From: Sphingobacteriaceae bacterium
Lineage (GTDB): Bacteria; Bacteroidota; Bacteroidia; Sphingobacteriales; Sphingobacteriaceae
NCBI GenBank assembly: GCA_029266635.1
Contig: JAQSWM010000008.1
Span: forward strand, 124,001-188,000
Length of the DNA stretch: 64,000 bases
Direction of reading: 5' to 3'
A program made the position numbers and the translations under genes. Positions 1 to 64,000 of this stretch are shown piece by piece. Position 1 is the first letter of the stretch; each line of letters opens with the position of its first letter. The notes under the pieces are model-generated. The model saw nothing but the letters and a program-made list of their open reading frames with translations. It searched no databases and was not told where the DNA came from.

Positions 1-47
1 TCATCAACGAACTTCCGCTGGGAAACCACAGATACCAAATCAAAAAT

Positions 48-1388
48 ATGTCGAGAGTAGAAGACGCCCTCAAAGCCGCAGACGAAACCCGTGCGCTCAT
101 TATAGGTTCAGGAGTTTTGAACCAGGTTGCCGAATTGTTCCAACAACAATTTCCCGGCAAGCAAGCTGTGATAGTTGCAGATTCAATAGGTAATAAAATC
201 GCTGGCGATGCTGTTTCCAATGCGCTGAAAAACGCAGGCATTGAACAGCTTCCGCCATTCATCTATACTGACCCACATATCTACGCCGAATACTCGTACG
301 TAGAGCAATTAGAAGCTTCCTTAAAAGAACATCAGGCAATCCCAGTTGCCGTAGGTTCAGGAACAATCAACGACCTTACAAAACTCGCATCTCACCTTGC
401 CGGGCGCAGATACGTGTGCGTGGCTACGGCAGCGTCGATGGATGGGTACACCGCTTTTGGCGCATCTATCACCGCAAACGGCGCAAAACAAACCTTCAAC
501 TGTCCGGCACCACAAGCTTGCCTGGCAGATATTGATATCATCAGCAAAGCTCCGGCAGACATGACCGCATCCGGTTACGCAGATTTGTTTGCCAAAATAA
601 CCGCAGGCGCCGATTGGATCCTGGCCGACAGCCTGGGCGCTGAGCCCATTGATAAAAACGCCTGGTCTATTGTTCAAGGCGGATTGCATGATGCGCTTTC
701 GAATCCAGAGGGAGTTCGTGCCGGCGACCCGCAAGCCATTGAGCAATTGGTTGAAGGGTTGATGTTGGGAGGGTTTGCTATGCAATCTTCCAAATCGAGC
801 CGACCCGCATCAGGCGCCGAACACCAGTTCAGCCACTTGTGGAACATGGAGAATCACCTGAACAATGGTGAGCACATTTCCCATGGCTTTCAGGTGAGCA
901 TAGGCACTATCGCGATTTCAGCTCTTTACGGAGTTATCCTGAAAACGCCTTTAGATCAACTGGATGTTGCCCAAAGCTGCAGCCAATGGCCAGATGCTGA
1001 GGCATTAGCTAAAGAATCCTTGCAAATCTTCGAAGGAACAGATTTTCCTGAAATTGGCTTGCAGGAAACAAAAGCAAAGTACGGCAATGCAGAAAAAGTC
1101 GCCGAACAGCTAACAACCCTAAAAAATAATTGGTCAGAGATACGGAACAAGCTGTCAAATCAGTTAGTTCCTTACGAAGAAGCTAAACGGCGGCTTCAAC
1201 TGGTGGGCGCACCGACAGAACCTGAACAGATTGGAATTTCGCGTAAGCGTTTACGCGAAACTTTTATCCGTGCTCAGTATATCCGCAGGCGCTTTACGGT
1301 ACTTGACCTCGCCGTGCGCACAGGCTACCTGAACCAATGGCTCGATGAACTGTTTGGCAAAGGCGGTATTTGGGAAATATCTGAGTAA
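48..1388 (+). CDS. araM: sn-glycerol-1-phosphate dehydrogenase family protein (AraM/EgsA-like)
   Basis: The 446-residue product belongs to the AraM/EgsA branch of the dehydroquinate-synthase / iron-alcohol-dehydrogenase fold, which reduces dihydroxyacetone phosphate to sn-glycerol-1-phosphate with NAD(P)H. The glycine-rich nucleotide motif VGSGTINDLTK and the stretch VATAASMDGYTAFGAS are visible, and the metal-ligand regions include SGAEHQFSHLWNME and ISHGFQV. The C-terminus GISRKRLRETF is typical of the family. The ATG at 48 fits family N-termini, but no Shine-Dalgarno is seen and the same frame stays open to the left window edge, so a longer N-terminus cannot be excluded. It heads a three-gene operon with a GlpT-like transporter 28 bases downstream. 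Family assignment is firm; the exact substrate is inferred. Confidence 0.85.
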   Translation: MSRVEDALKAADETRALIIGSGVLNQVAELFQQQFPGKQAVIVADSIGNKIAGDAVSNALKNAGIEQLPPFIYTDPHIYAEYSYVEQLEASLKEHQAIPVAVGSGTINDLTKLASHLAGRRYVCVATAASMDGYTAFGASITANGAKQTFNCPAPQACLADIDIISKAPADMTASGYADLFAKITAGADWILADSLGAEPIDKNAWSIVQGGLHDALSNPEGVRAGDPQAIEQLVEGLMLGGFAMQSSKSSRPASGAEHQFSHLWNMENHLNNGEHISHGFQVSIGTIAISALYGVILKTPLDQLDVAQSCSQWPDAEALAKESLQIFEGTDFPEIGLQETKAKYGNAEKVAEQLTTLKNNWSEIRNKLSNQLVPYEEAKRRLQLVGAPTEPEQIGISRKRLRETFIRAQYIRRRFTVLDLAVRTGYLNQWLDELFGKGGIWEISE

Positions 1389-1416
1389 GATCACACATCT
1401 ATAAAAATTAAAACTA

Positions 1417-2745
1417 ATGAGTGTTAATGCAAGCACCTTTTATGCATCGCTGGATGCGCCTGTTTTAAAAAAATTTAAATACTGGCAAATCAGGACCATC
1501 ATCGGCAGCATGATTGGATATGCCATGTATTACTTTGTCAGGAAGAACTTAAGCATCGCCATGCCGGCTATGCAAAGCGAATTGGGCATAACTAAGGTGC
1601 AGCTCGGGCTTTTTCTTACACTGCACGGACTGATGTACGGTGTGTCGAAATTCGCCAACGGCTTTATCGGCGACCGTGTAAATGCCCGGTATTTCATGGT
1701 TATCGGGCTTGTGCTTTGCGCTTTCTGTAACATCGCGTTCGGATTCAGCTCGGCAGTTATGGCGTTCGGCGTGCTTTGGGTATTAAACGGCTGGTTTCAG
1801 GGGATGGGCTTCCCTCCTTCTGCACGTTTGCTTACACACTGGGTACCACCAAGTGAGCTGGCTACAAAAATGTCGTGGTGGAACGCATCCCACTCAATTG
1901 GTGCCGGCCTTGTTGTAATCATTTGCGGCTATGTGGTATCGTGGGGCTGGGAATGGTGCTTTTACGTGCCTTCGGCGATTGCCCTAATGGGAGCAATTTT
2001 CCTGTGGTTTATTCTGCGTGATACGCCGCGGTCTGTTGGTTTGCCTGAAATAGAAATGGCTGGAGCCAAGAAAACAGGCGAGAAAGAAGATTCAAAAGAG
2101 TACAGGAAGTTCCTGAGCAAAATGGTTTTCCGCAACCCAAATATCTGGTATATCTCAATAGGAAATTTCTTTGTATACGCGATGCGTTATGCCATTCTGG
2201 ATTGGGGACCTACGCTTTTGAAGGAATGGAAGGGCATTTCTATTGCACACGCAGGCTGGATGGTTGCCGGATTTGAGTTTGCGGGAATTGCTGGGATGCT
2301 TACCGCAGGCTGGGCAACTGATAAGTTTTTCGGCGGCCGCGGACCAAGGGTGTGTGTGATCTGTATGCTAATGGCAACTTTTTTCATGTCGCTATTTTGG
2401 GGACTTGATTCTCCACCGGTTTGGCTGGCAACAATGATCCTGATGGCAGCAGGTTTCTGCATTTACGGTCCGCAGGCGCTGGTTGGAATAGCGGCAGCTA
2501 ACATGGCTACCAAACGTGCGGCGGCAACTGCCGGCGGTTTTACAGGCCTTTTCGGATATGGCAGCGGTTTGCTTTCCGGCGTTGGATTAGGGCTTGTGGC
2601 TCAAAAGTACGGCTGGGGCTATGGTGTAGCTTCGCTGATTGGAATAGGTGTTTTAGGAGCAATTGCATTTATTTTCGCATGGCCTGCAAAAGCTCACGGA
2701 TATGAAACAGACGAAACGGAAGATATAAAATATGAAGTTGGATAA
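1417..2745 (+). CDS. MFS organophosphate transporter, GlpT/UhpT type
   Basis: This 442-residue polytopic inner-membrane protein resembles the organophosphate:phosphate antiporters GlpT and UhpT. The first helix region carries the typical YAMYYFVRKNLSIAMP signature, followed by GVSKFANGFIGDR between helices 2 and 3 and about twelve hydrophobic segments with a hydrophilic loop near residues 210-235. GlpT-type carriers exchange glycerol-3-phosphate or hexose-phosphates for phosphate. Sitting between a glycerol-1-phosphate dehydrogenase and a HAD phosphatase, it probably carries a glycerol-phosphate-like substrate. It overlaps the next gene by 14 bases, which suggests translational coupling. The family is clear; the substrate is inferred from context. 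Confidence 0.85.
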   Translation: MSVNASTFYASLDAPVLKKFKYWQIRTIIGSMIGYAMYYFVRKNLSIAMPAMQSELGITKVQLGLFLTLHGLMYGVSKFANGFIGDRVNARYFMVIGLVLCAFCNIAFGFSSAVMAFGVLWVLNGWFQGMGFPPSARLLTHWVPPSELATKMSWWNASHSIGAGLVVIICGYVVSWGWEWCFYVPSAIALMGAIFLWFILRDTPRSVGLPEIEMAGAKKTGEKEDSKEYRKFLSKMVFRNPNIWYISIGNFFVYAMRYAILDWGPTLLKEWKGISIAHAGWMVAGFEFAGIAGMLTAGWATDKFFGGRGPRVCVICMLMATFFMSLFWGLDSPPVWLATMILMAAGFCIYGPQALVGIAAANMATKRAAATAGGFTGLFGYGSGLLSGVGLGLVAQKYGWGYGVASLIGIGVLGAIAFIFAWPAKAHGYETDETEDIKYEVG

Positions 2746-3598
2746 TTTTAACGGTATACAAAACGATGTTTCGCCTGAACTGATTGAGCAGCTTCGTGGG
2801 GTAAAACACGTAGCGCTCGACATGGATGGCACAATTTATAACGGAAGCACCTTGTTTCCATACACTATTTCTTTCCTGAAGGGACTTCGTGAAAACGGCA
2901 TTAACTATTCGTTCCTCACTAATAATCCATCAAAAAGCACGTCAGATTATCTGAAGCATTTGGAGAACATGGGCATCCCGGCTACGAAAGAAGAAATGTA
3001 CACTTCTGCGCTGGCAACCATAGATTACATCAAGAGCCATCATCCTGAAGCAAAGCGCTTGTTCATACTTGGTACGCCGAGCATGATTAAAGAATTTGAA
3101 GATGCTGGTTTTGAATCCACAGCTGATGACGCGGAAGACAAGCCGGATGCTTTAGTGGTGGCATTTGATTCTTCACTCACCTACACACGCCTTTGCCGGG
3201 CTGCGTACTGGGCAAGCCAACAACTTCCATATATCGCTACCAATCCTGACTGGGTTTGCCCAACTGACAAGCCAACAATTCTTGTGGACTGTGGCTCAAT
3301 CTGCGCCTGCATTGAAGCAGCAACAAAGAGAAGCCCTAACATTGTAATCGGCAAGCCTGATCCGCGAATGCTGGAAGGAATTGTGCACCGTTACGGGCTG
3401 CATCCGTCAGAGATCGCGATGGTTGGCGACCGGCTTTACACTGATGTAAAAATGGCTGAAAATGCCAATGCGGTAGGTGTGCTGGTTCTTTCAGGAGAGG
3501 CAACTATGGAGGATACTTTCCATTCGGATGTAAAGCCCCATGTTATTGCAGACAACGTGGCCAGTTTCGGCGAATTGCTGCGGGCTTCCCGTTCTTAG
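2732..3598 (+). CDS. HAD-IIA family phosphatase (NagD/AraL-like)
   Basis: The 288-residue protein has the HAD motifs in order: DMDGTIYNG with the nucleophilic aspartate near residue 30, LTNNPSKS, the lysine in IGKPDP, and MVGDRLYTDVKMA as the acidic motif IV. The region between the second and third motifs is a C2-type cap, which places it in subfamily IIA with NagD, AraL and p-nitrophenyl phosphatases. These enzymes dephosphorylate sugar- or glycerol-phosphates. The start overlaps the transporter gene and is the first ATG of the frame. In Bacillus subtilis an AraL phosphatase also neighbours AraM, so the pairing with the dehydrogenase is a recurring one. Confidence 0.87.
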   Translation: MKLDNFNGIQNDVSPELIEQLRGVKHVALDMDGTIYNGSTLFPYTISFLKGLRENGINYSFLTNNPSKSTSDYLKHLENMGIPATKEEMYTSALATIDYIKSHHPEAKRLFILGTPSMIKEFEDAGFESTADDAEDKPDALVVAFDSSLTYTRLCRAAYWASQQLPYIATNPDWVCPTDKPTILVDCGSICACIEAATKRSPNIVIGKPDPRMLEGIVHRYGLHPSEIAMVGDRLYTDVKMAENANAVGVLVLSGEATMEDTFHSDVKPHVIADNVASFGELLRASRS

Positions 3599-3724
3599 GT
3601 TTTTCAAGATCGACGTTTATTTAGATGCACAGTAGCGCCTGTTAACTTGGCTGAAAGGCTGCATTTCAAACATTCAGGTCAAAGAGCTGTTTGACGGGTA
3701 ATAAACTTGTATTGCCCGGCGCCT

Positions 3725-6286
3725 ATGCATTGCCTTAAAAAACGACTTCTGCTCTTATTTATATTCTGCTTTATATCGGCAGTTGTTCTTGCTCAGGCGC
3801 CCGCTTCTGCCGACACCTCGGTGGCTGCCGGTCCACAATACAAAAGATCAGCTTTGCATGAACTTCTTTGGGGCAAGAACTACCGCAAGGAATGGTCAAC
3901 TCCTGTTAAGTTCCCAGTAATCAAACTAGACCTGGCAAAAGGTGGACTGAAACCTGTAGAAGCGGGCGGCGGGCATCAATCCAAATCGTTAAAGCTCGAG
4001 ACTGATGCTGGCGAGACCTACAAGCTACGCACTGTCGACAAAACCCTGGGCGCAGTATTGCCTGAAGAGTTTCTGAACACCTTTATCGAGGACATGGTGA
4101 ACGACCTTGTGTCTATGTCTTTCCCATATTCAGCAACTTCCCTTCCTGCCATGCAGGAGAGTGCAAGAATTTACCATACTAATCCACAGTATGTTTATCT
4201 GCCAAAGCAGCCCGCCTTAGACACGTTCAATGTGGAGTTTGGAAACAAACTATATCTTCTGGAAGAACATCCTTCCGGGGACTGGAGCCGATTGGACCGT
4301 CTGGGAAACTTCACAGATTTCGAGGATACGGAAGACGTTATGGACACACTCCTCGAGGACATCAACTTTCAGGTTGACCAAAAGGAATTCCTGAAAGCAA
4401 GGTTATTCGATATGCTTGTTGGTAATTGGGACAGGCATGAGGGGCAATGGAAATGGGGAGTGAGAGAACTTGGCGAACAAAAGACTTTCGTCCCAATTCC
4501 TACTGATATGGACCAGGTTTACTTTAAGTATGATGGCGTACTGCTTAGCTTGGCAATTGCCGGCTCCGGCATGTCGTATTTTCAAAGCTTCAAAGAGAAG
4601 ATGGGCGATGTAACCACTTTCAACTATGAGCAGAGAGGAATAGACAGGTTGTTCACGAATGAGTTGACGAAAGACGACTGGACTGCGATAGCTCTATCTC
4701 TGAAGCAGTCCCTTCCGGATAACGTAATCGAGAAATCTGTGAGAGGCTTGCCTCCGGAAATATACGAGATTTCAGGTCCGAGGATTATTTCCACATTGAA
4801 AGCGAGACGCGAACAAATGCTGGAAAACGCCCTAAACTATTATAACTTTTTAGCAGAAGAGGTTGAGATTACCGGCACTAAGGAGAACGAGGAATTTGAG
4901 GTAAAAAGGCTTAGCGACACTGTCACTTCTGTTGAAATCTACAAACTTTCGAATGGAAAAAAATCGGCAATGCCCTCCTATTCACGGGATTTTAAAACGG
5001 GAGAAACTAAGCAGGTAAGGCTATTCGGCATAGATGGCAACGATCATTTCGTAGTACAAGGAGATGTGGTCAATGGAATCAAGGTAAGGTTGATTGGCGG
5101 TCCCGAGAAGGACATATATGAAAACAGTTCATCGATAGCGAATATGAACAGCGAAACCGAAATCTTCGACAATTCATCTAATCAATTTGACAATTATGGA
5201 AAGTCGAAGCTTCGCCTTTCCAGCGACACCAGCGTGCACAAATATGTTTACCGCTCGTTTCTGTACGATAAAGCAGGTATAAAGCCAACTATCTTTTATA
5301 ACAATGAAGATCGCCTTTTTGTCGGCTTGGGATATGGAGTAGTGCAACATGCCTGGCGGAAGCTCCCCTTTGTATATAAACAAGATGTCAGTGTAAATTA
5401 TTCCCTCAGCCAGAGGGCATTCAGCCTTAACTATCGTGGTCTTTTCCCCAAGTTAGTAGGCAAATGGGATGTGCCTGTCTCTGCAAATTATGACTTTGTG
5501 CGCTGGAGTAATTATTTCGGTTTAGGAAACGAAACTCCATTGAGCGACAAAAGCCACGATTTTACCAGGTTAAGGACTAAAGAATTCAGAGCAAATGCCG
5601 GGCTGAAGAGAACATTTGGCAGAAGCAATTTTGAATTAGGTGGCTTCTTTCAGACCTACTCCATGATCAACGATGCTGACAGAATTATAAACAACATCAT
5701 ACCATCGAATCCAGCCGTGTTGCAGCCACGGAGCTACGTCGGTCCACAGGCAAGCTATAGGTTTGTTAACCTGAAAGATTCCATTGTTCCAACGAGTGGC
5801 TTCAACTTTTTGGTGCAAGCATCCTATTCGGGAGATACCCGGTCAACTAATAAGTCATTCAGCACCTATTCAACTTCGCTGGATTTTTATGTTCCCCTGT
5901 TCGCCGACTTCTCACTTGCCATCAAATCCGGAGTATCAACCGTTGCAGGCAATCCTGAGTTCTACCAGTTGCCAACAATTGGCGGAGGCGAGACCATGCG
6001 GGGATACATGCTTCAGCGCTTCCGCGGAAAAACCGCCGCATACAACAGCAACGAATTCCGGTATATCAGGGATGTAAAGAGCTACATTTTCAATGGAAAA
6101 GCAGGATTATCTGTTTTCTACGATCAGGGGCGGGTTTGGCAGCCATCGGAAAAGTCCAACCTGTGGCACTCGGGCTATGGAGCCGGAATCCTGTTAGCGC
6201 CATTTAATAAGCTCCTGCTGAACGTTAGTTACGGCGTTTCGAAAGAAAGTAAATTGGTGCAGTTGCGCTTAGGAAAGCTATTCTAA
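3725..6286 (+). CDS. Outer-membrane protein: kinase-like periplasmic region plus Omp85-type barrel
   Basis: The 853-residue product begins with a signal peptide (MHCLKKRLLLLF...VVLAQ); I take the ATG at 3725 rather than a TTG at 3707. The C-terminal half (about 500-853) looks like an Omp85/BamA-type barrel: alternating beta strands, the motif IGGGETMRGY near residue 758, and a terminal LRLGKLF ending in phenylalanine. The N-terminal part is unusual. It has a glycine-rich stretch followed by YKLRTVDK, then LFDMLVGNWDRHEGQWKWG (GNWDRHEGQW at residues 233-242) and PTDMDQVYFKYDG. These resemble the catalytic loop and metal site of HipA/CotH/Fam20-like atypical kinases. From memory, related regions occur in longer Bacteroidota proteins that carry an N-terminal metallophosphoesterase, absent here. 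The barrel is well supported; the kinase activity is only a hypothesis. Confidence 0.75.
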   Translation: MHCLKKRLLLLFIFCFISAVVLAQAPASADTSVAAGPQYKRSALHELLWGKNYRKEWSTPVKFPVIKLDLAKGGLKPVEAGGGHQSKSLKLETDAGETYKLRTVDKTLGAVLPEEFLNTFIEDMVNDLVSMSFPYSATSLPAMQESARIYHTNPQYVYLPKQPALDTFNVEFGNKLYLLEEHPSGDWSRLDRLGNFTDFEDTEDVMDTLLEDINFQVDQKEFLKARLFDMLVGNWDRHEGQWKWGVRELGEQKTFVPIPTDMDQVYFKYDGVLLSLAIAGSGMSYFQSFKEKMGDVTTFNYEQRGIDRLFTNELTKDDWTAIALSLKQSLPDNVIEKSVRGLPPEIYEISGPRIISTLKARREQMLENALNYYNFLAEEVEITGTKENEEFEVKRLSDTVTSVEIYKLSNGKKSAMPSYSRDFKTGETKQVRLFGIDGNDHFVVQGDVVNGIKVRLIGGPEKDIYENSSSIANMNSETEIFDNSSNQFDNYGKSKLRLSSDTSVHKYVYRSFLYDKAGIKPTIFYNNEDRLFVGLGYGVVQHAWRKLPFVYKQDVSVNYSLSQRAFSLNYRGLFPKLVGKWDVPVSANYDFVRWSNYFGLGNETPLSDKSHDFTRLRTKEFRANAGLKRTFGRSNFELGGFFQTYSMINDADRIINNIIPSNPAVLQPRSYVGPQASYRFVNLKDSIVPTSGFNFLVQASYSGDTRSTNKSFSTYSTSLDFYVPLFADFSLAIKSGVSTVAGNPEFYQLPTIGGGETMRGYMLQRFRGKTAAYNSNEFRYIRDVKSYIFNGKAGLSVFYDQGRVWQPSEKSNLWHSGYGAGILLAPFNKLLLNVSYGVSKESKLVQLRLGKLF

Positions 6287-6297
6287 GCTATTTCTTT

Positions 6298-7542
6298 TTA
6301 TCTCAGGTCAACTTTGTGCTCGTTCGGAAAATCCTCTCCGCTCCAAATCTTTTGCGAGCTCCACTTCTGCGCAGGCCCTGCCCAGAACGGATCCGTTTCT
6401 GAAAGCCCAAGCGGAAGAAAAATATTAGTACATATATAAAGGCTGCCCTGATTGTTGTAGTTGTCGGCAAGGTCGGGCTGTGAGCCGTAAAGACCAATAG
6501 TAAGCCAGCCATCTTTATAAGTGGTAGGGCTTTCAAGCGTTTTCCTGATCACAGCCGTCAGCGCACACCTCACCTGAGCGGGAGCGAGTTGCTTGGGAAG
6601 CACCTGCCTCCAAGCCATATCAGCCAAATGGTGGAAAGCAGCTCCGCGATAAACGATTGACCGTCCCGTCGCGGGATACGTGCCATCCGGATTGATAAGC
6701 CGTTCCTGGATAACTGCGTAACGCTCATTCCTTGCTTTCACTTTCTCGGCGATAGCCGCATAGGTCTTTTCCTTCTTCCCAATAACATTTAAAATAGTAG
6801 CCAAATAAGGTTGCATCACATAGCTGTTGTAGTAATCCAAGCCGAATATTTCACCGTCCATGTACATCCCATCACCAACATACCACTGCTCCAACTGGCG
6901 CAATGCATAATCAACTCGCATCCTATCCCAATCATATCCGTACTGACATAAAAAAGCTTCATTCATTGCCGGGAAGAGCAGCCAATTAGAAAATCCCGGA
7001 CGGTACATGCGGGTGGTTAATATAGATTTTACATACAAATCCTGATTTTTCTTCCCGAGATTCTGCCACAGCCACGGCGCACGGATAAATGCATAAGAAA
7101 GATAAGAGCCATCTACCAGTTGCTGGCTGCCCAAGTCAAATCGCATAAAATCTCTTGAATTGCTGTCGAGGGCATGAGTTAAACCCTGAATAGCCCACTG
7201 TCTGTACTGGTTACGCAGTGCGATTTCTTTAGCATCACCGCCTTCGAGCTGAAGCCAGGGCGCAATGCCGCTCAATGTACGTCCCAAAACTTCTACGTAC
7301 ATCACCTTCAATCTAAAATCCTTGTTGTCGGTCCGTTTGGAAACGACTTTGGGCATCACAATTTTAAGGCTGTCGTGCGCAAGGCTTCTCAGCACAGGCC
7401 TGCACATTTTATCAAGTTGGCTGATCCAGAATTGCCGATCTGTTTGCTGTGGGATTTGTTTGCCAGATTTGCTTTTCTGACCGAATGCTGGAGCACAGGC
7501 GATGAAAAGTAGAATGGAGAAAGCGTAAGGTTTCAGGTTCAT
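6298..7542 (-). CDS. DUF2264 domain secreted protein, possible glycoside hydrolase
   Basis: The 414-residue protein starts with a signal peptide ending near AFGQ and otherwise matches DUF2264, a family with an (alpha/alpha) toroid-like helical organisation. Recognisable stretches are SGIAPWLQLEGG, NWLLFPAMNEAFL, YVGDGMYMDGEIFGLDYYNSYVMQP and GRSIVYRGAAFHHLADMAW. Members are common in pectin and other plant-glycan utilisation loci, and some have been linked to uronic-acid glycan cleavage; I cannot assign a reaction from sequence. It is transcribed divergently from kduD with about 95 bases between the starts, and converges on the outer-membrane protein gene with 11 bases between stops. This fits a periplasmic role in uronic-acid glycan breakdown. 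Confidence 0.8.
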   Translation of the reverse strand: MNLKPYAFSILLFIACAPAFGQKSKSGKQIPQQTDRQFWISQLDKMCRPVLRSLAHDSLKIVMPKVVSKRTDNKDFRLKVMYVEVLGRTLSGIAPWLQLEGGDAKEIALRNQYRQWAIQGLTHALDSNSRDFMRFDLGSQQLVDGSYLSYAFIRAPWLWQNLGKKNQDLYVKSILTTRMYRPGFSNWLLFPAMNEAFLCQYGYDWDRMRVDYALRQLEQWYVGDGMYMDGEIFGLDYYNSYVMQPYLATILNVIGKKEKTYAAIAEKVKARNERYAVIQERLINPDGTYPATGRSIVYRGAAFHHLADMAWRQVLPKQLAPAQVRCALTAVIRKTLESPTTYKDGWLTIGLYGSQPDLADNYNNQGSLYICTNIFLPLGLSETDPFWAGPAQKWSSQKIWSGEDFPNEHKVDLR

Positions 7543-7637
7543 GAATCAGCCGAATTGGTAAACAATATTACAAATCCGCCCGAACAATCTGGTTTATTTT
7601 GGTAATAAGTGTAATTTCGAATCCATCAACAAGACCT

Positions 7638-8405
7638 ATGACTGCGAGCAATTTATTCGATCTATCTGGAAAAACCGCTCTTGTTACAGGATGTAATCGT
7701 GGAATCGGCCAAGCTATGGCAATCGGGTTAGCCGAAGCGGGCGCAGATATTATCGGCGTATCTTCTTCTATAACTCCCGGAGGCGAAACCGAAAAAGCCG
7801 TTAAAGCATTTGGCAGGAATTTTTCCGTTTATCAATGCGACTTTAGTAAGCGGGATTCAGTAAAAAACTTCACTGAGAAGGTTTTGAAGGAGAATGCCCG
7901 GATTGATATCCTGGTCAACAACGCAGGGACTATTATGCGGGCTCCAGCTGCCGAACACAGCGATGAGTATTGGGATAAAGTCATCGACATAAATCTGAAC
8001 AGCCAGTTCATCATCACCCGGGAAATAGGAAAAAGGATGATTGAGCAAAGTTTCGGAAAAGTGATATTCACCGCCTCCCTCCTCACCTTCCAGGGCGGCA
8101 TCAACGTGCCCGGCTATGCGGCCAGCAAAGGAGCTATCGGGAGTTTGATAAAAGCTTTCGCGAATGAGTGGGCGTCGAAAGGGATTAATGTGAACGGGAT
8201 TGCGCCCGGCTACATCGCTACAGACAATACAGAAGCATTGAGAAATGATCCCGAAAGGAGCGCATCTATTCTGAGCCGCATTCCGGCAAACCGCTGGGGC
8301 GAGCCCGAGGATTTTAAGGGAGTTACTGTTTTTCTCGCATCAAAAGCATCCGACTATATAAATGGCACCATTGTAACCGTCGATGGCGGCTGGATGGGCC
8401 GATAA
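7638..8405 (+). CDS. kduD: 2-deoxy-D-gluconate 3-dehydrogenase (KduD), SDR family
   Basis: This short-chain dehydrogenase of 255 residues has TGCNRGIGQAMA for cofactor binding, the structural NNAGT motif, a serine in the FTASLL strand and the catalytic YAASK. KduD reduces 2,5-diketo-3-deoxygluconate, the KduI product, to 2-keto-3-deoxygluconate in unsaturated uronate catabolism. I chose the ATG at 7638, giving the usual N-terminus MTASNLFDLSGKTALVTG; an ATG at 7599 would add an atypical extension. KduI follows 14 bases downstream, which supports the pathway assignment over a general SDR call. Confidence 0.9.
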   Translation: MTASNLFDLSGKTALVTGCNRGIGQAMAIGLAEAGADIIGVSSSITPGGETEKAVKAFGRNFSVYQCDFSKRDSVKNFTEKVLKENARIDILVNNAGTIMRAPAAEHSDEYWDKVIDINLNSQFIITREIGKRMIEQSFGKVIFTASLLTFQGGINVPGYAASKGAIGSLIKAFANEWASKGINVNGIAPGYIATDNTEALRNDPERSASILSRIPANRWGEPEDFKGVTVFLASKASDYINGTIVTVDGGWMGR

Positions 8406-8419
8406 TTGAAAACATCTAT

Positions 8420-9250
8420 ATGAATCAACGATATGCCCAAAGCCCGAAAGAAGTAGCGGGCTTAAATACAAGTGAATTGCGAAGAGATTTCCTTATAGAA
8501 GATCTCATGCAGCCGGATCAGTTTAACTTTACTTACTCGCATTATGATCGGGCGATTGTTGGCAGTGCGATGCCTGTGAACTCTGTTTTGGAATTACCAG
8601 TTTACGATGAGTTGCGGGCTGATTACTTTTTAGAGCGTCGGGAATTAGGAATTATTAACGTGGGTGGCTCGGGACAGGTGACGGTTGATGGCAAAGTTCT
8701 GCAGGTTGACAAACTGGATGCTGTGTATGCGGGCAAGGGCAGCAAGGCTGTAAGTTTTAAAAGCCTTTCGGCGGATGATCCTGCCATGTTTTATTTGTAT
8801 TCCGTTCCGGCGCACAAGGAATATCCAACGGAGTTGATCAACAAAGAAGCAGCGCAACCTACAACTATCGGCAGCAAGTCCACAGCAAACGAGCGGACAA
8901 TTTATAAGTACATCCACCTGGAAGGTGCGAAAAGCTGCCAACTGGTGATGGGCTTAACAATCCTGAGCGAAGGAAGCGTTTGGAACACAATGCCTGCACA
9001 TACCCACGACCGCCGCATGGAAGCTTATTTTTACTTCGATGTTAAGCCTGAGAATATCGTCATGCACTTTATGGGCCAGCCGCAGGAAACAAGGCACCTG
9101 GTTGTGCAGAATAACGAGGCAGTGCTCTCACCGCCGTGGTCCGTGCATTCGGGCGCAGGTACCTCAAACTATGGCTTTATTTGGTCTATGTGCGGCGAGA
9201 ACCTGGTTTATTCAGATATGGACCCGGTTGCAATTAAAGATTTACGATAA
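8420..9250 (+). CDS. kduI: 5-dehydro-4-deoxy-D-glucuronate isomerase (KduI)
   Basis: At 276 residues this has normal KduI length. The cupin metal site is visible as PAHTHDRRMEAYFYFD, with two histidines and the following glutamate, plus a later histidine in PPWSVHSGAGT. The N-terminal stretch around ELGIINVGGSGQVTVDG is also typical. KduI converts 4-deoxy-L-threo-5-hexosulose uronate, the open form of unsaturated uronate released by pectin or glycosaminoglycan lyases and unsaturated glucuronyl hydrolases, to 2,5-diketo-3-deoxygluconate in the cytoplasm. It sits directly between kduD and a DUF386 lipoprotein gene and is clearly co-transcribed with them. Confidence 0.95.
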   Translation: MNQRYAQSPKEVAGLNTSELRRDFLIEDLMQPDQFNFTYSHYDRAIVGSAMPVNSVLELPVYDELRADYFLERRELGIINVGGSGQVTVDGKVLQVDKLDAVYAGKGSKAVSFKSLSADDPAMFYLYSVPAHKEYPTELINKEAAQPTTIGSKSTANERTIYKYIHLEGAKSCQLVMGLTILSEGSVWNTMPAHTHDRRMEAYFYFDVKPENIVMHFMGQPQETRHLVVQNNEAVLSPPWSVHSGAGTSNYGFIWSMCGENLVYSDMDPVAIKDLR

Positions 9251-9266
9251 ACTAAGAACTAATCAG

Positions 9267-9890
9267 ATGTCGATATTACGTAACCTCATCCTCGGATTTT
9301 TCGCGATGACCATCCTCGCAAATTGCTCGCCATCGTACCGACGCACGCCGGTAGATGGCCCTGCTGTCAACCAGGCTTATAAATGGCTTAAAAGTGGGGT
9401 TTGGAAGAATGGATTTACAATAAAACCACACCCTTCTATTGACAACGTGGCATTTCAACAGCAATATACAAGGAACAAAGGTGTTTGGGACAAAGCCTTT
9501 GCCTTCCTTCGCGACACACAACTTGACACACTTACCCCCGGCATCCACCCGATTGACGGAACCAACGCCTATGCCAATGTTCAGGACGTGGCAACCAAGG
9601 ATATTGACAAAGCTGGCTGGGAATCGCACCGCAAATACATCGACCTTCAATATGTCATTAAAGGGACGGAGAAATTCGGACTGGCTCAAATTGCTGGCGC
9701 CGTTGTTAAAAGCCCTTACGACGAAAAGCGGGAAAGCACCACTTATACTGTACAAGGCGGTCATTATTTCGTGGGTGACCAGAATGTATTTTTCCTATTT
9801 TTTCCTTCAGATGTTCATTGTCCATTAATCAAGGTGGACGGAATTGACCGGGTGAAAAAAATTGTCATCAAAATCAAAGTAGCAGAATAA
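9267..9890 (+). CDS. YhcH/YjgK/YiaL (DUF386) family lipoprotein
   Basis: The 207-residue protein belongs to the YhcH/YjgK/YiaL beta-barrel family, seen in WESHRKYIDLQYVIKGTEKFG and in VGDQNVFFLFFPSDVHCP. YhcH-type proteins are sugar anomerases or isomerases of the cupin-like fold, and many are cytoplasmic. Here the start at 9267 gives a hydrophobic N-terminus and the lipobox LANC, so the mature protein should be a lipid-anchored envelope protein. An upstream start at 9039 in the same frame would lie inside kduI and yields unrelated sequence, so I reject it. It lies 16 bases after kduI and 9 before uxuA. A role on periplasmic uronate anomers is inferred. Confidence 0.83.
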   Translation: MSILRNLILGFFAMTILANCSPSYRRTPVDGPAVNQAYKWLKSGVWKNGFTIKPHPSIDNVAFQQQYTRNKGVWDKAFAFLRDTQLDTLTPGIHPIDGTNAYANVQDVATKDIDKAGWESHRKYIDLQYVIKGTEKFGLAQIAGAVVKSPYDEKRESTTYTVQGGHYFVGDQNVFFLFFPSDVHCPLIKVDGIDRVKKIVIKIKVAE

Positions 9891-9899
9891 GCTCACTTC

Positions 9900-11087
9900 G
9901 TGAAAGCTGTTCATCCCTTTAGATTCATACAAACCATGCGCTGGTATGGGCCTGATGATCTCGTAAGTTTAGCCGACATCCGGCAGGCGGGCTGCAACGG
10001 AGTTGTTTCGGCTTTGCACCACATCAAAAACGGTGAGGTTTGGACTATTGAGGAGATTCAAAAGAGAAAGGCAGAAATTGAGGCGGCGGGAATGGAATGG
10101 AGTGTGGTTGAGAGCTTGCCGGTGTCGGAGGCCATCAAAACCCGTTCGGGGGATTGTGAAGAGCACATTGAAAATTACCGAACATCTCTGAAGAATCTCG
10201 CTGCTTGCGGAATAAAGATCATCACCTACAACTTCATGCCCGTCCTCGACTGGACGCGTACCGATCTCGCCTACGAGCTGGAAGACGGATCAAAGGCATT
10301 GCGGTTTGAGCGAGCGGCGTTTATTACTTTTGATGTTCTGATGCTGAAAAGGCCAGGAGCGGAAAAGTGCTATTCATCAGAAGAATTAGGCCGAGCCGAA
10401 GAAGTGCTTGCGCAATTATCAGATGACCAAAAACTCACGCTACAGCGAAATATAATCGCCGGCTTGCCGGGCAGCGAGGAAAGCTTCACGTTGCAACAAT
10501 TTCAGGAAGCTCTGAACGCTTACGAGAATATTGATGCCGAAAAACTCAGATCAAACCTAATCTTTTTTCTGGAGCAGATAATCCCAACAGCGGAAGAGAA
10601 CGACATCAAAATGGTCATCCATCCCGATGACCCGCCCTACCCCATTCTCGGCCTGCCCCGCATCATGAGCACTGCCGCTGATGCAGAGCATATCTTCAAT
10701 GCTGTGCCCTCTTCGAGCAACGGTTTGTGCTTTTGTACGGGGTCATTCGGTGTGCGGGCCGACAACAATCTTCCCGAAATGGTGATAAGATTTAAAGATA
10801 GGATCAACTTCATACACCTCCGCAGCACCAGGCGCAATGAGTTTGGCGATTTCTATGAAGACAACCACATGGAAGGCGATGTGGACATGTATGCAGTTGT
10901 GAAGGAACTGATTGCCGTAATGCAGGAAAGGAAAATCTTTATCCCAATGCGTCCCGACCACGGGCACCAGATGCTTGATGACTTGAAAAAGCGCACAAAT
11001 CCCGGCTATTCTGCTATCGGCCGCCTTCGCGGGCTGGCGGAACTCAGGGGCCTGGAGCTCGGGATAATGAGGAGCCTGGGCAGCTAA
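9900..11087 (+). CDS. uxuA: Mannonate dehydratase (UxuA), GTG start
   Basis: The 395-residue product aligns from memory with E. coli UxuA along its length: [61 protein letters not shown] and [14 protein letters not shown]. UxuA dehydrates D-mannonate to 2-keto-3-deoxygluconate, so this gene and KduD feed the same intermediate. The start is a GTG 9 bases after the previous stop; an internal ATG at 9936 would remove the first 12 residues and is the alternative. No KDG kinase or aldolase gene is in the window. It is the last gene of the uronate operon. Confidence 0.94.
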
Positions 11088-11208
11088 GAATAATGGCGTC
11101 CCTCCTCTTTGTTGAAAAGTTGAAAAGTTCCCGGGCGATTAAAATCAGCCTCGCCAAACTGAATGCCATGTAAACTGTTATTCAAAAAAACGGATTAGGA
11201 GATTGATT

Positions 11209-11646
11209 ATGGGCTTTTTTTCAAACTTTACACTTACCAGGAAGCCAGAGGAACTGGTTATCAATGATAAACAAGAGGCATTTTTTGCATTATTGGTGTG
11301 CGCAGCTATAGCTGATGGCGACATCGATAAATTTGAAAACCAGAGAATGATCCAGTGTGCTTCCAACAAGAGCGTGTTAGCAGGTCGCGATAGTACTGAA
11401 CTGCTTAGGAAAACCCAGCCTCTGGTAGAAAAGAACGGGGCTGGTTACGTGCTCCAAAAAGCAGCAGAATTATTGAGTTACGAGGAAAAGAAAGAAGCTT
11501 TTGTATGTACGGTCGACATTTTTTGCTCAAACGGCGTTATACATGAACGCGAAAAGCTGCTTTTAAATGAATTTGCAGCAGAGCTTAATTTAGATACAGA
11601 GTGGTGCCAGCAGGCATCAAACGTAATCGCCCTGCTTTATAACTAA
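11209..11646 (+). CDS. TerB-like (tellurite-resistance TerB family) protein
   Basis: This 145-residue, mostly helical cytoplasmic protein resembles the TerB fold: an N-terminal ALLVCAAIADGDIDKFENQRM segment with the acidic metal-binding-like pattern, repeated weakly in the second half as VDIFCSNGVIHEREKLLLNEFA. The start at 11209 has a rare clear AGGAG Shine-Dalgarno seven bases upstream, and the product then begins MGFFSNF. TerB-fold proteins bind divalent metal and act in stress or phage-response clusters, but no other ter gene is nearby. It is followed by an intrinsic terminator, so it seems to be a separate unit from the SusCD operon. Confidence 0.65.
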   Translation: MGFFSNFTLTRKPEELVINDKQEAFFALLVCAAIADGDIDKFENQRMIQCASNKSVLAGRDSTELLRKTQPLVEKNGAGYVLQKAAELLSYEEKKEAFVCTVDIFCSNGVIHEREKLLLNEFAAELNLDTEWCQQASNVIALLYN

Positions 11647-11680
11647 GCTTACTCATCTTGTAAGTTCAGCAACCCAACAC

Positions 11681-11716
11681 GGCCTCGCCTCTCCATTGGC
11701 GTGGCCTTTCTTTTTT
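11681..11716 (+). terminator. Intrinsic terminator after TerB-like gene
   Basis: A stem of nine bases with one mismatch (GGCCTCGCC against GGCGTGGCC) encloses an eight-base loop and is followed by the T-rich run TTTCTTTTTT. It lies 34 bases after the TerB-like stop codon. Confidence 0.85.
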
Positions 11717-12324
11717 ACCTGCCGTTTGCCCACCTGAAACGTTCATGAATTTAATCAGCTCAAATCCTTTGGCTGTTTGAGAACACACTATAAGATTTAC
11801 TTCACTTTAAGCTACTACACCAAGGTCTCACCAATCTTTTGAAAATCTAACTTGATCCTGTTACTAACATGCTTGATAAGTACGGTATTAACACAGAAAG
11901 CTAACTTTTTCAATCAGTATGCTACATATTTTTTATAATGGACGACATTTTTAATAGCCGTTCATTAAAGCATTCTTTCTATCTTGGCTTCCACAACCTG
12001 TAAACCGAAACTAGCTAACGCAATCAATTAAAACCCATGTCTATGTCAAAAATCTACAAGAAAAATGCTGTAAAGCAACCAATCTTTTATCAAGCAATTG
12101 ATAGCCACAGTACAGTCACAGATGGCTAGGCGACATTGCTGTACCTGTTCCTAGTGCCTCGGCATTTCGGTTCGCTTCCCTGACTATAAGGTCTAGATAC
12201 CTGCTTTTTTGTTTCGCATATGCAAGCGTGCAGGCTAAGTTTTACACAATCCTTTATAGAAGAAGCTGGACAGGTTCACGCAGAGTTGAATCATAACAAA
12301 TATCTAACCCAATAATTATACTAC
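11717..12324 (+). other. Gene-free leader region of the SusCD operon
   Basis: This stretch of roughly 600 bases has no convincing gene, tRNA or terminator. It presumably holds the promoter and a long untranslated leader of the SusCD operon. A TATCTTGG at about 11990 is a poor match to the Bacteroidota -7 box and is not claimed. A 30-codon reading frame at 12037-12129 (starting MSMSKIYKKNAVKQ) is the only start-to-stop segment that looks protein-like; it could be a leader peptide, a gene remnant or chance. Confidence 0.45.
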
Positions 12325-15198
12325 ATGAGCAAAAAACATTTTGCCGGCTATGGGCTTTGGATCCTCTTCTTATCCATCGCTCCAGGCATTTCGAAAGCGC
12401 AGGAGAGGGACACTTCTGGTGTCAGCTCCCGGAACACTTCAGTTTCAGATGCTTTAGTAAGCGATACCATAGATGTTGGCTATCGCAGACTGAGTGCAAG
12501 AGATTTCAATGGAGCTTCTTACACCATCAGTGCAAGAGAACTCGAAAACATTCCGGTAACCAATCTTACTAACTTGTTGTCAGGTCTGGTCCCCGGCTTT
12601 TTTTCAGTGCAAAACTCCGGTGGAACCGTAAACGAATCGGCAGATTACTGGATACGCGGTATCCGTACCAATGCTGAGGGCGTGCTGGTTCTGGTAGACG
12701 GACAGGAAAGAGAATTTGGAGTTCTTACTTCTAAAGAAGTTGAGAGCATCACTGTATTTAAAGATGCTGTAATTTCTTCTCTTTATGGTACCCGAGGTGC
12801 TAACGGAGTAATATATGTTACTACGAAAAAAGGCACCCAGGGTAAACCTTCCGTTGAATTTACTTCACAATTCATCAATCAGGAGCCATTAGGCCTATTG
12901 GAATCAGTAAATGGCCTTACATACGCTTCCAATTACAATGCAGCTATGCAATATGATGGAAGGCCTTCTTCTTCCTTATATACCAGCTATTACCTCAATC
13001 AATACCGCAACCGTCAGGGAGTAAATGCAGAACAATATCCTGATGTAAACTGGGTAGACGACTACTTCAAAAAGAACAGTTTTGTACAACGTCACAACCT
13101 GAGCGTATCAGGCGGTTCTGAACACACCAGGTATTTCATTAACGGCGGTTATCTATCGCAAAACGGGATGTTTAATACTGAGTCCGAGTCACAATTTACT
13201 ACCAACAACGGGACCAGCCGCTTCAATCTACGTTCTAACCTTGAAGTAGATGTAACCAAAACCACATTGTTAAATCTCGATCTTTACGGTTGGAACGATA
13301 AACAGAACAGGCCAGGTGGCGATAGCTACGCAGCTTATAACGCTTTACTCACTACACCGGCTAATGCTTTTCCAGCATATTATATCGACAATGGCACTTA
13401 TGTTGACCAGGACGGAAGTCCTGTAGTTGGCACTGATGGTAAAATTGTCGCAGGAAGCACCTTAGCTACTAACCCCTGGGCACTGCTGAACAGAAATGGT
13501 TATAGCGTGTTCAACCGGGTATATGGCTCTTTCCGTGCAAAGCTCACCCAGGATCTGGCAGTCCTTACTAAAGGATTAAACGCATCTGTGCTTTTATCAA
13601 TGGATAGCTACAGCGGTTCTGTGACGGCCAGAGACAAGGCCTTCGCATACTACGAAGTTCCGAACTTCAGTAGCTCTTCCAACCTGAAAAGAACTGGAAA
13701 TGACGGTAAATTGGGCAACACGGTAACCGATATAGGCAGCCAGGCTCGTAATTCCTTGGACGTTCAGTTAGCTTACGACAGAGCTTTTGGAAAAAGCAGT
13801 GTCTATGCCACTACCTTCTATAACCAATATGAGTACGATGTGCAAACATCTATTCCCAGCCGCTTCCAAACTATTGGCTACTGGGCTGGCTATAATTTTG
13901 CACATAAGTATTATATCGACTTTACCGGCTCATATCAGGGGATTTATAAGTTTGCTCCTGAAGATCGCTTCGGCTTTTTCCCGGCGGTATCCGCGGGATG
14001 GGCAGTATCAAACGAAGAGTTTTTTAAGCCGCTCAGCAAAGTTGTTTCTTATCTCAAGTTCAGAGGCTCTTATGGGCTGGTGGGCAACCAACGTGGTGTT
14101 GATGAGTTCCAATATCGCAGCAGGCTCAACGCTGTAGGCAATGTGTACAATTTCGGCAATACGATGGGCAATGCAAATGGGTATATAGAAGATATCATTG
14201 CCAACCCGGGCCTCACTTGGGAGAAAGCAAAGCAATTTAACATTGGAGCCAATTTACGCATGTTTAATGACCATCTGAATTATGTAGTTGATTACTTCAA
14301 AGACACACGCACCGATATGTATATGACAAATAGCAACGTCACTTCCCTGTTGGGAACCGTTGCTACAGTTCAGGAAAACATAGGGGAAATGAATTCTAAG
14401 GGATTAGAAATGATGCTTTCGTGGAACTCTTCTATAGGAAAGCTGGGATACCGTTTGGGAGCTACCTACTCGACTACTGACAATACAATCGTGAAAACCG
14501 GGGAGGTAAATGAGCAATACCCTTGGCTGGAAACTATGGGATATTCCCGTGGCATCCGTTATGGATACCAGGCATTAGGGCTGTTCCAATCGTATGATGA
14601 AATCGCGACATCGCCACGTCAAACGTTCTCTGAGGTTCAACCTGGCGATATCAAATACCGCGACATTAACGGCGACGGAATCATAGACCGGAACGATGTC
14701 GTTCCTTTGGGCGATGGTGGCGTACCGCGTGAGTTCTTTGGTATCAACGGCGGGCTTTCTTTCAAAAATATCGGCCTTAATTTCCTTTTCCAGGGTGCAA
14801 GCCGAGTTACTCAAATGCTAGGCGGGAGAGTCGCATTTCCACTTCTTTCCAATGGAACAATTTATGAAAATCAATTAAACTATTGGACCCCTGAAAACAC
14901 AAGCGCTTCATTGCCAAACATCTCAGCGGTTACCAGCGGTGCTAATAACTCGCAAACATCTTCATTCTGGATGAAAAACACCAGCTACGTACGGTTGAAG
15001 ACATTGGAGCTTTCTTATGCGATACCAGAAAAAGCACTTAAGAACGTATTTTTAGACAATGTGAGATTTTTTGCTACAGGCTACAACCTCTTTACCTGGT
15101 ATAAAGGTGATAGCCCGCTTGATCCGGAAGATACCGGAAGCTCAAATACCATGCCTCTCACCAGGAACATTTGTTTAGGTTTATCAGCAAGGTTTTAA
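12325..15198 (+). CDS. SusC/RagA family TonB-dependent outer-membrane transporter (short form)
   Basis: The 957-residue protein is a SusC-type TonB-linked receptor. After a signal peptide (to about residue 26) comes the plug, with LSGLVPGFFSVQNSGG, DYWIRGIRT, VLVLVDGQEREF and SLYGTRGANGVIYVTTKKG. The rest is a large barrel ending in LTRNICLGLSARF. It lacks the N-terminal carboxypeptidase-D-like repeat that most SusC proteins, including the one encoded downstream, carry between signal peptide and plug. SusC proteins import oligosaccharides through the outer membrane together with a SusD lid. Its SusD partner begins immediately after the stop codon. Confidence 0.93.
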   Translation: MSKKHFAGYGLWILFLSIAPGISKAQERDTSGVSSRNTSVSDALVSDTIDVGYRRLSARDFNGASYTISARELENIPVTNLTNLLSGLVPGFFSVQNSGGTVNESADYWIRGIRTNAEGVLVLVDGQEREFGVLTSKEVESITVFKDAVISSLYGTRGANGVIYVTTKKGTQGKPSVEFTSQFINQEPLGLLESVNGLTYASNYNAAMQYDGRPSSSLYTSYYLNQYRNRQGVNAEQYPDVNWVDDYFKKNSFVQRHNLSVSGGSEHTRYFINGGYLSQNGMFNTESESQFTTNNGTSRFNLRSNLEVDVTKTTLLNLDLYGWNDKQNRPGGDSYAAYNALLTTPANAFPAYYIDNGTYVDQDGSPVVGTDGKIVAGSTLATNPWALLNRNGYSVFNRVYGSFRAKLTQDLAVLTKGLNASVLLSMDSYSGSVTARDKAFAYYEVPNFSSSSNLKRTGNDGKLGNTVTDIGSQARNSLDVQLAYDRAFGKSSVYATTFYNQYEYDVQTSIPSRFQTIGYWAGYNFAHKYYIDFTGSYQGIYKFAPEDRFGFFPAVSAGWAVSNEEFFKPLSKVVSYLKFRGSYGLVGNQRGVDEFQYRSRLNAVGNVYNFGNTMGNANGYIEDIIANPGLTWEKAKQFNIGANLRMFNDHLNYVVDYFKDTRTDMYMTNSNVTSLLGTVATVQENIGEMNSKGLEMMLSWNSSIGKLGYRLGATYSTTDNTIVKTGEVNEQYPWLETMGYSRGIRYGYQALGLFQSYDEIATSPRQTFSEVQPGDIKYRDINGDGIIDRNDVVPLGDGGVPREFFGINGGLSFKNIGLNFLFQGASRVTQMLGGRVAFPLLSNGTIYENQLNYWTPENTSASLPNISAVTSGANNSQTSSFWMKNTSYVRLKTLELSYAIPEKALKNVFLDNVRFFATGYNLFTWYKGDSPLDPEDTGSSNTMPLTRNICLGLSARF

Positions 15199-16932
15199 AT
15201 GATCAATATGAAAAAGTATACTATTTTAACTTTTCTCACGGTTACACTATTCTCGTGTAATTATATGGATGAGTTTCCGTACGACTGGGCTCAACCGGAA
15301 GACGTTTTCTCTATGGAGCAAAACTACGAGAGGCCCATCAATCAGGCATACTCCTACCTCACAGAAGGTTTTAACAGGGTTAATGGATCTTTCCTGGAGG
15401 CTGCTACAGATGACGGGATGAGTACTATCAGCAATTCTACCGTCCATCGAATCTCGAGGGGGTTCATTAATTCCAGCAGTCCGGTTGAAAGTTGCTGGGA
15501 TGCATCCTATAAAGGCATCCATCAGGCACTGTTCGTGCAAAAGAGCCTTGCAGAAATTGACCTGGTGCTTAATAAAAAGACCTCTCAGGATGTTATTGCA
15601 ATTAAGAACACTTATTCAGGCGAAATGTACGCTCTGCGTGCCTGGTTTGAATTTGATCTGTTGCGTCATTACGGGGGCTATCCGATAGTAAGCAAATACT
15701 ACCAGTTGGGTGATCCGGAGTTAACGGCAAAGGGAAGAAGCTCTGTTGCCGAATGCGTGCAGAACATCGTAAACCTGTGTGACTCTGCTGCCAAATACCT
15801 CGACGTTACTCCAATTGGAGGCAACGGAGGTTACGGGCGTATGACCAAAGGAGCAGCTTTAGCGATTAAAGCTAAAACGTTATTGTTTGCAGCTAGCCCA
15901 CTCTTTAATCAGAGTGGGAATTCAAATGCTACAATTGGATATGTTTCACCAGGAGCAGCTGACATTAAAGCCAGATGGGAAGCTGCTGCGGAGGCCAGCG
16001 CTGCTGTTATCAATCTAAAAACTAGTGCCGGGGCTGCAGTTTATTCGCTTTTTGCTAACTACGGTACTCTTTTTACTACCGTGCCAAACAGCGAGTATAT
16101 TTTATTTGTTGGAGCAGCCAAATCCAATGCTCTCGAGAACAGGCAATACCCTCCTACCCTTTCCAAGAATTCAGGAGGCGGAACGGTTCCAACACAGGAG
16201 TTTGTGGATGCCTTCACAAAATCTGACGGTTCTGACTACGTGAGAGGCCCTGTGGCAACTCAGTACACAGGCCGGGATCCACGCTTCGTATTAAGCGTCG
16301 GATTTGACAATTCCAGGTACGGCACCAAGCCGGTATATACCCATCTTGGGACCGGATCTACAAACGACGGCCTCAACGTGATTGAAGGTGTTTCAACCAA
16401 CACCGGCTATTACCTGAAAAAGTTTCTTGACCTGAACGTAGATTTCTCAAAGGCAACTCCGGCCACTGCCTTCCACATTACACCTCTTATTAGGCTGGGA
16501 GATGTTTATTTGATGTACGCTGAAGCTATGAACGAAGCGTACGGACCTGATCTTGATCCGAAAGGTTTCGGCCTTACCGCACGTACCGCCGTTCAGCGGG
16601 TACGAACACGGGCTGGTTTCGCCGCTGCAACCGATAAGTATATGGTTGGGGTAACCACAACTGCTGCAATGCGTGATAAGATTAAACAGGAAAGAAGAAT
16701 AGAGCTTGCATTTGAACAGCAGCGTTATTTTGATCTGCGCCGCTGGCTTGATGGCAGTCTATTGAACAAACCGGTAACGGGAATAAGCATAGAGATAGCG
16801 GGCACAACCACAACAACCAACTACTTTACTGTGGATGCCCTGCGGAAATTTGAATCCAGAATGTATCTGCACCCTATTCCTCTGTCAGAGTTGAGAATAT
16901 CCCCACAAATAACTCAGAACCCGGGTTGGTAA
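15199..16932 (+). CDS. RagB/SusD family nutrient-uptake lipoprotein (first)
   Basis: This SusD-family surface lipoprotein of 577 residues has a signal peptide with the lipobox LFSC and TPR-type helices typical of the family. Late motifs include MYAEAMNEAYG, VQRVRTRAGF, ERRIELAFEQQRYFDLRRW and the C-terminal MYLHPIPLSELRISP...QNPGW. SusD acts as the glycan-binding lid of its SusC transporter. The ATG at 15199 abuts the SusC stop; an ATG at 15208 (MKKYTIL) is equally plausible. The gene is co-transcribed within a five-gene operon. Confidence 0.94.
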   Translation: MINMKKYTILTFLTVTLFSCNYMDEFPYDWAQPEDVFSMEQNYERPINQAYSYLTEGFNRVNGSFLEAATDDGMSTISNSTVHRISRGFINSSSPVESCWDASYKGIHQALFVQKSLAEIDLVLNKKTSQDVIAIKNTYSGEMYALRAWFEFDLLRHYGGYPIVSKYYQLGDPELTAKGRSSVAECVQNIVNLCDSAAKYLDVTPIGGNGGYGRMTKGAALAIKAKTLLFAASPLFNQSGNSNATIGYVSPGAADIKARWEAAAEASAAVINLKTSAGAAVYSLFANYGTLFTTVPNSEYILFVGAAKSNALENRQYPPTLSKNSGGGTVPTQEFVDAFTKSDGSDYVRGPVATQYTGRDPRFVLSVGFDNSRYGTKPVYTHLGTGSTNDGLNVIEGVSTNTGYYLKKFLDLNVDFSKATPATAFHITPLIRLGDVYLMYAEAMNEAYGPDLDPKGFGLTARTAVQRVRTRAGFAAATDKYMVGVTTTAAMRDKIKQERRIELAFEQQRYFDLRRWLDGSLLNKPVTGISIEIAGTTTTTNYFTVDALRKFESRMYLHPIPLSELRISPQITQNPGW

Positions 16933-16952
16933 CCATAAAATAACTTGATAAT

Positions 16953-19900
16953 ATGAAAAAAATATATTTTACAGCCATACTACTCCTTTCATGCCTGTTC
17001 AGCTTTGCTCAACAAACAGTGAAAGGAACAGTAAAGGATGAGGCAGGCGCTTTGCCGAATGTTACCGTCCGCCAGAAAGATGCAGCTCCGGTTGTGGCGA
17101 CGAACAGTAGTGGAGAATTCAGTATTGTATTAGACAACAAAAGACCGCCGATATTAGTGTTTACCATGATCGGTTTCGCAACCCAGGAGGTGAATGCGGG
17201 AAATCAGTCTAGTCTTGCAGTCGTGCTGAAAGAATCGGCCATTGGACTGCAACAGGTGGTTGTGGTTGGTTACGGGCAGCAAAAGAAAATTTCTGTAACG
17301 GGAGCTATCTCAGCTGTTAAATCAGAAGACATCAACAAATCACCGGCGGCCAGTGTAACCAATGCATTGACAGGACGTGTAACTGGCTTAGTTACCCGCC
17401 AATCAAGCGGAAGGCCCGGTCAGGACGATGCAAAGCTATTTATCCGTGGCCGTGCCACCTTTAACAATTCAGATCCTTTGGTACTGGTTGATGGTGTGGA
17501 ACGCGATTTCACTCAGATTTCGCCTGATGACGTTGAAAGCGTTTCAATTTTGAAAGATGCAGCAGCCACTTCGGTGTTCGGTGTTCGGGGTGCAAATGGC
17601 GTGGTACTCGTGACCACCAAGAGAGGAACACAAGGAAAAACCAAAATTAACTTTAGCAGCGAGTATGGCTTAACCCATTTCAACAGGCTAACCGCTGCGG
17701 AAAATGCCGAAACCACATCTTTGTTCCAGCGTGAAGGAACAATTAATGTGGGGCTCAATCCAGCTGATTTAAATGCTACCGGTGCCCTCCGTGTTTCTGA
17801 GTACGATAATTACTTGTATCGCACACAGTCAAGCCCCTTTACTCATCCGGATAATAACTTTGTAGAAACGTTCACAAAACCTGGAAATCAGCAGAAATAC
17901 AATCTGAACCTATCTGGAGGAAATAAAACGGTACGATATTTTGTTTCTGCAGGCTTTTTTAATCAAGACGGCATGTTTGAGACAGATATCAATAAGTTAA
18001 GGGAAACCTCAACACTAAAAAGGCTGATCGAATTGTCTCCCGATGTGGACAGAGCTCTCCAGCCCCAAGACTACAACGCTAGCTATTATTTCAAAAGGCT
18101 TACAACTCGTTCAAATCTTGACATCACGCTAAGCGAAGACTTCAAAGTTGGCGTAGATGTGTCATATAAATATACTAAACAGAATCGGCCAGGAGTTTAT
18201 GACAATTTGGACAATGCCTCTGAGAATCTGCGTCTTTTTGCCTCATTCTACCGAAACGCTCCGCAAATGTTTCCTTTGATGAACCCCAACGGAAGCTATG
18301 CAGCAAACATCGGTGTATATCGGCAGAATCCGCTAGTGACAATTGCAAATACCGGATTCCGCTCTGACTTTGGCAATGACTTGCAAACCGCCTTTAGTTT
18401 CAACTATAACCTTCGCAAGTTTGTGAAAGGAATATCTCTGGATGGAAAATATGCATATGACGTGGACTGGAGCAACTGGCGTGGCATGTTAGAGCGCCCA
18501 TATATTTATGCATACAATCCCGTTGACCAGTCTTACACACAGGGTCTAGTGGGTGTGCTTCCCGCTCAAGATTCAGCCAAACGCCCAGGAACTTATAATC
18601 AATACGGAGAACTTGCACTGCGCTATAAAGGAACTATTGGCGAGGGACATAATCTTTCAGCTTTGGCTCTCGGCAACTTCAACTCACTTTCGGGTCCTAC
18701 CACACCCTTAAATGGTCAATATCAATATGTACCTCACATTTATCAGGCACTGATTGGACGTATCAATTACGACTATAAAAACAGGTATTTATTAGAAGTG
18801 AATGCCGGCTACAATGGTTCTAACCGCTTTGCAAAGGGCAAGCGCTTTGAATTGTTCCCGTCCGCGTCTGTGGGTTGGGTGATTACAAACGAGCCTTTTA
18901 TGCCGGAATCTGACCTGCTCAACCTATTGAAAATCCGGGGGTCATACGGTGAGGTTGGAAATGATAAACTGGGAGGCTTTTCGTATTATTATAAATCTAC
19001 CTACGTAAATAGCGACGTTAACTCCCGGTACTCGTTTGGAGATGTGCAAAATCCGGTTATAACAGGTTTGCTACCAGGGCGAGGTGCCAATGAAAATATC
19101 ACATGGGAAACAGCTAGTAAATATAATTTCGGCCTTGATACACGATTTCTGAAAAACCGTCTGTCTTTCACTGCCGATTTGTTCAAAGAACACAGGACAG
19201 ATATCCTGGCCGATCCGAAGAAGTATGTAATATCTGCAGGTGTAAGCCTCCTCGCACCTGAAAATATTGGGGTGGTGGAAAACAAAGGTTATGAGCTGGA
19301 ACTGGGGTGGGACGATAAAGCTGGACGGGATTGGAGCTACTACTTCAAAACGCAATATTCGCACTCCCGCAACACCATCCTGGAGAAGAGCGAGGCAAAC
19401 CAGCCGTACAATTACATGCTGGCCACTGGTCATGCTATCGATCAGTTTATCGGATATAAGTTCGATGGTTTCTTTAATTCGTATCAGCAAATAGCAGCAT
19501 CACCAACACAGTTTGGACTCTCGAACGTAGCGCCGGGAGATATCAAGTATAAAGACCTAAATGGTGACGGACTTGTTGATCAAAATGATATCACTGCGAT
19601 AGGCAACAGCACGGTACCTGAAAATGTTTATTCCTTTTCTACTGGTGTGACTTTTAAAAACATATCGTTAGACGTTTTATTCCAGGGTGCCTCACGTAGT
19701 TCAGTTTGGATGGTAGGCGATTTAGGATGGGATAACAGTTGGGGGAATTACTTTCCGGAGCACCGCAATCGCTGGACTCCTGAAACAGCATCAACAGCCA
19801 CTTACCCACGCTTCCTGCAAAAGGCGGACGGTGCGCAGCAGAACTATTTGCTTTCTGACTTCTGGCTGAGAGATGGCCGCTACATCCGACTTAAAAACGT

Positions 19901-20099
19901 ACAGCTCGGCTATCAACTCCCTAAGAAAGTGCTTGGAAAGTTGCCAATCGAAAATGTGCGATTTTATGCCAACGCTTATAACCTGATTACTTGGGATCAG
20001 GTTAAAAGAATTGACCCGGAATCAAATCCGGATCAAAATAACGGACAGTTTTACCCTCAGCAAAGAATTATCAACTTTGGGCTCAATGTGGGCTTTTAA
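16953..20099 (+). CDS. SusC/RagA family TonB-dependent outer-membrane transporter (full length)
   Basis: The 1048-residue protein has the canonical SusC arrangement: signal peptide (to about residue 20), a carboxypeptidase-D-like domain starting QTVKGTVKDEAGALPNVTV, the connecting QQVVVVGYGQQKK segment, a plug with LTGRVTGLVTRQSSGRPGQD and VFGVRGANGVVLVTTKRG, and a long barrel ending IINFGLNVGF. It would transport an oligosaccharide with the SusD protein encoded three bases downstream. It differs from the first SusC of the operon in having the N-terminal repeat domain, so the two pairs are not a recent duplication. Confidence 0.95.
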   Translation: MKKIYFTAILLLSCLFSFAQQTVKGTVKDEAGALPNVTVRQKDAAPVVATNSSGEFSIVLDNKRPPILVFTMIGFATQEVNAGNQSSLAVVLKESAIGLQQVVVVGYGQQKKISVTGAISAVKSEDINKSPAASVTNALTGRVTGLVTRQSSGRPGQDDAKLFIRGRATFNNSDPLVLVDGVERDFTQISPDDVESVSILKDAAATSVFGVRGANGVVLVTTKRGTQGKTKINFSSEYGLTHFNRLTAAENAETTSLFQREGTINVGLNPADLNATGALRVSEYDNYLYRTQSSPFTHPDNNFVETFTKPGNQQKYNLNLSGGNKTVRYFVSAGFFNQDGMFETDINKLRETSTLKRLIELSPDVDRALQPQDYNASYYFKRLTTRSNLDITLSEDFKVGVDVSYKYTKQNRPGVYDNLDNASENLRLFASFYRNAPQMFPLMNPNGSYAANIGVYRQNPLVTIANTGFRSDFGNDLQTAFSFNYNLRKFVKGISLDGKYAYDVDWSNWRGMLERPYIYAYNPVDQSYTQGLVGVLPAQDSAKRPGTYNQYGELALRYKGTIGEGHNLSALALGNFNSLSGPTTPLNGQYQYVPHIYQALIGRINYDYKNRYLLEVNAGYNGSNRFAKGKRFELFPSASVGWVITNEPFMPESDLLNLLKIRGSYGEVGNDKLGGFSYYYKSTYVNSDVNSRYSFGDVQNPVITGLLPGRGANENITWETASKYNFGLDTRFLKNRLSFTADLFKEHRTDILADPKKYVISAGVSLLAPENIGVVENKGYELELGWDDKAGRDWSYYFKTQYSHSRNTILEKSEANQPYNYMLATGHAIDQFIGYKFDGFFNSYQQIAASPTQFGLSNVAPGDIKYKDLNGDGLVDQNDITAIGNSTVPENVYSFSTGVTFKNISLDVLFQGASRSSVWMVGDLGWDNSWGNYFPEHRNRWTPETASTATYPRFLQKADGAQQNYLLSDFWLRDGRYIRLKNVQLGYQLPKKVLGKLPIENVRFYANAYNLITWDQVKRIDPESNPDQNNGQFYPQQRIINFGLNVGF

Positions 20100-20102
20100 A
20101 CC

Positions 20103-21821
20103 ATGAAAATGAAATATTTATATATACTACTGACTGCAACGCTATTAACAGCCTGCAGCAAGAACGGAGGATTCGACGGTACCGACCTCGATGAGCTCAC
20201 GGAGCAAAAAGTATTTTCGGATGTTGACAATACCAGAAAAGCGTTAGTTAATCTGTATGGAAGCATGCGGGACCAGACTAACGGGAACAGTGGCAGCTTT
20301 TCGCGTCTCTTCGATTTAAACACATCTAATGGCATGCTCGATAATGCGACAGATGATGGCGCAGGAAATGTAACCCGTAGTGCAGGTACAGTTCCGGGAA
20401 TCCAGAAATATATCACGGGATCCATCTCTGCCACTACTAATCCGGTAAGTGCAACACACCCCTGGACCTATTATTACCAGGCGATCAGAAATGCGAATAT
20501 ATTTCTGGCAAATGTGGGCAACTCTCCCCTACCGGCCACAAATAATGAAAAGAAGTATGCTGAGAACGAAGCTCGTTTTCTCCGTGCCTATTTCTATCAC
20601 GAGCTATTCCGCTGGTTTGGCCCATTAGTAATCAATACTAAGCCTACAGACCCATTCGCCTTTGCTGATACTCGCCGTGAAGACTTAAAAACGACGGTGA
20701 ACTTTATTGTCTCTGAACTTGATGCGTTATCACAGCCTGGAATGTTGCCTGATCAGTGGGGAAGCGCAGATTATGGGCGGGCGACACGGACTGCCGCGAT
20801 GGCTTATAAAGCACGTACTCTGCTGTATGCGGCCAGCCCTCTTTTCCAGGCATCTGGTGCTACATGGAAGCAAGCAGCCGATGCAGCAGAAGCATTGATC
20901 ACTTACGCGGATGCTAATAGCATCCACAGTTTGTATTACGCACCAGCTCCAGACAGAGCGAAAAGCTATAGCAGGATGTTTAACGAGCGGGCAAATCCTG
21001 AAAACATTCTGGTGTACCTGCGGGCTGCAGATAATGATTTATATAATAACTTCCCGGCTTTCAACCCGTGGAATGTTAATAAAGAGGTTGCTACCGCCCC
21101 GACGCAATGGCTTGTAGATTCTTACGACATGCTGAATGGCACACAGCCGATCATTGGTTATAATGCTGATTTAAGCCCAATCATTAACCCAGCATCCGGT
21201 TATGATGAGCAGAAACCATACCTCAATCGCGACCCACGTCTTGACCAAAGCATTCTTCACAATGGCTCTACCTGGCCACTGGTTAACAAAGCGCCTGCAA
21301 CAGTCGATATCAGGACACCAAATGCCTGGGGCAGCGGATACTTCCTTGTAAAATGGTTGGATGACCGCATTGACCACATGAACGGAGGTAAAACTTCTCA
21401 GAATTTCATCATGATGCGTTATGCAGAAGTATTGCTGAACTACGCAGAAGCAATTAACGAAGCTAGCGACGATGTGACAGCAAGGCAAAAAGCTGTAACA
21501 CAAATTAACAGAATACGCGACAGAGCAGGGGTAGGACAGCTTAAAGCTTCAGATTATACGCAAGCCACTTTGAGGGAACGTATACGCAAAGAGCGCCGCG
21601 TGGAACTAGCTTTTGAAGAGCATCGTTTCTTCGACATCAGGAGATGGAAAATTGCTACCGATGTAATGAACCGGCCTGCAATTGGAATTTCTATGGTGGG
21701 TGGGAAATATGTACGCAAACAGCTTGACGTACGGAACTACAGTGAACGGATGAACCTGTCACCTCTTCCTGTTAACGAAGTAAACAATGCACCATTAATT
21801 TATCAGAACCCAGGTTACTAA
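20103..21821 (+). CDS. RagB/SusD family nutrient-uptake lipoprotein (second)
   Basis: This 572-residue SusD-family lipoprotein has the lipobox LTAC near residue 18 and the SusD hallmarks NEARFLRAYFYHELFRWFG, YKARTLLYAASPLFQ, MRYAEVLLNYAEAINEA, INRIRDRAGV, RRVELAFEEHRFFDIRRW and MNLSPLPVNEV. It is the lid partner of the SusC gene just upstream, with only three bases between stop and start. The RW(K) region and the final QNPGY are shared in form with the first SusD. Confidence 0.95.
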   Translation: MKMKYLYILLTATLLTACSKNGGFDGTDLDELTEQKVFSDVDNTRKALVNLYGSMRDQTNGNSGSFSRLFDLNTSNGMLDNATDDGAGNVTRSAGTVPGIQKYITGSISATTNPVSATHPWTYYYQAIRNANIFLANVGNSPLPATNNEKKYAENEARFLRAYFYHELFRWFGPLVINTKPTDPFAFADTRREDLKTTVNFIVSELDALSQPGMLPDQWGSADYGRATRTAAMAYKARTLLYAASPLFQASGATWKQAADAAEALITYADANSIHSLYYAPAPDRAKSYSRMFNERANPENILVYLRAADNDLYNNFPAFNPWNVNKEVATAPTQWLVDSYDMLNGTQPIIGYNADLSPIINPASGYDEQKPYLNRDPRLDQSILHNGSTWPLVNKAPATVDIRTPNAWGSGYFLVKWLDDRIDHMNGGKTSQNFIMMRYAEVLLNYAEAINEASDDVTARQKAVTQINRIRDRAGVGQLKASDYTQATLRERIRKERRVELAFEEHRFFDIRRWKIATDVMNRPAIGISMVGGKYVRKQLDVRNYSERMNLSPLPVNEVNNAPLIYQNPGY

Positions 21822-21841
21822 ACTATCAAACACACAAAAAC

Positions 21842-22771
21842 ATGACGATGAACAAGAATATATTAGTGCTAGCAATCTCTGCGATAGGCCTTTTTGCCTC
21901 CTGCAGCAAAGAAGTAGAAGACATCAACTACACTCCTCCTGTAAAAATACAATTTGCTGAAGGCGGTGATAGCAGTATTGTAAATGTGCCTAAGGCAACT
22001 ACTTCTTATCCTGTGAAGATCGACGTAACGGCAAACGGTTCGATCATTCGCTCAGTTGAGCTATACAATGCAGACGCAAAGACAGGAAATAGAGGGTCAG
22101 TAATCAGCGGCACAAGCCAGACTTTCGCTAGTCCCAAGAACAGCTATTCTACAACTTATACTGTTTCCGGGTTAACAGATAATCAGGCAATTAAAGTAGT
22201 GGTGACAGACACCCTTAGCCAGGTATATGAGAAGAACATTCTAATCAAAATTACACCTGCGGTTGTCTTTTCCGAGTCTGTAAAAATGGAAACCGTTGAA
22301 AATTACTACGGACCATATTTTGCTACCTGGCTTTCAGGCCGAGTGTACATGCGTAATACTCAATATGCATCGCAGGTTGATTTTTCACTTGGAGATGTTG
22401 TGATTGCGCCTGCAACAACAAAAACTCCTGCTTTAGTCAATCCTGCACTTCGAAAAGAGAACAATCTGTTGACCGCATCAGGATTGCAAAGCACTAAGTA
22501 TGCACTAACAACAATAACACCTGCGGCTTATAATGCCATCACGAAAGTTAATGCTACGCCAATTACCAGTTTAGCTGATCCTACTCTTGATGTTGTGGCA
22601 CTTCAGTCAGGTAAGGTTTATTTGTTCAAAACAGCAAATGGCAGAAAGGGCTTAATCAACGTAACCGCAGTTGCAGCTAAAACAGGAACTATTGAAGATG
22701 TGAATGGACAATGGGTGCCAGCAACCAGCTATTCAGAAGTAACTCTAAGCACAAAGACTGTTCTACCATAA
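21842..22771 (+). CDS. SusCD-associated surface lipoprotein, unknown fold (candidate glycan-binding protein)
   Basis: The 309-residue lipoprotein (lipobox FASC near residue 21) closes the SusCD operon 20 bases after the second SusD. The N-terminal 120 residues look like an Ig-like or Bacteroidota-associated beta domain (IKIDVTANGSIIRSVELYNAD-like strands broken by short loops), and the rest is beta-rich with many Thr/Ala and no catalytic motif I can recognise. Genes in this position commonly encode surface glycan-binding proteins such as SusE/SusF, which retain polysaccharide at the cell surface. The binding function is inferred only from position and lipoprotein signal. It ends just before a strong terminator. 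Confidence 0.6.
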   Translation: MTMNKNILVLAISAIGLFASCSKEVEDINYTPPVKIQFAEGGDSSIVNVPKATTSYPVKIDVTANGSIIRSVELYNADAKTGNRGSVISGTSQTFASPKNSYSTTYTVSGLTDNQAIKVVVTDTLSQVYEKNILIKITPAVVFSESVKMETVENYYGPYFATWLSGRVYMRNTQYASQVDFSLGDVVIAPATTKTPALVNPALRKENNLLTASGLQSTKYALTTITPAAYNAITKVNATPITSLADPTLDVVALQSGKVYLFKTANGRKGLINVTAVAAKTGTIEDVNGQWVPATSYSEVTLSTKTVLP

Positions 22772-22796
22772 CAGTAAGGTAATAATTATATTATTC

Positions 22797-22829
22797 AAGA
22801 AAGCCGCTCCTTATAAGAGCGGCTTTCTT
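22797..22829 (+). terminator. Strong terminator of the SusCD operon
   Basis: A perfect 13-base stem (AAGAAAGCCGCTC and its complement) surrounds a seven-base loop 25 bases after the lipoprotein stop codon. The 3' arm ends in TTTCTT. It marks the end of the five-gene unit. The following 230 bases up to the esterase stop hold nothing I can recognise. Confidence 0.85.
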
Positions 22830-23059
22830 CGTTATACACGTTATCTCAGCAAATCATTTCTACTTAATAGATGCTAGTTTAACAATCGAAAAACTGGATT
22901 AAAGGAATACCAAAGTGCAGGAAATGACTGCGTTGCTTTTCTGCTTAAAAAGCATAGGTTCTCGTTCACTACAATGCCTTGTGACGAGATATGCTTACTT
23001 CAAATCATTTAATCGCAAGGCGAAGAATATCAGTGCAATTTAGTTCATCGGTTTACCAG

Positions 23060-23890
23060 CTAGTTCTGATTGAAAAACCTGCTCATAAAAAAGACCTGGT
23101 ATGCTATTGAGTTTTGCCAGTATTTCCAGTTGTGAGCACCGGGACGGACTATAAAATCATGTTCAATACATTTCAATAAAAGTTTCTCATGAAAAGATTT
23201 GTTTACATCGAAGAAGAAGTCGCTGTAGCCACAATCTATAATAAGGGAGAGTGAGCCTGATTTGACTTTATCGAGCTGAGTTATTGCAGTATACTCCGTC
23301 CATCTTTCCTGATTCTGTTCATAAGGACCGAGGCGTTTGGCAATATCCCACTTGGTTGGAAACGGACGAAAATCCACTCCCCCGCTCATGCTCCCCGCGG
23401 CTCCAAATACATCCTGATGCCGGAACGCCAGAAACATCGCCCCATGGCCGCCCATGCTTAGCCCGGTTATTGCTCTCCCCTTCCTGTCGTGAATGGTTCG
23501 GTAATTCTTGTCCATCCACCCCACCAGCTCGGATGAAATGTACGTTTCAAACTTCCACGCAGGATCTATCGGGCTATCAAAATACCAGCTGCCAGTCTGC
23601 CCATCGGGAAAAACCATAATCATCTTGTACTGATCAGCATAGTCCTTTAACTCAGGTACATTCTTGATGTAATTAGAGTAATTGCCACCGTACCCATGCA
23701 GCACATACAAAACAGGATAGTTCTTTGCGCCCTTCTGATAATCATCCGGCGTAAGCACAACGGCTTTTATGCTTTTGTTCATGGCAGGACTATACGTCAA
23801 TACGGTATCAACATGGGCTGCAAAAGCTTGCCCAAATGCCAAAAAGCACAGGAATAAAGAAAAACATGAATAAGAATACAGACGGTTCAT
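23060..23890 (-). CDS. Secreted esterase of the esterase-D / CE1-like alpha/beta-hydrolase family
   Basis: The 276-residue protein has a signal peptide (to about residue 24) and an alpha/beta-hydrolase fold: YPVLYVLHGYGGNYSNY as the oxyanion region, the nucleophile elbow GLSMGGHG, a candidate acid in IIDCGYSDFFFD, and the histidine in RPGAHNWKYW. The family covers acetylxylan and feruloyl esterases, S-formylglutathione hydrolase and tributyrin esterases. With a signal peptide and next to a glycan-uptake operon, a carbohydrate deacetylase or feruloyl role is likely but unproven. It converges on the SusCD operon. Confidence 0.8.
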   Translation of the reverse strand: MNRLYSYSCFSLFLCFLAFGQAFAAHVDTVLTYSPAMNKSIKAVVLTPDDYQKGAKNYPVLYVLHGYGGNYSNYIKNVPELKDYADQYKMIMVFPDGQTGSWYFDSPIDPAWKFETYISSELVGWMDKNYRTIHDRKGRAITGLSMGGHGAMFLAFRHQDVFGAAGSMSGGVDFRPFPTKWDIAKRLGPYEQNQERWTEYTAITQLDKVKSGSLSLIIDCGYSDFFFDVNKSFHEKLLLKCIEHDFIVRPGAHNWKYWQNSIAYQVFFMSRFFNQN

Positions 23891-23969
23891 AAGATTGATT
23901 TAATAAGAAACAGGCAAAACCCTGTACACAATTTATTGTTTATTAGTTACATACTTAAATTGAAACATC

Positions 23970-24164
23970 ATGCCTACATCAAAAAGAGGAACATCAGCAG
24001 ACCGGAAGAGAGTGAATTCTTCTGAAGAATACGAAGTTAGACACATCGCAGAGAAGTTAGGAGTTAGCAGCCAGGCTATAGGCGGCGCCAAACGGGCAAC
24101 CGGTTCTAATGACCGCAAGGTTATTGAAGAATACATTAAAAACAAGCAGAAAAAAGCTTCTTAA
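23970..24164 (+). CDS. DUF3606 small protein
   Basis: This 64-residue basic protein matches the DUF3606 pattern: RKRVNSSEEYEVRHIAEKLGVSSQAI followed by a valine-containing helix ending VIEEYIKNKQ. The helical region looks like a small helix-turn-helix, and members are short stand-alone proteins of unknown function found in proteobacteria and Bacteroidota. It is divergent from the esterase gene and ends at a bidirectional terminator. Confidence 0.8.
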   Translation: MPTSKRGTSADRKRVNSSEEYEVRHIAEKLGVSSQAIGGAKRATGSNDRKVIEEYIKNKQKKAS

Positions 24165-24167
24165 TCG

Positions 24168-24203
24168 AAAAAGCCTATGAACAATGCTCATAGGCTTTTT
24201 TTT
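24168..24203 (+). terminator. Bidirectional terminator between DUF3606 and cytochrome lipoprotein genes
   Basis: A 13-base stem (AAAAAGCCTATGA with TCATAGGCTTTTT) and a seven-base loop carry T-runs on both strands. It begins three bases after one stop codon and reaches the stop codon of the convergent gene, so it probably ends both transcripts. Confidence 0.85.
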
Positions 24204-24546
24204 ATTTCTCAAGCAATCCGCCTTCTTTCCACTTCACAAAGGCTGTGATGGTGGAATCTGCCAGCTTGGGATGTTTTGCAGGCATGAAGCCTCGTTCGTT
24301 AGGATTTCGGTTTATCCTGTCAATTATCTGGTCAATGTGCGATTTTGCCCCCGCATACGTATTTAGCGGCTCCTTATTTCCTTGTGGCGGGAAATGACAA
24401 GGCGAACAGTTGTTTGTTAAAATGCCCTGGATGTTAGATGCATAAGTTACCGTTGCAGGCTTTTTAACTTGCGCCTGTTTAGTTGTTGAGCAATTTTGCA
24501 GTGCAACTGCGGCAACGATTAAAGTTAAAATGTAGATTTTTTTCAT
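24202..24546 (-). CDS. Mono-haem c-type cytochrome lipoprotein
   Basis: The 114-residue product has a lipoprotein signal ending ALQNC (Cys19) and one covalent haem site CSPCH (residues 47-51). A downstream methionine in GFMPAKHP could be the sixth ligand. The segment YASNIQGILTNNCSPCH resembles the short cytochrome-like domains common in Bacteroidota envelope proteins. It should be a membrane-anchored periplasmic electron carrier. No oxidase or dehydrogenase partner is adjacent. Confidence 0.82.
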   Translation of the reverse strand: MKKIYILTLIVAAVALQNCSTTKQAQVKKPATVTYASNIQGILTNNCSPCHFPPQGNKEPLNTYAGAKSHIDQIIDRINRNPNERGFMPAKHPKLADSTITAFVKWKEGGLLEK

Positions 24547-24568
24547 TGTGGCTATATTAAGGTTGGTA

Positions 24569-24799
24569 TCACTCGTTAACAGGCTTTTCGCCGCGTTTAT
24601 AAATCACTAGCCCGTTCAGAAAATTCCTGAGGAACTGATCGCCGCACGGCTTATAATTTGGATGATCGTCTTTTCGGAATATTGCGCTGAGTTCAGTTTT
24701 GGTCACGCTGAAATTCACGAGTTTCATTATATCAATGATGTCATCATCCCGCAGCGACAAGGCTACCCGTAGCTTCTTCATTACTTCATTATTGCTCAT
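24569..24799 (-). CDS. DUF1456 protein, single-repeat (half-length)
   Basis: At 76 residues this corresponds to only one of the two tandem repeats of the usual DUF1456 (YehS-type) protein of about 150 residues. The conserved features of the second repeat are present: VMKKLRVALSLRDDDIIDIM, FRKDDHPNYKPCGDQFLRNFLNGL. The start codon ATG at 24799 is followed by MSNNEV, and the upstream sequence shows no trace of a first repeat. The function of the family is unknown. It lies between the cytochrome lipoprotein gene and a terminator. Confidence 0.75.
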   Translation of the reverse strand: MSNNEVMKKLRVALSLRDDDIIDIMKLVNFSVTKTELSAIFRKDDHPNYKPCGDQFLRNFLNGLVIYKRGEKPVNE

Positions 24800-24874
24800 G
24801 TTTTAAGGCGGCTCTTGAGGTTAAATATAGTAAAAATCCATATTGCTCATTGCTCAAATACAGATTGCAAAAAA

Positions 24875-24900
24875 AATCCCTTTAGTTGCCTAAAGGGATT
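24875..24900 (-). terminator. Terminator downstream of the Ser/Thr-rich membrane protein gene
   Basis: An 11-base perfect stem (AATCCCTTTAG and complement) with loop TTGC is followed on the minus strand by a run of T residues. It lies about 22 bases past the stop codon of the minus-strand gene at 24923-25261. Confidence 0.85.
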
Positions 24901-24922
24901 TATCATATCTAAGCCGTAAGGA

Positions 24923-25261
24923 TTAGAGATTATCTTCGCGGCTTACTTTTTTAGTGTAAGTAACTTTATCAGTAGTACCGCCTGATCCAGTGCTAACGTT
25001 TGTAGTGCTGTTACCACGAACCAACAGTAAAATTATCACAAGTAAAACAACGGCGCCAACAATCCACATCCATGGCTGAATTGTTGTTGATTCTGTTGTG
25101 GTAGTAACGGTAGAGCTGCTAGATCCAGAGGTTGAGCTCTCTGTGCCAGAGCCCCCGCTTGTTGAGCCACTATCTTGTGCCATAACTGAAAGCTGGATAA
25201 GGCTAAGCATGAAAATAGCTACTAAGGTTTTGTAACTATCTACTTTGATTAAATTTCTCAT
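24923..25261 (-). CDS. Small Ser/Gly/Thr-rich single-pass membrane protein
   Basis: This 112-residue protein is not one I recognise. It has an N-terminal signal-like hydrophobic stretch ending near VMAQ, a low-complexity Ser/Gly/Thr/Glu linker (residues 31-60), one strong transmembrane helix (WMWIVGAVVLLVIILLLV) and a short polar tail. The layout suggests a small exported inner-membrane protein whose linker faces the periplasm. It lies 86 bases after folE and has its own terminator. Confidence 0.6.
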   Translation of the reverse strand: MRNLIKVDSYKTLVAIFMLSLIQLSVMAQDSGSTSGGSGTESSTSGSSSSTVTTTTESTTIQPWMWIVGAVVLLVIILLLVRGNSTTNVSTGSGGTTDKVTYTKKVSREDNL

Positions 25262-25347
25262 AGGAAATATTTTTAATTGTTAGCATTTGGTTTATTGAAT
25301 GTTCAACAAAGGATGCAGTTAAATGTTTTAAGTGACAATTACAAGTT

Positions 25348-25989
25348 TTATTTGATCAGAGAGAGGAACTGTGCCTGGTACTTCTGTTCTTCAAACCTGC
25401 CGGAATAATGAACAGTGAGCGTACTGCTGCTAATGTCCTTTATGCCGCGGGAGGCGACGCAAAGATGTTCTGCGTCAATGTAAACAGCCACATCATCTGT
25501 TGCCAAAGCTTCCTTTAGCCCTTCGGCGATTTGGATGGTGAGACGCTCCTGAACTTGCGGGCGTTTACAATAGTATTCAACAAGCCGGTTAATTTTCGAA
25601 AGCCCGATCACCTGCCCACTGGAGATATAAGCCACGTGAGCCTTGCCAATAATCGGCACAAAATGATGCTCGCAGTACGAGTACACCGTAATGTCCTTCT
25701 CAACCAGCATGCCCTTGTACTGATACTTATTTTCGAAGAGTGTTATGCTTGGCTTGTTCCCGGGGTTGAGCCCGGCAAAAACCTCCTTGACATACATTCT
25801 CGCAACCCGGCGAGGCGTGTCCTTCAGGCTGTCGTCCGTAAGCTCGAGCCCGAGGATGCGCATGATCTCAGAAAAATGCTTTTGTATGATTTGGATTTTT
25901 ACTTCATCATCAAGCGCAAATGCATCCTCTGTTAAGGTTGTAGGGAGTTCTTTCGGCAATATACAGTCGGCGGTATCTAATAAATTCAT
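25348..25989 (-). CDS. folE: GTP cyclohydrolase I (FolE)
   Basis: The 213-residue enzyme converts GTP to 7,8-dihydroneopterin triphosphate for folate or pterin synthesis. Zinc ligands are visible in YSYCEHHFVPIIGKAHVAYI and in AEHLCVASRGIKD, and the GLSKINR and PQVQERLT motifs are intact. The gene overlaps the sigma-factor gene by four bases (ATGA arrangement), so it is translationally coupled to a regulator rather than to other folate genes. The assignment is firm; the operon context is unusual. Confidence 0.95.
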   Translation of the reverse strand: MNLLDTADCILPKELPTTLTEDAFALDDEVKIQIIQKHFSEIMRILGLELTDDSLKDTPRRVARMYVKEVFAGLNPGNKPSITLFENKYQYKGMLVEKDITVYSYCEHHFVPIIGKAHVAYISSGQVIGLSKINRLVEYYCKRPQVQERLTIQIAEGLKEALATDDVAVYIDAEHLCVASRGIKDISSSTLTVHYSGRFEEQKYQAQFLSLIK

Positions 25990-26636
25990 TTGTTTATCTG
26001 CTTAATAACTGTCATCACCCGGTTCACCATTGCATCACAATAAATTAAATTGAACTCAAAGATTTCCTCGGCAGTGTACCATTTTTCTATTTCCTGTCTC
26101 AGCATTGCCTTGGCCCGATTTAGCCTGACTTTAACATTTGAATCACTGATATTCAGCGATTCGGCAGTTTCGGCAACGCTGAGGCCATTCATCTCTCGCA
26201 AGGAAAACACCATGCGGTAGTCAAGAGGCAAGGTTATCAATGCCTTTTCTACCACGGTGCCCAGCTCCCTGTTCAATATTTTCCCGTTTGTATCCTGCTG
26301 ATTTTCGAACATCGGTATTGAATTTTCGTGTATCTCATCTGATATTTCATTTTTATATGAGAACTTCTGCCGTCGTTGGAAGCAATTGTTCAGCATTATG
26401 CGCACCAGCCAGGTCCGCAATGACGATCTGTTTTCAAATTTCCCGAGGCTGATGTATGCGCTCACAAACGTTTCCTGCATCAAATCCTGTGTGTCCTCAT
26501 GATTATAGCCATAAGAGCGCCCTGTCTTATAAAGTGCTGCGTTGTTCCTCCTAATCAGGATCTCGAACATCGCCGGTTCATCATTTATCTTATCTATTAA
26601 TTCTTTGTCAGAAAATTGCTCAAAAATGGTCGTCAT
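25986..26636 (-). CDS. ECF-type RNA polymerase sigma factor
   Basis: The 216-residue protein has sigma region 2 (DLMQETFVSAYISLGKFENRSSLRTWLVRIMLNNC) and region 4 (LPLDYRMVFSLREMNGLSVAETAESLNISDSNVKVRLNRAKAMLR), with no region 3 between them, as in extracytoplasmic-function sigma factors. A C-terminal tail of about 30 residues follows region 4. No anti-sigma factor with a typical domain is adjacent. The gene overlaps folE and the DUF2231 gene by four bases each, so the small membrane proteins upstream are the obvious candidates for signal input. Confidence 0.9.
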   Translation of the reverse strand: MTTIFEQFSDKELIDKINDEPAMFEILIRRNNAALYKTGRSYGYNHEDTQDLMQETFVSAYISLGKFENRSSLRTWLVRIMLNNCFQRRQKFSYKNEISDEIHENSIPMFENQQDTNGKILNRELGTVVEKALITLPLDYRMVFSLREMNGLSVAETAESLNISDSNVKVRLNRAKAMLRQEIEKWYTAEEIFEFNLIYCDAMVNRVMTVIKQINK

Positions 26637-27067
26637 TCTTCTATGCCTACTTTGTGCTTTAAAATTAAGTTGCCACCAATAAAGTTACCGCTTATCATCA
26701 CCGTTAACAATATCGCTTTAGTTATCAGGATACCCAGGGATGCGTCTGGCAGATGAGGATATTTCTGAAAATCTGCAAAAGCTATGATGCTGTAAACCAC
26801 TAACACGCTGCCGTTCAGGCCTGCATGCAAAAGTCCCTGGTTTATAGCTGCCCGTTTAGTTGATGAGATTTTTGCCAGGTCTATCGCTCCTGTCAATATC
26901 GCCAGCCAGCCAATCGCGGCTCCTCCAATCAGCGCATAAAACGATGCCTGCCTGAAACTCTCGCCTCCAAATTGATAAGCAAGAAAATAACATACCCAAT
27001 CCATTGGCAGCAACGCCGAAGGAAAGTGAATAAAAATCAGGTGCAAAGGATGCCCAAACAGCTTCAT
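26633..27067 (-). CDS. DUF2231 family integral membrane protein
   Basis: This 144-residue protein has about four transmembrane helices and begins with the hallmark GHPLHLIFIHFPSALLPMDW, whose histidines could bind haem or metal. DUF2231 proteins are common near c-type cytochromes and redox genes but have no settled function. It overlaps both neighbours by four bases, tying it to the upstream membrane protein and downstream sigma factor in one transcript. Confidence 0.8.
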   Translation of the reverse strand: MKLFGHPLHLIFIHFPSALLPMDWVCYFLAYQFGGESFRQASFYALIGGAAIGWLAILTGAIDLAKISSTKRAAINQGLLHAGLNGSVLVVYSIIAFADFQKYPHLPDASLGILITKAILLTVMISGNFIGGNLILKHKVGIEE

Positions 27068-27402
27068 GCGAACAATGGATAAACCAACACCGCAACAGTA
27101 GCTACGGCTAACAAAGCGTGTACAAAAGCAACTGCCAATGGCGTCATTTTACCACGCAGATCATTTATGAACATGTAAAAGCCGCCAAGCACGGAAAGTA
27201 CAAGCAGGACGATGGCCGCGGTAGAGATGTTGCCCGGGCTTTTAAGCCCGTAAACCAGAAGGGCAACGATAGCTGCTACCGCAAAAATACCGTGGCCATA
27301 AATCACACCTTTAGATGCATCTTTTTGAGTTAGCCATTTGCTAAGAATAACCAATCCGAATACTGCGGTTACGGCGAAAAGGGCGAGAGATAAGTAAAAC
27401 AT
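27064..27402 (-). CDS. Small four-helix membrane protein of unknown function
   Basis: The 112-residue product is almost entirely hydrophobic, with four predicted helices. It has a histidine in the second-helix region (VIYGHGIFAVAAIV) and another in AVAFVHALLAVA. I do not recognise the family from sequence. It is the first gene of the four-gene operon (membrane protein, DUF2231, ECF sigma factor, FolE), with four-base overlaps throughout. A metal- or haem-linked sensor role is speculation. Confidence 0.7.
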   Translation of the reverse strand: MFYLSLALFAVTAVFGLVILSKWLTQKDASKGVIYGHGIFAVAAIVALLVYGLKSPGNISTAAIVLLVLSVLGGFYMFINDLRGKMTPLAVAFVHALLAVATVAVLVYPLFA

Positions 27403-27559
27403 AGTTTTGAAGATTTAAGGTTTTATATTTCGTTAGTGTGGGCGAGAAAAGAAAAGGTTACAAAGTTTTGAGATAGTTCCTCGCGATAGTTAAAAAACCA
27501 AAGCCCTTGCTTCTTAGTTATCTCAAAGCCATTTCAGCACAAGCTGTTAAGGCTTATTT

Positions 27560-29566
27560 ATGGCTAAGACAAAGATCAAAACACCACCTGCTCAAAGCTC
27601 TGAACAAATGCCGCAGGATATCAAGCCCATGCTCGCAACCCTTGTTGACAAACCCTTCGACGAGGAAGGCTGGATTTATGAAGTGAAGTGGGATGGCTAT
27701 CGTGCGATTGCTTACATCAACAAAGGCTTCGTAGAGATCCGCTCGCGGAACAACAAAAGCTTCAACGAGAAATTCTATTCTGTTTACGATGCTTTTCTGA
27801 GCTGGGATACTGATGTGATTTTAGATGGGGAAATAGCTGTGATAAACGATAAGGGCATGGCAGATTTCTCCGGCTTGCAGGGCTGGCGCAGCGAGGCAGA
27901 TGGCGAACTGGTCTTTTATGCTTTCGATGTTCTGTGGATGAATGGCCAAAGCCTCATGGACCGCCCGCTTACCGATCGCCGGGCTGTGCTGGAGAAAATC
28001 ATCCCCGACGAGGGCATCATCCGCATGAGCAAAACCTTTGATGCAAAAGGTACTGAGTTCTTTGCCGCCGCCGAGCGCATGGGCCTTGAAGGGATTATCG
28101 CCAAAAAAGCCGACAGCCCGTACATCCCCGACTCACGCTCCAAATCATGGCTAAAAATCAAGACCGCCCAGCATCAGGAAATTGTGATTGGCGGCTACAC
28201 CAAGAACGAAAACACGTCTAAGAAATTTAGTGCGCTGCTAGTTGGGCTCTATGAAGATGAGGTGTTCAAATTTCTGGGCACGGTTGGCACCGGATTTACA
28301 GACAAGTTTCAAATCGAACTTTTGGAAAAACTGAAGCCTCTCATTATACCAGAATGCCCGTTCAGCACCGTCCCGGATTTCAATAAGCCATCCCGATTCC
28401 GCCCCAATCCGCCAAAAGCAACGGTTACCTGGGTCAAGCCCGAGGTGGTGGCAGAGATCAGCTACCGCGAGCTCACGCCCGATGGGGCAATCCGGCACCC
28501 CTCTTTCAAGGGCTTGCGGGAAGATAAAAATGCTAAAGAAGTTGTGCGTGAAAAGCCGGCCCACACGGACGCTGTTGTGGACGAACAGCATCAGAAAATA
28601 GCTGCTAAACCCGGCAAAATGGAACGTGAAACCCTCCTCAACCCTACAGACGAAACGCAAGTGCGCAAAATCGGCGGGCATGATTTAAAATTCACCAATT
28701 TGAGCAAAATTTTCTGGCCCGATCAAGGCGTAACCAAACGCGACATGCTCAATTATTACTACCAGGTTGCGCCTTACATGTTGCCCTACCTGGTTGAGCG
28801 CCCGCAAACGTTAAACCGCTTTCCTAATGGGATAAACGGCATCAGTTTCTATCAAAAAGACGTAACCGGGAAAGTGCCGGACTGGCTGGAGACCTTTGGC
28901 TACTTCAGCGAAGCAGATGCCCGGCAGAAAAACTTCATTGTCGCCAATGATGAAGCGAGCCTGCTGTACATCGCATCGCTTGCCTGTATCGAAATACATC
29001 CGTGGAGCAGCAAGCGAGCTTCGCCGGATAATCCCGACTGGTGCATCATTGATTTAGATCCGGATAAAAACCCATTTGAGCAGGTTATACAAGCGGCTTT
29101 GGTGGTGAAGGAGGTTCTGGATGCTGCCGGAATACGGCATTATCCTAAAACGTCCGGCTCTACCGGGCTGCACATTTACATCCCCTTGGGAGCAAAATAC
29201 ACGTACGAAGAGTCGAAGGAATTTGGCAGGCTGATCGTCAAAATCGTTCACGCACAAATACCCGAATTCACCAGCATTGAACGCCTCACCGGGAAACGCA
29301 AAGGCTGCATTTACCTCGACTTCCTGCAAAACCGCCCGCAAGCCACCGTGGCTGCGCCGTACTCGCTTCGGCCTAAGCCTGGCGCAACCGTTTCCATGCC
29401 CTTGCATTGGGAAGAAGTAAAGCCGGGACTGAAAATGAGCGATTTCAACATCTTTAACTCAGTGGCGAAAATCAGGGAGCAGGGCGATATTTTCAAACCG
29501 GTCCTGGGCAAAGGCATTGACATGGAGAAAGCCATAAAAAAACTACAGGAGATGCTGAATAGCTGA
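27560..29566 (+). CDS. ligD: DNA ligase D (ligase-polymerase form, no phosphoesterase domain)
   Basis: The 668-residue protein joins an ATP-dependent ligase domain (about 20-310) to a primase-like polymerase domain (about 370-665). The adenylated lysine lies in EVKWDGYR (Lys43), with ILDGEI and GLEGIIAKK as further ligase motifs. The polymerase part shows FTNLSKIFWPDQGVTKRDML, the metal site DLDPD (residues 498-502) and KTSGSTGLHIYIP. LigD carries out non-homologous end joining with Ku. The 3'-phosphoesterase domain found in many LigD proteins is absent, and no ku gene is in the window. The M28 peptidase gene follows 19 bases downstream. Confidence 0.93.
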   Translation: MAKTKIKTPPAQSSEQMPQDIKPMLATLVDKPFDEEGWIYEVKWDGYRAIAYINKGFVEIRSRNNKSFNEKFYSVYDAFLSWDTDVILDGEIAVINDKGMADFSGLQGWRSEADGELVFYAFDVLWMNGQSLMDRPLTDRRAVLEKIIPDEGIIRMSKTFDAKGTEFFAAAERMGLEGIIAKKADSPYIPDSRSKSWLKIKTAQHQEIVIGGYTKNENTSKKFSALLVGLYEDEVFKFLGTVGTGFTDKFQIELLEKLKPLIIPECPFSTVPDFNKPSRFRPNPPKATVTWVKPEVVAEISYRELTPDGAIRHPSFKGLREDKNAKEVVREKPAHTDAVVDEQHQKIAAKPGKMERETLLNPTDETQVRKIGGHDLKFTNLSKIFWPDQGVTKRDMLNYYYQVAPYMLPYLVERPQTLNRFPNGINGISFYQKDVTGKVPDWLETFGYFSEADARQKNFIVANDEASLLYIASLACIEIHPWSSKRASPDNPDWCIIDLDPDKNPFEQVIQAALVVKEVLDAAGIRHYPKTSGSTGLHIYIPLGAKYTYEESKEFGRLIVKIVHAQIPEFTSIERLTGKRKGCIYLDFLQNRPQATVAAPYSLRPKPGATVSMPLHWEEVKPGLKMSDFNIFNSVAKIREQGDIFKPVLGKGIDMEKAIKKLQEMLNS

Positions 29567-29585
29567 TAAACGTATATTAGCGTTT

Positions 29586-30506
29586 ATGAAGAACCTGTTT
29601 TTAGCATCCCTTTTAGCCGGGTCGCTTTCTGCCTGCGCACAAGATATCAATCACAAACAAGTACTCAAGGATGTCGAAATCCTTTCCTCTGATGTGTACG
29701 AAGGTCGGAAGACCGGAACCAAAGAAAATCAGATGGCAGCGGATTACATCATCAAAAGGTATAAAGAAATTGGTATTGCTCCTTATAAGTCATCTTTCAA
29801 ACAGCCATTTACTTTTAAGAACCGACAGCGGGCTGAGCTGCGGGGGACAAACGTGATCGGGATCATTCCCGGAAAGAAGAAGGATGTTGTGGTGATCTCT
29901 GCCCATTACGATCATATCGGCATAACCCGCGAACTGATCAACAACGGTGCGGATGATAATGCTTCGGGCGTCGGCGGCTTGCTGGCTATTGCCGAATACT
30001 TCAAAAAACACAAGCCCGAAAACACCATGATCATTGCCGCTTTTGATGCGGAAGAATCAGGATTGCAGGGCGCAAAGGCTTTCGTGGCCAGCCCAACTAC
30101 CGACCTGAAGAGCATCAAAATGAACTTCAACATGGATATGATCAGCCACAGCGATAAACATGAATTATATGCCTGCGGCACCTTCGCCTATCCTGAGCTT
30201 AAAAAATATCTTGTAACCAATGTTCCCGACATCAAGCTGCTAACCGGGCACGATGACCCGAAGCTTGGGCCAGACGACTGGACCAACCAAAGCGATCAGG
30301 GAGCATTTAATGCGAAGAAGATCCCGTTCCTTTATTTTGGTGTGGAGGATCATAAAGATTACCATAAACCAACTGACGAATACAGCACGATCACAAAGGA
30401 TTTCTACATCGCTGCTGTGAAAACTATCTTACAAGTGATCAACAATTATGATAAGAACATAACTGTTCAGAGTATTCTGAAAGATAAGAAGATTATGAAG
30501 CAGTGA
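29586..30506 (+). CDS. M28 family zinc metallopeptidase, exported
   Basis: The 306-residue enzyme has a signal sequence (cleavage likely around SLSACAQ, which could also be a lipobox) and the M28 aminopeptidase metal ligands in order: ISAHYDHIG, NNGADDNASGVGG, AAFDAEESGLQG, NFNMDMIS and EDHKDYHKPTDEY. M28 peptidases remove N-terminal residues using two zinc ions. It should act in the periplasm or at the envelope. It follows ligD closely but has no functional link to it. Confidence 0.92.
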   Translation: MKNLFLASLLAGSLSACAQDINHKQVLKDVEILSSDVYEGRKTGTKENQMAADYIIKRYKEIGIAPYKSSFKQPFTFKNRQRAELRGTNVIGIIPGKKKDVVVISAHYDHIGITRELINNGADDNASGVGGLLAIAEYFKKHKPENTMIIAAFDAEESGLQGAKAFVASPTTDLKSIKMNFNMDMISHSDKHELYACGTFAYPELKKYLVTNVPDIKLLTGHDDPKLGPDDWTNQSDQGAFNAKKIPFLYFGVEDHKDYHKPTDEYSTITKDFYIAAVKTILQVINNYDKNITVQSILKDKKIMKQ

Positions 30507-30529
30507 TAGTTTATGCTGTGGAAGTCGCT

Positions 30530-30552
30530 CTTCGGAATTTGCAATTCCGAAG
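30530..30552. repeat. REP-like imperfect palindrome, upstream copy
   Basis: A 10-base arm CTTCGGAATT, core TGC and arm AATTCCGAAG form a stem 43 bases upstream of the transposase start. The exact reverse complement of this 23-base element lies downstream of the same gene at 31151-31173. Confidence 0.85.
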
Positions 30553-30560
30553 CCCTATCA

Positions 30561-30577
30561 TGGGATTTCTAATCCCA
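30561..30577. repeat. Second REP-like palindrome upstream of RAYT
   Basis: Arms TGGGATT and AATCCCA with a three-base centre form a short palindrome immediately before the transposase gene. Confidence 0.6.
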
Positions 30578-30582
30578 AACAA

Positions 30583-30590
30583 TATATTTG
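30583..30590 (+). promoter_or_regulatory. Perfect -7 box (TAnnTTTG) in front of the RAYT gene
   Basis: TATATTTG is a full match to the Bacteroidota sigma-A -7 consensus. It lies only five bases before the ATG at 30595, so a transcript started here would have almost no leader. No clear -33 box was found. Confidence 0.35.
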
Positions 30591-30594
30591 ACAC

Positions 30595-31112
30595 ATGGCA
30601 TTTGCTTATGTTGTCAAAGACCAGCAGGGAGTATATTTTGTTACCTTCACTGTACACCAATGGGCGGATGTTTTCACACGCCAGATATATGCAGATGAAT
30701 TTACCAATAGCCTTCGGTATTGCCAGGAACAAAAGGGCTTGGAAATTTTTGGATGGGTGATAATGAGCAATCATTGCCACCTCATTTTACGAGCTGCGGG
30801 CAGATATTCTTTGAGCGAGATCATGCGAGATTTAAAGAAGCATACTTCCAAAAAAATTTACCGGGCTATACAAGAGAATGCACAGGAAAGCAGAAAAACC
30901 TGGCTGCTAAAGGTGCTAAATTTTGATGGTAAGATTTGGTTTTGGAAGAAGGCTATCATGGTGAAGAAATAATAAGCGGAGAATTTTTTGAGAGCAAGCT
31001 AAATTATATCCACTTGAACCCAGTGCGAGCAGGCATTGTGGAAAAAGAAGAGGAATATTTAAACAGCAGTGCGGGTGAGTTATATGGGATTAGGCAAGGT
31101 AAACTAGCATAG
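30595..31112 (+). pseudogene. REP-associated tyrosine transposase (RAYT, Y1 family), frameshifted
   Basis: The reading frame from 30595 encodes a Y1-transposase N-terminus with the HUH metal motif in VIMSNHCHLILRA (His60 and His62), but runs out of frame near 30945 and stops at 30972. From the same place the -1 frame continues as WEEGYHGEEIISGEF and then LNYIHLNPVRAGIV to a stop at 31112. This is the usual C-terminal half of the family and includes the expected catalytic tyrosine at 31005-31007. The change equals the loss of one G in a TGGG context. No slippery heptamer is evident, so a real deletion or a sequence error is more likely than programmed frameshifting. The gene lies between an exactly matched pair of REP-like palindromes. 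Confidence 0.88.
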
Positions 31113-31125
31113 CAGGTTTGTTAAT

Positions 31126-31142
31126 CAGGTTTGCAAAACCTG
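31126..31142. repeat. REP-like palindrome downstream of RAYT
   Basis: Arms CAGGTTT and AAACCTG flank a GCA centre. A further single CAGGTTTG arm lies 13 bases upstream at 31113-31120. Palindromes of this shape are typical of RAYT neighbourhoods. Confidence 0.6.
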
Positions 31143-31150
31143 TGATAATG

Positions 31151-31173
31151 CTTCGGAATTGCAAATTCCGAAG
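31151..31173. repeat. REP-like imperfect palindrome, downstream copy
   Basis: Arms CTTCGGAATT and AATTCCGAAG with core GCA; the 23 bases are the exact reverse complement of the copy at 30530-30552. The two copies thus bracket the transposase gene in inverted orientation. Confidence 0.85.
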
Positions 31174-31218
31174 AGCTGAAGAGGTCAATGAGATAATTAA
31201 ATTAAGGAACAACAGAGA

Positions 31219-31596
31219 ATGAAAGCGAAAATCACTATGATGTTCCTTTGTATATCAATATATTCTTGTAGGCACAGTACGGAATCTGTAAACTCTAACG
31301 ATCAAGTTGATACTACAGGAAATAGAGAATACCTCAAAGAAAAAGCACAGATGGAGTTAAAAATCCATAAAATGGATAGCCTGATAAAAACCTCGGATAG
31401 AAACGGGAAACTGTACTATGAAAGGGCTGAATTGAACTTTTTAACAATCAAGCTGGATTCGGCTATAGTTGATTATAAACGCTCGGCAGCATTGGGCTAT
31501 AAAGCCAGAACATCCTATGAATTAATAAGCGATATCTTTTCAATTAAGGGCGAAAAAGACTCTGCCAGCTATTATATCTCCCTAAGTAAAAGATGA
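31219..31596 (+). CDS. Small lipoprotein with TPR-like helices
   Basis: The 125-residue product has the lipobox IYSC (Cys17) and a polar linker. Its second half, ERAELNFLTIKLDSAIVDYKRSAALGYKARTSYELISDIFSIKGEKDSASYYISLSKR, is helical with the spacing of one or two tetratricopeptide repeats (quoted here as a description of residues about 68-125). It should be a lipid-anchored periplasmic protein. The function is unknown, and it appears to be a single-gene unit between the RAYT region and the tandem hairpin repeats. Confidence 0.6.
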   Translation: MKAKITMMFLCISIYSCRHSTESVNSNDQVDTTGNREYLKEKAQMELKIHKMDSLIKTSDRNGKLYYERAELNFLTIKLDSAIVDYKRSAALGYKARTSYELISDIFSIKGEKDSASYYISLSKR

Positions 31597-31620
31597 ATAT
31601 AATACTTTTCCATTTAGCGG

Positions 31621-31656
31621 TTGTTGGCGTCCCCGCCAACAACAAATTACCTACCC
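31621..31656. repeat. Hairpin repeat, copy 1 of 2
   Basis: A 36-base unit with a perfect nine-base stem (TTGTTGGCG, loop TCCC, CGCCAACAA) and a tail CAAATTACCTACCC. It is repeated identically 43 bases further on. Confidence 0.9.
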
Positions 31657-31663
31657 TTCGCTA

Positions 31664-31699
31664 TTGTTGGCGTCCCCGCCAACAACAAATTACCTACCC
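31664..31699. repeat. Hairpin repeat, copy 2 of 2, overlapping a stop codon
   Basis: This is an identical copy of the 36-base unit at 31621. The CTACCC end of its tail contains the TAG stop codon and last codon bases of the convergent pseudouridine synthase gene (stop at 31694-31696 on the minus strand). The stem may serve as that gene's transcription end. Confidence 0.9.
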
Positions 31700-32410
31700 G
31701 TCAAACTTCTCCAACAACTTCAACAAAGTCGCGAAATCCTTAGGATAATCCGCCTCAAAAGTCATTGGCTTATCTGGCGCAATATTGAATGTAACCGCTT
31801 TTGCATGAAGCGCAAAACGTTTCATAATCGGCTGCTCATCCTCCCCTTTTGTAAGGCGGTAGCCGCGTTTAATTTCCGATAAGAAGACTGGCGTCCCACC
31901 ATACATATCATCGCCGGCGATGGATGCCCGCTGCGTAGCCAGGTGTATGCGGATCTGGTGCATGCGGCCTGTGAGCGGGCGGCAATCTACCAGCGTGTAG
32001 TGCTTGAAGTATTTTATTGAGTTGAAAATCGTTTCCGCCCGCTTACCATCCTGCCGGCTTATGGTCACGTTTTTATTTCCAACGTTCAGGATCGGCAGAT
32101 CGATCATCAGGTTCTCAAAAACATGAGTTCCGTTAATGATGGCGTGATAAACCTTGGTAACCTTCCGGCGCTCAAACTGCATGGAAACAAGCCGATAAGT
32201 CTCAGGATTTTTGGCAATAATCAGCGCACCAGAAGTTTCCTTGTCGAGCCGGTGGCAAATCTGCGCATCCGGGCTGTACTGTCTAGCGAGCCGCAACATG
32301 CTTTGCCCCTCGCCTTCCCGCTCATCCAGCGTGCTGATGAATGCAGGCTTGTTTACAACGATGACGTTCTCGTCTTCAAAAATGATTAGATCTGAAAATT
32401 TCGTCTTCAC
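31694..32410 (-). CDS. RluA-family RNA pseudouridine synthase
   Basis: The 238-residue enzyme shows the catalytic aspartate motif HRLDKETSGALIIAK and the downstream CRPLTGRMHQIRIHLA of the RluA family, which isomerises uridine to pseudouridine in rRNA or tRNA. There is no N-terminal S4 domain, so it resembles RluA/RluC-short forms rather than RluD. Which RNA site it modifies cannot be told. Its stop codon lies in the second hairpin repeat, and the helicase gene sits 13 bases upstream, suggesting one RNA-maturation transcript. Confidence 0.9.
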   Translation of the reverse strand: MKTKFSDLIIFEDENVIVVNKPAFISTLDEREGEGQSMLRLARQYSPDAQICHRLDKETSGALIIAKNPETYRLVSMQFERRKVTKVYHAIINGTHVFENLMIDLPILNVGNKNVTISRQDGKRAETIFNSIKYFKHYTLVDCRPLTGRMHQIRIHLATQRASIAGDDMYGGTPVFLSEIKRGYRLTKGEDEQPIMKRFALHAKAVTFNIAPDKPMTFEADYPKDFATLLKLLEKFDG

Positions 32411-32423
32411 GAGTACAAAATAA

Positions 32424-33689
32424 CTATCTCCTCCAGCTCTTTCTTCCGCTCATATTTGATTTTGGCGCACCGCCGCCGCCTCTTCCCTGCCTGCCCGCTG
32501 CTCCCTGTGCGTTGCTTTTCTTGGCAAACTTGTCGGGCATAAAACTTCCCGAACGCAGTGGATAAGGATGATCTTCTACAATAGGAATCGTCAGAGATGT
32601 TAGTTTATAAATATCCTGTAGATATTCCTTTTCCTCATCATCGCAGAAAGAGAAAGCAATTCCACTTGCTCCCGCACGCCCTGTCCGTCCGATACGGTGC
32701 ACATACGTTTCCGGGATATTCGGCAATTCGTAGTTGATCACGTGAGTAAGCTCATCAATATCAATCCCGCGTGCAGCGATATCGGTAGCAACCAAAATCC
32801 GCGTACTCCGCGACTTAAAATTGGTGAGCGCCCGCTGCCTTGCATTTTGCGATTTGTTCCCGTGGATAGCTTCGGCAGTGATTCCGGCTTTCAAAAGATC
32901 TTTTACAACCTTGTCTGCACCGTGCTTGGTACGTGTAAAGACCAAAGCCGTCTCAATTTTTTTATCCGAAAGGATATGAGTTAAGAGATGTTTTTTATCG
33001 CCTTTATCAACAAAATAGATTGATTGCTGAATGGTTTCGGCAGTCGTGGATGCCGGCGTAACTTCAACTTTTATCGGGTTTACCAGGATGCTGTTTGCAA
33101 GCTTTTGAATTTCCGGAGGCATAGTAGCTGAGAAAAACAAAGTCTGCCGCTTTTGCGGGATGGCCGCGATGACTTTCTTCACATCGTGGATGAAACCCAT
33201 GTCGAGCATGCGGTCTGCTTCATCCAACACAAATATTTTCAACTGAGATAAGTTGACAAACTTTTGGTTCATTAAGTCGAGCAATCGGCCAGGGGTGGCA
33301 ATCAGAATATCCACGCCATTATGCAAGGCACTTGTTTGTGCTCCCTGCGAAACTCCGCCAAAAATCACTGTGTGCTTCAAGCCGGTGTGTTTTCCATAAG
33401 AATGGAAACTCTCGCCTATTTGAATGGCAAGTTCGCGGGTTGGAGTAAGAATGAGCGAGCGGATTGGCTTGCGCCCTTTTTCCACCACTCTGCCTGCATC
33501 AAGCAGTTGCAAAATAGGTATCGCGAAGGCTGCGGTTTTGCCGGTGCCGGTTTGCGCACAGCCTAACAGATCTTGGCCTTGAAGTATGATCGGGATGGAT
33601 TGTTCCTGTATAGGAGTTGGTGTGGTGTAGCCCTCAGTTTGTAAAGCCTTGAGGATTGGCTGTATTAATTTTAACTTTTCGAATGACAT
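32424..33689 (-). CDS. DEAD-box ATP-dependent RNA helicase
   Basis: The 421-residue protein has the helicase motifs in order: the Q motif TPTPIQEQSIP, AQTGTGKTAA (Walker A), PTRELAIQ, TPGRLLD, VLDEADRMLDMGF, FFSATMP, TRTKHGADKVV, ATDIAARGIDI and HRIGRTGRAG. A basic Gly/Arg-rich tail follows, as in RhlE-type cold-shock and ribosome-assembly helicases. I chose the ATG at 33689 (MSFEKLKL); the frame extends upstream to 33734 but that part overlaps the promoter. A good promoter lies immediately upstream. Confidence 0.94.
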   Translation of the reverse strand: MSFEKLKLIQPILKALQTEGYTTPTPIQEQSIPIILQGQDLLGCAQTGTGKTAAFAIPILQLLDAGRVVEKGRKPIRSLILTPTRELAIQIGESFHSYGKHTGLKHTVIFGGVSQGAQTSALHNGVDILIATPGRLLDLMNQKFVNLSQLKIFVLDEADRMLDMGFIHDVKKVIAAIPQKRQTLFFSATMPPEIQKLANSILVNPIKVEVTPASTTAETIQQSIYFVDKGDKKHLLTHILSDKKIETALVFTRTKHGADKVVKDLLKAGITAEAIHGNKSQNARQRALTNFKSRSTRILVATDIAARGIDIDELTHVINYELPNIPETYVHRIGRTGRAGASGIAFSFCDDEEKEYLQDIYKLTSLTIPIVEDHPYPLRSGSFMPDKFAKKSNAQGAAGRQGRGGGGAPKSNMSGRKSWRR

Positions 33690-33731
33690 TAAACTGTATT
33701 GACAATGCCCATAAATGAGGGCTATTTTTTG

Positions 33732-33760
33732 CAAAGGTAGGCTTTTCAGCCGAATGCAAA
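33732..33760 (-). promoter_or_regulatory. Bacteroidota-type promoter of the DEAD-box helicase gene
   Basis: On the minus strand TACCTTTG (33739-33732) matches the TAnnTTTG -7 consensus, and TTTG (33760-33757) lies 17 bases upstream as the -33 box. The spacing is close to the usual range, and the start codon follows after about 42 bases. Confidence 0.65.
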
Positions 33761-33801
33761 GCCGCGACGCCTAAAGATGGTTTGCCGGTGACCTTCTGCG
33801 G

Positions 33802-34980
33802 CTACTTAATTGCCCTGATTTTTGCTACTACCAGGCTGATAAAAATCCCAAAACAACCAATAATCGCATAGGAATAACGCAGGTTGGCTAAAGCCGATAT
33901 ATAGCCAATAAGCGGCGGCCCGAGCAGAAATCCGAAATAGCTCAAGCCCGAAACCATAGCTAAGGCAATACCCGGCGACACTGTTTTGTTGTTTCCGGCA
34001 ATGGTGTAGAGCATGGGCACAATGCCCGAAACTCCCATGCCAACCAACATAAAACCTGCGGTTGCCGGAACAAGGAACGGGAAGAACACAGAAATAAACA
34101 TCCCCGACGAAACCATAATGCCGCTTATCTGCAGCCAGCGCTTCCTGCCAAATTTCATGATCATCTTATCTCCGAGAAATCTTCCGACCGTCATCATAAT
34201 CATAAACGAAGCATAGCCCAGCGCAACAAATGCTGCAGGAGCCTTTACAATTTCCTTGAAGTAAACCCCGCTCCAGTCGAACATTGCGCCTTCTGTTGCC
34301 ATGCTGCAAAAACCAATTATACTCAATTGAAGCAAAGCGCCATGAGGTTTCATGAACAAGCCCCGCCTTCCGGATCGCTCCGCCGGTTTGTTTCCTGGTA
34401 CCAGAAATTTGTAGTTTATGCTGATGTGAAGGAGCACCAACACAGCCACTGTCCAGAAATGCACATATGGCACCTGATGAAAGTTCATGACGAGCAAGCC
34501 CACCAGCGCACCGCTGAATCCTCCCAAGCTCCAGGCACCGTGAAAGGAACCCATGATCGGGCGGCCATATAATTGCTCCGCAGCAACGCCTTGCGTGTTC
34601 AGTGATATGTTGCACATGTTTCCGGCTACGCCGAACAGAAAAAGAAAAAAGGCTAATTGCCAGCCGCTGCTGGCTAAGCCGAGGTTTGTAAGTGCAAGGG
34701 CATATAAAGGTGCCGTGGCGATCAGCACGGTGCGGCTGCCATAAGTGGTAACGAGTCGCCCGGAGAGCGGCATGGTGAGCATTTGCCCGAGCGGGAGTGC
34801 AAGCAAAATGCTGCCGAGTTGAGCGTCGCCGAGGCTGAGGGTGTGCTTGATATCGGGAATGCGGCTGGCCCAGGAGGCGAAGCAAATTCCCTGACCAAAA
34901 TAAAACATGGACACCGCGGCTCGGGTGCGCCGCGGCCGGGTTAACTTTTGTTCAACAACAGCCGTATCTGCTTCTTCCAT
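33802..34980 (-). CDS. MFS transporter, YbjJ-like
   Basis: This 392-residue inner-membrane protein has twelve predicted helices. Its N-terminal MFYFGQGICFASWASRIPDIK matches the YbjJ / MFS family with the WASRIP signature, and GRPIMGSFHGAWSLGGFSGA and GVSGIVPMLYTIAG are also characteristic. Substrates of this subgroup are not established; relatives include fucose-type carriers. The 67 bases between its stop and the helicase promoter hold no feature. Confidence 0.85.
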   Translation of the reverse strand: MEEADTAVVEQKLTRPRRTRAAVSMFYFGQGICFASWASRIPDIKHTLSLGDAQLGSILLALPLGQMLTMPLSGRLVTTYGSRTVLIATAPLYALALTNLGLASSGWQLAFFLFLFGVAGNMCNISLNTQGVAAEQLYGRPIMGSFHGAWSLGGFSGALVGLLVMNFHQVPYVHFWTVAVLVLLHISINYKFLVPGNKPAERSGRRGLFMKPHGALLQLSIIGFCSMATEGAMFDWSGVYFKEIVKAPAAFVALGYASFMIMMTVGRFLGDKMIMKFGRKRWLQISGIMVSSGMFISVFFPFLVPATAGFMLVGMGVSGIVPMLYTIAGNNKTVSPGIALAMVSGLSYFGFLLGPPLIGYISALANLRYSYAIIGCFGIFISLVVAKIRAIK

Positions 34981-35302
34981 TTATCAATTTAAGCCAATAA
35001 ACACTGCTCATCACAAAAGGTGAGCACAAAATTACACAATGGTTAGCGTGCAATCCTCAAATTTCCTCAACCATTCCGTGAGCACTATTTCTCAGTGCGT
35101 TGGAAGATAAAAAGATGTTGTGGAATGTTGGGGATGTGAATTCCACATCCCGAAAACTGTTCCCCAACTTTCGATAATTATGCTTAGAGAGAAAAAGCCG
35201 CTCACAAAACAGAAATGAACTATTCCATCTCAAAAGGCCCCATGGCGCAACTATTGCAAAATAGCCTACGTAAAACAGCAACAGCGCAAAACCTTATAAA
35301 TT
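34981..35302. other. Intergenic region with nested palindrome
   Basis: The region between the divergent MFS and small-protein genes carries no convincing reading frame. A 74-codon frame on the minus strand at 35057-35281 lacks protein-like composition. It contains the palindromic element described separately at 35127-35168 and presumably the two outward promoters, neither of which shows a good consensus. Confidence 0.5.
35127..35168. repeat. Nested palindrome, REP-like
   Basis: An inner palindrome GGGATGTG-AATTC-CACATCCC (35131-35151) lies inside an outer inverted repeat GTTGGGG (35127-35133) with CCCCAAC (35162-35168), the arms partly sharing bases. The AATTC centre resembles the REP-like elements around the RAYT gene, though the arms differ. 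Confidence 0.55.
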
Positions 35303-35563
35303 ATGGCACACTTTGACACTTTTGACGTAGCAACCTTAATCGGAGGAAATATCTATCGTTTTTCTATCTCACCTGCCTGGGATCAAGATGAGCAGCACGG
35401 CTACTATCTCGCTAAGCTTGATAACAAAGAGGTGGGCAGGTTGCGCAAAACAGAATCAGATTATTGGTACTGGGAGCTTGGAAGTACAAAGTTCAATGCC
35501 AGCATCGCTTACTACATCGGCCAGGAGATCGACTCCCATTTCAGCAAAGCTTTAACAGCGTAA
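35303..35563 (+). CDS. Small protein of unknown function
   Basis: The 86-residue soluble protein begins MAHFDTFDVATLIGGNIYRFSI and is rich in aromatic residues (SDYWYWELG). I do not recognise it. It appears to be an intact single gene: it has a normal ATG, coding-like codon use and a terminator about 54 bases after the stop. The predicted structure is a small beta-sheet with one C-terminal helix. Confidence 0.6.
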   Translation: MAHFDTFDVATLIGGNIYRFSISPAWDQDEQHGYYLAKLDNKEVGRLRKTESDYWYWELGSTKFNASIAYYIGQEIDSHFSKALTA

Positions 35564-35616
35564 ATTGCGGCTTTGGCAAATTGCGAAGCTTTGTATACAT
35601 CCAACACATTCAAATC

Positions 35617-35653
35617 AGGCGCACCGGAAACTCAGATGCGCCTTTCTCTTTTT
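35617..35653 (+). terminator. Terminator after the 86-residue protein gene
   Basis: A seven-base stem AGGCGCA with TGCGCCT, a 13-base loop and the run TTCTCTTTTT follow the small gene, just before the serine hydrolase pseudogene. Confidence 0.75.
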
Positions 35654-35698
35654 CAGATATAAGCCAACTATCTTAACTTAGCTGCTCACTTATCGAAA

Positions 35699-37071
35699 AT
35701 GATGAAAAGATCGGCATTCCTTGCAGCTTTTATATTCTTTATTTCCTCCGTCCAGGCACAGGTAATCACATCCAGACAGATTGATTCTCTTGCTGAACGA
35801 ACGCAAAAAACTTTCAATGTTCCCGGTATCGCGGTAGCTGTTATTAAAGATGGCAAGTTGATCCATGCCAAAGGTTACGGCGTACGCTCGCTCAACACCA
35901 TGAAGAAGGTGGATGAAAACACGCTCTTCGGCATTGCATCAAACAGCAAGGCTTTTACAACTGCCGGTTTGGCGATGCTTGTTGATGAAGGTAAACTGAA
36001 ATGGAGCGATAAAGTAATTGATTACATTCCTGAATTCCGGATGTACAATCCATACGTGACGGACGAATTCACCATAACAGATCTCCTCACCCACCGCTCT
36101 GGCCTGGGGCTCGGCGCCGGCGACCTGATGTTCTTCCCAGATTCCAGCGATTTCACAAAAGAAGACATGATCCACAACCTGCGCTACCTCAAGCAGGTTT
36201 CGGGCTTCCGCACCAAATACGATTACGATAATAACTTGTACATGGTGGCCGGCGAAGTTTTGGCTCGTGTCTCAGGGATGACCTGGGAGAATTTTATTCA
36301 GAAGAGAATTCTTGACCCGTTGGGGATGACGGCAACCGCACCTTCTTATAAATTGCTTAAAGACAAATCAAACGTTGTTGACCCGCATGCACCGGTCGAC
36401 GGAAAGGTTAAAGTTATACGCCGCGACTGGAATGAGGCTGCCAACGCAGCTGGCGGCATTTACAGCAATTTAACAGACCTGAGCAAATGGCTCATCATGC
36501 AGATGGATCATGGAAAATATGGACCGGGTTTATCTAAAACTCTTTTCAGCGAAACGGTGCATGAGCAAATGTGGTCGCCAAAAACTATTATCGATGTTCC
36601 GTCGTCACAAACACCATCAAAGACAGTTACCTGGGAATGCCTTACGTGGACCGTGTGAAGGAAAATCACGATCGCGTGCTTGCGGGAGAGGCTGAAGCCA
36701 ATAAAATAACAAGCCAGATCTGGAAAGATATAGAAGCGCAACAAAAAAATGCGGCGGTAAAACCGGACGTAAATAATTTTTTAGGCACCTACACAGACAA
36801 GTGGTTCGGCGACGTGACTGTTTCGATGAAAAATGGCAAAATGAGGTTCGATTCCAAGCGTTCATTTTTGCTAACCGGAGAAATGTTTCCCTACAAAGGA
36901 AGCACCTTTATTGTGAAGTGGGATGAAAGGAGCATGGATGCGGATGCTTTTGTAACGTTCAGCCTCGACAGCGATGGGAAGGCATCGGGGATGAAGATGA
37001 AAGCTATTTCCCCGCTTACAGATTTCAGCTACGACTTTCATGATCTGGATTTTACGAGGAAAGCCAGGTAG
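35699..37071 (+). pseudogene. Class C beta-lactamase-type serine hydrolase, broken by internal deletion
   Basis: The first frame (35699-36658) encodes a signal peptide and the N-terminal part of a penicillin-binding / serine beta-lactamase family enzyme with the SxxK motif SNSK (Ser81, Lys84) and the YxN motif (Tyr176-Asp177-Asn178). At about 36600 it shifts: the frame-1 sequence from 36571 continues with VVTNTIKDSYLGMPYVDRVKE and a C-terminal DUF3471-like domain to 37071. The region between MWSPKTII and TNTIKDSY, about 80-odd residues in relatives and containing the third motif (H-T-G-G), is missing. The junction also changes frame, so no functional enzyme is expected. The two halves are clearly one ancestral gene. 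Confidence 0.85.
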
Positions 37072-37074
37072 TTA

Positions 37075-38022
37075 ATGCAGTCAGACAACCTGCTTCAGAA
37101 AGCTGCTGAGGGGCTTACCTTATTTGGCAAACTCATAAAAGACAGCTTCGTTGAATTTAAAAAGAACGACCCTTTGCGGATGGCTGGCGCAACTGCCTTT
37201 TTCACCACGTTCGCCTTACCGCCAATCCTTTTCATAATTGTTCAGCTATTTGGCTTTTTTGTAGACCGGAAGGCGTTTGCTATCAACATAATGACGCGTC
37301 TATCTGCCATTATCGGTCCAGACAGCGTTGGGCTCATCCGCCAGACCATCCGCAATGCTCGAGGGCTGAACAGTAACTGGATGATAACAGTTCTGGGTTT
37401 TCTTTTTCTGGTTTTTGTAGCTACCACCCTGTTTGTTGTAATCAAAGACTCGCTTGATCAGATCTGGTGCATAAAAGTTAAGCCGGGCGCTGGCCTTTGG
37501 TTTCGGCTCAAGCAGAGGGCACGCTCCTTCGGCATTATTCTACTGGCCGGGCTATTATTTACTTCCGGACTGGTGATTGAGGCAGCAAGGGCTTTTTTAG
37601 GACAATACCTGGAGGACTTTGATTCAGGCTACGTTCGATATCTGAACAGTGCGTTGAATGAGGTTCTTTTTGCACTTATCGTGATGCTGTGGTTCACCGT
37701 TCTGTTCAGGTATATAACTGATGGCCGCCCGCGGTGGAAGAATGCTTTTTATGGCGCTCTCTTCACTTCCATACTTTTTACAGCAGGCAAGCTTACCATC
37801 CGTTTTTTCTTGCTGAAGAGCAATATCCAGCTCATTTATAATTCATCGGGTTCGCTGGTGCTTATCCTTTTATTTGTGTTCTATTCCTCAATGATCTTTT
37901 ACTATGGTGGCTGCTTTGTCAAGATAATAAGCGATCACCAGCACGAACCTATACGCCCTATTCACGGAGCTTACAAGTTTGAACTGAAGGAGATTGAAAC
38001 GCATGAACAGGAAAGCTCTTAA
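37075..38022 (+). CDS. YihY/virulence factor BrkB family membrane protein
   Basis: The 315-residue inner-membrane protein has about six transmembrane helices. It carries family features such as DPLRMAGATAFFTTFALPPILFI near the N-terminus and LFRYITDGRPRWKNAFYGALFTSILFTAGK in the second half. YihY proteins were once misassigned as RNase BN; their function is uncertain. The ATG lies three bases after the pseudogene stop, so it was probably co-transcribed with that hydrolase. A polar tail follows the last helix. Confidence 0.88.
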   Translation: MQSDNLLQKAAEGLTLFGKLIKDSFVEFKKNDPLRMAGATAFFTTFALPPILFIIVQLFGFFVDRKAFAINIMTRLSAIIGPDSVGLIRQTIRNARGLNSNWMITVLGFLFLVFVATTLFVVIKDSLDQIWCIKVKPGAGLWFRLKQRARSFGIILLAGLLFTSGLVIEAARAFLGQYLEDFDSGYVRYLNSALNEVLFALIVMLWFTVLFRYITDGRPRWKNAFYGALFTSILFTAGKLTIRFFLLKSNIQLIYNSSGSLVLILLFVFYSSMIFYYGGCFVKIISDHQHEPIRPIHGAYKFELKEIETHEQESS

Positions 38023-38118
38023 GTGATTTAATTCTGCACAAAGCCGAGTTATGCACATAATTTGCAGGGCAACACACAATCAGCTAATTTGCGGGCAGCG
38101 TTGCCGCCAATAATTCCC

Positions 38119-38913
38119 ATGAAACAATATCTCGATTTAATGAAGCACGTGCTTGAAAATGGCACGCAAAAGCACGACCGCACAGGCACGGGCACAATCA
38201 GCGTATTTGGTTACCAAATGCGCTTCAATTTGCAGGAGGGCTTCCCGATGGTCACCACCAAGAAGCTTCATTTGCGCTCTATAATCCATGAACTCATCTG
38301 GTTCCTGAAAGGCGAAACCAACATCAGGTACCTGAAAGAAAACGGGGTGAGCATCTGGGATGAGTGGGCGGACGAGAATGGAGAGCTTGGTCCGGTATAT
38401 GGTTCGCAGTGGCGCTCATGGCCAACCCCAGATGGGCGGCATATTGACCAGATCGCTCAGGTTGTAAATCAGCTAAAGACCAATCCGGATTCAAGGCGCA
38501 TCATTGTCTCGGCGTGGAACGTAGCCGAGATCGAGAACATGACTCTCCCACCCTGCCATAGCTTTTTCCAATTCTACGTAGCTGATGGAAAACTAAGCTG
38601 TCAGCTCTACCAGCGCAGTGCGGATATTTTCCTGGGTGTGCCTTTTAACATCGCATCTTATGCGCTTTTGACCATGATGATGGCGCAGGTTTGTAATCTG
38701 GAGCCCGGCGACTTTGTCCACACCCTCGGCGATGCCCACCTCTACAACAACCATCTTGAGCAAACTCAATTACAGCTTAGCCGCGAGCCACGGCCGCTTC
38801 CAACAATGAAGCTAAATCCCGCAATTAAAGATATTTTCGACTTCAAATTTGAAGATTTCGCATTGGAGAACTATGAGCCACATCCCGGAATTAAAGCACC
38901 TGTAGCGGTTTAG
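38119..38913 (+). CDS. thyA: Thymidylate synthase (ThyA)
   Basis: The 264-residue product equals the length of E. coli ThyA and has [16 protein letters not shown], the folate-site WRSWP, the catalytic cysteine in [12 protein letters not shown] and the dUMP-binding [18 protein letters not shown]. It methylates dUMP to dTMP using methylene-tetrahydrofolate. I chose the ATG at 38119; an upstream TTG at 38062 would add 19 atypical residues. It lies 16 bases before folA, which recycles the dihydrofolate it produces. Confidence 0.97.
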
Positions 38914-38929
38914 TTCATTAAATAAACTG

Positions 38930-39445
38930 ATGACTAATACACCAATTAACCAAATCATACAATTAGTAGTTATAGCGGATGAAAACAACGGCATCGGCAA
39001 AGACAATGAACTCTTGGCCAAGATGCCCGAGGATCTGAAGCACTTCAAAAAGCTCACCACTGGTTTCCCGGTCATCATGGGAAGAAAAACCTTTAATTCC
39101 GTTGGCAATAGGCCCTTGCCTAACCGGCGGAATATTGTTGTGACAAGACAAAGCCTGAGCTTTGAAGGAGCGGAGATTGCCCATTCACTTGAAGATGCGC
39201 TGAAGCTGTGCAGGGCAGATGAGAAGATTTCAATAGTAGGCGGAGAAACAATTTTCAGGCAGACTATGCCTCTCGCCAATGTAATTGAACTCACAAGGCT
39301 CCATCACACCTTTCCGGCAGATACTTTTTTCCCCGAAATAGATCCAACGCAGTGGCAACAAACCGCCTCAGAAGAACATCCTGCCGACAGTAAAAACCCA
39401 TATCCATTCACCTTCCTATCATTCAGCAAAATTGGAAGGCAATAA
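38930..39445 (+). CDS. folA: Dihydrofolate reductase (FolA)
   Basis: The 171-residue enzyme shows the DHFR motifs VVIADENNGIGKDNELLAKMPEDLKHFKKLT, with the active-site acid in PEDL, then GFPVIMGRKTFNSV and ISIVGGETIFRQ. It reduces dihydrofolate to tetrahydrofolate with NADPH, completing the thyA cycle. The two genes form a conserved pair. The final residues (FTFLSFSK) match the last strand of the family. Confidence 0.97.
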   Translation: MTNTPINQIIQLVVIADENNGIGKDNELLAKMPEDLKHFKKLTTGFPVIMGRKTFNSVGNRPLPNRRNIVVTRQSLSFEGAEIAHSLEDALKLCRADEKISIVGGETIFRQTMPLANVIELTRLHHTFPADTFFPEIDPTQWQQTASEEHPADSKNPYPFTFLSFSKIGRQ

Positions 39446-39571
39446 CGGGACTCTGGAGTTAAAATAATCCTCACAACAGGCAAAAAACAGCACTATACAA
39501 ATTAAAAATAAATAAGTTTTACAAGAGCTCTCCAGGCTTGAAAAAAAAGTTCATTCTGATTAAAATTTATT

Positions 39572-39579
39572 TAGATTTG
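39572..39579 (+). promoter_or_regulatory. -7 promoter box of secDF
   Basis: TAGATTTG is a perfect match to the Bacteroidota -7 consensus TAnnTTTG, 52 bases before the secDF ATG. No good -33 TTTG was found at the usual distance, so the assignment rests on the -7 box. Confidence 0.5.
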
Positions 39580-39631
39580 CCGTCTTATTGAAAAAACGTA
39601 TACACCAAAAAGAACCACATAAATAAGTAAA

Positions 39632-42607
39632 ATGCAAGGTAAAGGACTGATTAAATTCGCTGCGATAGCTCTGGCAATTGCGTGTTTGTATTCTCTTTCT
39701 TTCACATGGATAGCCAGGAAAGTAGAGAACGATGCGAAGGAGTTTGCAAAGGGAAATGTAGACAAGGAAAGAGCATATTTAGACTCAGTTGATGCTTTGC
39801 CAGTTTATGGTTTTGCTAAATACATCACCTATCAGTACGCTAAAGAACGTGAAATTCCTCTGGGCCTTGACTTGAAAGGCGGTATGAACGTGACAATGGA
39901 GATTTCATTGTCAGAATTGGTTAAGAACTTAGCGAATAATCCATCAGATCAAAGCTTCAATACTGCTTTACGCAATGCAGAAACCCGTTTAAAAACCAGT
40001 CAGAAAAGCTTTATTGACCTTTTTGGCGAAGAATACGAGAAGCTTAGCCCTAACGGCAAATTAGCTCAGTATTTTGCAACTAAAGATAATGCATCAAATC
40101 TCAAGATAACAGCAAGCAATGATGACGTACTTGACTTTTTGAAGAAAGAAGCTTCAAGTGCGATCGATCGTTCCTTCAATATTCTTCGTACACGAATCGA
40201 CAAGTTTGGTGTAACTTCTCCAAACATCCAGCGCCAGGAAGGTTCAAACCGGATTCTTATAGAATTGCCTGGTGTAAAAGATCCGGTTCGTGTTCGTAAA
40301 CTATTACAAGGATCAGCGAAGCTTGAATTCTGGGAGACTTACGATAACACTCAGATTTTCCCGCTTCTTCAGAATGTAAACAACATCTTAGCTGCTACTC
40401 AAAAAGCTTCTGCAGATACTGCAAAAACAACTGCACCTGTTGCAACAGCAGACTCTACCAAGAAAGATGACGGCAGCAAGCTTGCTGCTTTAGGTCTCAA
40501 AAAGGACTCAGCAAACAAAGATTCTGCAAACCTGAACAAATCAATGGCAGATCAGGCGAAAGCCAATCCATTGTTCGCTTTACTTGCTCCGGCAACCTAT
40601 CAGGCAGAAAATGGGCAACAAAGCCTGCGCCCCGGACCGGTTGTTGGGTACGCCGCTATAAAAGACACTGCAAAAATCAACGATTACTTAAGCAGCTCTT
40701 CTGTTAAACAGGTTTTGCCTGGAAACCTGAAATTATTCTGGGGAGTAAAGCCTGCAACCAAAGAGAGTAAAATTTTAGAACTGTACGCCCTCAAATCGTC
40801 TAAAGGCGATGGCACTCCGGCGCTTGGTGGCGATGCAGTTATTGATTCTAAAGACGACATCAGCCCAACCGGCGGTCCTGAAGTTACCATGTACATGAAC
40901 GCTGAGGGCGCTCGTGAGTGGCGCAGGCTGACTGCAGCGGCTTCTTCTGATCAAAATAACAAGCAAAGCATTGCCATTGTACTTGACGACATGGTTTACT
41001 CTGCTCCTACCGTTCAGAATGAGATCCCAAATGGTATATCATCAATCTCCGGGAACTTTACCATTGAAGATACCAAAGACTTAGCGAACGTACTAAAGGC
41101 AGGTCGTTTACCTGCCCCTGCCCGTATTTCTGAAGAAGCCATTGTGGGGCCCTCCTTGGGTGAGAAGGCAATCAGCGCTGGTTTGATTTCTTCTCTTGTT
41201 GGGCTTGTAGTGGTGCTTGCGTTTATGATTGCCTACTATCACAATGCCGGTACTGTTGCAAACATAGCTGTTGTTGTAAACATCTTCTTCCTGATGGGCG
41301 TACTTGCCTCAATGGGAGCTGTGTTAACGCTTCCAGGTATCGCAGGTATCGTACTCACCATGGGTATGGCGGTGGATGCCAACGTACTGATCTACGAACG
41401 TATCCGGGAGGAGCTCGGGCATGGCAAGTCACTGCGCCTGGCCATTGCTGATGGTTACAAGCATGCAATGCCGTCTATCTTAGACTCGCAGATTACCACG
41501 TTCTTAACGGGTATAATCCTCTACATTTTTGGTAAAGGGCCAATCCTGGGTTTTGCAACCACCTTGATGATCGGTATTCTTACATCATTATTTACAGCAA
41601 TATTCATTTCACGCCTGGTGTTTGAATGGATGCTTGATAAAGATAAGGCTATCAAATTCTCTTACCCATGGAGCTCTCATACTTTTAAAAACGCGAACTA
41701 TCCTTTCGTTCAACGCCGTAAGATTTTTTACATCATTTCAGGTGTGTTTATCACCATCGGCCTTATCTCCATGTTTACACGCGGCTTTAGCTTAGGCGTA
41801 GACTTTAAAGGTGGCAGAACCTATGTTGTGAGGTTTGACAAACCCGCCGAGATTGAGTCAGTGCGTAACAGTATGGATAAGGTATTTGAAGGAACAACTA
41901 CAGAGGTAAAAACCTTCGGACCGTCAAATCAGTTGAAAATTACTTCATCTTATCACATAGATGAGAGCTCGGAAGCTGCTGACAGGGCTGTTGAGGCCAA
42001 GTTGATAGAAGGCCTTAGACCTTTCGGAGCCGATAAAGACAATATCCTAAGCTCGCAAAAAGTGGGCCCAACAATCGCGAATGATATCAAGATCTCAGCT
42101 ATCTATTCCGTGATTTTTGCCATCCTTGTGATTGCACTGTATATTCTCATCCGGTTTAGAAGCTGGCAGTTCAGCTTAGGAGCATTCATCGCTCTTGCGC
42201 ACGATGCTCTCCTTGTGTTGTCGTTCTTCTCGATCTTTAACGGAATATTACCGTTCTCGCTCGACATTGACCAGGCGTTCATCGCTGCTATCTTGACGGT
42301 AATCGGTTATTCCATCAATGATACTGTGGTGGTATTTGACCGTATCCGGGAGTATCTCGGCCTTCACCATGCGAAGACTGACGATCCAAAAACAGTGATC
42401 AACGATGCAATTAACAGCACTTTGAGCCGGACAGTTATCACAGCGCTTACGGTACTATTCGTACTTATCGTATTATTCCTTTTCGGAGGAGAAGTTATTA
42501 GAGGATTCTCATTTGCACTTCTTATCGGAGTTGCATTTGGAACCTACTCTTCAATCTGTGTAGCATCTCCGGTTATCATCGATTTTGGAAAAAAAGCTCT
42601 TAAATAA
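39632..42607 (+). CDS. secDF: Fused protein translocase subunit SecDF
   Basis: This 991-residue protein carries SecD (about 1-640) and SecF (about 675-991) in one chain, the usual form in Bacteroidota. SecD features include GLDLKGGMNVTMEI, the P1 periplasmic domain and IVLTMGMAVDANVLIYERIREELG; SecF features include GVDFKGGRTYVVRF and IGYSINDTVVVFDRIREYL. SecDF uses the proton gradient to help pull secreted proteins through SecYEG. An Ala/Lys/Asp/Ser-rich linker of roughly 65 residues (about 253-317) interrupts the periplasmic part. A terminator follows 26 bases after the stop. Confidence 0.96.
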   Translation: MQGKGLIKFAAIALAIACLYSLSFTWIARKVENDAKEFAKGNVDKERAYLDSVDALPVYGFAKYITYQYAKEREIPLGLDLKGGMNVTMEISLSELVKNLANNPSDQSFNTALRNAETRLKTSQKSFIDLFGEEYEKLSPNGKLAQYFATKDNASNLKITASNDDVLDFLKKEASSAIDRSFNILRTRIDKFGVTSPNIQRQEGSNRILIELPGVKDPVRVRKLLQGSAKLEFWETYDNTQIFPLLQNVNNILAATQKASADTAKTTAPVATADSTKKDDGSKLAALGLKKDSANKDSANLNKSMADQAKANPLFALLAPATYQAENGQQSLRPGPVVGYAAIKDTAKINDYLSSSSVKQVLPGNLKLFWGVKPATKESKILELYALKSSKGDGTPALGGDAVIDSKDDISPTGGPEVTMYMNAEGAREWRRLTAAASSDQNNKQSIAIVLDDMVYSAPTVQNEIPNGISSISGNFTIEDTKDLANVLKAGRLPAPARISEEAIVGPSLGEKAISAGLISSLVGLVVVLAFMIAYYHNAGTVANIAVVVNIFFLMGVLASMGAVLTLPGIAGIVLTMGMAVDANVLIYERIREELGHGKSLRLAIADGYKHAMPSILDSQITTFLTGIILYIFGKGPILGFATTLMIGILTSLFTAIFISRLVFEWMLDKDKAIKFSYPWSSHTFKNANYPFVQRRKIFYIISGVFITIGLISMFTRGFSLGVDFKGGRTYVVRFDKPAEIESVRNSMDKVFEGTTTEVKTFGPSNQLKITSSYHIDESSEAADRAVEAKLIEGLRPFGADKDNILSSQKVGPTIANDIKISAIYSVIFAILVIALYILIRFRSWQFSLGAFIALAHDALLVLSFFSIFNGILPFSLDIDQAFIAAILTVIGYSINDTVVVFDRIREYLGLHHAKTDDPKTVINDAINSTLSRTVITALTVLFVLIVLFLFGGEVIRGFSFALLIGVAFGTYSSICVASPVIIDFGKKALK

Positions 42608-42632
42608 TTACCAATTCAACCTCCCTCGATTT

Positions 42633-42662
42633 AAGGCTTCAGAAAAATCTGAAGCCTTTTTT
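42633..42662 (+). terminator. Terminator of secDF
   Basis: A perfect 11-base stem AAGGCTTCAGA with its complement, loop AAAA and a run of six T residues. Confidence 0.9.
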
Positions 42663-42674
42663 GTAAACTTTTAA

Positions 42675-42682
42675 TATATTTG
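42675..42682 (+). promoter_or_regulatory. -7 promoter box of the MarR gene
   Basis: TATATTTG matches TAnnTTTG perfectly and ends 17 bases before the MarR ATG at 42700, directly after the secDF terminator. A TTTG at 42660-42663 lies too close to be a standard -33 box. Confidence 0.5.
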
Positions 42683-42699
42683 CCTCACTAATTATTATT

Positions 42700-43134
42700 A
42701 TGGCAACTGAAAAGTTTAGCATGTATTCATATCTGCTTGACCGTACCGCACGGAGGGTTAAGCAATATGCGCAGCGGCGTTTCAATGCCGAGGAATTTGA
42801 CATTACTGTTGATCAGTGGCTCATCCTGAAAAATCTTAATAACAGCAACAATCAGAATCAAAGCGACCTCGCAGAATTAACGGGGAAAGATCACCCAACG
42901 CTTACGCGGATTGTAGACCTTTTATGCAAGAAAGGTTTGACAGAACGATGTATCCACCCCACCGACAGGCGGAGTTTTACTGTAAGGCTCACAGAGTCAG
43001 GAAAAGAGAAAGTGGAGAACTGGTCGCCGAAGGTAGCAGAGATCAGGACGAAAGCTTGGGAAAACCTATCTGAGGAAGACTATGAGAACATGAAACGAAT
43101 CCTGAATACAATTTACAATAACCTTGACATATAA
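42700..43134 (+). CDS. MarR family transcriptional regulator
   Basis: The 144-residue protein has the winged helix of MarR regulators: NNQNQSDLAELTGKDHPTLTRIVDLLCKKGLTER is the DNA-reading segment and HPTDRRSFTVRLTESGKEKV the wing. Such proteins are usually dimeric repressors that respond to phenolic ligands or oxidants. It lies 45 bases upstream of the ferredoxin-NADP reductase gene and may regulate it. No cysteine suited to redox sensing is seen in the DNA-binding domain beyond those at LLCKKG and ERCIH. Confidence 0.9.
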   Translation: MATEKFSMYSYLLDRTARRVKQYAQRRFNAEEFDITVDQWLILKNLNNSNNQNQSDLAELTGKDHPTLTRIVDLLCKKGLTERCIHPTDRRSFTVRLTESGKEKVENWSPKVAEIRTKAWENLSEEDYENMKRILNTIYNNLDI

Positions 43135-43179
43135 CTATCGGCTTACAACCGATCTAATTACTAACAAAATACCAAACTA

Positions 43180-44184
43180 ATGATCAATACAGATATCTGC
43201 ATCATCGGCGCTGGCCCAGTAGGATTATTCACAGTTTTTGAAGCAGGCTTGCTGAAGATGCGTTGTCATTTGATTGACGCTTTGCCCCAGGTGGGCGGTC
43301 AGCTGTCTGAAATTTATCCTCATAAACCTATTTACGATATACCGGGGTATCCAACCATAAATGCCCAGGAACTTGTAGAAAAGTTGATGGAGCAGATTGA
43401 CACTTTTAAACCGGGCTTTACGCTGGGCGAACGTGTTGAAAAGCTAACCCGCCAGGAAGACGGCTCAATGATAGTTGAAACGAACGACGGTACACAAGTG
43501 CATTGCCAGGTGGTGGCTATCGCCGGAGGCTTGGGCTGCTTTGAGCCACGTAAGCCTGAGATACAGAACCTTGAGCAATTTGAAGGTCGCGGAGTAGCTT
43601 ACATGGTTAAGAATCCAGAGCTTTTCAGAGATAAGAAGGTTGTTTTGGCCGGTGGCGGCGACTCAGCCCTTGACTGGACCATCTTCCTGGAAAACGTTGC
43701 CGAAAGAGTTACACTTATCCACCGCGGCGATACCTTCCGCGGAGCGCCTGACTCAGCAGAAAAAGTGTTTGATCTTGCCAAAGAAGGAAAGATTGATCTG
43801 ATCCTCCAGTCTAACGTAACTACCATCAATGGCACCGGACATTTACAGCAGATTACCGTCGAAAATCGCGAAAAGCAGTCTAAAACTCTCGAGACCGATT
43901 ACCTGATCCCGCTATTTGGCTTGAGCCCTAAGCTTGGCCCGATCGCCGAGTGGGGTTTAAATATCGAGAAATCTGCTATCAGCGTAGACACTTTCGATTA
44001 TTCAACGAATGTGGAACGTATTTACGCAATTGGGGATATAAATACATATCCGGGAAAACTGAAACTGATACTTTGCGGTTTCCATGAAGCAGCTTTAATG
44101 TCGCAAAGCGCATTTAAGTATGTGTATCCTGATCAAAAACTAAGCTTTAAATACACCACCGTTTACGGTGTAAACTCTTTCTAA
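43180..44184 (+). CDS. Ferredoxin-NADP reductase, thioredoxin-reductase-like type
   Basis: This 334-residue flavoprotein has two dinucleotide-binding motifs, CIIGAGPVGLFT for FAD and VVLAGGGDSALDWT for NADPH, plus the C-terminal FAD contact YAIGDINTYPGKLKLIL. The thioredoxin-reductase CxxC pair is missing, which places it with YumC/TrxR-like ferredoxin-NADP reductases. The next gene, one base after its stop, encodes a [2Fe-2S] ferredoxin, its likely partner. The pair passes electrons between NADPH and ferredoxin in the cytoplasm. Confidence 0.92.
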   Translation: MINTDICIIGAGPVGLFTVFEAGLLKMRCHLIDALPQVGGQLSEIYPHKPIYDIPGYPTINAQELVEKLMEQIDTFKPGFTLGERVEKLTRQEDGSMIVETNDGTQVHCQVVAIAGGLGCFEPRKPEIQNLEQFEGRGVAYMVKNPELFRDKKVVLAGGGDSALDWTIFLENVAERVTLIHRGDTFRGAPDSAEKVFDLAKEGKIDLILQSNVTTINGTGHLQQITVENREKQSKTLETDYLIPLFGLSPKLGPIAEWGLNIEKSAISVDTFDYSTNVERIYAIGDINTYPGKLKLILCGFHEAALMSQSAFKYVYPDQKLSFKYTTVYGVNSF

Positions 44185-44185
44185 C

Positions 44186-44509
44186 ATGATCTCTATAACA
44201 GTTGAAGATCGCGACGGCCAGCGGCAGGACCTGGAGTTGCCTACCGATATCAGCCTGAGCCTGATGGAAGTGCTGAAAGGTTCTGATTACAATATTTTGG
44301 CTACCTGCGGTGGAATGGCCCTTTGCGCTACCTGCCATGTACAGGTATTAAACGGGCTGGATAATCTGCCTGAGGCTAGCAACGAAGAACTCGACATGCT
44401 TGACACACTGCACGATGCCGGTCACGACAGCCGTCTTGCCTGCCAGCTTCGCATCCACGAGAATATGGATGGGCTTGTGGTGCGCATACGCGGAGAAGAA
44501 CACGCCTAA
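44186..44509 (+). CDS. [2Fe-2S] ferredoxin, adrenodoxin-like
   Basis: The 107-residue protein has the cluster ligands in ATCGGMALCATCHVQV, with a fourth cysteine in SRLACQLRI, the pattern of adrenodoxin/putidaredoxin-type ferredoxins. It should accept electrons from the reductase encoded one base upstream. The acidic stretch EASNEELDMLDTLHD between the third and fourth ligands resembles the partner-binding helix of the family. Confidence 0.94.
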   Translation: MISITVEDRDGQRQDLELPTDISLSLMEVLKGSDYNILATCGGMALCATCHVQVLNGLDNLPEASNEELDMLDTLHDAGHDSRLACQLRIHENMDGLVVRIRGEEHA

Positions 44510-44513
44510 GCTG

Positions 44514-44547
44514 AATTGAGCAATATCTAGATTGGTATTGCTCAATT
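44514..44547 (+). terminator. Hairpin after the ferredoxin gene
   Basis: A perfect 12-base stem AATTGAGCAATA with its complement and a ten-base loop begins four bases after the ferredoxin stop. There is no T-run, so it may be a weak terminator, an mRNA-stabilising hairpin or an attenuator before the NADH dehydrogenase gene. Confidence 0.5.
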
Positions 44548-44597
44548 AGTTCAACATTTAGCCCAATATCCGGTTAATACTTAATATTACCTACACA

Positions 44598-45902
44598 ATG
44601 GAATCAACCGATAATTATAGCAAAGTTCCTAAAGTTGTTATTGTTGGTGGCGGATTTGGCGGGATAGAACTAGCGAAAAAACTTAGAAAAGCAGATGTGC
44701 AGGTACTTATGCTCGACAGGCATAACTACCATACCTTTCAACCGCTTCTGTATCAGGTAGCAACAGGTGGGCTCGAAGCTGATTCCATTGCTTTTCCACT
44801 CCGGAAAATATTCAAGAACCAAAAGAATTTTGCTTTTCGCAATGCCTGTGTGGAGGGAATCATCCCCGAGCGGAAAATAATTACTACAAGCATAGGCGAA
44901 ATCGCCTTCGATTATCTGGTAATCGCCACGGGTTCCGATACCAATTATTTCGGTTCTAAAGAGCTGGAGCACTATACAATGCCCATGAAAACCATACCCG
45001 AAGCACTCAACCTTCGGAGCATGATTTTGCAAAACCTTGAGGAAGCAGTTATTGAAACTGATCCTGTGAAGAAAGCTGGTTTGTTAAACTTTGTGGTTGT
45101 GGGCGGCGGTCCAACGGGTGTTGAGCTTTCCGGATCCTTGTCTGAACTCAAAAGACATGTTTTGCCAAGCGACTATCCTGAACTGGATATCAATTCCATG
45201 AACATTTACCTGATAGAAGGCTCGCCTGAGGTACTGGGCCCTATGTCGGTAAAATCTCAAAAAGATGCCCAGCGCTTCCTGGAACATATGGGGGTAATTG
45301 TTAAACTGGATGTCCGTGTGGTCAGCTATGATGGTGATAAACTTGCTCTGTCTACCGGAGAGGAAATCATTTCAGAGAATGTGCTTTGGTCGGCGGGTGT
45401 GGCTGGCGAGGTAATCGCCGGTATTCCGAAAGAAAAGATTGCTCGCGGCAACCGGATACAGGTAGACGAAATCAACCGGGTACAGGGATATTCAGACATA
45501 TTTGCTATCGGCGATGTTGCCTCTATGATTACCAAAGATTACCCGCACGGGCATCCCGGCGTTGCGCCTGTGGCCCAGCAGCAGGGCAAACACTTAGCGA
45601 AAAACATCGTAAACCTCATTCAAAACAAACCTACCGAGCCATTCGATTACTACGACAAAGGTTCGATGGCAACTGTAGGCCGGAACCGTGCAGTAGTTGA
45701 CTTGGGAAAAGTCCACTTCGGAGGTGTTTTTGCCTGGTTTATCTGGATGTTTGTTCACTTGATGACGCTGGTAGGCTTCAGGAATAAACTGGTTGTATTC
45801 GTAAATTGGATGTGGAGCTATTTCAGTTATGACCGCGGCACAAGGCTCATCATCCGCCCGTTTAACCGCAAACTGATGACCGAAGACACAGCGCAGAAAT
45901 AG
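44598..45902 (+). CDS. ndh: Type II NADH dehydrogenase (NDH-2)
   Basis: The 434-residue flavoenzyme has the N-terminal FAD motif VVIVGGGFGGIELAKKL, a second nucleotide motif FVVVGGGPTGVELSGSL for NADH, and YSDIFAIGDVASM. Hydrophobic helices near the C-terminus (WFIWMFVHLMTLVGF) anchor it to the inner membrane. NDH-2 oxidises NADH and reduces quinone without pumping protons. It follows the ferredoxin gene by 88 bases, separated by a hairpin. Confidence 0.93.
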   Translation: MESTDNYSKVPKVVIVGGGFGGIELAKKLRKADVQVLMLDRHNYHTFQPLLYQVATGGLEADSIAFPLRKIFKNQKNFAFRNACVEGIIPERKIITTSIGEIAFDYLVIATGSDTNYFGSKELEHYTMPMKTIPEALNLRSMILQNLEEAVIETDPVKKAGLLNFVVVGGGPTGVELSGSLSELKRHVLPSDYPELDINSMNIYLIEGSPEVLGPMSVKSQKDAQRFLEHMGVIVKLDVRVVSYDGDKLALSTGEEIISENVLWSAGVAGEVIAGIPKEKIARGNRIQVDEINRVQGYSDIFAIGDVASMITKDYPHGHPGVAPVAQQQGKHLAKNIVNLIQNKPTEPFDYYDKGSMATVGRNRAVVDLGKVHFGGVFAWFIWMFVHLMTLVGFRNKLVVFVNWMWSYFSYDRGTRLIIRPFNRKLMTEDTAQK

Positions 45903-45964
45903 CATTGGCTGCGAGTTCCCGGTTTTGAGTTGCGGGTGGTTACAAAAAACCATACATTTCACAG

Positions 45965-46852
45965 ATGGCTGTAAGCTCCGCTCCCACTTCCTCTAACATC
46001 AAATTAGTTGAATGTCCCCGCGATGCGATGCAGGGCTTGCACGAGTTTGTCCCTACAGAGCTGAAGGCGGAATACATTAACCTGCTCCTGCAAGTAGGAT
46101 TTGACACCATAGACTTTGGAAGCTTTGTTTCACCGAAAGCGATTCCGCAAATGCGGGACACCGCAGAGGTTCTGAAAAAGCTGAACTTACCTGCTACCCA
46201 GTCTAAGCTCCTGGCCATTGTTGCCAATCTGAGAGGTGCCGAGGATGCCGCTCAGTTTGACGAGATCACCTATCTAGGCTTTCCTTTCTCCATTTCCGAA
46301 ACTTTCCAGCAGCGCAACACCAACTCGAGCATTGAAGAGTCTCTCACCACGGTACAGAAGATGGTTGAGGTATGCGCCACCCGCAAAAAAGAGGCTGTAG
46401 TTTATCTTTCGATGGGTTTTGGAAATCCTTACAGGGATGAGTGGAGCACTGAGGTTGCCGAGCAGTGGACCGAAAAACTGGTTAATGCGGGAGTGGAAAT
46501 CATTTCGCTGGCGGATACCACAGGCGTGTCGTCGGCAGAAAAGATCAATTATCTCTTCCCTACATTGGCAGAACGCTTTCCTGAAGTGGAATTTGGAGTT
46601 CACCTGCATAGCACGCCGGATACCTGGAAAGAAAAAATAGAAGCTGCTTATCAAAGTGGCTGCCGGCGCTTCGACTCTGCGCTGAAAGGCTACGGCGGTT
46701 GTCCGATGGCAACTGATGACCTTACAGGAAATATCGCAACCGAAAACCTGATTGGCTACCTATCGGCACAAGGAGAAGACCTGGAGCTTGACATGGAAAA
46801 ATGGCAGGAGACGATGGAGTTCTCTGATGTTATTTTTAGCAAAGTTTCGTAA
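45965..46852 (+). CDS. Hydroxymethylglutaryl-CoA lyase
   Basis: The 295-residue TIM-barrel protein has the family start [11 protein letters not shown], a variant of the EVGPRDGLQ pattern, the metal histidines in [10 protein letters not shown], and the active-site loop [15 protein letters not shown] with the catalytic cysteine. It cleaves 3-hydroxy-3-methylglutaryl-CoA to acetyl-CoA and acetoacetate in leucine breakdown. Leucine dehydrogenase is encoded about 16 kb downstream. Relation to other HMGL-like aldolases cannot be fully excluded, but the cysteine motif supports HMG-CoA lyase. Confidence 0.85.
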
Positions 46853-46860
46853 CTTGCATT

Positions 46861-47460
46861 ATGGAACATGTTCTTAGAGAGCCAGTTGAAGCTTACGGCA
46901 AGAAGCATTTCACACCAGAAGAATATTTGGAGTGGGAAGAGCTGCAGCCCGGGAAACATGAATATTTTCAGGGCGAAATATTTGATATGGCTGGGGCTGG
47001 CGACAGGCACAACCTCATATTTTCGAACCTGTTTGTTGAACTAGGCAGTAAATTGAAAGGAAAATCATGCAAACCTTATGGCAGTGACTTTCGTATCCAC
47101 ATTCCACAGAACACACTTTATACCTATCCAGATATTACTGTTGTATGTGGAGATATTATCAGCGATGAGCCCGACGAAGAAAAGTTAAAACTACCTCTTG
47201 CACTATTTGAAATACTTTCACCCGCAACCCGTAATTATGATCGTGGCGATAAATTCAAGCTTTATCGCGATATCCCGTCGCTTAAAGAATATATTCTGGT
47301 CGATTCTACAGCCATCTCGGTAGAGGCCTGGCATATAAATTCTGCCAACAGGTGGGAACTTCGTGAGTACAAACAATTGGCTGAAATATTGGACATGCCT
47401 TCCCTCGGAATAACCCTCCCTCTGACCGATATCTACGAGGGAGCTAAGCTAAAAAGTTGA
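46861..47460 (+). CDS. Uma2 family (DUF820) putative endonuclease
   Basis: The 199-residue protein matches the Uma2/DUF820 family with a PD-(D/E)xK nuclease core: YEYFQGE-type opening ([12 protein letters not shown]), [11 protein letters not shown], and [21 protein letters not shown] containing the acid and lysine of the site. Members are abundant in cyanobacteria and many other bacteria, with unknown targets. It lies nine bases after the lyase gene without functional link. Its stop abuts the stop codon of the convergent hydrolase gene. Confidence 0.85.
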
Positions 47461-48867
47461 TTATTTCTTTACGTGCTTGTTAATCCACGCAGAGATAATC
47501 TCCAGTACTTCGGGCGAAACAGTTTCTTCAATTTGGGCGTACTCACTTAGATCGCCGGTCTTTGCGGTTTGAAAAAGATGATTTACGCCCGGAACTTCGA
47601 TAATCTCAAAATCTTTATTTCCTGCCTTGGTGAGCAGGCGTCTAATTCCTTCCAGATTTTCTTTGGCAGATACCTGGATATCCTTCGAGCCGTTGATGGC
47701 GAGTACCGGAATCGTAATTTTACTGAGAAGAGGTTCCGGGTCATATTTAATAAAGTAGCGCATCCATGGTAAATTCAAACGTTCAAAAAGGTCTTGCATT
47801 CCCCGTTCGCCCTCGGCTCCAGCCATCTTCATGGAATCAATGAGGACTGAAGGCTGTGACGATCGCCATGCTCTAAATACAGGAAGCAATTCTACATTCT
47901 TGCTGCTATCTGTTTTATAAACCTCATCAAAGAGACGGCCCATAAGTAACGAAAAAGCCGCCAGGCGATCGGCAGGCATTCCGCTAGCTTTAAGCATATT
48001 CCCGTTTTGCTTTTTTCCCAACTCCATTCCTGTAACCCCCACCCCTGCCATACTTATAAAAAATGCAACATCATGCGATTGATTTATCACCAAGGGCGCT
48101 ATCACTCCTCCCTCACTATGCCCCAATAAACCTATCTGCTTAGAATCTATCTCCTTACGGGATTTCAGATAATCTATTCCTGCTAAAACGTCCTTTGCAA
48201 AATCCGCAGAGGTAGCGTCTATAACGTCACCGGTAGTTTTTCCTACTCCACGGTCATCAACCCGAAGTACAGCAATGCCGTTCCTTGTTAGATGATCTGC
48301 AATCACGGCGAATATCTTGTGCCCGAATAAGGTCTCATCCCTGTCTTCTTGCCCTGAACCGGTAATGAGAAGCACAGACGGGAATTTTTGCGCTTTGTTT
48401 GGTAATGTTAACGTTCCACCAAAATGAATTGATCTGTCAGAATTATCATATTCAACATCTTCTGAAACATAGGGGAATGGAGGTACAGGCGTTTGCGGCC
48501 GGTGCGACCGCATGGCGGCGGTGGTTGCTTTCAGTGTAAGAGGTTCGCTATTGCCGTCTATTTGCCACGTGCCCTTAATCTCGTTTTTGTTCTGATTAAA
48601 CCTGCCACTAAAAACCCTTTCTGTGTCTCCTTCAATAGCAATCAGGCTGTCGTTTGTAACTCGAAGCTTAACCTGCACCGTGTCTCCCAACATATCGGGC
48701 GTATAGAAAACACCCTTTGAGCTGTGTGTCGCAATATCTCGAGGAACTTCCAGAACAATTCGGATATAACTTACGTAACCTTCCCAAAAAAGCTTGTCAG
48801 GGGCGGTTTGCGAATTGGCAATCCATGCCTGTAAGCAGATGATTGCTATAAGAGATATCCTTTTCAT
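47461..48867 (-). CDS. Exported alpha/beta hydrolase with N-terminal beta domain
   Basis: The 468-residue protein has a signal peptide (to about residue 19), an N-terminal beta-rich region (about 25-140) and an alpha/beta-hydrolase domain with LITGSGQEDRDE, RVDDRGVGKTTGD, the nucleophile motif GLLGHSEGGVIAP, a likely acid in NGSKDIQV and the histidine in VPGVNHLFQ. It resembles periplasmic serine aminopeptidase / dienelactone-hydrolase-like proteins of Bacteroidota. The substrate is unknown. It is followed two bases upstream on the minus strand by the GNAT gene. Confidence 0.85.
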   Translation of the reverse strand: MKRISLIAIICLQAWIANSQTAPDKLFWEGYVSYIRIVLEVPRDIATHSSKGVFYTPDMLGDTVQVKLRVTNDSLIAIEGDTERVFSGRFNQNKNEIKGTWQIDGNSEPLTLKATTAAMRSHRPQTPVPPFPYVSEDVEYDNSDRSIHFGGTLTLPNKAQKFPSVLLITGSGQEDRDETLFGHKIFAVIADHLTRNGIAVLRVDDRGVGKTTGDVIDATSADFAKDVLAGIDYLKSRKEIDSKQIGLLGHSEGGVIAPLVINQSHDVAFFISMAGVGVTGMELGKKQNGNMLKASGMPADRLAAFSLLMGRLFDEVYKTDSSKNVELLPVFRAWRSSQPSVLIDSMKMAGAEGERGMQDLFERLNLPWMRYFIKYDPEPLLSKITIPVLAINGSKDIQVSAKENLEGIRRLLTKAGNKDFEIIEVPGVNHLFQTAKTGDLSEYAQIEETVSPEVLEIISAWINKHVKK

Positions 48868-48869
48868 AA

Positions 48870-49298
48870 CTATTGTTTTAACTCCATTTTGAAATGCTGT
48901 ATCCCCGCTTCTTCAAACTGCTCTCCCACTTTCACAAAGCCGAATTTGCCGTATAAACCCATCGCGTCCAGCTGTGCGTTGAGGTAAACATAACCCGTAT
49001 CAGGAAGATCAGCTAAGACAGTTTTCACCAAGGTTTGTCCCACACCAATCCCTCTATATTCCCTCAGCACGGCAAAACGCTCCAGCTTATAGCCGTTTTC
49101 TGTTTTGCGCCACCGCGAAGCTCCTGCCGGTTTGCCGTTCACTGTGGCCAGGAAGTGGGTAGAAACATCTTCATTTTCCCACTCCAGTTCCGGAGGGCAA
49201 TTCTGCTCGCCTACAAAAACAACCCGCCTTATCTCAAACACTTTCTCCAATTCGGCTTCATCAACTACTTTCTTTACTTCAATTTCATTATTTGCCAT
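48870..49298 (-). CDS. GNAT family N-acetyltransferase
   Basis: The 142-residue enzyme starts at the ATG at 49298 (MANNEIEVKKVV); a longer frame to 49403 overlaps the neighbouring gene out of frame. It has RRVVFVGEQNCPPELEWENEDVSTHFLA, typical of ElaA/YitI-type acetyltransferases, the acetyl-CoA loop VLREYRGIGVGQTLVK and YLNAQLDAMGLYGKFGF. The substrate is not predictable. It overlaps the 3' end of the iron-permease-like gene by 11 bases. Confidence 0.9.
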   Translation of the reverse strand: MANNEIEVKKVVDEAELEKVFEIRRVVFVGEQNCPPELEWENEDVSTHFLATVNGKPAGASRWRKTENGYKLERFAVLREYRGIGVGQTLVKTVLADLPDTGYVYLNAQLDAMGLYGKFGFVKVGEQFEEAGIQHFKMELKQ

Positions 49299-49782
49299 TT
49301 TTCTTTGTTGGTGATTTTCTTTTCCTGGTAGGACTGTAATGTTGAAACTTTGACGCGTTGACCTCATCTGCAGCATCAATAGAGTGAGAGCATGTAATAT
49401 CATTCTCTTTTTCAGCTAGTTTTGAAAGGTGAGCATAAAACTTATGAAGCTGGTCAAGCTCATCTTCTGTTAAAGCCTCCACATCCACGATCCGGTTGCT
49501 AGCCCCTTCCTGAGCTGCAATGAGTTCATTCAATTTCAAGTGAATTGCCTTGGAATCTTTGTTCTGTGATTTTTGGATCAGGAAAACCATCAGGAAGGTC
49601 ACTATGGTTGTGCCGGTATTGATAACCAATTGCCAAACCTCAGAGAAATCGAAAACAGGCCCGGTTAGCGCCCAAATTATTACTATAACAGCTGCGATCA
49701 GAAATGCTGCAGAACTACCGGTTGCCATTGTTGCCCAATTAGCAAACTTCTCAAAAAAGCTGTTCTTATGTTTCTTCGCCAT
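49288..49782 (-). CDS. Low-affinity iron permease family protein
   Basis: The 164-residue protein begins MAKKHKNSFFEKFANWATMATGSS, the family start, with two transmembrane helices (about 25-75) containing IIWALTGPVFDFSEVWQLVINTGTTIVTFLMVFLIQ, then a polar helical tail. The frame extends upstream to 49887 but that part lies in the aldolase terminator, so the ATG at 49782 is taken. The family name comes from a yeast relative; bacterial function is unproven. It overlaps the GNAT gene. Confidence 0.85.
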   Translation of the reverse strand: MAKKHKNSFFEKFANWATMATGSSAAFLIAAVIVIIWALTGPVFDFSEVWQLVINTGTTIVTFLMVFLIQKSQNKDSKAIHLKLNELIAAQEGASNRIVDVEALTEDELDQLHKFYAHLSKLAEKENDITCSHSIDAADEVNASKFQHYSPTRKRKSPTKKNGK

Positions 49783-49815
49783 GGTAATTTGATATAAAAC
49801 AATTATAAACAAAAA

Positions 49816-49840
49816 AGCCACCGCTAAACTAACGGTGGCT
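49816..49840 (-). terminator. Terminator of the aldolase gene
   Basis: An eight-base perfect stem AGCCACCG with CGGTGGCT and a nine-base loop, followed on the minus strand by TTTTTTGTTT. It lies 20 bases beyond the aldolase stop. Confidence 0.85.
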
Positions 49841-49859
49841 ATAAATTTAATGAGAATGC

Positions 49860-50939
49860 TTACAGCTTGTCGTTCACATTCAAGCAATTAAGATCTTCAA
49901 ATGCCTGCGTTAAGCGCTTTACAAACTGCTCTTCGCCTTTGCGCAACCATACCCGCGGATCGTAATACTTTTTGTTTGGAGAATCCGGTCCTTCCTGGTT
50001 TCCGATTTGTCCCTGAAGGTAACCTTCTTTAGATTTATAATACCCTAAAATGCCTTCCCAAAAAGCCCACTGCATATCCGTATCGATATTCATTTTGATA
50101 GCACCATATGAAATTGCTTCGCGGATTTCTTCCTGAGAAGATCCAGAACCACCATGGAACACAAAATTGATTGGCTTTTCTGCTGTTAATCCAAATTTCT
50201 CTTTTACGAAGTCTTGTGAGTTTTTCAGAATAACGGGCTGTAATTTCACATTGCCTGGCTTGTACACACCATGAACATTTCCGAACGCCGCCGCAATTGT
50301 GAAACGCTCGCTTACGCTTTTTAGCTGCTCATAGGTGTAACTAACTTCGCTTGGTTGTGTATAGAGTTTTGAGCTATCAACATCAGAGTTATCTACGCCG
50401 TCTTCCTCGCCTCCAGTTACGCCCAACTCAACTTCGATGGTCATATCCAGCGCTTTCATCCGCTCAAGGTACTTTTTGCTTATTTCAATATTCTCTTCAA
50501 GTGGCTCTTCAGAAAGGTCGAGCATGTGCGAAGAGAAAAGTGGCTTTCCATTTTGCTTGTAGAACTTCTCGCCTGCGTCAAGCAATCCGTCAATCCACGG
50601 AAGGAGCTTTTTTGCAGCATGGTCTGTGTGCAGGATAACTGCCACGCCATAATGTTCTGCCAACAGGTGCACATGTTGTGCAGCAGAAACTCCGCCTAAA
50701 ATACATGCCTGGAGCTTATCATTGTTCAAAGACTTGCCAGCATAAAACTGTGCTCCACCATTTGATAGCTGTATAATCACCGGCGAGTTAACGGCCTTTG
50801 CTGTTTCCATAACAGCATTTATAGAATTAGTTCCGATAACGTTTACCGCCGGCAACGCATACTGGTGCTGCTTGGCATGTTCAAAAAGTTGCTGTACCTG
50901 GTCTCCTGATAAAACTCCTTTGAAATCTTTTAGGCTCAT
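49860..50939 (-). CDS. fbaA: Class II fructose-bisphosphate aldolase
   Basis: The 359-residue protein matches the length of E. coli FbaA. Zinc-binding and catalytic segments are VILHTDHAAKK, EVELGVTGGEEDGVDNSD, NVHGVYKPGNVKL and FVFHGGSGSS. It cleaves fructose-1,6-bisphosphate in glycolysis and runs in reverse in gluconeogenesis. The ATG at 50939 (MSLKDFKGVL) is preferred; the frame extends 23 codons further without family similarity. It is a single gene with its own terminator. Confidence 0.95.
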   Translation of the reverse strand: MSLKDFKGVLSGDQVQQLFEHAKQHQYALPAVNVIGTNSINAVMETAKAVNSPVIIQLSNGGAQFYAGKSLNNDKLQACILGGVSAAQHVHLLAEHYGVAVILHTDHAAKKLLPWIDGLLDAGEKFYKQNGKPLFSSHMLDLSEEPLEENIEISKKYLERMKALDMTIEVELGVTGGEEDGVDNSDVDSSKLYTQPSEVSYTYEQLKSVSERFTIAAAFGNVHGVYKPGNVKLQPVILKNSQDFVKEKFGLTAEKPINFVFHGGSGSSQEEIREAISYGAIKMNIDTDMQWAFWEGILGYYKSKEGYLQGQIGNQEGPDSPNKKYYDPRVWLRKGEEQFVKRLTQAFEDLNCLNVNDKL

Positions 50940-51087
50940 GAAATATTCTTTTGATTTAAGATTGCCGAAATTAAAGATTTTAGCTAAACACCCAAGCATA
51001 CAGGGCATTATTTGTTAGTCTATAGCGGATTTTATACCTAAGCTGTTTCTTAATTTTTTCGTTTCTTTGTACGTCTATTCCACACAC

Positions 51088-51933
51088 ATGGCTTGGTTTA
51101 AAAGAGAGAAAAAAGGAATTATTACCTCTACTGAGGAGAAAAAAGAAGCACCGGATGGTATCTGGAATAAATGCCCCAACTGCAAAAAACCTTTACACTA
51201 CGCTGAGCAGGTTGAGAATAAATATGTGTGCCATTATTGCGGTTACCAGCTTCGCATAGGCTCTAAAGAGTATTTTTCCATCCTTTTTGACGATAATGAT
51301 TTCACGGAACTTTTCCCTAACCTCCGCTCAGGCGACCCTCTTGAATTTGTTGACACCAAGCCTTACAAGGATCGTTTGGAAGAGAACTATGCAAAAACCG
51401 GTCTGAACGATGCAATCCGCTCCGGGCATGGAAAGATAAATGGGCAAGACCTGGTGATTGCCTGTATGGATTTTAATTTCATTGGCGGGTCCATGGGCTC
51501 TGTTGTAGGCGAAAAGATTGCCCGTTCTATTGATTACTGTATTGAGCACAGAGTTCCTTTTCTGATGATCTCAAAATCCGGTGGCGCCCGGATGATGGAA
51601 GCTGCATTTTCATTGATGCAGATGGCTAAGACTTCTGCCAAGCTCGCCCTTTTGAGCAAAGCTAAAATCCCTTATATTTCATTGCTGACCGATCCTACCA
51701 CGGGTGGAGTCACAGCATCATACGCCATGTTGGGTGATATCAATATTTCAGAGCCTGGCGCCCTCATCGGCTTTGCCGGACCGCGGGTTATCAAAGAAAC
51801 AATCAAAAAAGACTTGCCTAAGGGCTTCCAGACTGCAGAATTCGTGCTGGAACACGGCTTTCTGGACTTCATCGTAGATCGCCGTGAGATGAAAGCAAAA
51901 CTTTCTTCATTTCTGAAAATGATGGCAAATTAA
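51088..51933 (+). CDS. accD: Acetyl-CoA carboxylase carboxyltransferase subunit beta (AccD)
   Basis: The 281-residue subunit starts [10 protein letters not shown] at 51088; a TTG start at 51067 is less likely. The N-terminal zinc ribbon has Cys29, Cys32, Cys48 and Cys51, followed by the crotonase-fold region with [22 protein letters not shown] and [21 protein letters not shown]. AccD transfers carboxyl from biotin to acetyl-CoA to form malonyl-CoA with AccA. It is a single gene, ending at hairpins. Confidence 0.96.
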
Positions 51934-51960
51934 AAAGCCGCTGATTTCTCAACGGCTTTT
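51933..51960 (+). terminator. Terminator of accD
   Basis: An eight-base stem AAAAGCCG with CGGCTTTT and a 12-base loop starts at the last base of the accD stop codon and ends in a T-rich arm. Confidence 0.75.
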
Positions 51961-51986
51961 CTCACAGGATTCAAAATTTTTTAAAA

Positions 51987-52016
51987 AACCCTTCAGGCCG
52001 TAACTCCTGAAGGGTT
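51987..52016. terminator. Second hairpin downstream of accD
   Basis: A perfect 11-base stem AACCCTTCAGG with its complement and an eight-base loop. A T-rich run lies on the minus-strand side, so it may act as a back-up for leftward transcripts from the acidic-protein operon. The bases between this hairpin and 52164 show no further feature. Confidence 0.6.
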
Positions 52017-52163
52017 AACACTCAATCAATCTACCAAAACATTAAAACAATTTTCATCACCTTTTCTCTACCGAATTTTCTCTTCTTCTGTATGGTTAAT
52101 ACCAAAGTAGGAGGTGTTGATGAAATTAAAATGAAATTGGCGTGCGCAGTAAAAAATATTTTA

Positions 52164-52199
52164 AATAAAGAAGGCGAGCTTATGCTCGCCTTCTTTATT
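52164..52199. terminator. Strong bidirectional terminator
   Basis: A perfect 16-base stem (AATAAAGAAGGCGAGC and complement) with loop TTAT. Its right end contains part of the stop codon of the 58-residue minus-strand gene, so translation ends inside the terminator. Confidence 0.85.
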
Positions 52200-52374
52200 A
52201 TCTGGTTGTATGCCTTACCCCCAGTTTCGGATCCTTCGCGGTAGTATTTCGGCCGCTGTCACGGTTAACCTGTCCTGAATGCTTCTTCGGCTTGTGCTTA
52301 AGCTTCTCAGAAGGGACATCTGAGGGCATATCGCCGTCATAGTTACGTTCTGGTTTTTCGTCAGAGGCTTTCAT
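52198..52374 (-). CDS. Small basic hydrophilic protein
   Basis: This 58-residue gene reads MKASDEKPERNYDGDMPSDV and continues with a Lys/His-rich middle (EKLKHKPKKHSGQ) and ends VRHTTR. It has no hydrophobic segment and almost no aromatic residues, so it is probably disordered. The ATG lies two bases after the stop of the acidic-protein gene, implying one transcript. I do not recognise the family. The reading frame has no internal stops and sits exactly between its partner and the terminator, which is the main support that it is real. Confidence 0.7.
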   Translation of the reverse strand: MKASDEKPERNYDGDMPSDVPSEKLKHKPKKHSGQVNRDSGRNTTAKDPKLGVRHTTR

Positions 52375-52376
52375 AA

Positions 52377-52976
52377 TTATAAGTTATAATCTCTCTTGTC
52401 CGAAGAACCTGGAAGCCCGGGCTCATGGTCAATCATCGTTCCGGTAACACGGCCATGATCTCGGGTTGCAAAGTCGCCATCCGACTCAAATGTGGTTGGA
52501 CGATCTGCAAGCGGATCAAGATCTGAGTCTTCTTCTTCGTCCAGATCATCGTCATCATCTAAATCCAGATCGTCGTCATCATCATCCGTCTCAATTGGAA
52601 TGAGTTCCTCCTCATCGTCATCATCCAGAAGATCATCATCGTCGTCTACCAGATCGTCATCATCTGTTCCGTCCTCATCCGGACTGTAGCCCGCATCCTG
52701 AGGCCTCATAGCACCTTTGATGTGATCATCGTCAATGAAATCAAAAGGACCGGCTATCCCGTTATCATTGTCGGGAGTTACGGTTGGAATATGGTGATCA
52801 TTCTCGTTCTCAGTTGTAACGCCGGGCTTGTTGTTCTCCCAACCCTTCTCTTCAGCCATGTGCCGGTCGTTAGTTACAGCATTTGCAAGAGGTGTTTGTT
52901 CTGTATTTTCGCCCAGTTGGTCATCGCCAGTTCCCTGGTTATCCTGGTTTCTGTAATCATCCTGATAGGTTGCCAT
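52377..52976 (-). CDS. Acidic, Asp-rich low-complexity protein
   Basis: The 199-residue protein is strongly acidic. Residues about 100-165 are nearly all Asp/Glu with interspersed Leu (segments such as DDDDLVDDDDDLLDDDDEEE), with Gln/Asn/Asp-rich flanks and no hydrophobic or signal segment. It is likely disordered and cytoplasmic. Histidines and acids could bind cations, but no EF-hand or dockerin pattern is seen. A basic 58-residue protein is encoded two bases downstream. The function is unknown. Confidence 0.75.
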   Translation of the reverse strand: MATYQDDYRNQDNQGTGDDQLGENTEQTPLANAVTNDRHMAEEKGWENNKPGVTTENENDHHIPTVTPDNDNGIAGPFDFIDDDHIKGAMRPQDAGYSPDEDGTDDDDLVDDDDDLLDDDDEEELIPIETDDDDDDLDLDDDDDLDEEEDSDLDPLADRPTTFESDGDFATRDHGRVTGTMIDHEPGLPGSSDKRDYNL

Positions 52977-53065
52977 AGCGTTCTGTTTTAAGTAAATAGA
53001 TACTTAGGTAACACTCGGGCTTGGGGAGTTTGTTTTGGGAATATGAAAAGAAATTTGAGGAGTAA

Positions 53066-54196
53066 TCAGCCTATCAAAGCCTTGATCTGTTCTACAGCGT
53101 AGTCTACTTCCTCTCTTGTATTCATCTTGCTGAAAGAAAAACGCACTGAAGGCCTCGCAGGGTCTGCGCCGATACCCGCCAACACATGCGAACCAATGTT
53201 GCTGCCCGAGCTACATGCGCTTCCGCCCGATGCGGAAATGCCCGAAATATCAAGATTGAAGAGCAGCATATCTGCCATATCCATTTCAGGAAAGGATACA
53301 TTAAGAACAGTGTAAAGGCTCTTTTCAGGATCAATCTCCCCGTTAAAGCGAATGCCCGGAACTTCATCCTGCAAACGTTGGATCATATAACTTTTTAATC
53401 CCTGAATGTATTCCTGATGAGCATTCATTTCTGAATAGGCAAGTTCAAGTGCTTTAGCCAGCCCGACGATCCCATAGACGTTCTCTGTCCCACCACGCAT
53501 GTTGCGTTCCTGGGCACCGCCGAAGATCATCGGTTTGATCTTCACTTTGTGGTTGATGTAAAGAAAACCAGCACCTTTTGGACCATGCAGCTTGTGGGCA
53601 GCGCCAACCAGGAAATGAACTTTCAGCTTTGAAGTATCATGGCGATAATGCCCCATGGTTTGAACGGTATCGCAGTGGAAAATAGCGTTGTATTGTTCAC
53701 ACAGTTCTCCAACCTTGTGGATGTTTGTTAGTGTTCCGATTTCATTGTTAGCGTGCATCAGCGAAACGAAGCTACGCTCATTGTTTTTTAACAGTTCCTC
53801 AAGATGATCAAGATTGATATTGCCTTTATCATCAACATTCACGAAACTCAGTTTAATAAACCCGCTCTTCTCCATCGCCTCAAGCGTGTGCACAACTGCA
53901 TGATGCTCGATTGGCGAGGTGATTGCGTGGCTAATATTCATATCGGTGATACCGCAGCGTATGGCTGTGTTATCAGCCTCGGTGCCACCGGAAGTGAAGA
54001 ATATCTCAGACGGTGATGCGCCCAGCAAGCCAGACACAGTTTTACGAGCTTTCTCAACAATTGTACGAACCTCACGCCCGTGCGCATGTATTGACGATGG
54101 ATTGCCGAACTGGTTCTCCATCACATAATACATTTCTTTTAAAACTTCCTTATCGAGAGGTGTTGTGGCTGCGTTATCGAGATAAACTTTATTCAT
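53066..54196 (-). CDS. Cysteine desulfurase (IscS/NifS family)
   Basis: The 376-residue PLP enzyme has YLDNAATTPLDKEV at the N-terminus, FFTSGGTEADN, EHHAVVHTLE with the conserved histidine, the PLP lysine in VGAAHKLHGPKGAGF and the catalytic cysteine in SGGSACSSGS. It removes sulfur from cysteine for iron-sulfur cluster and thio-modification pathways. It lies six bases after glmM on the same strand. No scaffold protein gene is adjacent, so its cellular partner is not indicated. Confidence 0.93.
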   Translation of the reverse strand: MNKVYLDNAATTPLDKEVLKEMYYVMENQFGNPSSIHAHGREVRTIVEKARKTVSGLLGASPSEIFFTSGGTEADNTAIRCGITDMNISHAITSPIEHHAVVHTLEAMEKSGFIKLSFVNVDDKGNINLDHLEELLKNNERSFVSLMHANNEIGTLTNIHKVGELCEQYNAIFHCDTVQTMGHYRHDTSKLKVHFLVGAAHKLHGPKGAGFLYINHKVKIKPMIFGGAQERNMRGGTENVYGIVGLAKALELAYSEMNAHQEYIQGLKSYMIQRLQDEVPGIRFNGEIDPEKSLYTVLNVSFPEMDMADMLLFNLDISGISASGGSACSSGSNIGSHVLAGIGADPARPSVRFSFSKMNTREEVDYAVEQIKALIG

Positions 54197-54202
54197 TATT
54201 AA

Positions 54203-55588
54203 TTATGCGCTCAGCACTTCATTTATGTCGTCCATGATCTTTTTAGCCAAAGCTTCTGCTTCAGCTTCACTTGCTGCTTCAGAATAAATGCGGATAATTG
54301 GCTCAGTGTTGGAGCGGCGCAGATGTACCCACCGTTTGTCGAACTCTATCTTCAATCCATCAATAGTGCTGTAAGGTTGATTCTTATATCTCTCCTCTAC
54401 CTGCTTCAGCAGATTATCAATATCCATATCCACGGTGAGCGTAATCTTATTTTTGGAGATGAAATATTCCGGATAGCTTTTTCGCAAAGCGGAAATTGGC
54501 TGGTTAAACTTCGCCAGGTGGGTTAAAAACAAAGCGATCCCCACCAGAGCGTCGCGGCCATAATGCGATTCAGGATAAATAACCCCGCCATTTCCCTCGC
54601 CACCGATGATGGCGTTTGTCTCTTTCATCTTATTCACCACGTTCACCTCTCCCACTGCTGCCGCATTGTACGCATTGCCTGTGCGCTCGGTCACATCGCG
54701 TAAAGCACGTGTGGAGGAAAGATTGGACACTGTGTTGCCGGGCGTGTTTTGCAGGATGTAATCAGATACCGCCACAAGCGTATACTCCTCGCCAAACATC
54801 GAACCATCTTCACACACAAAGCACAGCCTGTCCACATCCGGATCTACCGCAATGCCCAGATCTGCACGTTTCTTAACAACTTCCTGCGAAAGTGCAACCA
54901 GGTTCTCAGGCAGCGGCTCGGGATTGTGAGGAAAATCGCCATTGGGCGTGCAATACAACTCATGAATGGTTTCTACGCCCAAAGCCCGCAGCAGCGCCGG
55001 CACAAATATGCCCCCGCTTGAGTTAACACAATCTATAGCAACTTTGAATTTTGCTTTCTTTATAGCCTCCACATCCACGAGTGAAAGTGAAAGTATATGA
55101 TCAATGTGCTTTTGCAGGTAAGAATCATCAAATTTCAGCTTGCCGAGGCAGTCCACAACCTCAAATTTGAAATCACCTTGCTCAGCAATGTCAAGCACTT
55201 CTTTACCATCCGTATCGCTGATGAATTCGCCTTCGTGGTTCAATAATTTCAGTGCATTCCATTGACGTGGGTTGTGACTAGCCGTGAGGATAATGCCACC
55301 ACCTGCGCTTTCGGCCGGGACGGCAATCTCTACGGTTGGGGTTGTAGAAAGACCTAGATCAACCACATCAATTCCGATGCTTTGCAGTGTGCCCACAACC
55401 AGGTTGCGCACCATGTCGCCGGAGATGCGGGCATCGCGGCCCACAACCACCTTCTTCTTGCCGGTTTTATTGATCACCCATCGCCCGTAGGCTGAAGTAA
55501 ATTTCACGATATCTACCGGAGTAAGCCCCTCGCCTGGCGCACCGCCGATTGTTCCCCGAATTCCTGAAATAGATTTTATTAGCGTCAC
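54203..55588 (-). CDS. glmM: Phosphoglucosamine mutase (GlmM) / phosphohexomutase
   Basis: The 461-residue phosphohexomutase has the phosphoserine loop ILTASHNPRQWNALK, the metal site VDPDVDRLCFV, the sugar loop GGEGNGGV and the phosphate-binding RRSNTEPIIRIYSEA. GlmM interconverts glucosamine-6- and -1-phosphate for peptidoglycan precursors. The sequence could also be read as a phosphomannomutase, but the length and start MTLIKSISGIRGTIGG fit the Bacteroidota GlmM form. It precedes the cysteine desulfurase gene in one transcript. Confidence 0.9.
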   Translation of the reverse strand: MTLIKSISGIRGTIGGAPGEGLTPVDIVKFTSAYGRWVINKTGKKKVVVGRDARISGDMVRNLVVGTLQSIGIDVVDLGLSTTPTVEIAVPAESAGGGIILTASHNPRQWNALKLLNHEGEFISDTDGKEVLDIAEQGDFKFEVVDCLGKLKFDDSYLQKHIDHILSLSLVDVEAIKKAKFKVAIDCVNSSGGIFVPALLRALGVETIHELYCTPNGDFPHNPEPLPENLVALSQEVVKKRADLGIAVDPDVDRLCFVCEDGSMFGEEYTLVAVSDYILQNTPGNTVSNLSSTRALRDVTERTGNAYNAAAVGEVNVVNKMKETNAIIGGEGNGGVIYPESHYGRDALVGIALFLTHLAKFNQPISALRKSYPEYFISKNKITLTVDMDIDNLLKQVEERYKNQPYSTIDGLKIEFDKRWVHLRRSNTEPIIRIYSEAASEAEAEALAKKIMDDINEVLSA

Positions 55589-55668
55589 TTGCGATTGAAT
55601 TTAAGCGGTAAAAGTAAAAATAAAAAGCAGTATGATTTGCGCCATATGCGTTGGCTATGCTAATTGCC

Positions 55669-55676
55669 TATATTTG
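55669..55676 (+). promoter_or_regulatory. -7 promoter box of the methyltransferase operon
   Basis: TATATTTG is a perfect TAnnTTTG match ending 22 bases before the ATG at 55699. A TTGG at 55651-55654 lies 14 bases upstream, shorter than the usual -33 spacing. Confidence 0.5.
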
Positions 55677-55698
55677 CGCCGGACTTATAAATCGACCT

Positions 55699-56436
55699 AT
55701 GCCGAAAGAGTGGTTTCAAAACTGGTTCAATTCTCCGTACTACCATATCCTGTATAACCAACGAAACGACAAAGAGGCCGAACATTTTATTGACAACCTT
55801 TGCAACTACCTAAAGCCGACTATTGATTGCCGCCTGCTCGACATAGCCTGTGGCAGGGGGCGACATGCTATTTACCTTAATAAAAAAGGCTTTGATGTAA
55901 CGGGCATAGACCTTTCCTTTTCAAGCATAAAATACGCCAGCCAGTTTGAGAACGAGCGCCTGCATTTTTTTGTGCATGATATGCGATATCTTTTCTACAT
56001 CAATTATTTCGATATTGCATTTAACCTTTTTACCAGTTTCGGATATTTCGACACACAAAAAGATCACGTGAATGCGCTAAAAACTTTCAGAAAATCGCTG
56101 AAGGCCGATGGAACTTTGGTGCTGGATTACTTCAACAGCGAAAAGATCAAGCGCAACCTCACCAGGAAGGAAGTGAAGCATATTGATAAGATTGATTTTA
56201 ACATCAGCAAGCATATTGAAGGCGATAAAATAATCAAGAGCATTGATTTTGAACACGGAGGAAATGGTTACGCTTTTCAGGAAAAAGTGAATGCGTTTTC
56301 TCTGGCTGACTTTGAAGAACTATTTACATTGAGCGGCTTTAAAATTGTAAAGTATTTCGGCGATTACAACCTCAACGAGTACGATGAAAATACGAGCGAC
56401 CGCCTGATCTTAATTTGCAGGAAAACTGATGCTTGA
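55699..56436 (+). CDS. Class I SAM-dependent methyltransferase
   Basis: The 245-residue protein has a Rossmann methyltransferase fold with motif I LLDIACGRGRHAIYLNKKGFDVTGID, and a later YFDIAFNLFTSFGYF strand. The ATG at 55699 (MPKEWFQNWF) gives the usual start; an upstream ATG at 55651 overlaps the promoter. The substrate is unknown. It overlaps the PAP2 gene by eight bases, heading a three-gene operon. Confidence 0.88.
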   Translation: MPKEWFQNWFNSPYYHILYNQRNDKEAEHFIDNLCNYLKPTIDCRLLDIACGRGRHAIYLNKKGFDVTGIDLSFSSIKYASQFENERLHFFVHDMRYLFYINYFDIAFNLFTSFGYFDTQKDHVNALKTFRKSLKADGTLVLDYFNSEKIKRNLTRKEVKHIDKIDFNISKHIEGDKIIKSIDFEHGGNGYAFQEKVNAFSLADFEELFTLSGFKIVKYFGDYNLNEYDENTSDRLILICRKTDA

Positions 56437-57010
56437 TCAACTTTTACAGTTTGACCAAAAGCTTTTCCATGCCATCAACAGCGGACTGGCAAACCATTTC
56501 TTCGACTTTTTAATGCCGCTTCTGCGAAACCGCTTTTTGTGGCTGCCGCTCTATCTTTTCCTCATTATCTTCCTGATCAGGAATTATGGAAAGAGAGGTA
56601 TTACAATCATAGTTTTCCTGCTAATCACCTTTGCTTTGTGCGATTCTTTCACTTCCTCTGTAATCAAACCCGCCGTTGATCGCCTGCGCCCCTGCAACCA
56701 ACCTGATTTGAAAGATGGCGTCCGCTCGCTTATTGCCTGCGGCACAGGCTACAGCTTTCCGTCTTCACATGCAGCCAATCACACGGGCATAGCAGTTTTC
56801 CTGATCACTCTTTTCTGGCGCAAATGGAAATCGATAATCCCGCTGGCAATGCTTTGGGCATTCAGCATTTGCTTTGCTCAGGTTTACGTGGGAGTACATT
56901 TTCCCTTGGATGTTTTATGCGGAGCGCTGATCGGGGGAATGATTGGGTACATCACCGGAAGTATCTTTTTAGCCATACAACCCCAAAAAACATGGAGTTC
57001 TGGAAGCTGA
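56429..57010 (+). CDS. PAP2-family membrane phosphatase
   Basis: The 193-residue inner-membrane protein has the three phosphatase motifs: KPAVDRLRP, the PSSH of YSFPSSHAANHTG, and VYVGVHFPLDVLCG with the catalytic histidine and aspartate. PAP2 membrane enzymes dephosphorylate undecaprenyl-pyrophosphate or phosphatidic/phosphatidylglycerol-phosphate lipids; which one is not clear here. It overlaps the methyltransferase gene by 8 bases and the ZIP gene by 19. Confidence 0.92.
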   Translation: MLDQLLQFDQKLFHAINSGLANHFFDFLMPLLRNRFLWLPLYLFLIIFLIRNYGKRGITIIVFLLITFALCDSFTSSVIKPAVDRLRPCNQPDLKDGVRSLIACGTGYSFPSSHAANHTGIAVFLITLFWRKWKSIIPLAMLWAFSICFAQVYVGVHFPLDVLCGALIGGMIGYITGSIFLAIQPQKTWSSGS

Positions 57011-57705
57011 TCATTTTGTTTGCCAGCTGCCTGCTCGGCGGATTTGCGGTTTTCTTTTTCAAAAATGACAACTCGCAACGCCTTAAGCTGATACTTTCTT
57101 TTAGCGGCGCCTACCTCTTTGCTATAACGGTTTTGCACCTCATTCCTGAAGTTTACCAGGATGGCGGGCCATCAGTGGGCTTATTCGTTTTGGGAGGATT
57201 CCTTTTCCAGATCGTGCTTGAGCAGTTTTCAGAAGGGATTGAGCACGGGCATGTGCACAGGCACAGCCACGATCATTACGCTTTTCCGCTCGGGATTATG
57301 GTCAGTTTATGCCTCCATGCGTTTCTTGAGGGAATGCCGCTTGCGCAGGGGCATCAAAACGAACTCGTATTTGGCATTGCCCTGCATCATATCCCGGCAG
57401 CCTTTGCGCTGGCGAGCGTGTTGCTGCAAAATCGCGTTAGCAGAAATCAGATCTACATTTTGATTGTGGTTTTTGCGTTGATGACGCCTGCGGGATATTT
57501 GTTAAGCGGCAGCATCAGCCGTGGCTCTATCGGCGATATTGATGCATATTTCGACAAGATCATGGGAATTGTGATCGGGATATTCCTGCATATTTCTACT
57601 ACGATCTTGTTCGAATCGAGTGTGGATCACCATTTCAACAAGAAGAAAACGGTGGCTGTGCTGGCGGGAACGGCAATTGCGCTAGCCGGATTTCTGATGA
57701 AGTGA
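56992..57705 (+). CDS. ZIP family divalent-metal transporter
   Basis: The 237-residue protein has eight predicted helices with ZIP features: FAITVLHLIPEVY, a histidine-rich loop (EHGHVHRHSHDH), LCLHAFLEGMPLA and the signature FGIALHHIPAAFALASVLL. ZIP proteins bring zinc, iron or manganese into the cytoplasm. The ATG at 56992 is chosen because the frame upstream to 56824 lies within the PAP2 gene. It ends head-on with a MarR gene, stop codons directly abutting. Confidence 0.9.
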   Translation: MEFWKLIILFASCLLGGFAVFFFKNDNSQRLKLILSFSGAYLFAITVLHLIPEVYQDGGPSVGLFVLGGFLFQIVLEQFSEGIEHGHVHRHSHDHYAFPLGIMVSLCLHAFLEGMPLAQGHQNELVFGIALHHIPAAFALASVLLQNRVSRNQIYILIVVFALMTPAGYLLSGSISRGSIGDIDAYFDKIMGIVIGIFLHISTTILFESSVDHHFNKKKTVAVLAGTAIALAGFLMK

Positions 57706-58158
57706 TTACTTTCCCCGCATTTTGTCTAAAAGGGAATTTAACTGATCGGCTTCTTCAGAGCTAAGATTTCCTTTGAGGATATCTGTTCCTGTCATATCGT
57801 GATCGAGTTGCTTGAGCAATTCCAAGCCTTGTTCGGTGATCATGATATCTACAGCCCGCCGGTCGTGTTGATTAATGCAACGTGTAACCATCTTCTTTTG
57901 CACCAGCCGCTCCACTATCCGCGAAGCATCAGACATTTTATCAAGCATACGCTCCTTCAACAGGTTTATAGTTGCGGGCTTGGGATATTGCCCCCTTAAA
58001 ATGCGCAGAATATTAAATTGCTGAAGAGTTACGTGATGTTTATCGAGTTTCTTCTTTAAAAGGTTGGTTAGCCAGCCATAGGTATAAACCAGGTTTACAA
58101 CGCTTTTATGATATCCGTTTTGAAAGCTATCGCTGAGTATCTCTTTTTCGAGTTCCAT
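57706..58158 (-). CDS. MarR family transcriptional regulator
   Basis: The 150-residue protein has a MarR winged helix: VTLQQFNILRILRGQYPKPATINLLKERMLDKMSDASRIVERLVQKKMV followed by the wing INQHDRRAVDIMITEQG. The ATG at 58158 (MELEKEIL) is preferred over 58194. It is convergent with the ZIP operon. The ligand is unknown. Downstream target genes are not indicated by position. Confidence 0.9.
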   Translation of the reverse strand: MELEKEILSDSFQNGYHKSVVNLVYTYGWLTNLLKKKLDKHHVTLQQFNILRILRGQYPKPATINLLKERMLDKMSDASRIVERLVQKKMVTRCINQHDRRAVDIMITEQGLELLKQLDHDMTGTDILKGNLSSEEADQLNSLLDKMRGK

Positions 58159-58229
58159 ATCTATTAATCCACCAGAAGCAGTTCTCAAATCCAACCAAGT
58201 GGACTTTCATTTTAAATTAAATTCCTATC

Positions 58230-58388
58230 TTATTTGTTTTGCTTTGGATGTTCTTTTTTCTCTCTGCCATAATTCCACGGGCAATGTCGGCACACGTTTT
58301 TACAGCACACACCTCTCTTCCGGTGATACTTTTCAGTGAACACCATAAAGCCATTTTCAATGTAATAGTCTTCACCCGGAATTAGCAT
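58230..58388 (-). CDS. DUF5522 small cysteine-rich protein
   Basis: The 52-residue protein reads MLIPGEDYYIENGFMVFTEK and continues with YHRKRGVCCKNVCRHCPWNYG and a basic tail. This matches the DUF5522 family, whose CC-x3-C-x2-C pattern suggests a small zinc-binding or cysteine-ligand fold. It is too short to appear in ordinary long-ORF lists. The ATG lies at 58388 and overlaps the stop of the nuclease gene by seven bases, so the two are translationally coupled. Confidence 0.88.
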   Translation of the reverse strand: MLIPGEDYYIENGFMVFTEKYHRKRGVCCKNVCRHCPWNYGREKKEHPKQNK

Positions 58389-59329
58389 TTTGGCAAGATC
58401 TTGACTGGCAAAGTATCAGCAAAATGGGATTGGAGCGCCCTCCCATCGCCGTGCAGCGTCCACACTTCACGTGGTTTTACCTGTTTTATCATTTCCAGGA
58501 TATCGTCCCAATCCACATGGTCTGATATAAACAGCTTCGTTTGGTTCTGTGTTTGCAGGTTTTCCCATCCGGATGCGAATACCCGCATTACGTTTTTAGC
58601 TCTAAAATAACTATTGAAAGTGAGTGGCGGCACAATGTATACAAAACCCTGATCGGGCGATTTCATCAGCTTGCGGTTGTACGGCTCGTACACGCCCGGA
58701 GCAAATGAATAATCTTCGTATATCTTGTTTATCGGCAAAATGGAATGATGCACAAGCACCTTTCGTTGCGGGCAGTACCTGTTGAGCAGATTGATAAGCC
58801 GCTGGCTTTTGCCGAGGCTGTATGCGCCCAAAAGCACATTATGATTGTGGCTGTTGAGCTTGACCATCTCCGTTTCCGGGCTGGGATGTTTGGTGTTGGG
58901 ATTTGCGAAGGTGGTTTCTGTGATTAACACATCCGCTTGCTCCCATTCTACAGGTTCACATGTGGCATCTTCCTGGATTTTGATATCGCCTGTGTAGAGG
59001 TATTTAATTCCATCAAACTCCATCAGAACCTGGGCTGAGCCGAGGATGTGACCTGCCGGAATGAATTTCAGCTTTACGCCGTTGATAAGAAATTCCTGCC
59101 GATATCTAAGAATTGAAAAGTTTGCGCCAGCACTTTTTTTGAACCGGAGTTGCATGATAGACTCTGTAGGCGCCGTGCAATAGACGTAAATATTGTCTTT
59201 TACGGCATGATCTCCGTGGGCGTGGGAGATTACGGCATGAGCGACGGGCTGTTGCGGGTCCAGGTAAAAGTTGCCCGTTTCGCAGAACAAGCCTTTATCA
59301 GTTAGGACAAGAAAATCAGGTTTTATCAT
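58382..59329 (-). CDS. MBL-fold ligase-associated-type DNA exonuclease
   Basis: The 315-residue metallo-beta-lactamase-fold protein has VISHAHGDHAVKDN for the metal site, IPAGHILGSAQVLMEFDG, LYTGDIKIQEDATCEP and NVLLGAYSLGKSQRLINLL. This set matches the ligase-associated DNA exonuclease group, usually found with an ATP-dependent ligase, an Lhr-type helicase and a phosphoesterase. None of those is adjacent here; LigD is 30 kb away. It overlaps CoaE by four bases and the DUF5522 gene by seven. The nuclease role is inferred from family. Confidence 0.82.
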   Translation of the reverse strand: MIKPDFLVLTDKGLFCETGNFYLDPQQPVAHAVISHAHGDHAVKDNIYVYCTAPTESIMQLRFKKSAGANFSILRYRQEFLINGVKLKFIPAGHILGSAQVLMEFDGIKYLYTGDIKIQEDATCEPVEWEQADVLITETTFANPNTKHPSPETEMVKLNSHNHNVLLGAYSLGKSQRLINLLNRYCPQRKVLVHHSILPINKIYEDYSFAPGVYEPYNRKLMKSPDQGFVYIVPPLTFNSYFRAKNVMRVFASGWENLQTQNQTKLFISDHVDWDDILEMIKQVKPREVWTLHGDGRALQSHFADTLPVKILPKC

Positions 59330-59922
59330 CCTTGAGCTAACGATAGAAACTGTTCGTGCAGTTTAAGCACCTGGGGGATTAAAAGCTCTTTTTCGTCATT
59401 TCTAACCAAGAAGCTCGCAAGTTTAGCCTTCTTTTCATCCGAAAACTGCTTATCCATTCGTTTTAGCACTTCAGCTTCAGTGATCTTGTCACGATTGCGA
59501 ACGCGTTGTATCTTCAAATCCCTGGGAGCTATTACCAAAACTGTTTCATCGCATAATTTGTCCGAGCCACTCTCGAACAACAGAGCTGCTTCCTTCAATA
59601 CGTAGGGTACGCCATGCTGCTCGCTTACCCACGCATCAAATGCCCGGAACACGGCGGGATGCACCAGTGCATTCAACTTGGCCAGCTCACGCTCATCGTT
59701 GAAAACGATATTCGCCAAAAACTTCCGGTTGAGTATACCTTCCTGATAAGCTTCATCTCCAAACGCCTCCTGTACTCCCGTAATTAAAACCGGATCAGTG
59801 TTCATTACCTCACGTGCTGCGGGGTCTGCGTAAAATACAGGAATGCCCAAAACCTCAAAAACCCGGCACACTGTTGTTTTGCCGCTGCCGATCCCACCTG
59901 TTATCCCAACTTTAAACATCAA
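59326..59922 (-). CDS. coaE: Dephospho-CoA kinase (CoaE)
   Basis: The 198-residue kinase has the P-loop VGITGGIGSGKTTVC near the N-terminus, the ADPAAREVMN segment, ALVHPAVFRAF and VLVIAPRDLKIQRVRNRD. It phosphorylates dephospho-CoA, the last step of coenzyme A synthesis. It overlaps the YbbR-domain gene and the nuclease gene by four bases each, in the order found in many Bacteroidota (nusB, DUF1573, yajC, ybbR, coaE). Confidence 0.95.
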   Translation of the reverse strand: MMFKVGITGGIGSGKTTVCRVFEVLGIPVFYADPAAREVMNTDPVLITGVQEAFGDEAYQEGILNRKFLANIVFNDERELAKLNALVHPAVFRAFDAWVSEQHGVPYVLKEAALLFESGSDKLCDETVLVIAPRDLKIQRVRNRDKITEAEVLKRMDKQFSDEKKAKLASFLVRNDEKELLIPQVLKLHEQFLSLAQG

Positions 59923-60860
59923 TCTTTCACAATGAAATCAACAGCCTGCGGCTGGATACTAACTATTTTGCAGTAGGGCGGCCTCTTCGACAAATGTACC
60001 GGCAGTTGACTATAGCCAAACTGTTTCCAAAGGTTCAGATCGAGGGTTGCCTCAAACGAGTCGGGAGTATTATGATGATAATTGCTCAACGCTGTCAGAA
60101 AAGTGATTTTAACTTTTCCGGGAAGAGTCTTCACATCATAACTTCTGCTGTTCAACACATTTACTGGCACATCGAAACTGGTTTCTGTAAACTGATCGAC
60201 CGGAATTCGCACATCAACTACGTTCGGATAAATGGAGATATTGGTCTTTGCACTTCGCTTTAGCGTTACCTGCGAGAATATCGAAGACGAAACATCACTG
60301 GCTTTGAGGCTGTCGCTCACCCAAAAATCTATATGTGTGAGGTCCTCAGCGGCGCCTGTCACCACCACATATTCCGGATTGATAATTGGTTTTCCGGATA
60401 TGCCAAACTGGGGTTTGAACTTAATATTGTACCTCAAACGAATTGGCACACGCTTAACCGTACGCGATGAAAAATCGAAATAGAGGGTGTCGGGGCTTAC
60501 TGAAATCACCTTTTGGTTAGAATTGAACTGCTTGTTGATCCTTCCTAATTGTTCGGTGAAGGTGATGTAGTTGCGAGAATTCAACTTCCTCAAATCAACG
60601 TTTACAGCATCCACGTTGAGAATACGTGAAAAAAGCAGTTGCCAGCCTGTGCCTTTAATGCTCAGGTTTACCGTATCAGACTGAAGCGGATGAAAAGCCT
60701 TGTTTTGAGGAAAATCTGTGTAATGGACATTGGTGCGAATCTGGTAATCGTATTGGCTCGACAATGCATAAAACAGCCACAGCAGCACCGCCAGGCCCAG
60801 GCAGGTAAAAAAAAGCGACAGCTTGCGCCGTTCTGATTTATTCAGAATTAAAAATGGCAT
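59919..60860 (-). CDS. YbbR-like domain membrane-anchored protein
   Basis: The protein (313 residues from the ATG at 60860) has one N-terminal transmembrane helix (SLFFTCLGLAVLLWLFYALS) followed by repeated beta-rich YbbR-like domains, seen in DTVNLSIKGTGWQLL and FDVPVNVLNSRSYDVKTLPGKVKITF. YbbR (CdaR) proteins in Firmicutes regulate a c-di-AMP cyclase; no cyclase is adjacent here. A TTG at 60902 lies in a terminator hairpin and was not used. Confidence 0.82.
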   Translation of the reverse strand: MPFLILNKSERRKLSLFFTCLGLAVLLWLFYALSSQYDYQIRTNVHYTDFPQNKAFHPLQSDTVNLSIKGTGWQLLFSRILNVDAVNVDLRKLNSRNYITFTEQLGRINKQFNSNQKVISVSPDTLYFDFSSRTVKRVPIRLRYNIKFKPQFGISGKPIINPEYVVVTGAAEDLTHIDFWVSDSLKASDVSSSIFSQVTLKRSAKTNISIYPNVVDVRIPVDQFTETSFDVPVNVLNSRSYDVKTLPGKVKITFLTALSNYHHNTPDSFEATLDLNLWKQFGYSQLPVHLSKRPPYCKIVSIQPQAVDFIVKD

Positions 60861-60901
60861 TATCCAAAGATAAGCATACTTGCTTACATCATATAAAAGC
60901 A

Positions 60902-60932
60902 AGAAGCCACCTGCTGGTTGCAGATGGCTTCT
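60902..60932 (-). terminator. Hairpin between yajC and the YbbR gene
   Basis: A 13-base stem with one mismatch (AGAAGCCACCTGC against GCAGATGGCTTCT) and loop TGGTT lies 17 bases after the yajC stop on the minus strand. A modest T-rich run follows. It may only partly terminate, leaving the coaE genes in the same transcript. Confidence 0.65.
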
Positions 60933-60948
60933 CCATGAGTATAAAACC

Positions 60949-61260
60949 TTAGGCCTTGGCTACGTTGAGAGCCCTGGAGGCCTCGAGCGAAATAGCCGTC
61001 TTATCGAAACGAATCTTGCCACCACCTTCTGTTTCAATCAGGAAAGTAGTTTCGTTCATATCTGCAATGCGGCCGTGAATACCGGCGGTTGTGATAACCT
61101 TATCGCCTTTCTTTAGTTCCTGTACAAATTTCTTCTGGTCTTTTGCTTTTTTAACCTGCGGGCGGATCATGAAAAAATAAAAAACTACAATTATGCCAAG
61201 CATTGGCAAAAACTGCATCAGGCCCTGTGTTGAAACTTGTAATAAAATACTACCGATCAT
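60949..61260 (-). CDS. yajC: Preprotein translocase accessory subunit YajC
   Basis: The 103-residue protein has one N-terminal transmembrane helix (LMQFLPMLGIIVVFYFFMIRP) and the conserved cytoplasmic stretch KKGDKVITTAGIHGRIADMNETTFLIE. YajC binds SecDF in the inner membrane. The usual neighbours DUF1573 and NusB lie upstream. SecDF itself is encoded about 18 kb away in this window. Confidence 0.93.
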   Translation of the reverse strand: MIGSILLQVSTQGLMQFLPMLGIIVVFYFFMIRPQVKKAKDQKKFVQELKKGDKVITTAGIHGRIADMNETTFLIETEGGGKIRFDKTAISLEASRALNVAKA

Positions 61261-61270
61261 ATATTAATTT

Positions 61271-61720
61271 TTAGTGTTTAACTTCTTTTACTTCACCTAT
61301 TAGGTAAAGCGTACTTGTGGAGGGAACCGCGTTTGAGGAGATAGTGATAGCCTTATTCTGTTTGCCAAACTTTGCAGTACTGTTGAATACAACTTTTATA
61401 ACTCCGCCCTTGCCTGGTGCAATGGGTTGTTTAGGATATTCGGGCACTGTGCAGCCACAACTTGCTAAAGCCTGCGAGATGATCAGCGGGTTTTTGCCGG
61501 TATTAGTAAAGGCGTATTCGTGTGTCACTTTTTCGCCTTCGTTTATTGTGCCGAAATTATATTCCATCTGCGCAAATTTCATCACGGCAGCTTCAGAAGC
61601 ATCAGCTACTTCAGTTTCATTTCCGGTACTGTCTGTTGACGATGATCCATTGCCAAGCTTATTATTACAAGCTGCCATAAAACATACAAGTGCAAAAGCT
61701 AAGAATATTAATTTCTTCAT
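61271..61720 (-). CDS. DUF1573 lipoprotein
   Basis: The 149-residue protein has the lipobox FMAAC (Cys18) and one DUF1573 immunoglobulin-like domain: MEYNFGTINEGEKVTHEYAFTNTGKNPLIISQALASCGCTVPEYPKQPIAPG, whose conserved CGC pair is typical. These proteins are widespread in Bacteroidota; function is unknown. It lies ten bases upstream of yajC and five downstream of nusB. Confidence 0.9.
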   Translation of the reverse strand: MKKLIFLAFALVCFMAACNNKLGNGSSSTDSTGNETEVADASEAAVMKFAQMEYNFGTINEGEKVTHEYAFTNTGKNPLIISQALASCGCTVPEYPKQPIAPGKGGVIKVVFNSTAKFGKQNKAITISSNAVPSTSTLYLIGEVKEVKH

Positions 61721-61725
61721 GTCTT

Positions 61726-62670
61726 TTAGATTAACCCACGGCCAAATTTACGAATCCTCCCAGCAGATTTGAGATCCGCATAGATTTTGTCGAGGATACC
61801 ATTTATAAAAGTGTTGCTTTTTGGAGTGCTGAACTCCTTTGAGATCTCTATATACTCATTGATTGTGACCTTAACGGGGATAGACGAAAAAGTAACCAAT
61901 TCCGTAAGCGCCATTTTCATCAACAAAACATCCATCATGGCAATACGCTCAGCCTCCCAGTTTTTCGTCTTCTGAGCGATCAACTCCTGGAACTCTGAAT
62001 CATATGCAACCGTTTTATTGAAAAGCTCAATAATGAACTCCCGATCTTCTCCCCAGTTTGCCACCACTTCTGCAAGCTTGTTTTCTTTCAGATTTTCGCT
62101 GCTGAAGTTCTTGAAGGTTTTGGCTACCAAAGCCTGCAGCACTTCTTTATCCACCTGCCAGTTTATAAATTTCTCCTCAAACACCTGCTCAATGCCCGGC
62201 GACTTAAGAATTAATTTTTTAAAGATGTGTTTAATGATGTCCTTTTCGGCACGGATGGATTCATCCGACTGCTCCAGGTAGGCAGTGTATTCAGGCATCG
62301 CCTTGAGCGACATAAAAATAGACCTGGCAATCTCCGGATCAAAATTCCAGGAAACTTTGTACTTCTTAACGCCATCAATATAATCGGGATTTTCCCTCAG
62401 CCCCGTGATAAACTTGTTGGTATGAAGTTTAGTGCTGGCATTCAGGTCGTGCTCTGAAGGAAGGTGTTTTTGCGCCCGCTCTTCCGCATCAACCGGCACG
62501 TAATCGGCAACTTCTATCAGCAAAGAGAGCAGCCAGATGTACATTTCGTTTACCTGGTCAACGCTTTTCAGCAAACTCTTTTCAAAAACACGTACTTCCT
62601 TATTCTCAGACTGGTGATAAGCGTATAACGCCTGCAATACTTTTACACGTAAGTGCCTTCTGTTTAGCAT
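61726..62670 (-). CDS. nusB: Transcription antitermination factor NusB (long Bacteroidota form)
   Basis: The 314-residue protein is longer than E. coli NusB (about 140). The C-terminal part has the NusB features NWEAERIAMMDVLLMKMALTELVTF and VTINEYIEISKEFSTPKSNTFINGILDKI. The N-terminal part RRHLRVKVLQALYAYHQSENK is also diagnostic, separated by an inserted helical region. NusB joins the rRNA antitermination complex. It is the first gene of the nusB-DUF1573-yajC transcript. Confidence 0.93.
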   Translation of the reverse strand: MLNRRHLRVKVLQALYAYHQSENKEVRVFEKSLLKSVDQVNEMYIWLLSLLIEVADYVPVDAEERAQKHLPSEHDLNASTKLHTNKFITGLRENPDYIDGVKKYKVSWNFDPEIARSIFMSLKAMPEYTAYLEQSDESIRAEKDIIKHIFKKLILKSPGIEQVFEEKFINWQVDKEVLQALVAKTFKNFSSENLKENKLAEVVANWGEDREFIIELFNKTVAYDSEFQELIAQKTKNWEAERIAMMDVLLMKMALTELVTFSSIPVKVTINEYIEISKEFSTPKSNTFINGILDKIYADLKSAGRIRKFGRGLI

Positions 62671-62709
62671 ATTAATTTATAAGAACGATTTGGCATTCGC
62701 CGATAAACA

Positions 62710-63798
62710 TCAATACGATGCTTTGATTTTTTTAATATCTGATATTCTTTTTTCAGCAATCATGTCTGCTGCCTGGTTGGTCGGAATATTTTCCTCTTTC
62801 GACTTTTTAAGTACATTCCGCGTTGCCTCGTAAATATTATCGGCAAGCTGCATGGTGCGCTTCTTGTTGTATCCGTTTATCTCGGAGTAACAGTTGATCA
62901 TGCCGCCGGCGTTGATCAAATAATCCGGAGCATACAATATTCCTTTCTCAAGCAACATACGCCCGTGCAGCTTTTCATCTGCCAACTGGTTGTTTGCAGA
63001 TCCGGCAATGATTGCGCACTTCATTTTCTCAATAGTGCTCGTCTTCACAGTCCCGCCCAAAGCGCAGGGAGCGTAAATGTCAAATTCCCGGTCGAAAATG
63101 GTGTTGTTGGAAATAGCTTCGGCGCCGAATTTCTTTGCCACCTGCACAAGCCTTTCTTCGTTGATATCGCTCACGTAAACTTTGGCATTTTCTTCCCGAA
63201 GGAGAGCTACGAGGCTTGTGCCTACATGCCCGATGCCCTGAACCGCGATTGATTTACCTGCCAGTGTATCTGTGCCAAAAAGTTCCTTTGCACAGGCTTT
63301 AATGCCCATCAGCACGCCACGGGCCGTTACCGGCGAAGGGTCTCCGCTGCCGCCTATTGATTCCGGCACACCGGCAACATGCTTGGTCTCCATGCGGATG
63401 TATTCCATGTCGCGTGGATTGGTGCCAAGGTCTTCCGCAGTTATAAACGTGCCGTTCAGGTTCTCAATAAATCTCCCGAAACGGCGCATCAAAGCTTCTG
63501 ATTTATCTACCCGGCTGTCGCCGATGATTACTGCATTGCCTCCGCCGCTGTTCAGCCCGGTGATGGCCGCTTTGTAGGTCATAGTCCGTGAAAGGCGCAA
63601 AACGTCTTTCAAAGCTTCCAGTTCAGATTTGTACGCCCACATCCGGGTACCGCCCAAAGCCGGACCGAGAGTTGTGTCGTGAATGGCGATGATTGCTTTC
63701 AGTCCCGTGTCTTCGTCATTACAAAAAACCACTTTTTGATGCCCGCAAAGGCCTAATTGATGGAATACTGAATTTTCTTCGAGCTTGATTGACGACAT
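62710..63798 (-). CDS. Leucine dehydrogenase (Glu/Leu/Phe/Val dehydrogenase family)
   Basis: The 362-residue enzyme has LGPALGGTRMW, the catalytic lysine region MTYKAAITGLNSGGGNAVI, GSGDPSPVTARGV and the NAD motif AVQGIGHVGTSLV. It catalyses reversible oxidative deamination of branched-chain amino acids, most likely leucine. Its substrate could also be valine or phenylalanine. The ATG at 63798 (MSSIKLEEN) gives the usual start; a TTG at 63825 lies in the promoter. Confidence 0.9.
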   Translation of the reverse strand: MSSIKLEENSVFHQLGLCGHQKVVFCNDEDTGLKAIIAIHDTTLGPALGGTRMWAYKSELEALKDVLRLSRTMTYKAAITGLNSGGGNAVIIGDSRVDKSEALMRRFGRFIENLNGTFITAEDLGTNPRDMEYIRMETKHVAGVPESIGGSGDPSPVTARGVLMGIKACAKELFGTDTLAGKSIAVQGIGHVGTSLVALLREENAKVYVSDINEERLVQVAKKFGAEAISNNTIFDREFDIYAPCALGGTVKTSTIEKMKCAIIAGSANNQLADEKLHGRMLLEKGILYAPDYLINAGGMINCYSEINGYNKKRTMQLADNIYEATRNVLKKSKEENIPTNQAADMIAEKRISDIKKIKASY

Positions 63799-63822
63799 GG
63801 CTACAGCAACGTTCAGGAGCTG

Positions 63823-63830
63823 CAAAAGTA
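63823..63830 (-). promoter_or_regulatory. -7 promoter box of the leucine dehydrogenase gene
   Basis: On the minus strand TACTTTTG matches TAnnTTTG, 24 bases before the ATG. No clear -33 box was found. Confidence 0.45.
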
Positions 63831-63868
63831 AGGAAAAAATGAGAGTTGGGGGACCGGCTTGCTTAAAT

Positions 63869-64000
63869 TTACTCTAACTCCAGATAACAATGAAGATCAG
63901 ACTTTAGAAAGTCAGTTATCGCAGGAATGCTTCTGCTTAAGCGGTCGCGAAAATATTGGGTTGATTGATTGGCTTTTGGAGTAACTAAATGGATCACCTT
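63869..64000 (-). CDS. Partial gene: C-terminal 43 residues at the window edge
   Basis: The minus-strand frame starting at the last base of the window is open for 43 codons and ends with TAA at 63869-63871. It reads KVIHLVTPKANQSTQYFRDR and ends LKSDLHCYLELE. The composition is protein-like and the stop sits about 40 bases before the leucine dehydrogenase promoter, as expected for the end of an upstream gene. I do not recognise the family. Confidence 0.45.
   Translation of the reverse strand, partial: KVIHLVTPKANQSTQYFRDRLSRSIPAITDFLKSDLHCYLELE

Follow-up and report, generated by a model that had tools for sequence, protein, structure and literature searches.

The known transposases that appear closest to the gene described here are treated in the main text of Quentin et al. 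(2018; PMC6006769) as TnpA-Y1 subclass 2.6, which comprises Bacteroidetes RAYTs of this motif pattern and was equated there with group 5 of Bertels et al. The subclass is marked by the motifs NH[LIV]H, WQ and YIH[QN]NP and by non-GTAG flanking structures. Its repeats lack GT[AG]G, are weaker, were called 'atypical' and needed manual inspection, and the main text names no guide for them. For the TnpA-REP proteins of E. coli, Stenotrophomonas and Marinomonas, cleavage of the single-stranded REP was described beside the hairpin at CT or CA, with GTAG taking part in the choice of the site (PMC8266576). The group 3 (subclass 2.5) REPtrons of Stenotrophomonas and Marinomonas (PMC8266576, PMC2817692) share with the present locus the inverted REPs on both sides of the RAYT gene, the short perfect hairpin with a small loop and the paired inverted REPs (BIMEs); their single hairpin carries a GTAG or GTGG head on its 5' side and is cleaved at CT or CA, whereas in the present element GTAG is lacking, a second hairpin is added and the tail is AGC. 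Inverted REP pairs and REPINs with unlike halves are also common to the E. coli REPtron (subclass 2.2), which includes the solved structure nearest to the modelled homologue (4er8) but differs in guide and hairpin and in the very high copy number of its REP. With IS200/IS605 elements (IS608, ISDra2) the Y1 HUH fold and subterminal hairpins with a 5' guide are shared; there, the whole element moves, the left and right ends differ and the genes are multi-copy.

The window, i.e. the whole 64,000-nucleotide stretch of Sphingobacteriaceae DNA that was analysed, contains a locus that is probably a REPtron of the Bacteroidota kind: one chromosomal RAYT (TnpA-REP) gene, now inactivated by a frameshift, with its own REP on either side in inverted copies. 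An earlier note on this DNA had described a RAYT/REPIN-type structure built on 23-base palindromes. The RAYT gene with inverted REP-like flanks was recovered, but the repeat proved to be about 49 nt long with two hairpins rather than the 23-mer alone. The features are compiled in Table 1.

Table 1. Coordinates of the RAYT gene remnant and of the two flanking composite REPs in the window.
Feature	Position	Strand	Basis
Left composite REP (hairpin B, linker, hairpin A, AGC tail; reads away from gene)	30527..30575	-	R1 68.0 bits, E 3.2e-12, full length
Left AGC tail, adjoining hairpin A on its 3' side (candidate cleavage site)	30527..30529	-	tail enriched at 3' foot vs mirror position
Left hairpin A, reported 23-mer	30530..30552	-	sequence
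Left GATA linker core, candidate guide tetranucleotide	30556..30559	-	column kept as [GT]AT[AC] in 42 aligned relatives
Left hairpin B (GGGATT-tct-AATCCC on plus strand)	30562..30576	-	sequence; homology to B hairpins of relatives
RAYT gene remnant (frame 1 to ~30947, then frame 3, 30936-31112, to stop)	30595..31112	+	NCBIfam NF047646 on both pieces; alignment to intact homologue L023
HUH motif codons (H-C-H)	30772..30780	+	protein alignment with intact RAYTs
One base missing compared with intact homologues	30941..30950	+	DNA alignment with L023
Catalytic tyrosine codon, out of frame (YIHLNP)	31005..31007	+	ORF 30936-31112; Y invariant in alignment A4
Right hairpin B (CAGGTTT-gca-AAACCTG)	31126..31142	+	sequence; R1
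Right composite REP	31128..31176	+	R1 65.6 bits, E 1e-11, full length
Right GATA linker core	31144..31147	+	linker alignment; R1
Right hairpin A, reported 23-mer	31151..31173	+	sequence
Right AGC tail	31174..31176	+	sequence; tail enrichment

The open frame 30595-30972 was matched by Pfam Y1_Tnp (E 4e-12) and by the NCBIfam model REP_Tyr_transpos (NF047646; E 4.5e-20), and the frame 30936-31112 by the C-terminal part of the latter model (E 8e-8), so that both gene halves bear out the RAYT identity given in the earlier note. The two pieces scored 72 and 32 bits with NF047646, each below the whole-protein cut-off of 80 bits, as expected for a broken gene; an intact homologue scored 113 bits. The best match among 300 genomes of the family was the intact RAYT of Pedobacter ureilyticus (L023, genome G104), with 68% identity over the first 119 residues; this locus is identical to NZ_SSHJ01000014 (L052) over 3354 of 3354 bases. 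The intact homologue was modelled with AlphaFold2 (mean pLDDT 93.9), and the best solved structure found with Foldseek was the E. coli TnpA-REP bound to a REP hairpin (4er8, E 3.9e-8).

In the alignment with L023, the stretch that separates the HUH motif of the window gene from the tyrosine is one base short, at about 30947, in agreement with the deletion that had been noted near 30945. The catalytic tyrosine is therefore out of frame, and the gene does not carry both motifs in one reading frame. By its sequence it was filed as a putative pseudogene of the RAYT family, not as an active member. The genus is represented by this genome only, hence no orthologous locus was at hand. An assembly or sequencing error in an otherwise functional RAYT is unlikely, with a modest chance left to it by the single lesion, the conserved remainder of the reading frame and the draft state of the genome (18 contigs); against it stand the few REP copies, several of them decayed, as expected without an active RAYT, and a like frameshift in another RAYT of the genome (L007).

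The 23-mers CTTCGGAATTTGCAATTCCGAAG (30530-30552) and CTTCGGAATTGCAAATTCCGAAG (31151-31173) are exact reverse complements, as had been reported, and each forms a hairpin whose 10-bp arms enclose a loop of 3 nt. For this pattern with up to 3 mismatches, 0.01 occurrences were expected in the 64-kb window and two were found. With 84% complementarity, the two sides can be matched in inverted orientation over 49 nt each, which gave the first hint that the 23-mer belongs to a larger unit. The further short palindromes mentioned in the earlier note are real and correspond to the hairpins B of Table 1. On both sides, hairpin B points towards the gene and the tail points outward. GT[AG]G at the 5' foot of the hairpin, the hallmark of the classical GTAG-type REP, is absent from both elements; GATA is found instead in the linker, separated from the stem by 3 nt. 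An Rfam scan of the 64-kb window gave no match. Two copies of another palindrome, TTGTTGGCGTCCCCGCCAACAA, lie 43 nt apart at 31621-31685; this tandem was considered as a further REP family and rejected, as elsewhere in the genome only one place with two mismatches was found.

The left and right flanks of RAYT homologues were compared in 80 named records and 60 further loci. A recurrent order was seen outward from the genes: hairpin B, linker, hairpin A, AGC. Hairpin B is commonly GGATT-nnn-AATCC (about 13-17 nt), the linker has about 8-12 nt with the core [GT]AT[AC], and hairpin A (about 23 nt) is commonly [CG]TTCGACATT-nnn-AATGTCGAA[GC] or a TTCGG variant. Elements were then defined by script as two hairpins 4-14 nt apart, the first of at least 5 bp with a 3-nt loop and the second of at least 8 bp. 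Of 118 near flanks (up to 260 nt from 62 non-redundant RAYTs), 95 contained such a composite, versus 4 of 201 distant flanks (840-1500 nt away); the 62 RAYTs belong to the sub-branch of the window gene and come from several orders of Bacteroidota. RAYTs of the other sub-branch (NHPIE motif) had the strict composite in only 25 of 87 flanks. In several RAYTs of other sub-branches an A-C mismatch near the base of hairpin A was observed (L010, L011, L030, L034, L036, L037, L042 and L043), which recalls the bulge needed by the E. coli REP.

Under the rule of the script, AGC stood at the 3' foot of hairpin A in 85 of 142 elements, compared with 29 of 142 for the mirror GCT at the 5' foot. Loops ended in A in 76 of 100 three-base loops of hairpin A and in 124 of 142 of hairpin B. 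From the AGC asymmetry and the A-ending loops it follows that the composite element has a strand. The idea that a GATA head always adjoins the foot of the hairpin, suggested by three RAYTs of this genome, was dropped because the core varies as [GT]AT[AC] and usually lies some nucleotides off.

A covariance model (R1) was built from an alignment (A3) of 42 elements, one from P. ureilyticus and none from the genome of the window. Base pairs were retained in 98.7% of the cells of A3, with many two-sided changes, a figure that is partly built in since elements had been chosen for having hairpins. Besides the two full-length elements, R1 found in the window only two weak matches, which are the same palindromes on the opposite strand.

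The hairpins could serve the neighbouring genes, as transcription terminators or as structures that stabilise mRNA, and be unrelated to the transposase, as their intergenic position and the start of the left hairpin 21 nt past the stop codon of an M28 peptidase gene might suggest. This is very improbable: the stem is not followed by a T run, and the elements are mirror-symmetric about the RAYT gene and recur at RAYTs of many species, as opposed to the rare occurrences in distant flanks. A secondary role as terminator or mRNA stabiliser may nevertheless exist.

The earlier note had asked for the copies of the palindrome in the genome to be counted. The exact palindrome occurs at four places, including the two copies in the window. 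A search of the 3.6-Mb genome with R1, in which 150 of 1524 first-look candidates were scored, gave at least seven full-element matches at E values up to 1, the last two with E 0.014 and 0.14. About five of these lie outside the window locus; three are weak, and the weakest are decayed or marginal. By an ORF check all R1 matches are intergenic. Repeat copies away from the gene and largely in intergenic DNA, a trait of the RAYT family, are thus present in a number that is low for a REP family. Within the family, R1 matches were found in 78 of 301 genomes; up to 20 candidates per genome were scored, and the counts are lower bounds.

P. ureilyticus, with its intact RAYT, has at least 47 R1 copies, most of which are arranged in REPIN pairs whose tails point outward. 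Among 19 neighbouring pairs (up to 60 nt apart), 17 have hairpin B inside and the tails outside, and these are REPINs in the sense of two close inverted REPs forming a unit; the two REPs of the window have the gene between them. The orientation in these pairs is that of the RAYT-flanking copies, so the RAYT locus resembles a REPIN with a gene in its middle. An intergenic region of P. ureilyticus with three REPINs has no R1 match in the aligned relative G298, which would fit either a gain in P. ureilyticus or a loss in G298; exact element borders could not be placed by this empty-site comparison. Many of the REPINs of P. ureilyticus (L199-L228) join unlike forms of hairpin A, CTTCG...GAGC and GTTCG...CAGC.

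A plain 23-nt REP, with hairpin B and the linker as incidental neighbours of hairpin A, would agree with classical REPs, which consist of one hairpin with a 5' head, and with the 23-mer being the most exact part of the window element. This is improbable, given that hairpin B keeps a near-constant distance from hairpin A in most relatives (mostly 8-12 nt) and accompanies it to the dispersed intergenic copies in this genome and in P. ureilyticus. An IS200/IS605-type insertion sequence, whose end hairpins would move together with the gene, has little to recommend it beyond the Y1 transposase fold and a match to the NCBIfam IS200 model below its cut-off. The intact homologue scored 113 bits with the RAYT model versus 28 with the IS200 model, and the window gene likewise belongs to the RAYT rather than the IS200 profile; by DNA search the gene was found once in the genome while its flanks recur without it; and the ends are inverted copies of a single element instead of two different ends. 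This origin is accordingly held to be highly unlikely.

For the composite REP with its RAYT, the following mechanism is probable by analogy to the TnpA-REP proteins of E. coli, Stenotrophomonas and Marinomonas and to IS608. In single-stranded DNA, hairpin A, and perhaps hairpin B too, would fold and be bound by the RAYT, with the linker tetranucleotide [GT]AT[AC] serving as guide. The tyrosine would cut beside the AGC tail and then transfer the strand, and inverted pairs (REPINs) would spread via intergenic DNA as the outcome. In the present genome, with the tyrosine out of frame and a remainder of about seven copies, some of them decayed, the REP family is probably dying.

Two kinds of linker were distinguished, GAT[AC] and TAT[CT]. 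The kinds on the left and right sides were concordant in 28 of 30 RAYTs. On the RAYT protein tree they required two changes, compared with 13.6 for shuffled labels. In the clade of the window gene, which has a support of 99, the GATA/GATC type was recorded 16 times and the TATC type never. The RAYT residues that part the linker kinds are 105, 109, 159, 67 and 106 (P. ureilyticus numbering). By these sequence comparisons the linker type appears to follow the RAYT clade, which is a concordance with descent and not a proof of contact; it comprises few independent events, with only some two changes of linker type on the tree. A tie between linker type and the base before AGC was also considered: C predominates among the T types (31 of 43 readable), as does G among the G types (14 of 23). 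This rule is not claimed because either base occurs with either type. The chances appear about even that the RAYTs of Bacteroidota have a substrate class of their own, with a two-hairpin REP, a [GT]AT[AC] guide and an AGC cleavage site, and with a guide type that co-evolves with the residues listed above.

The window protein has NHCH and YIHLNP, and its homologues have NHxH, FWEE or FWQE, and YIHxNP, without GTAG; by sequence this pattern appears to fit subclass 2.6. As compared with the main text of PMC6006769, the Bacteroidetes host, NHxH and YIHxNP, a low gene copy number, the missing GT[AG]G head and flanking secondary structures that are also present elsewhere in the genome are shared. 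In the window, by contrast, the structures make up an element of two hairpins that has a linker core, a polarity and a tail, an anatomy that extends past that main text. No other description of the two-hairpin element was found in a literature search, whose coverage left out most subscription journals. The composite REP system is a variant of the known RAYT/REP kind, and the two-hairpin design is common to many Bacteroidota. The Bacteroidetes subclass had stood with atypical repeats and an unnamed guide, and its repeats had been left so because automatic REP searches assumed GT[AG]G. An element with a polarity and with candidates for both guide and cleavage site makes the biochemistry directly approachable, and the defined composite can be used for REP annotation in Bacteroidota. 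The GATA and TATC clades offer a natural comparison for a joint change of guide and enzyme.

Seven Y1_Tnp genes are present in the 3.6-Mb genome, several with inverted flanking palindromes of their own. A second RAYT, L007 (G000:C12:54626), is interrupted by a frameshift too, and the palindromes on its two sides (TCCGTAGAG ... CTCTACGGA) differ from those of the window. Another RAYT, L010 (G000:C8:207758), has its own hairpin family, CRCTCGTT-nnn-AACGAGYG, at nine places, seven of which lie around the gene within about 1.3 kb of each other. In the left flank of L025 and L029, a REP and a fragment of the RAYT 5' end are apparently duplicated beside the intact gene.
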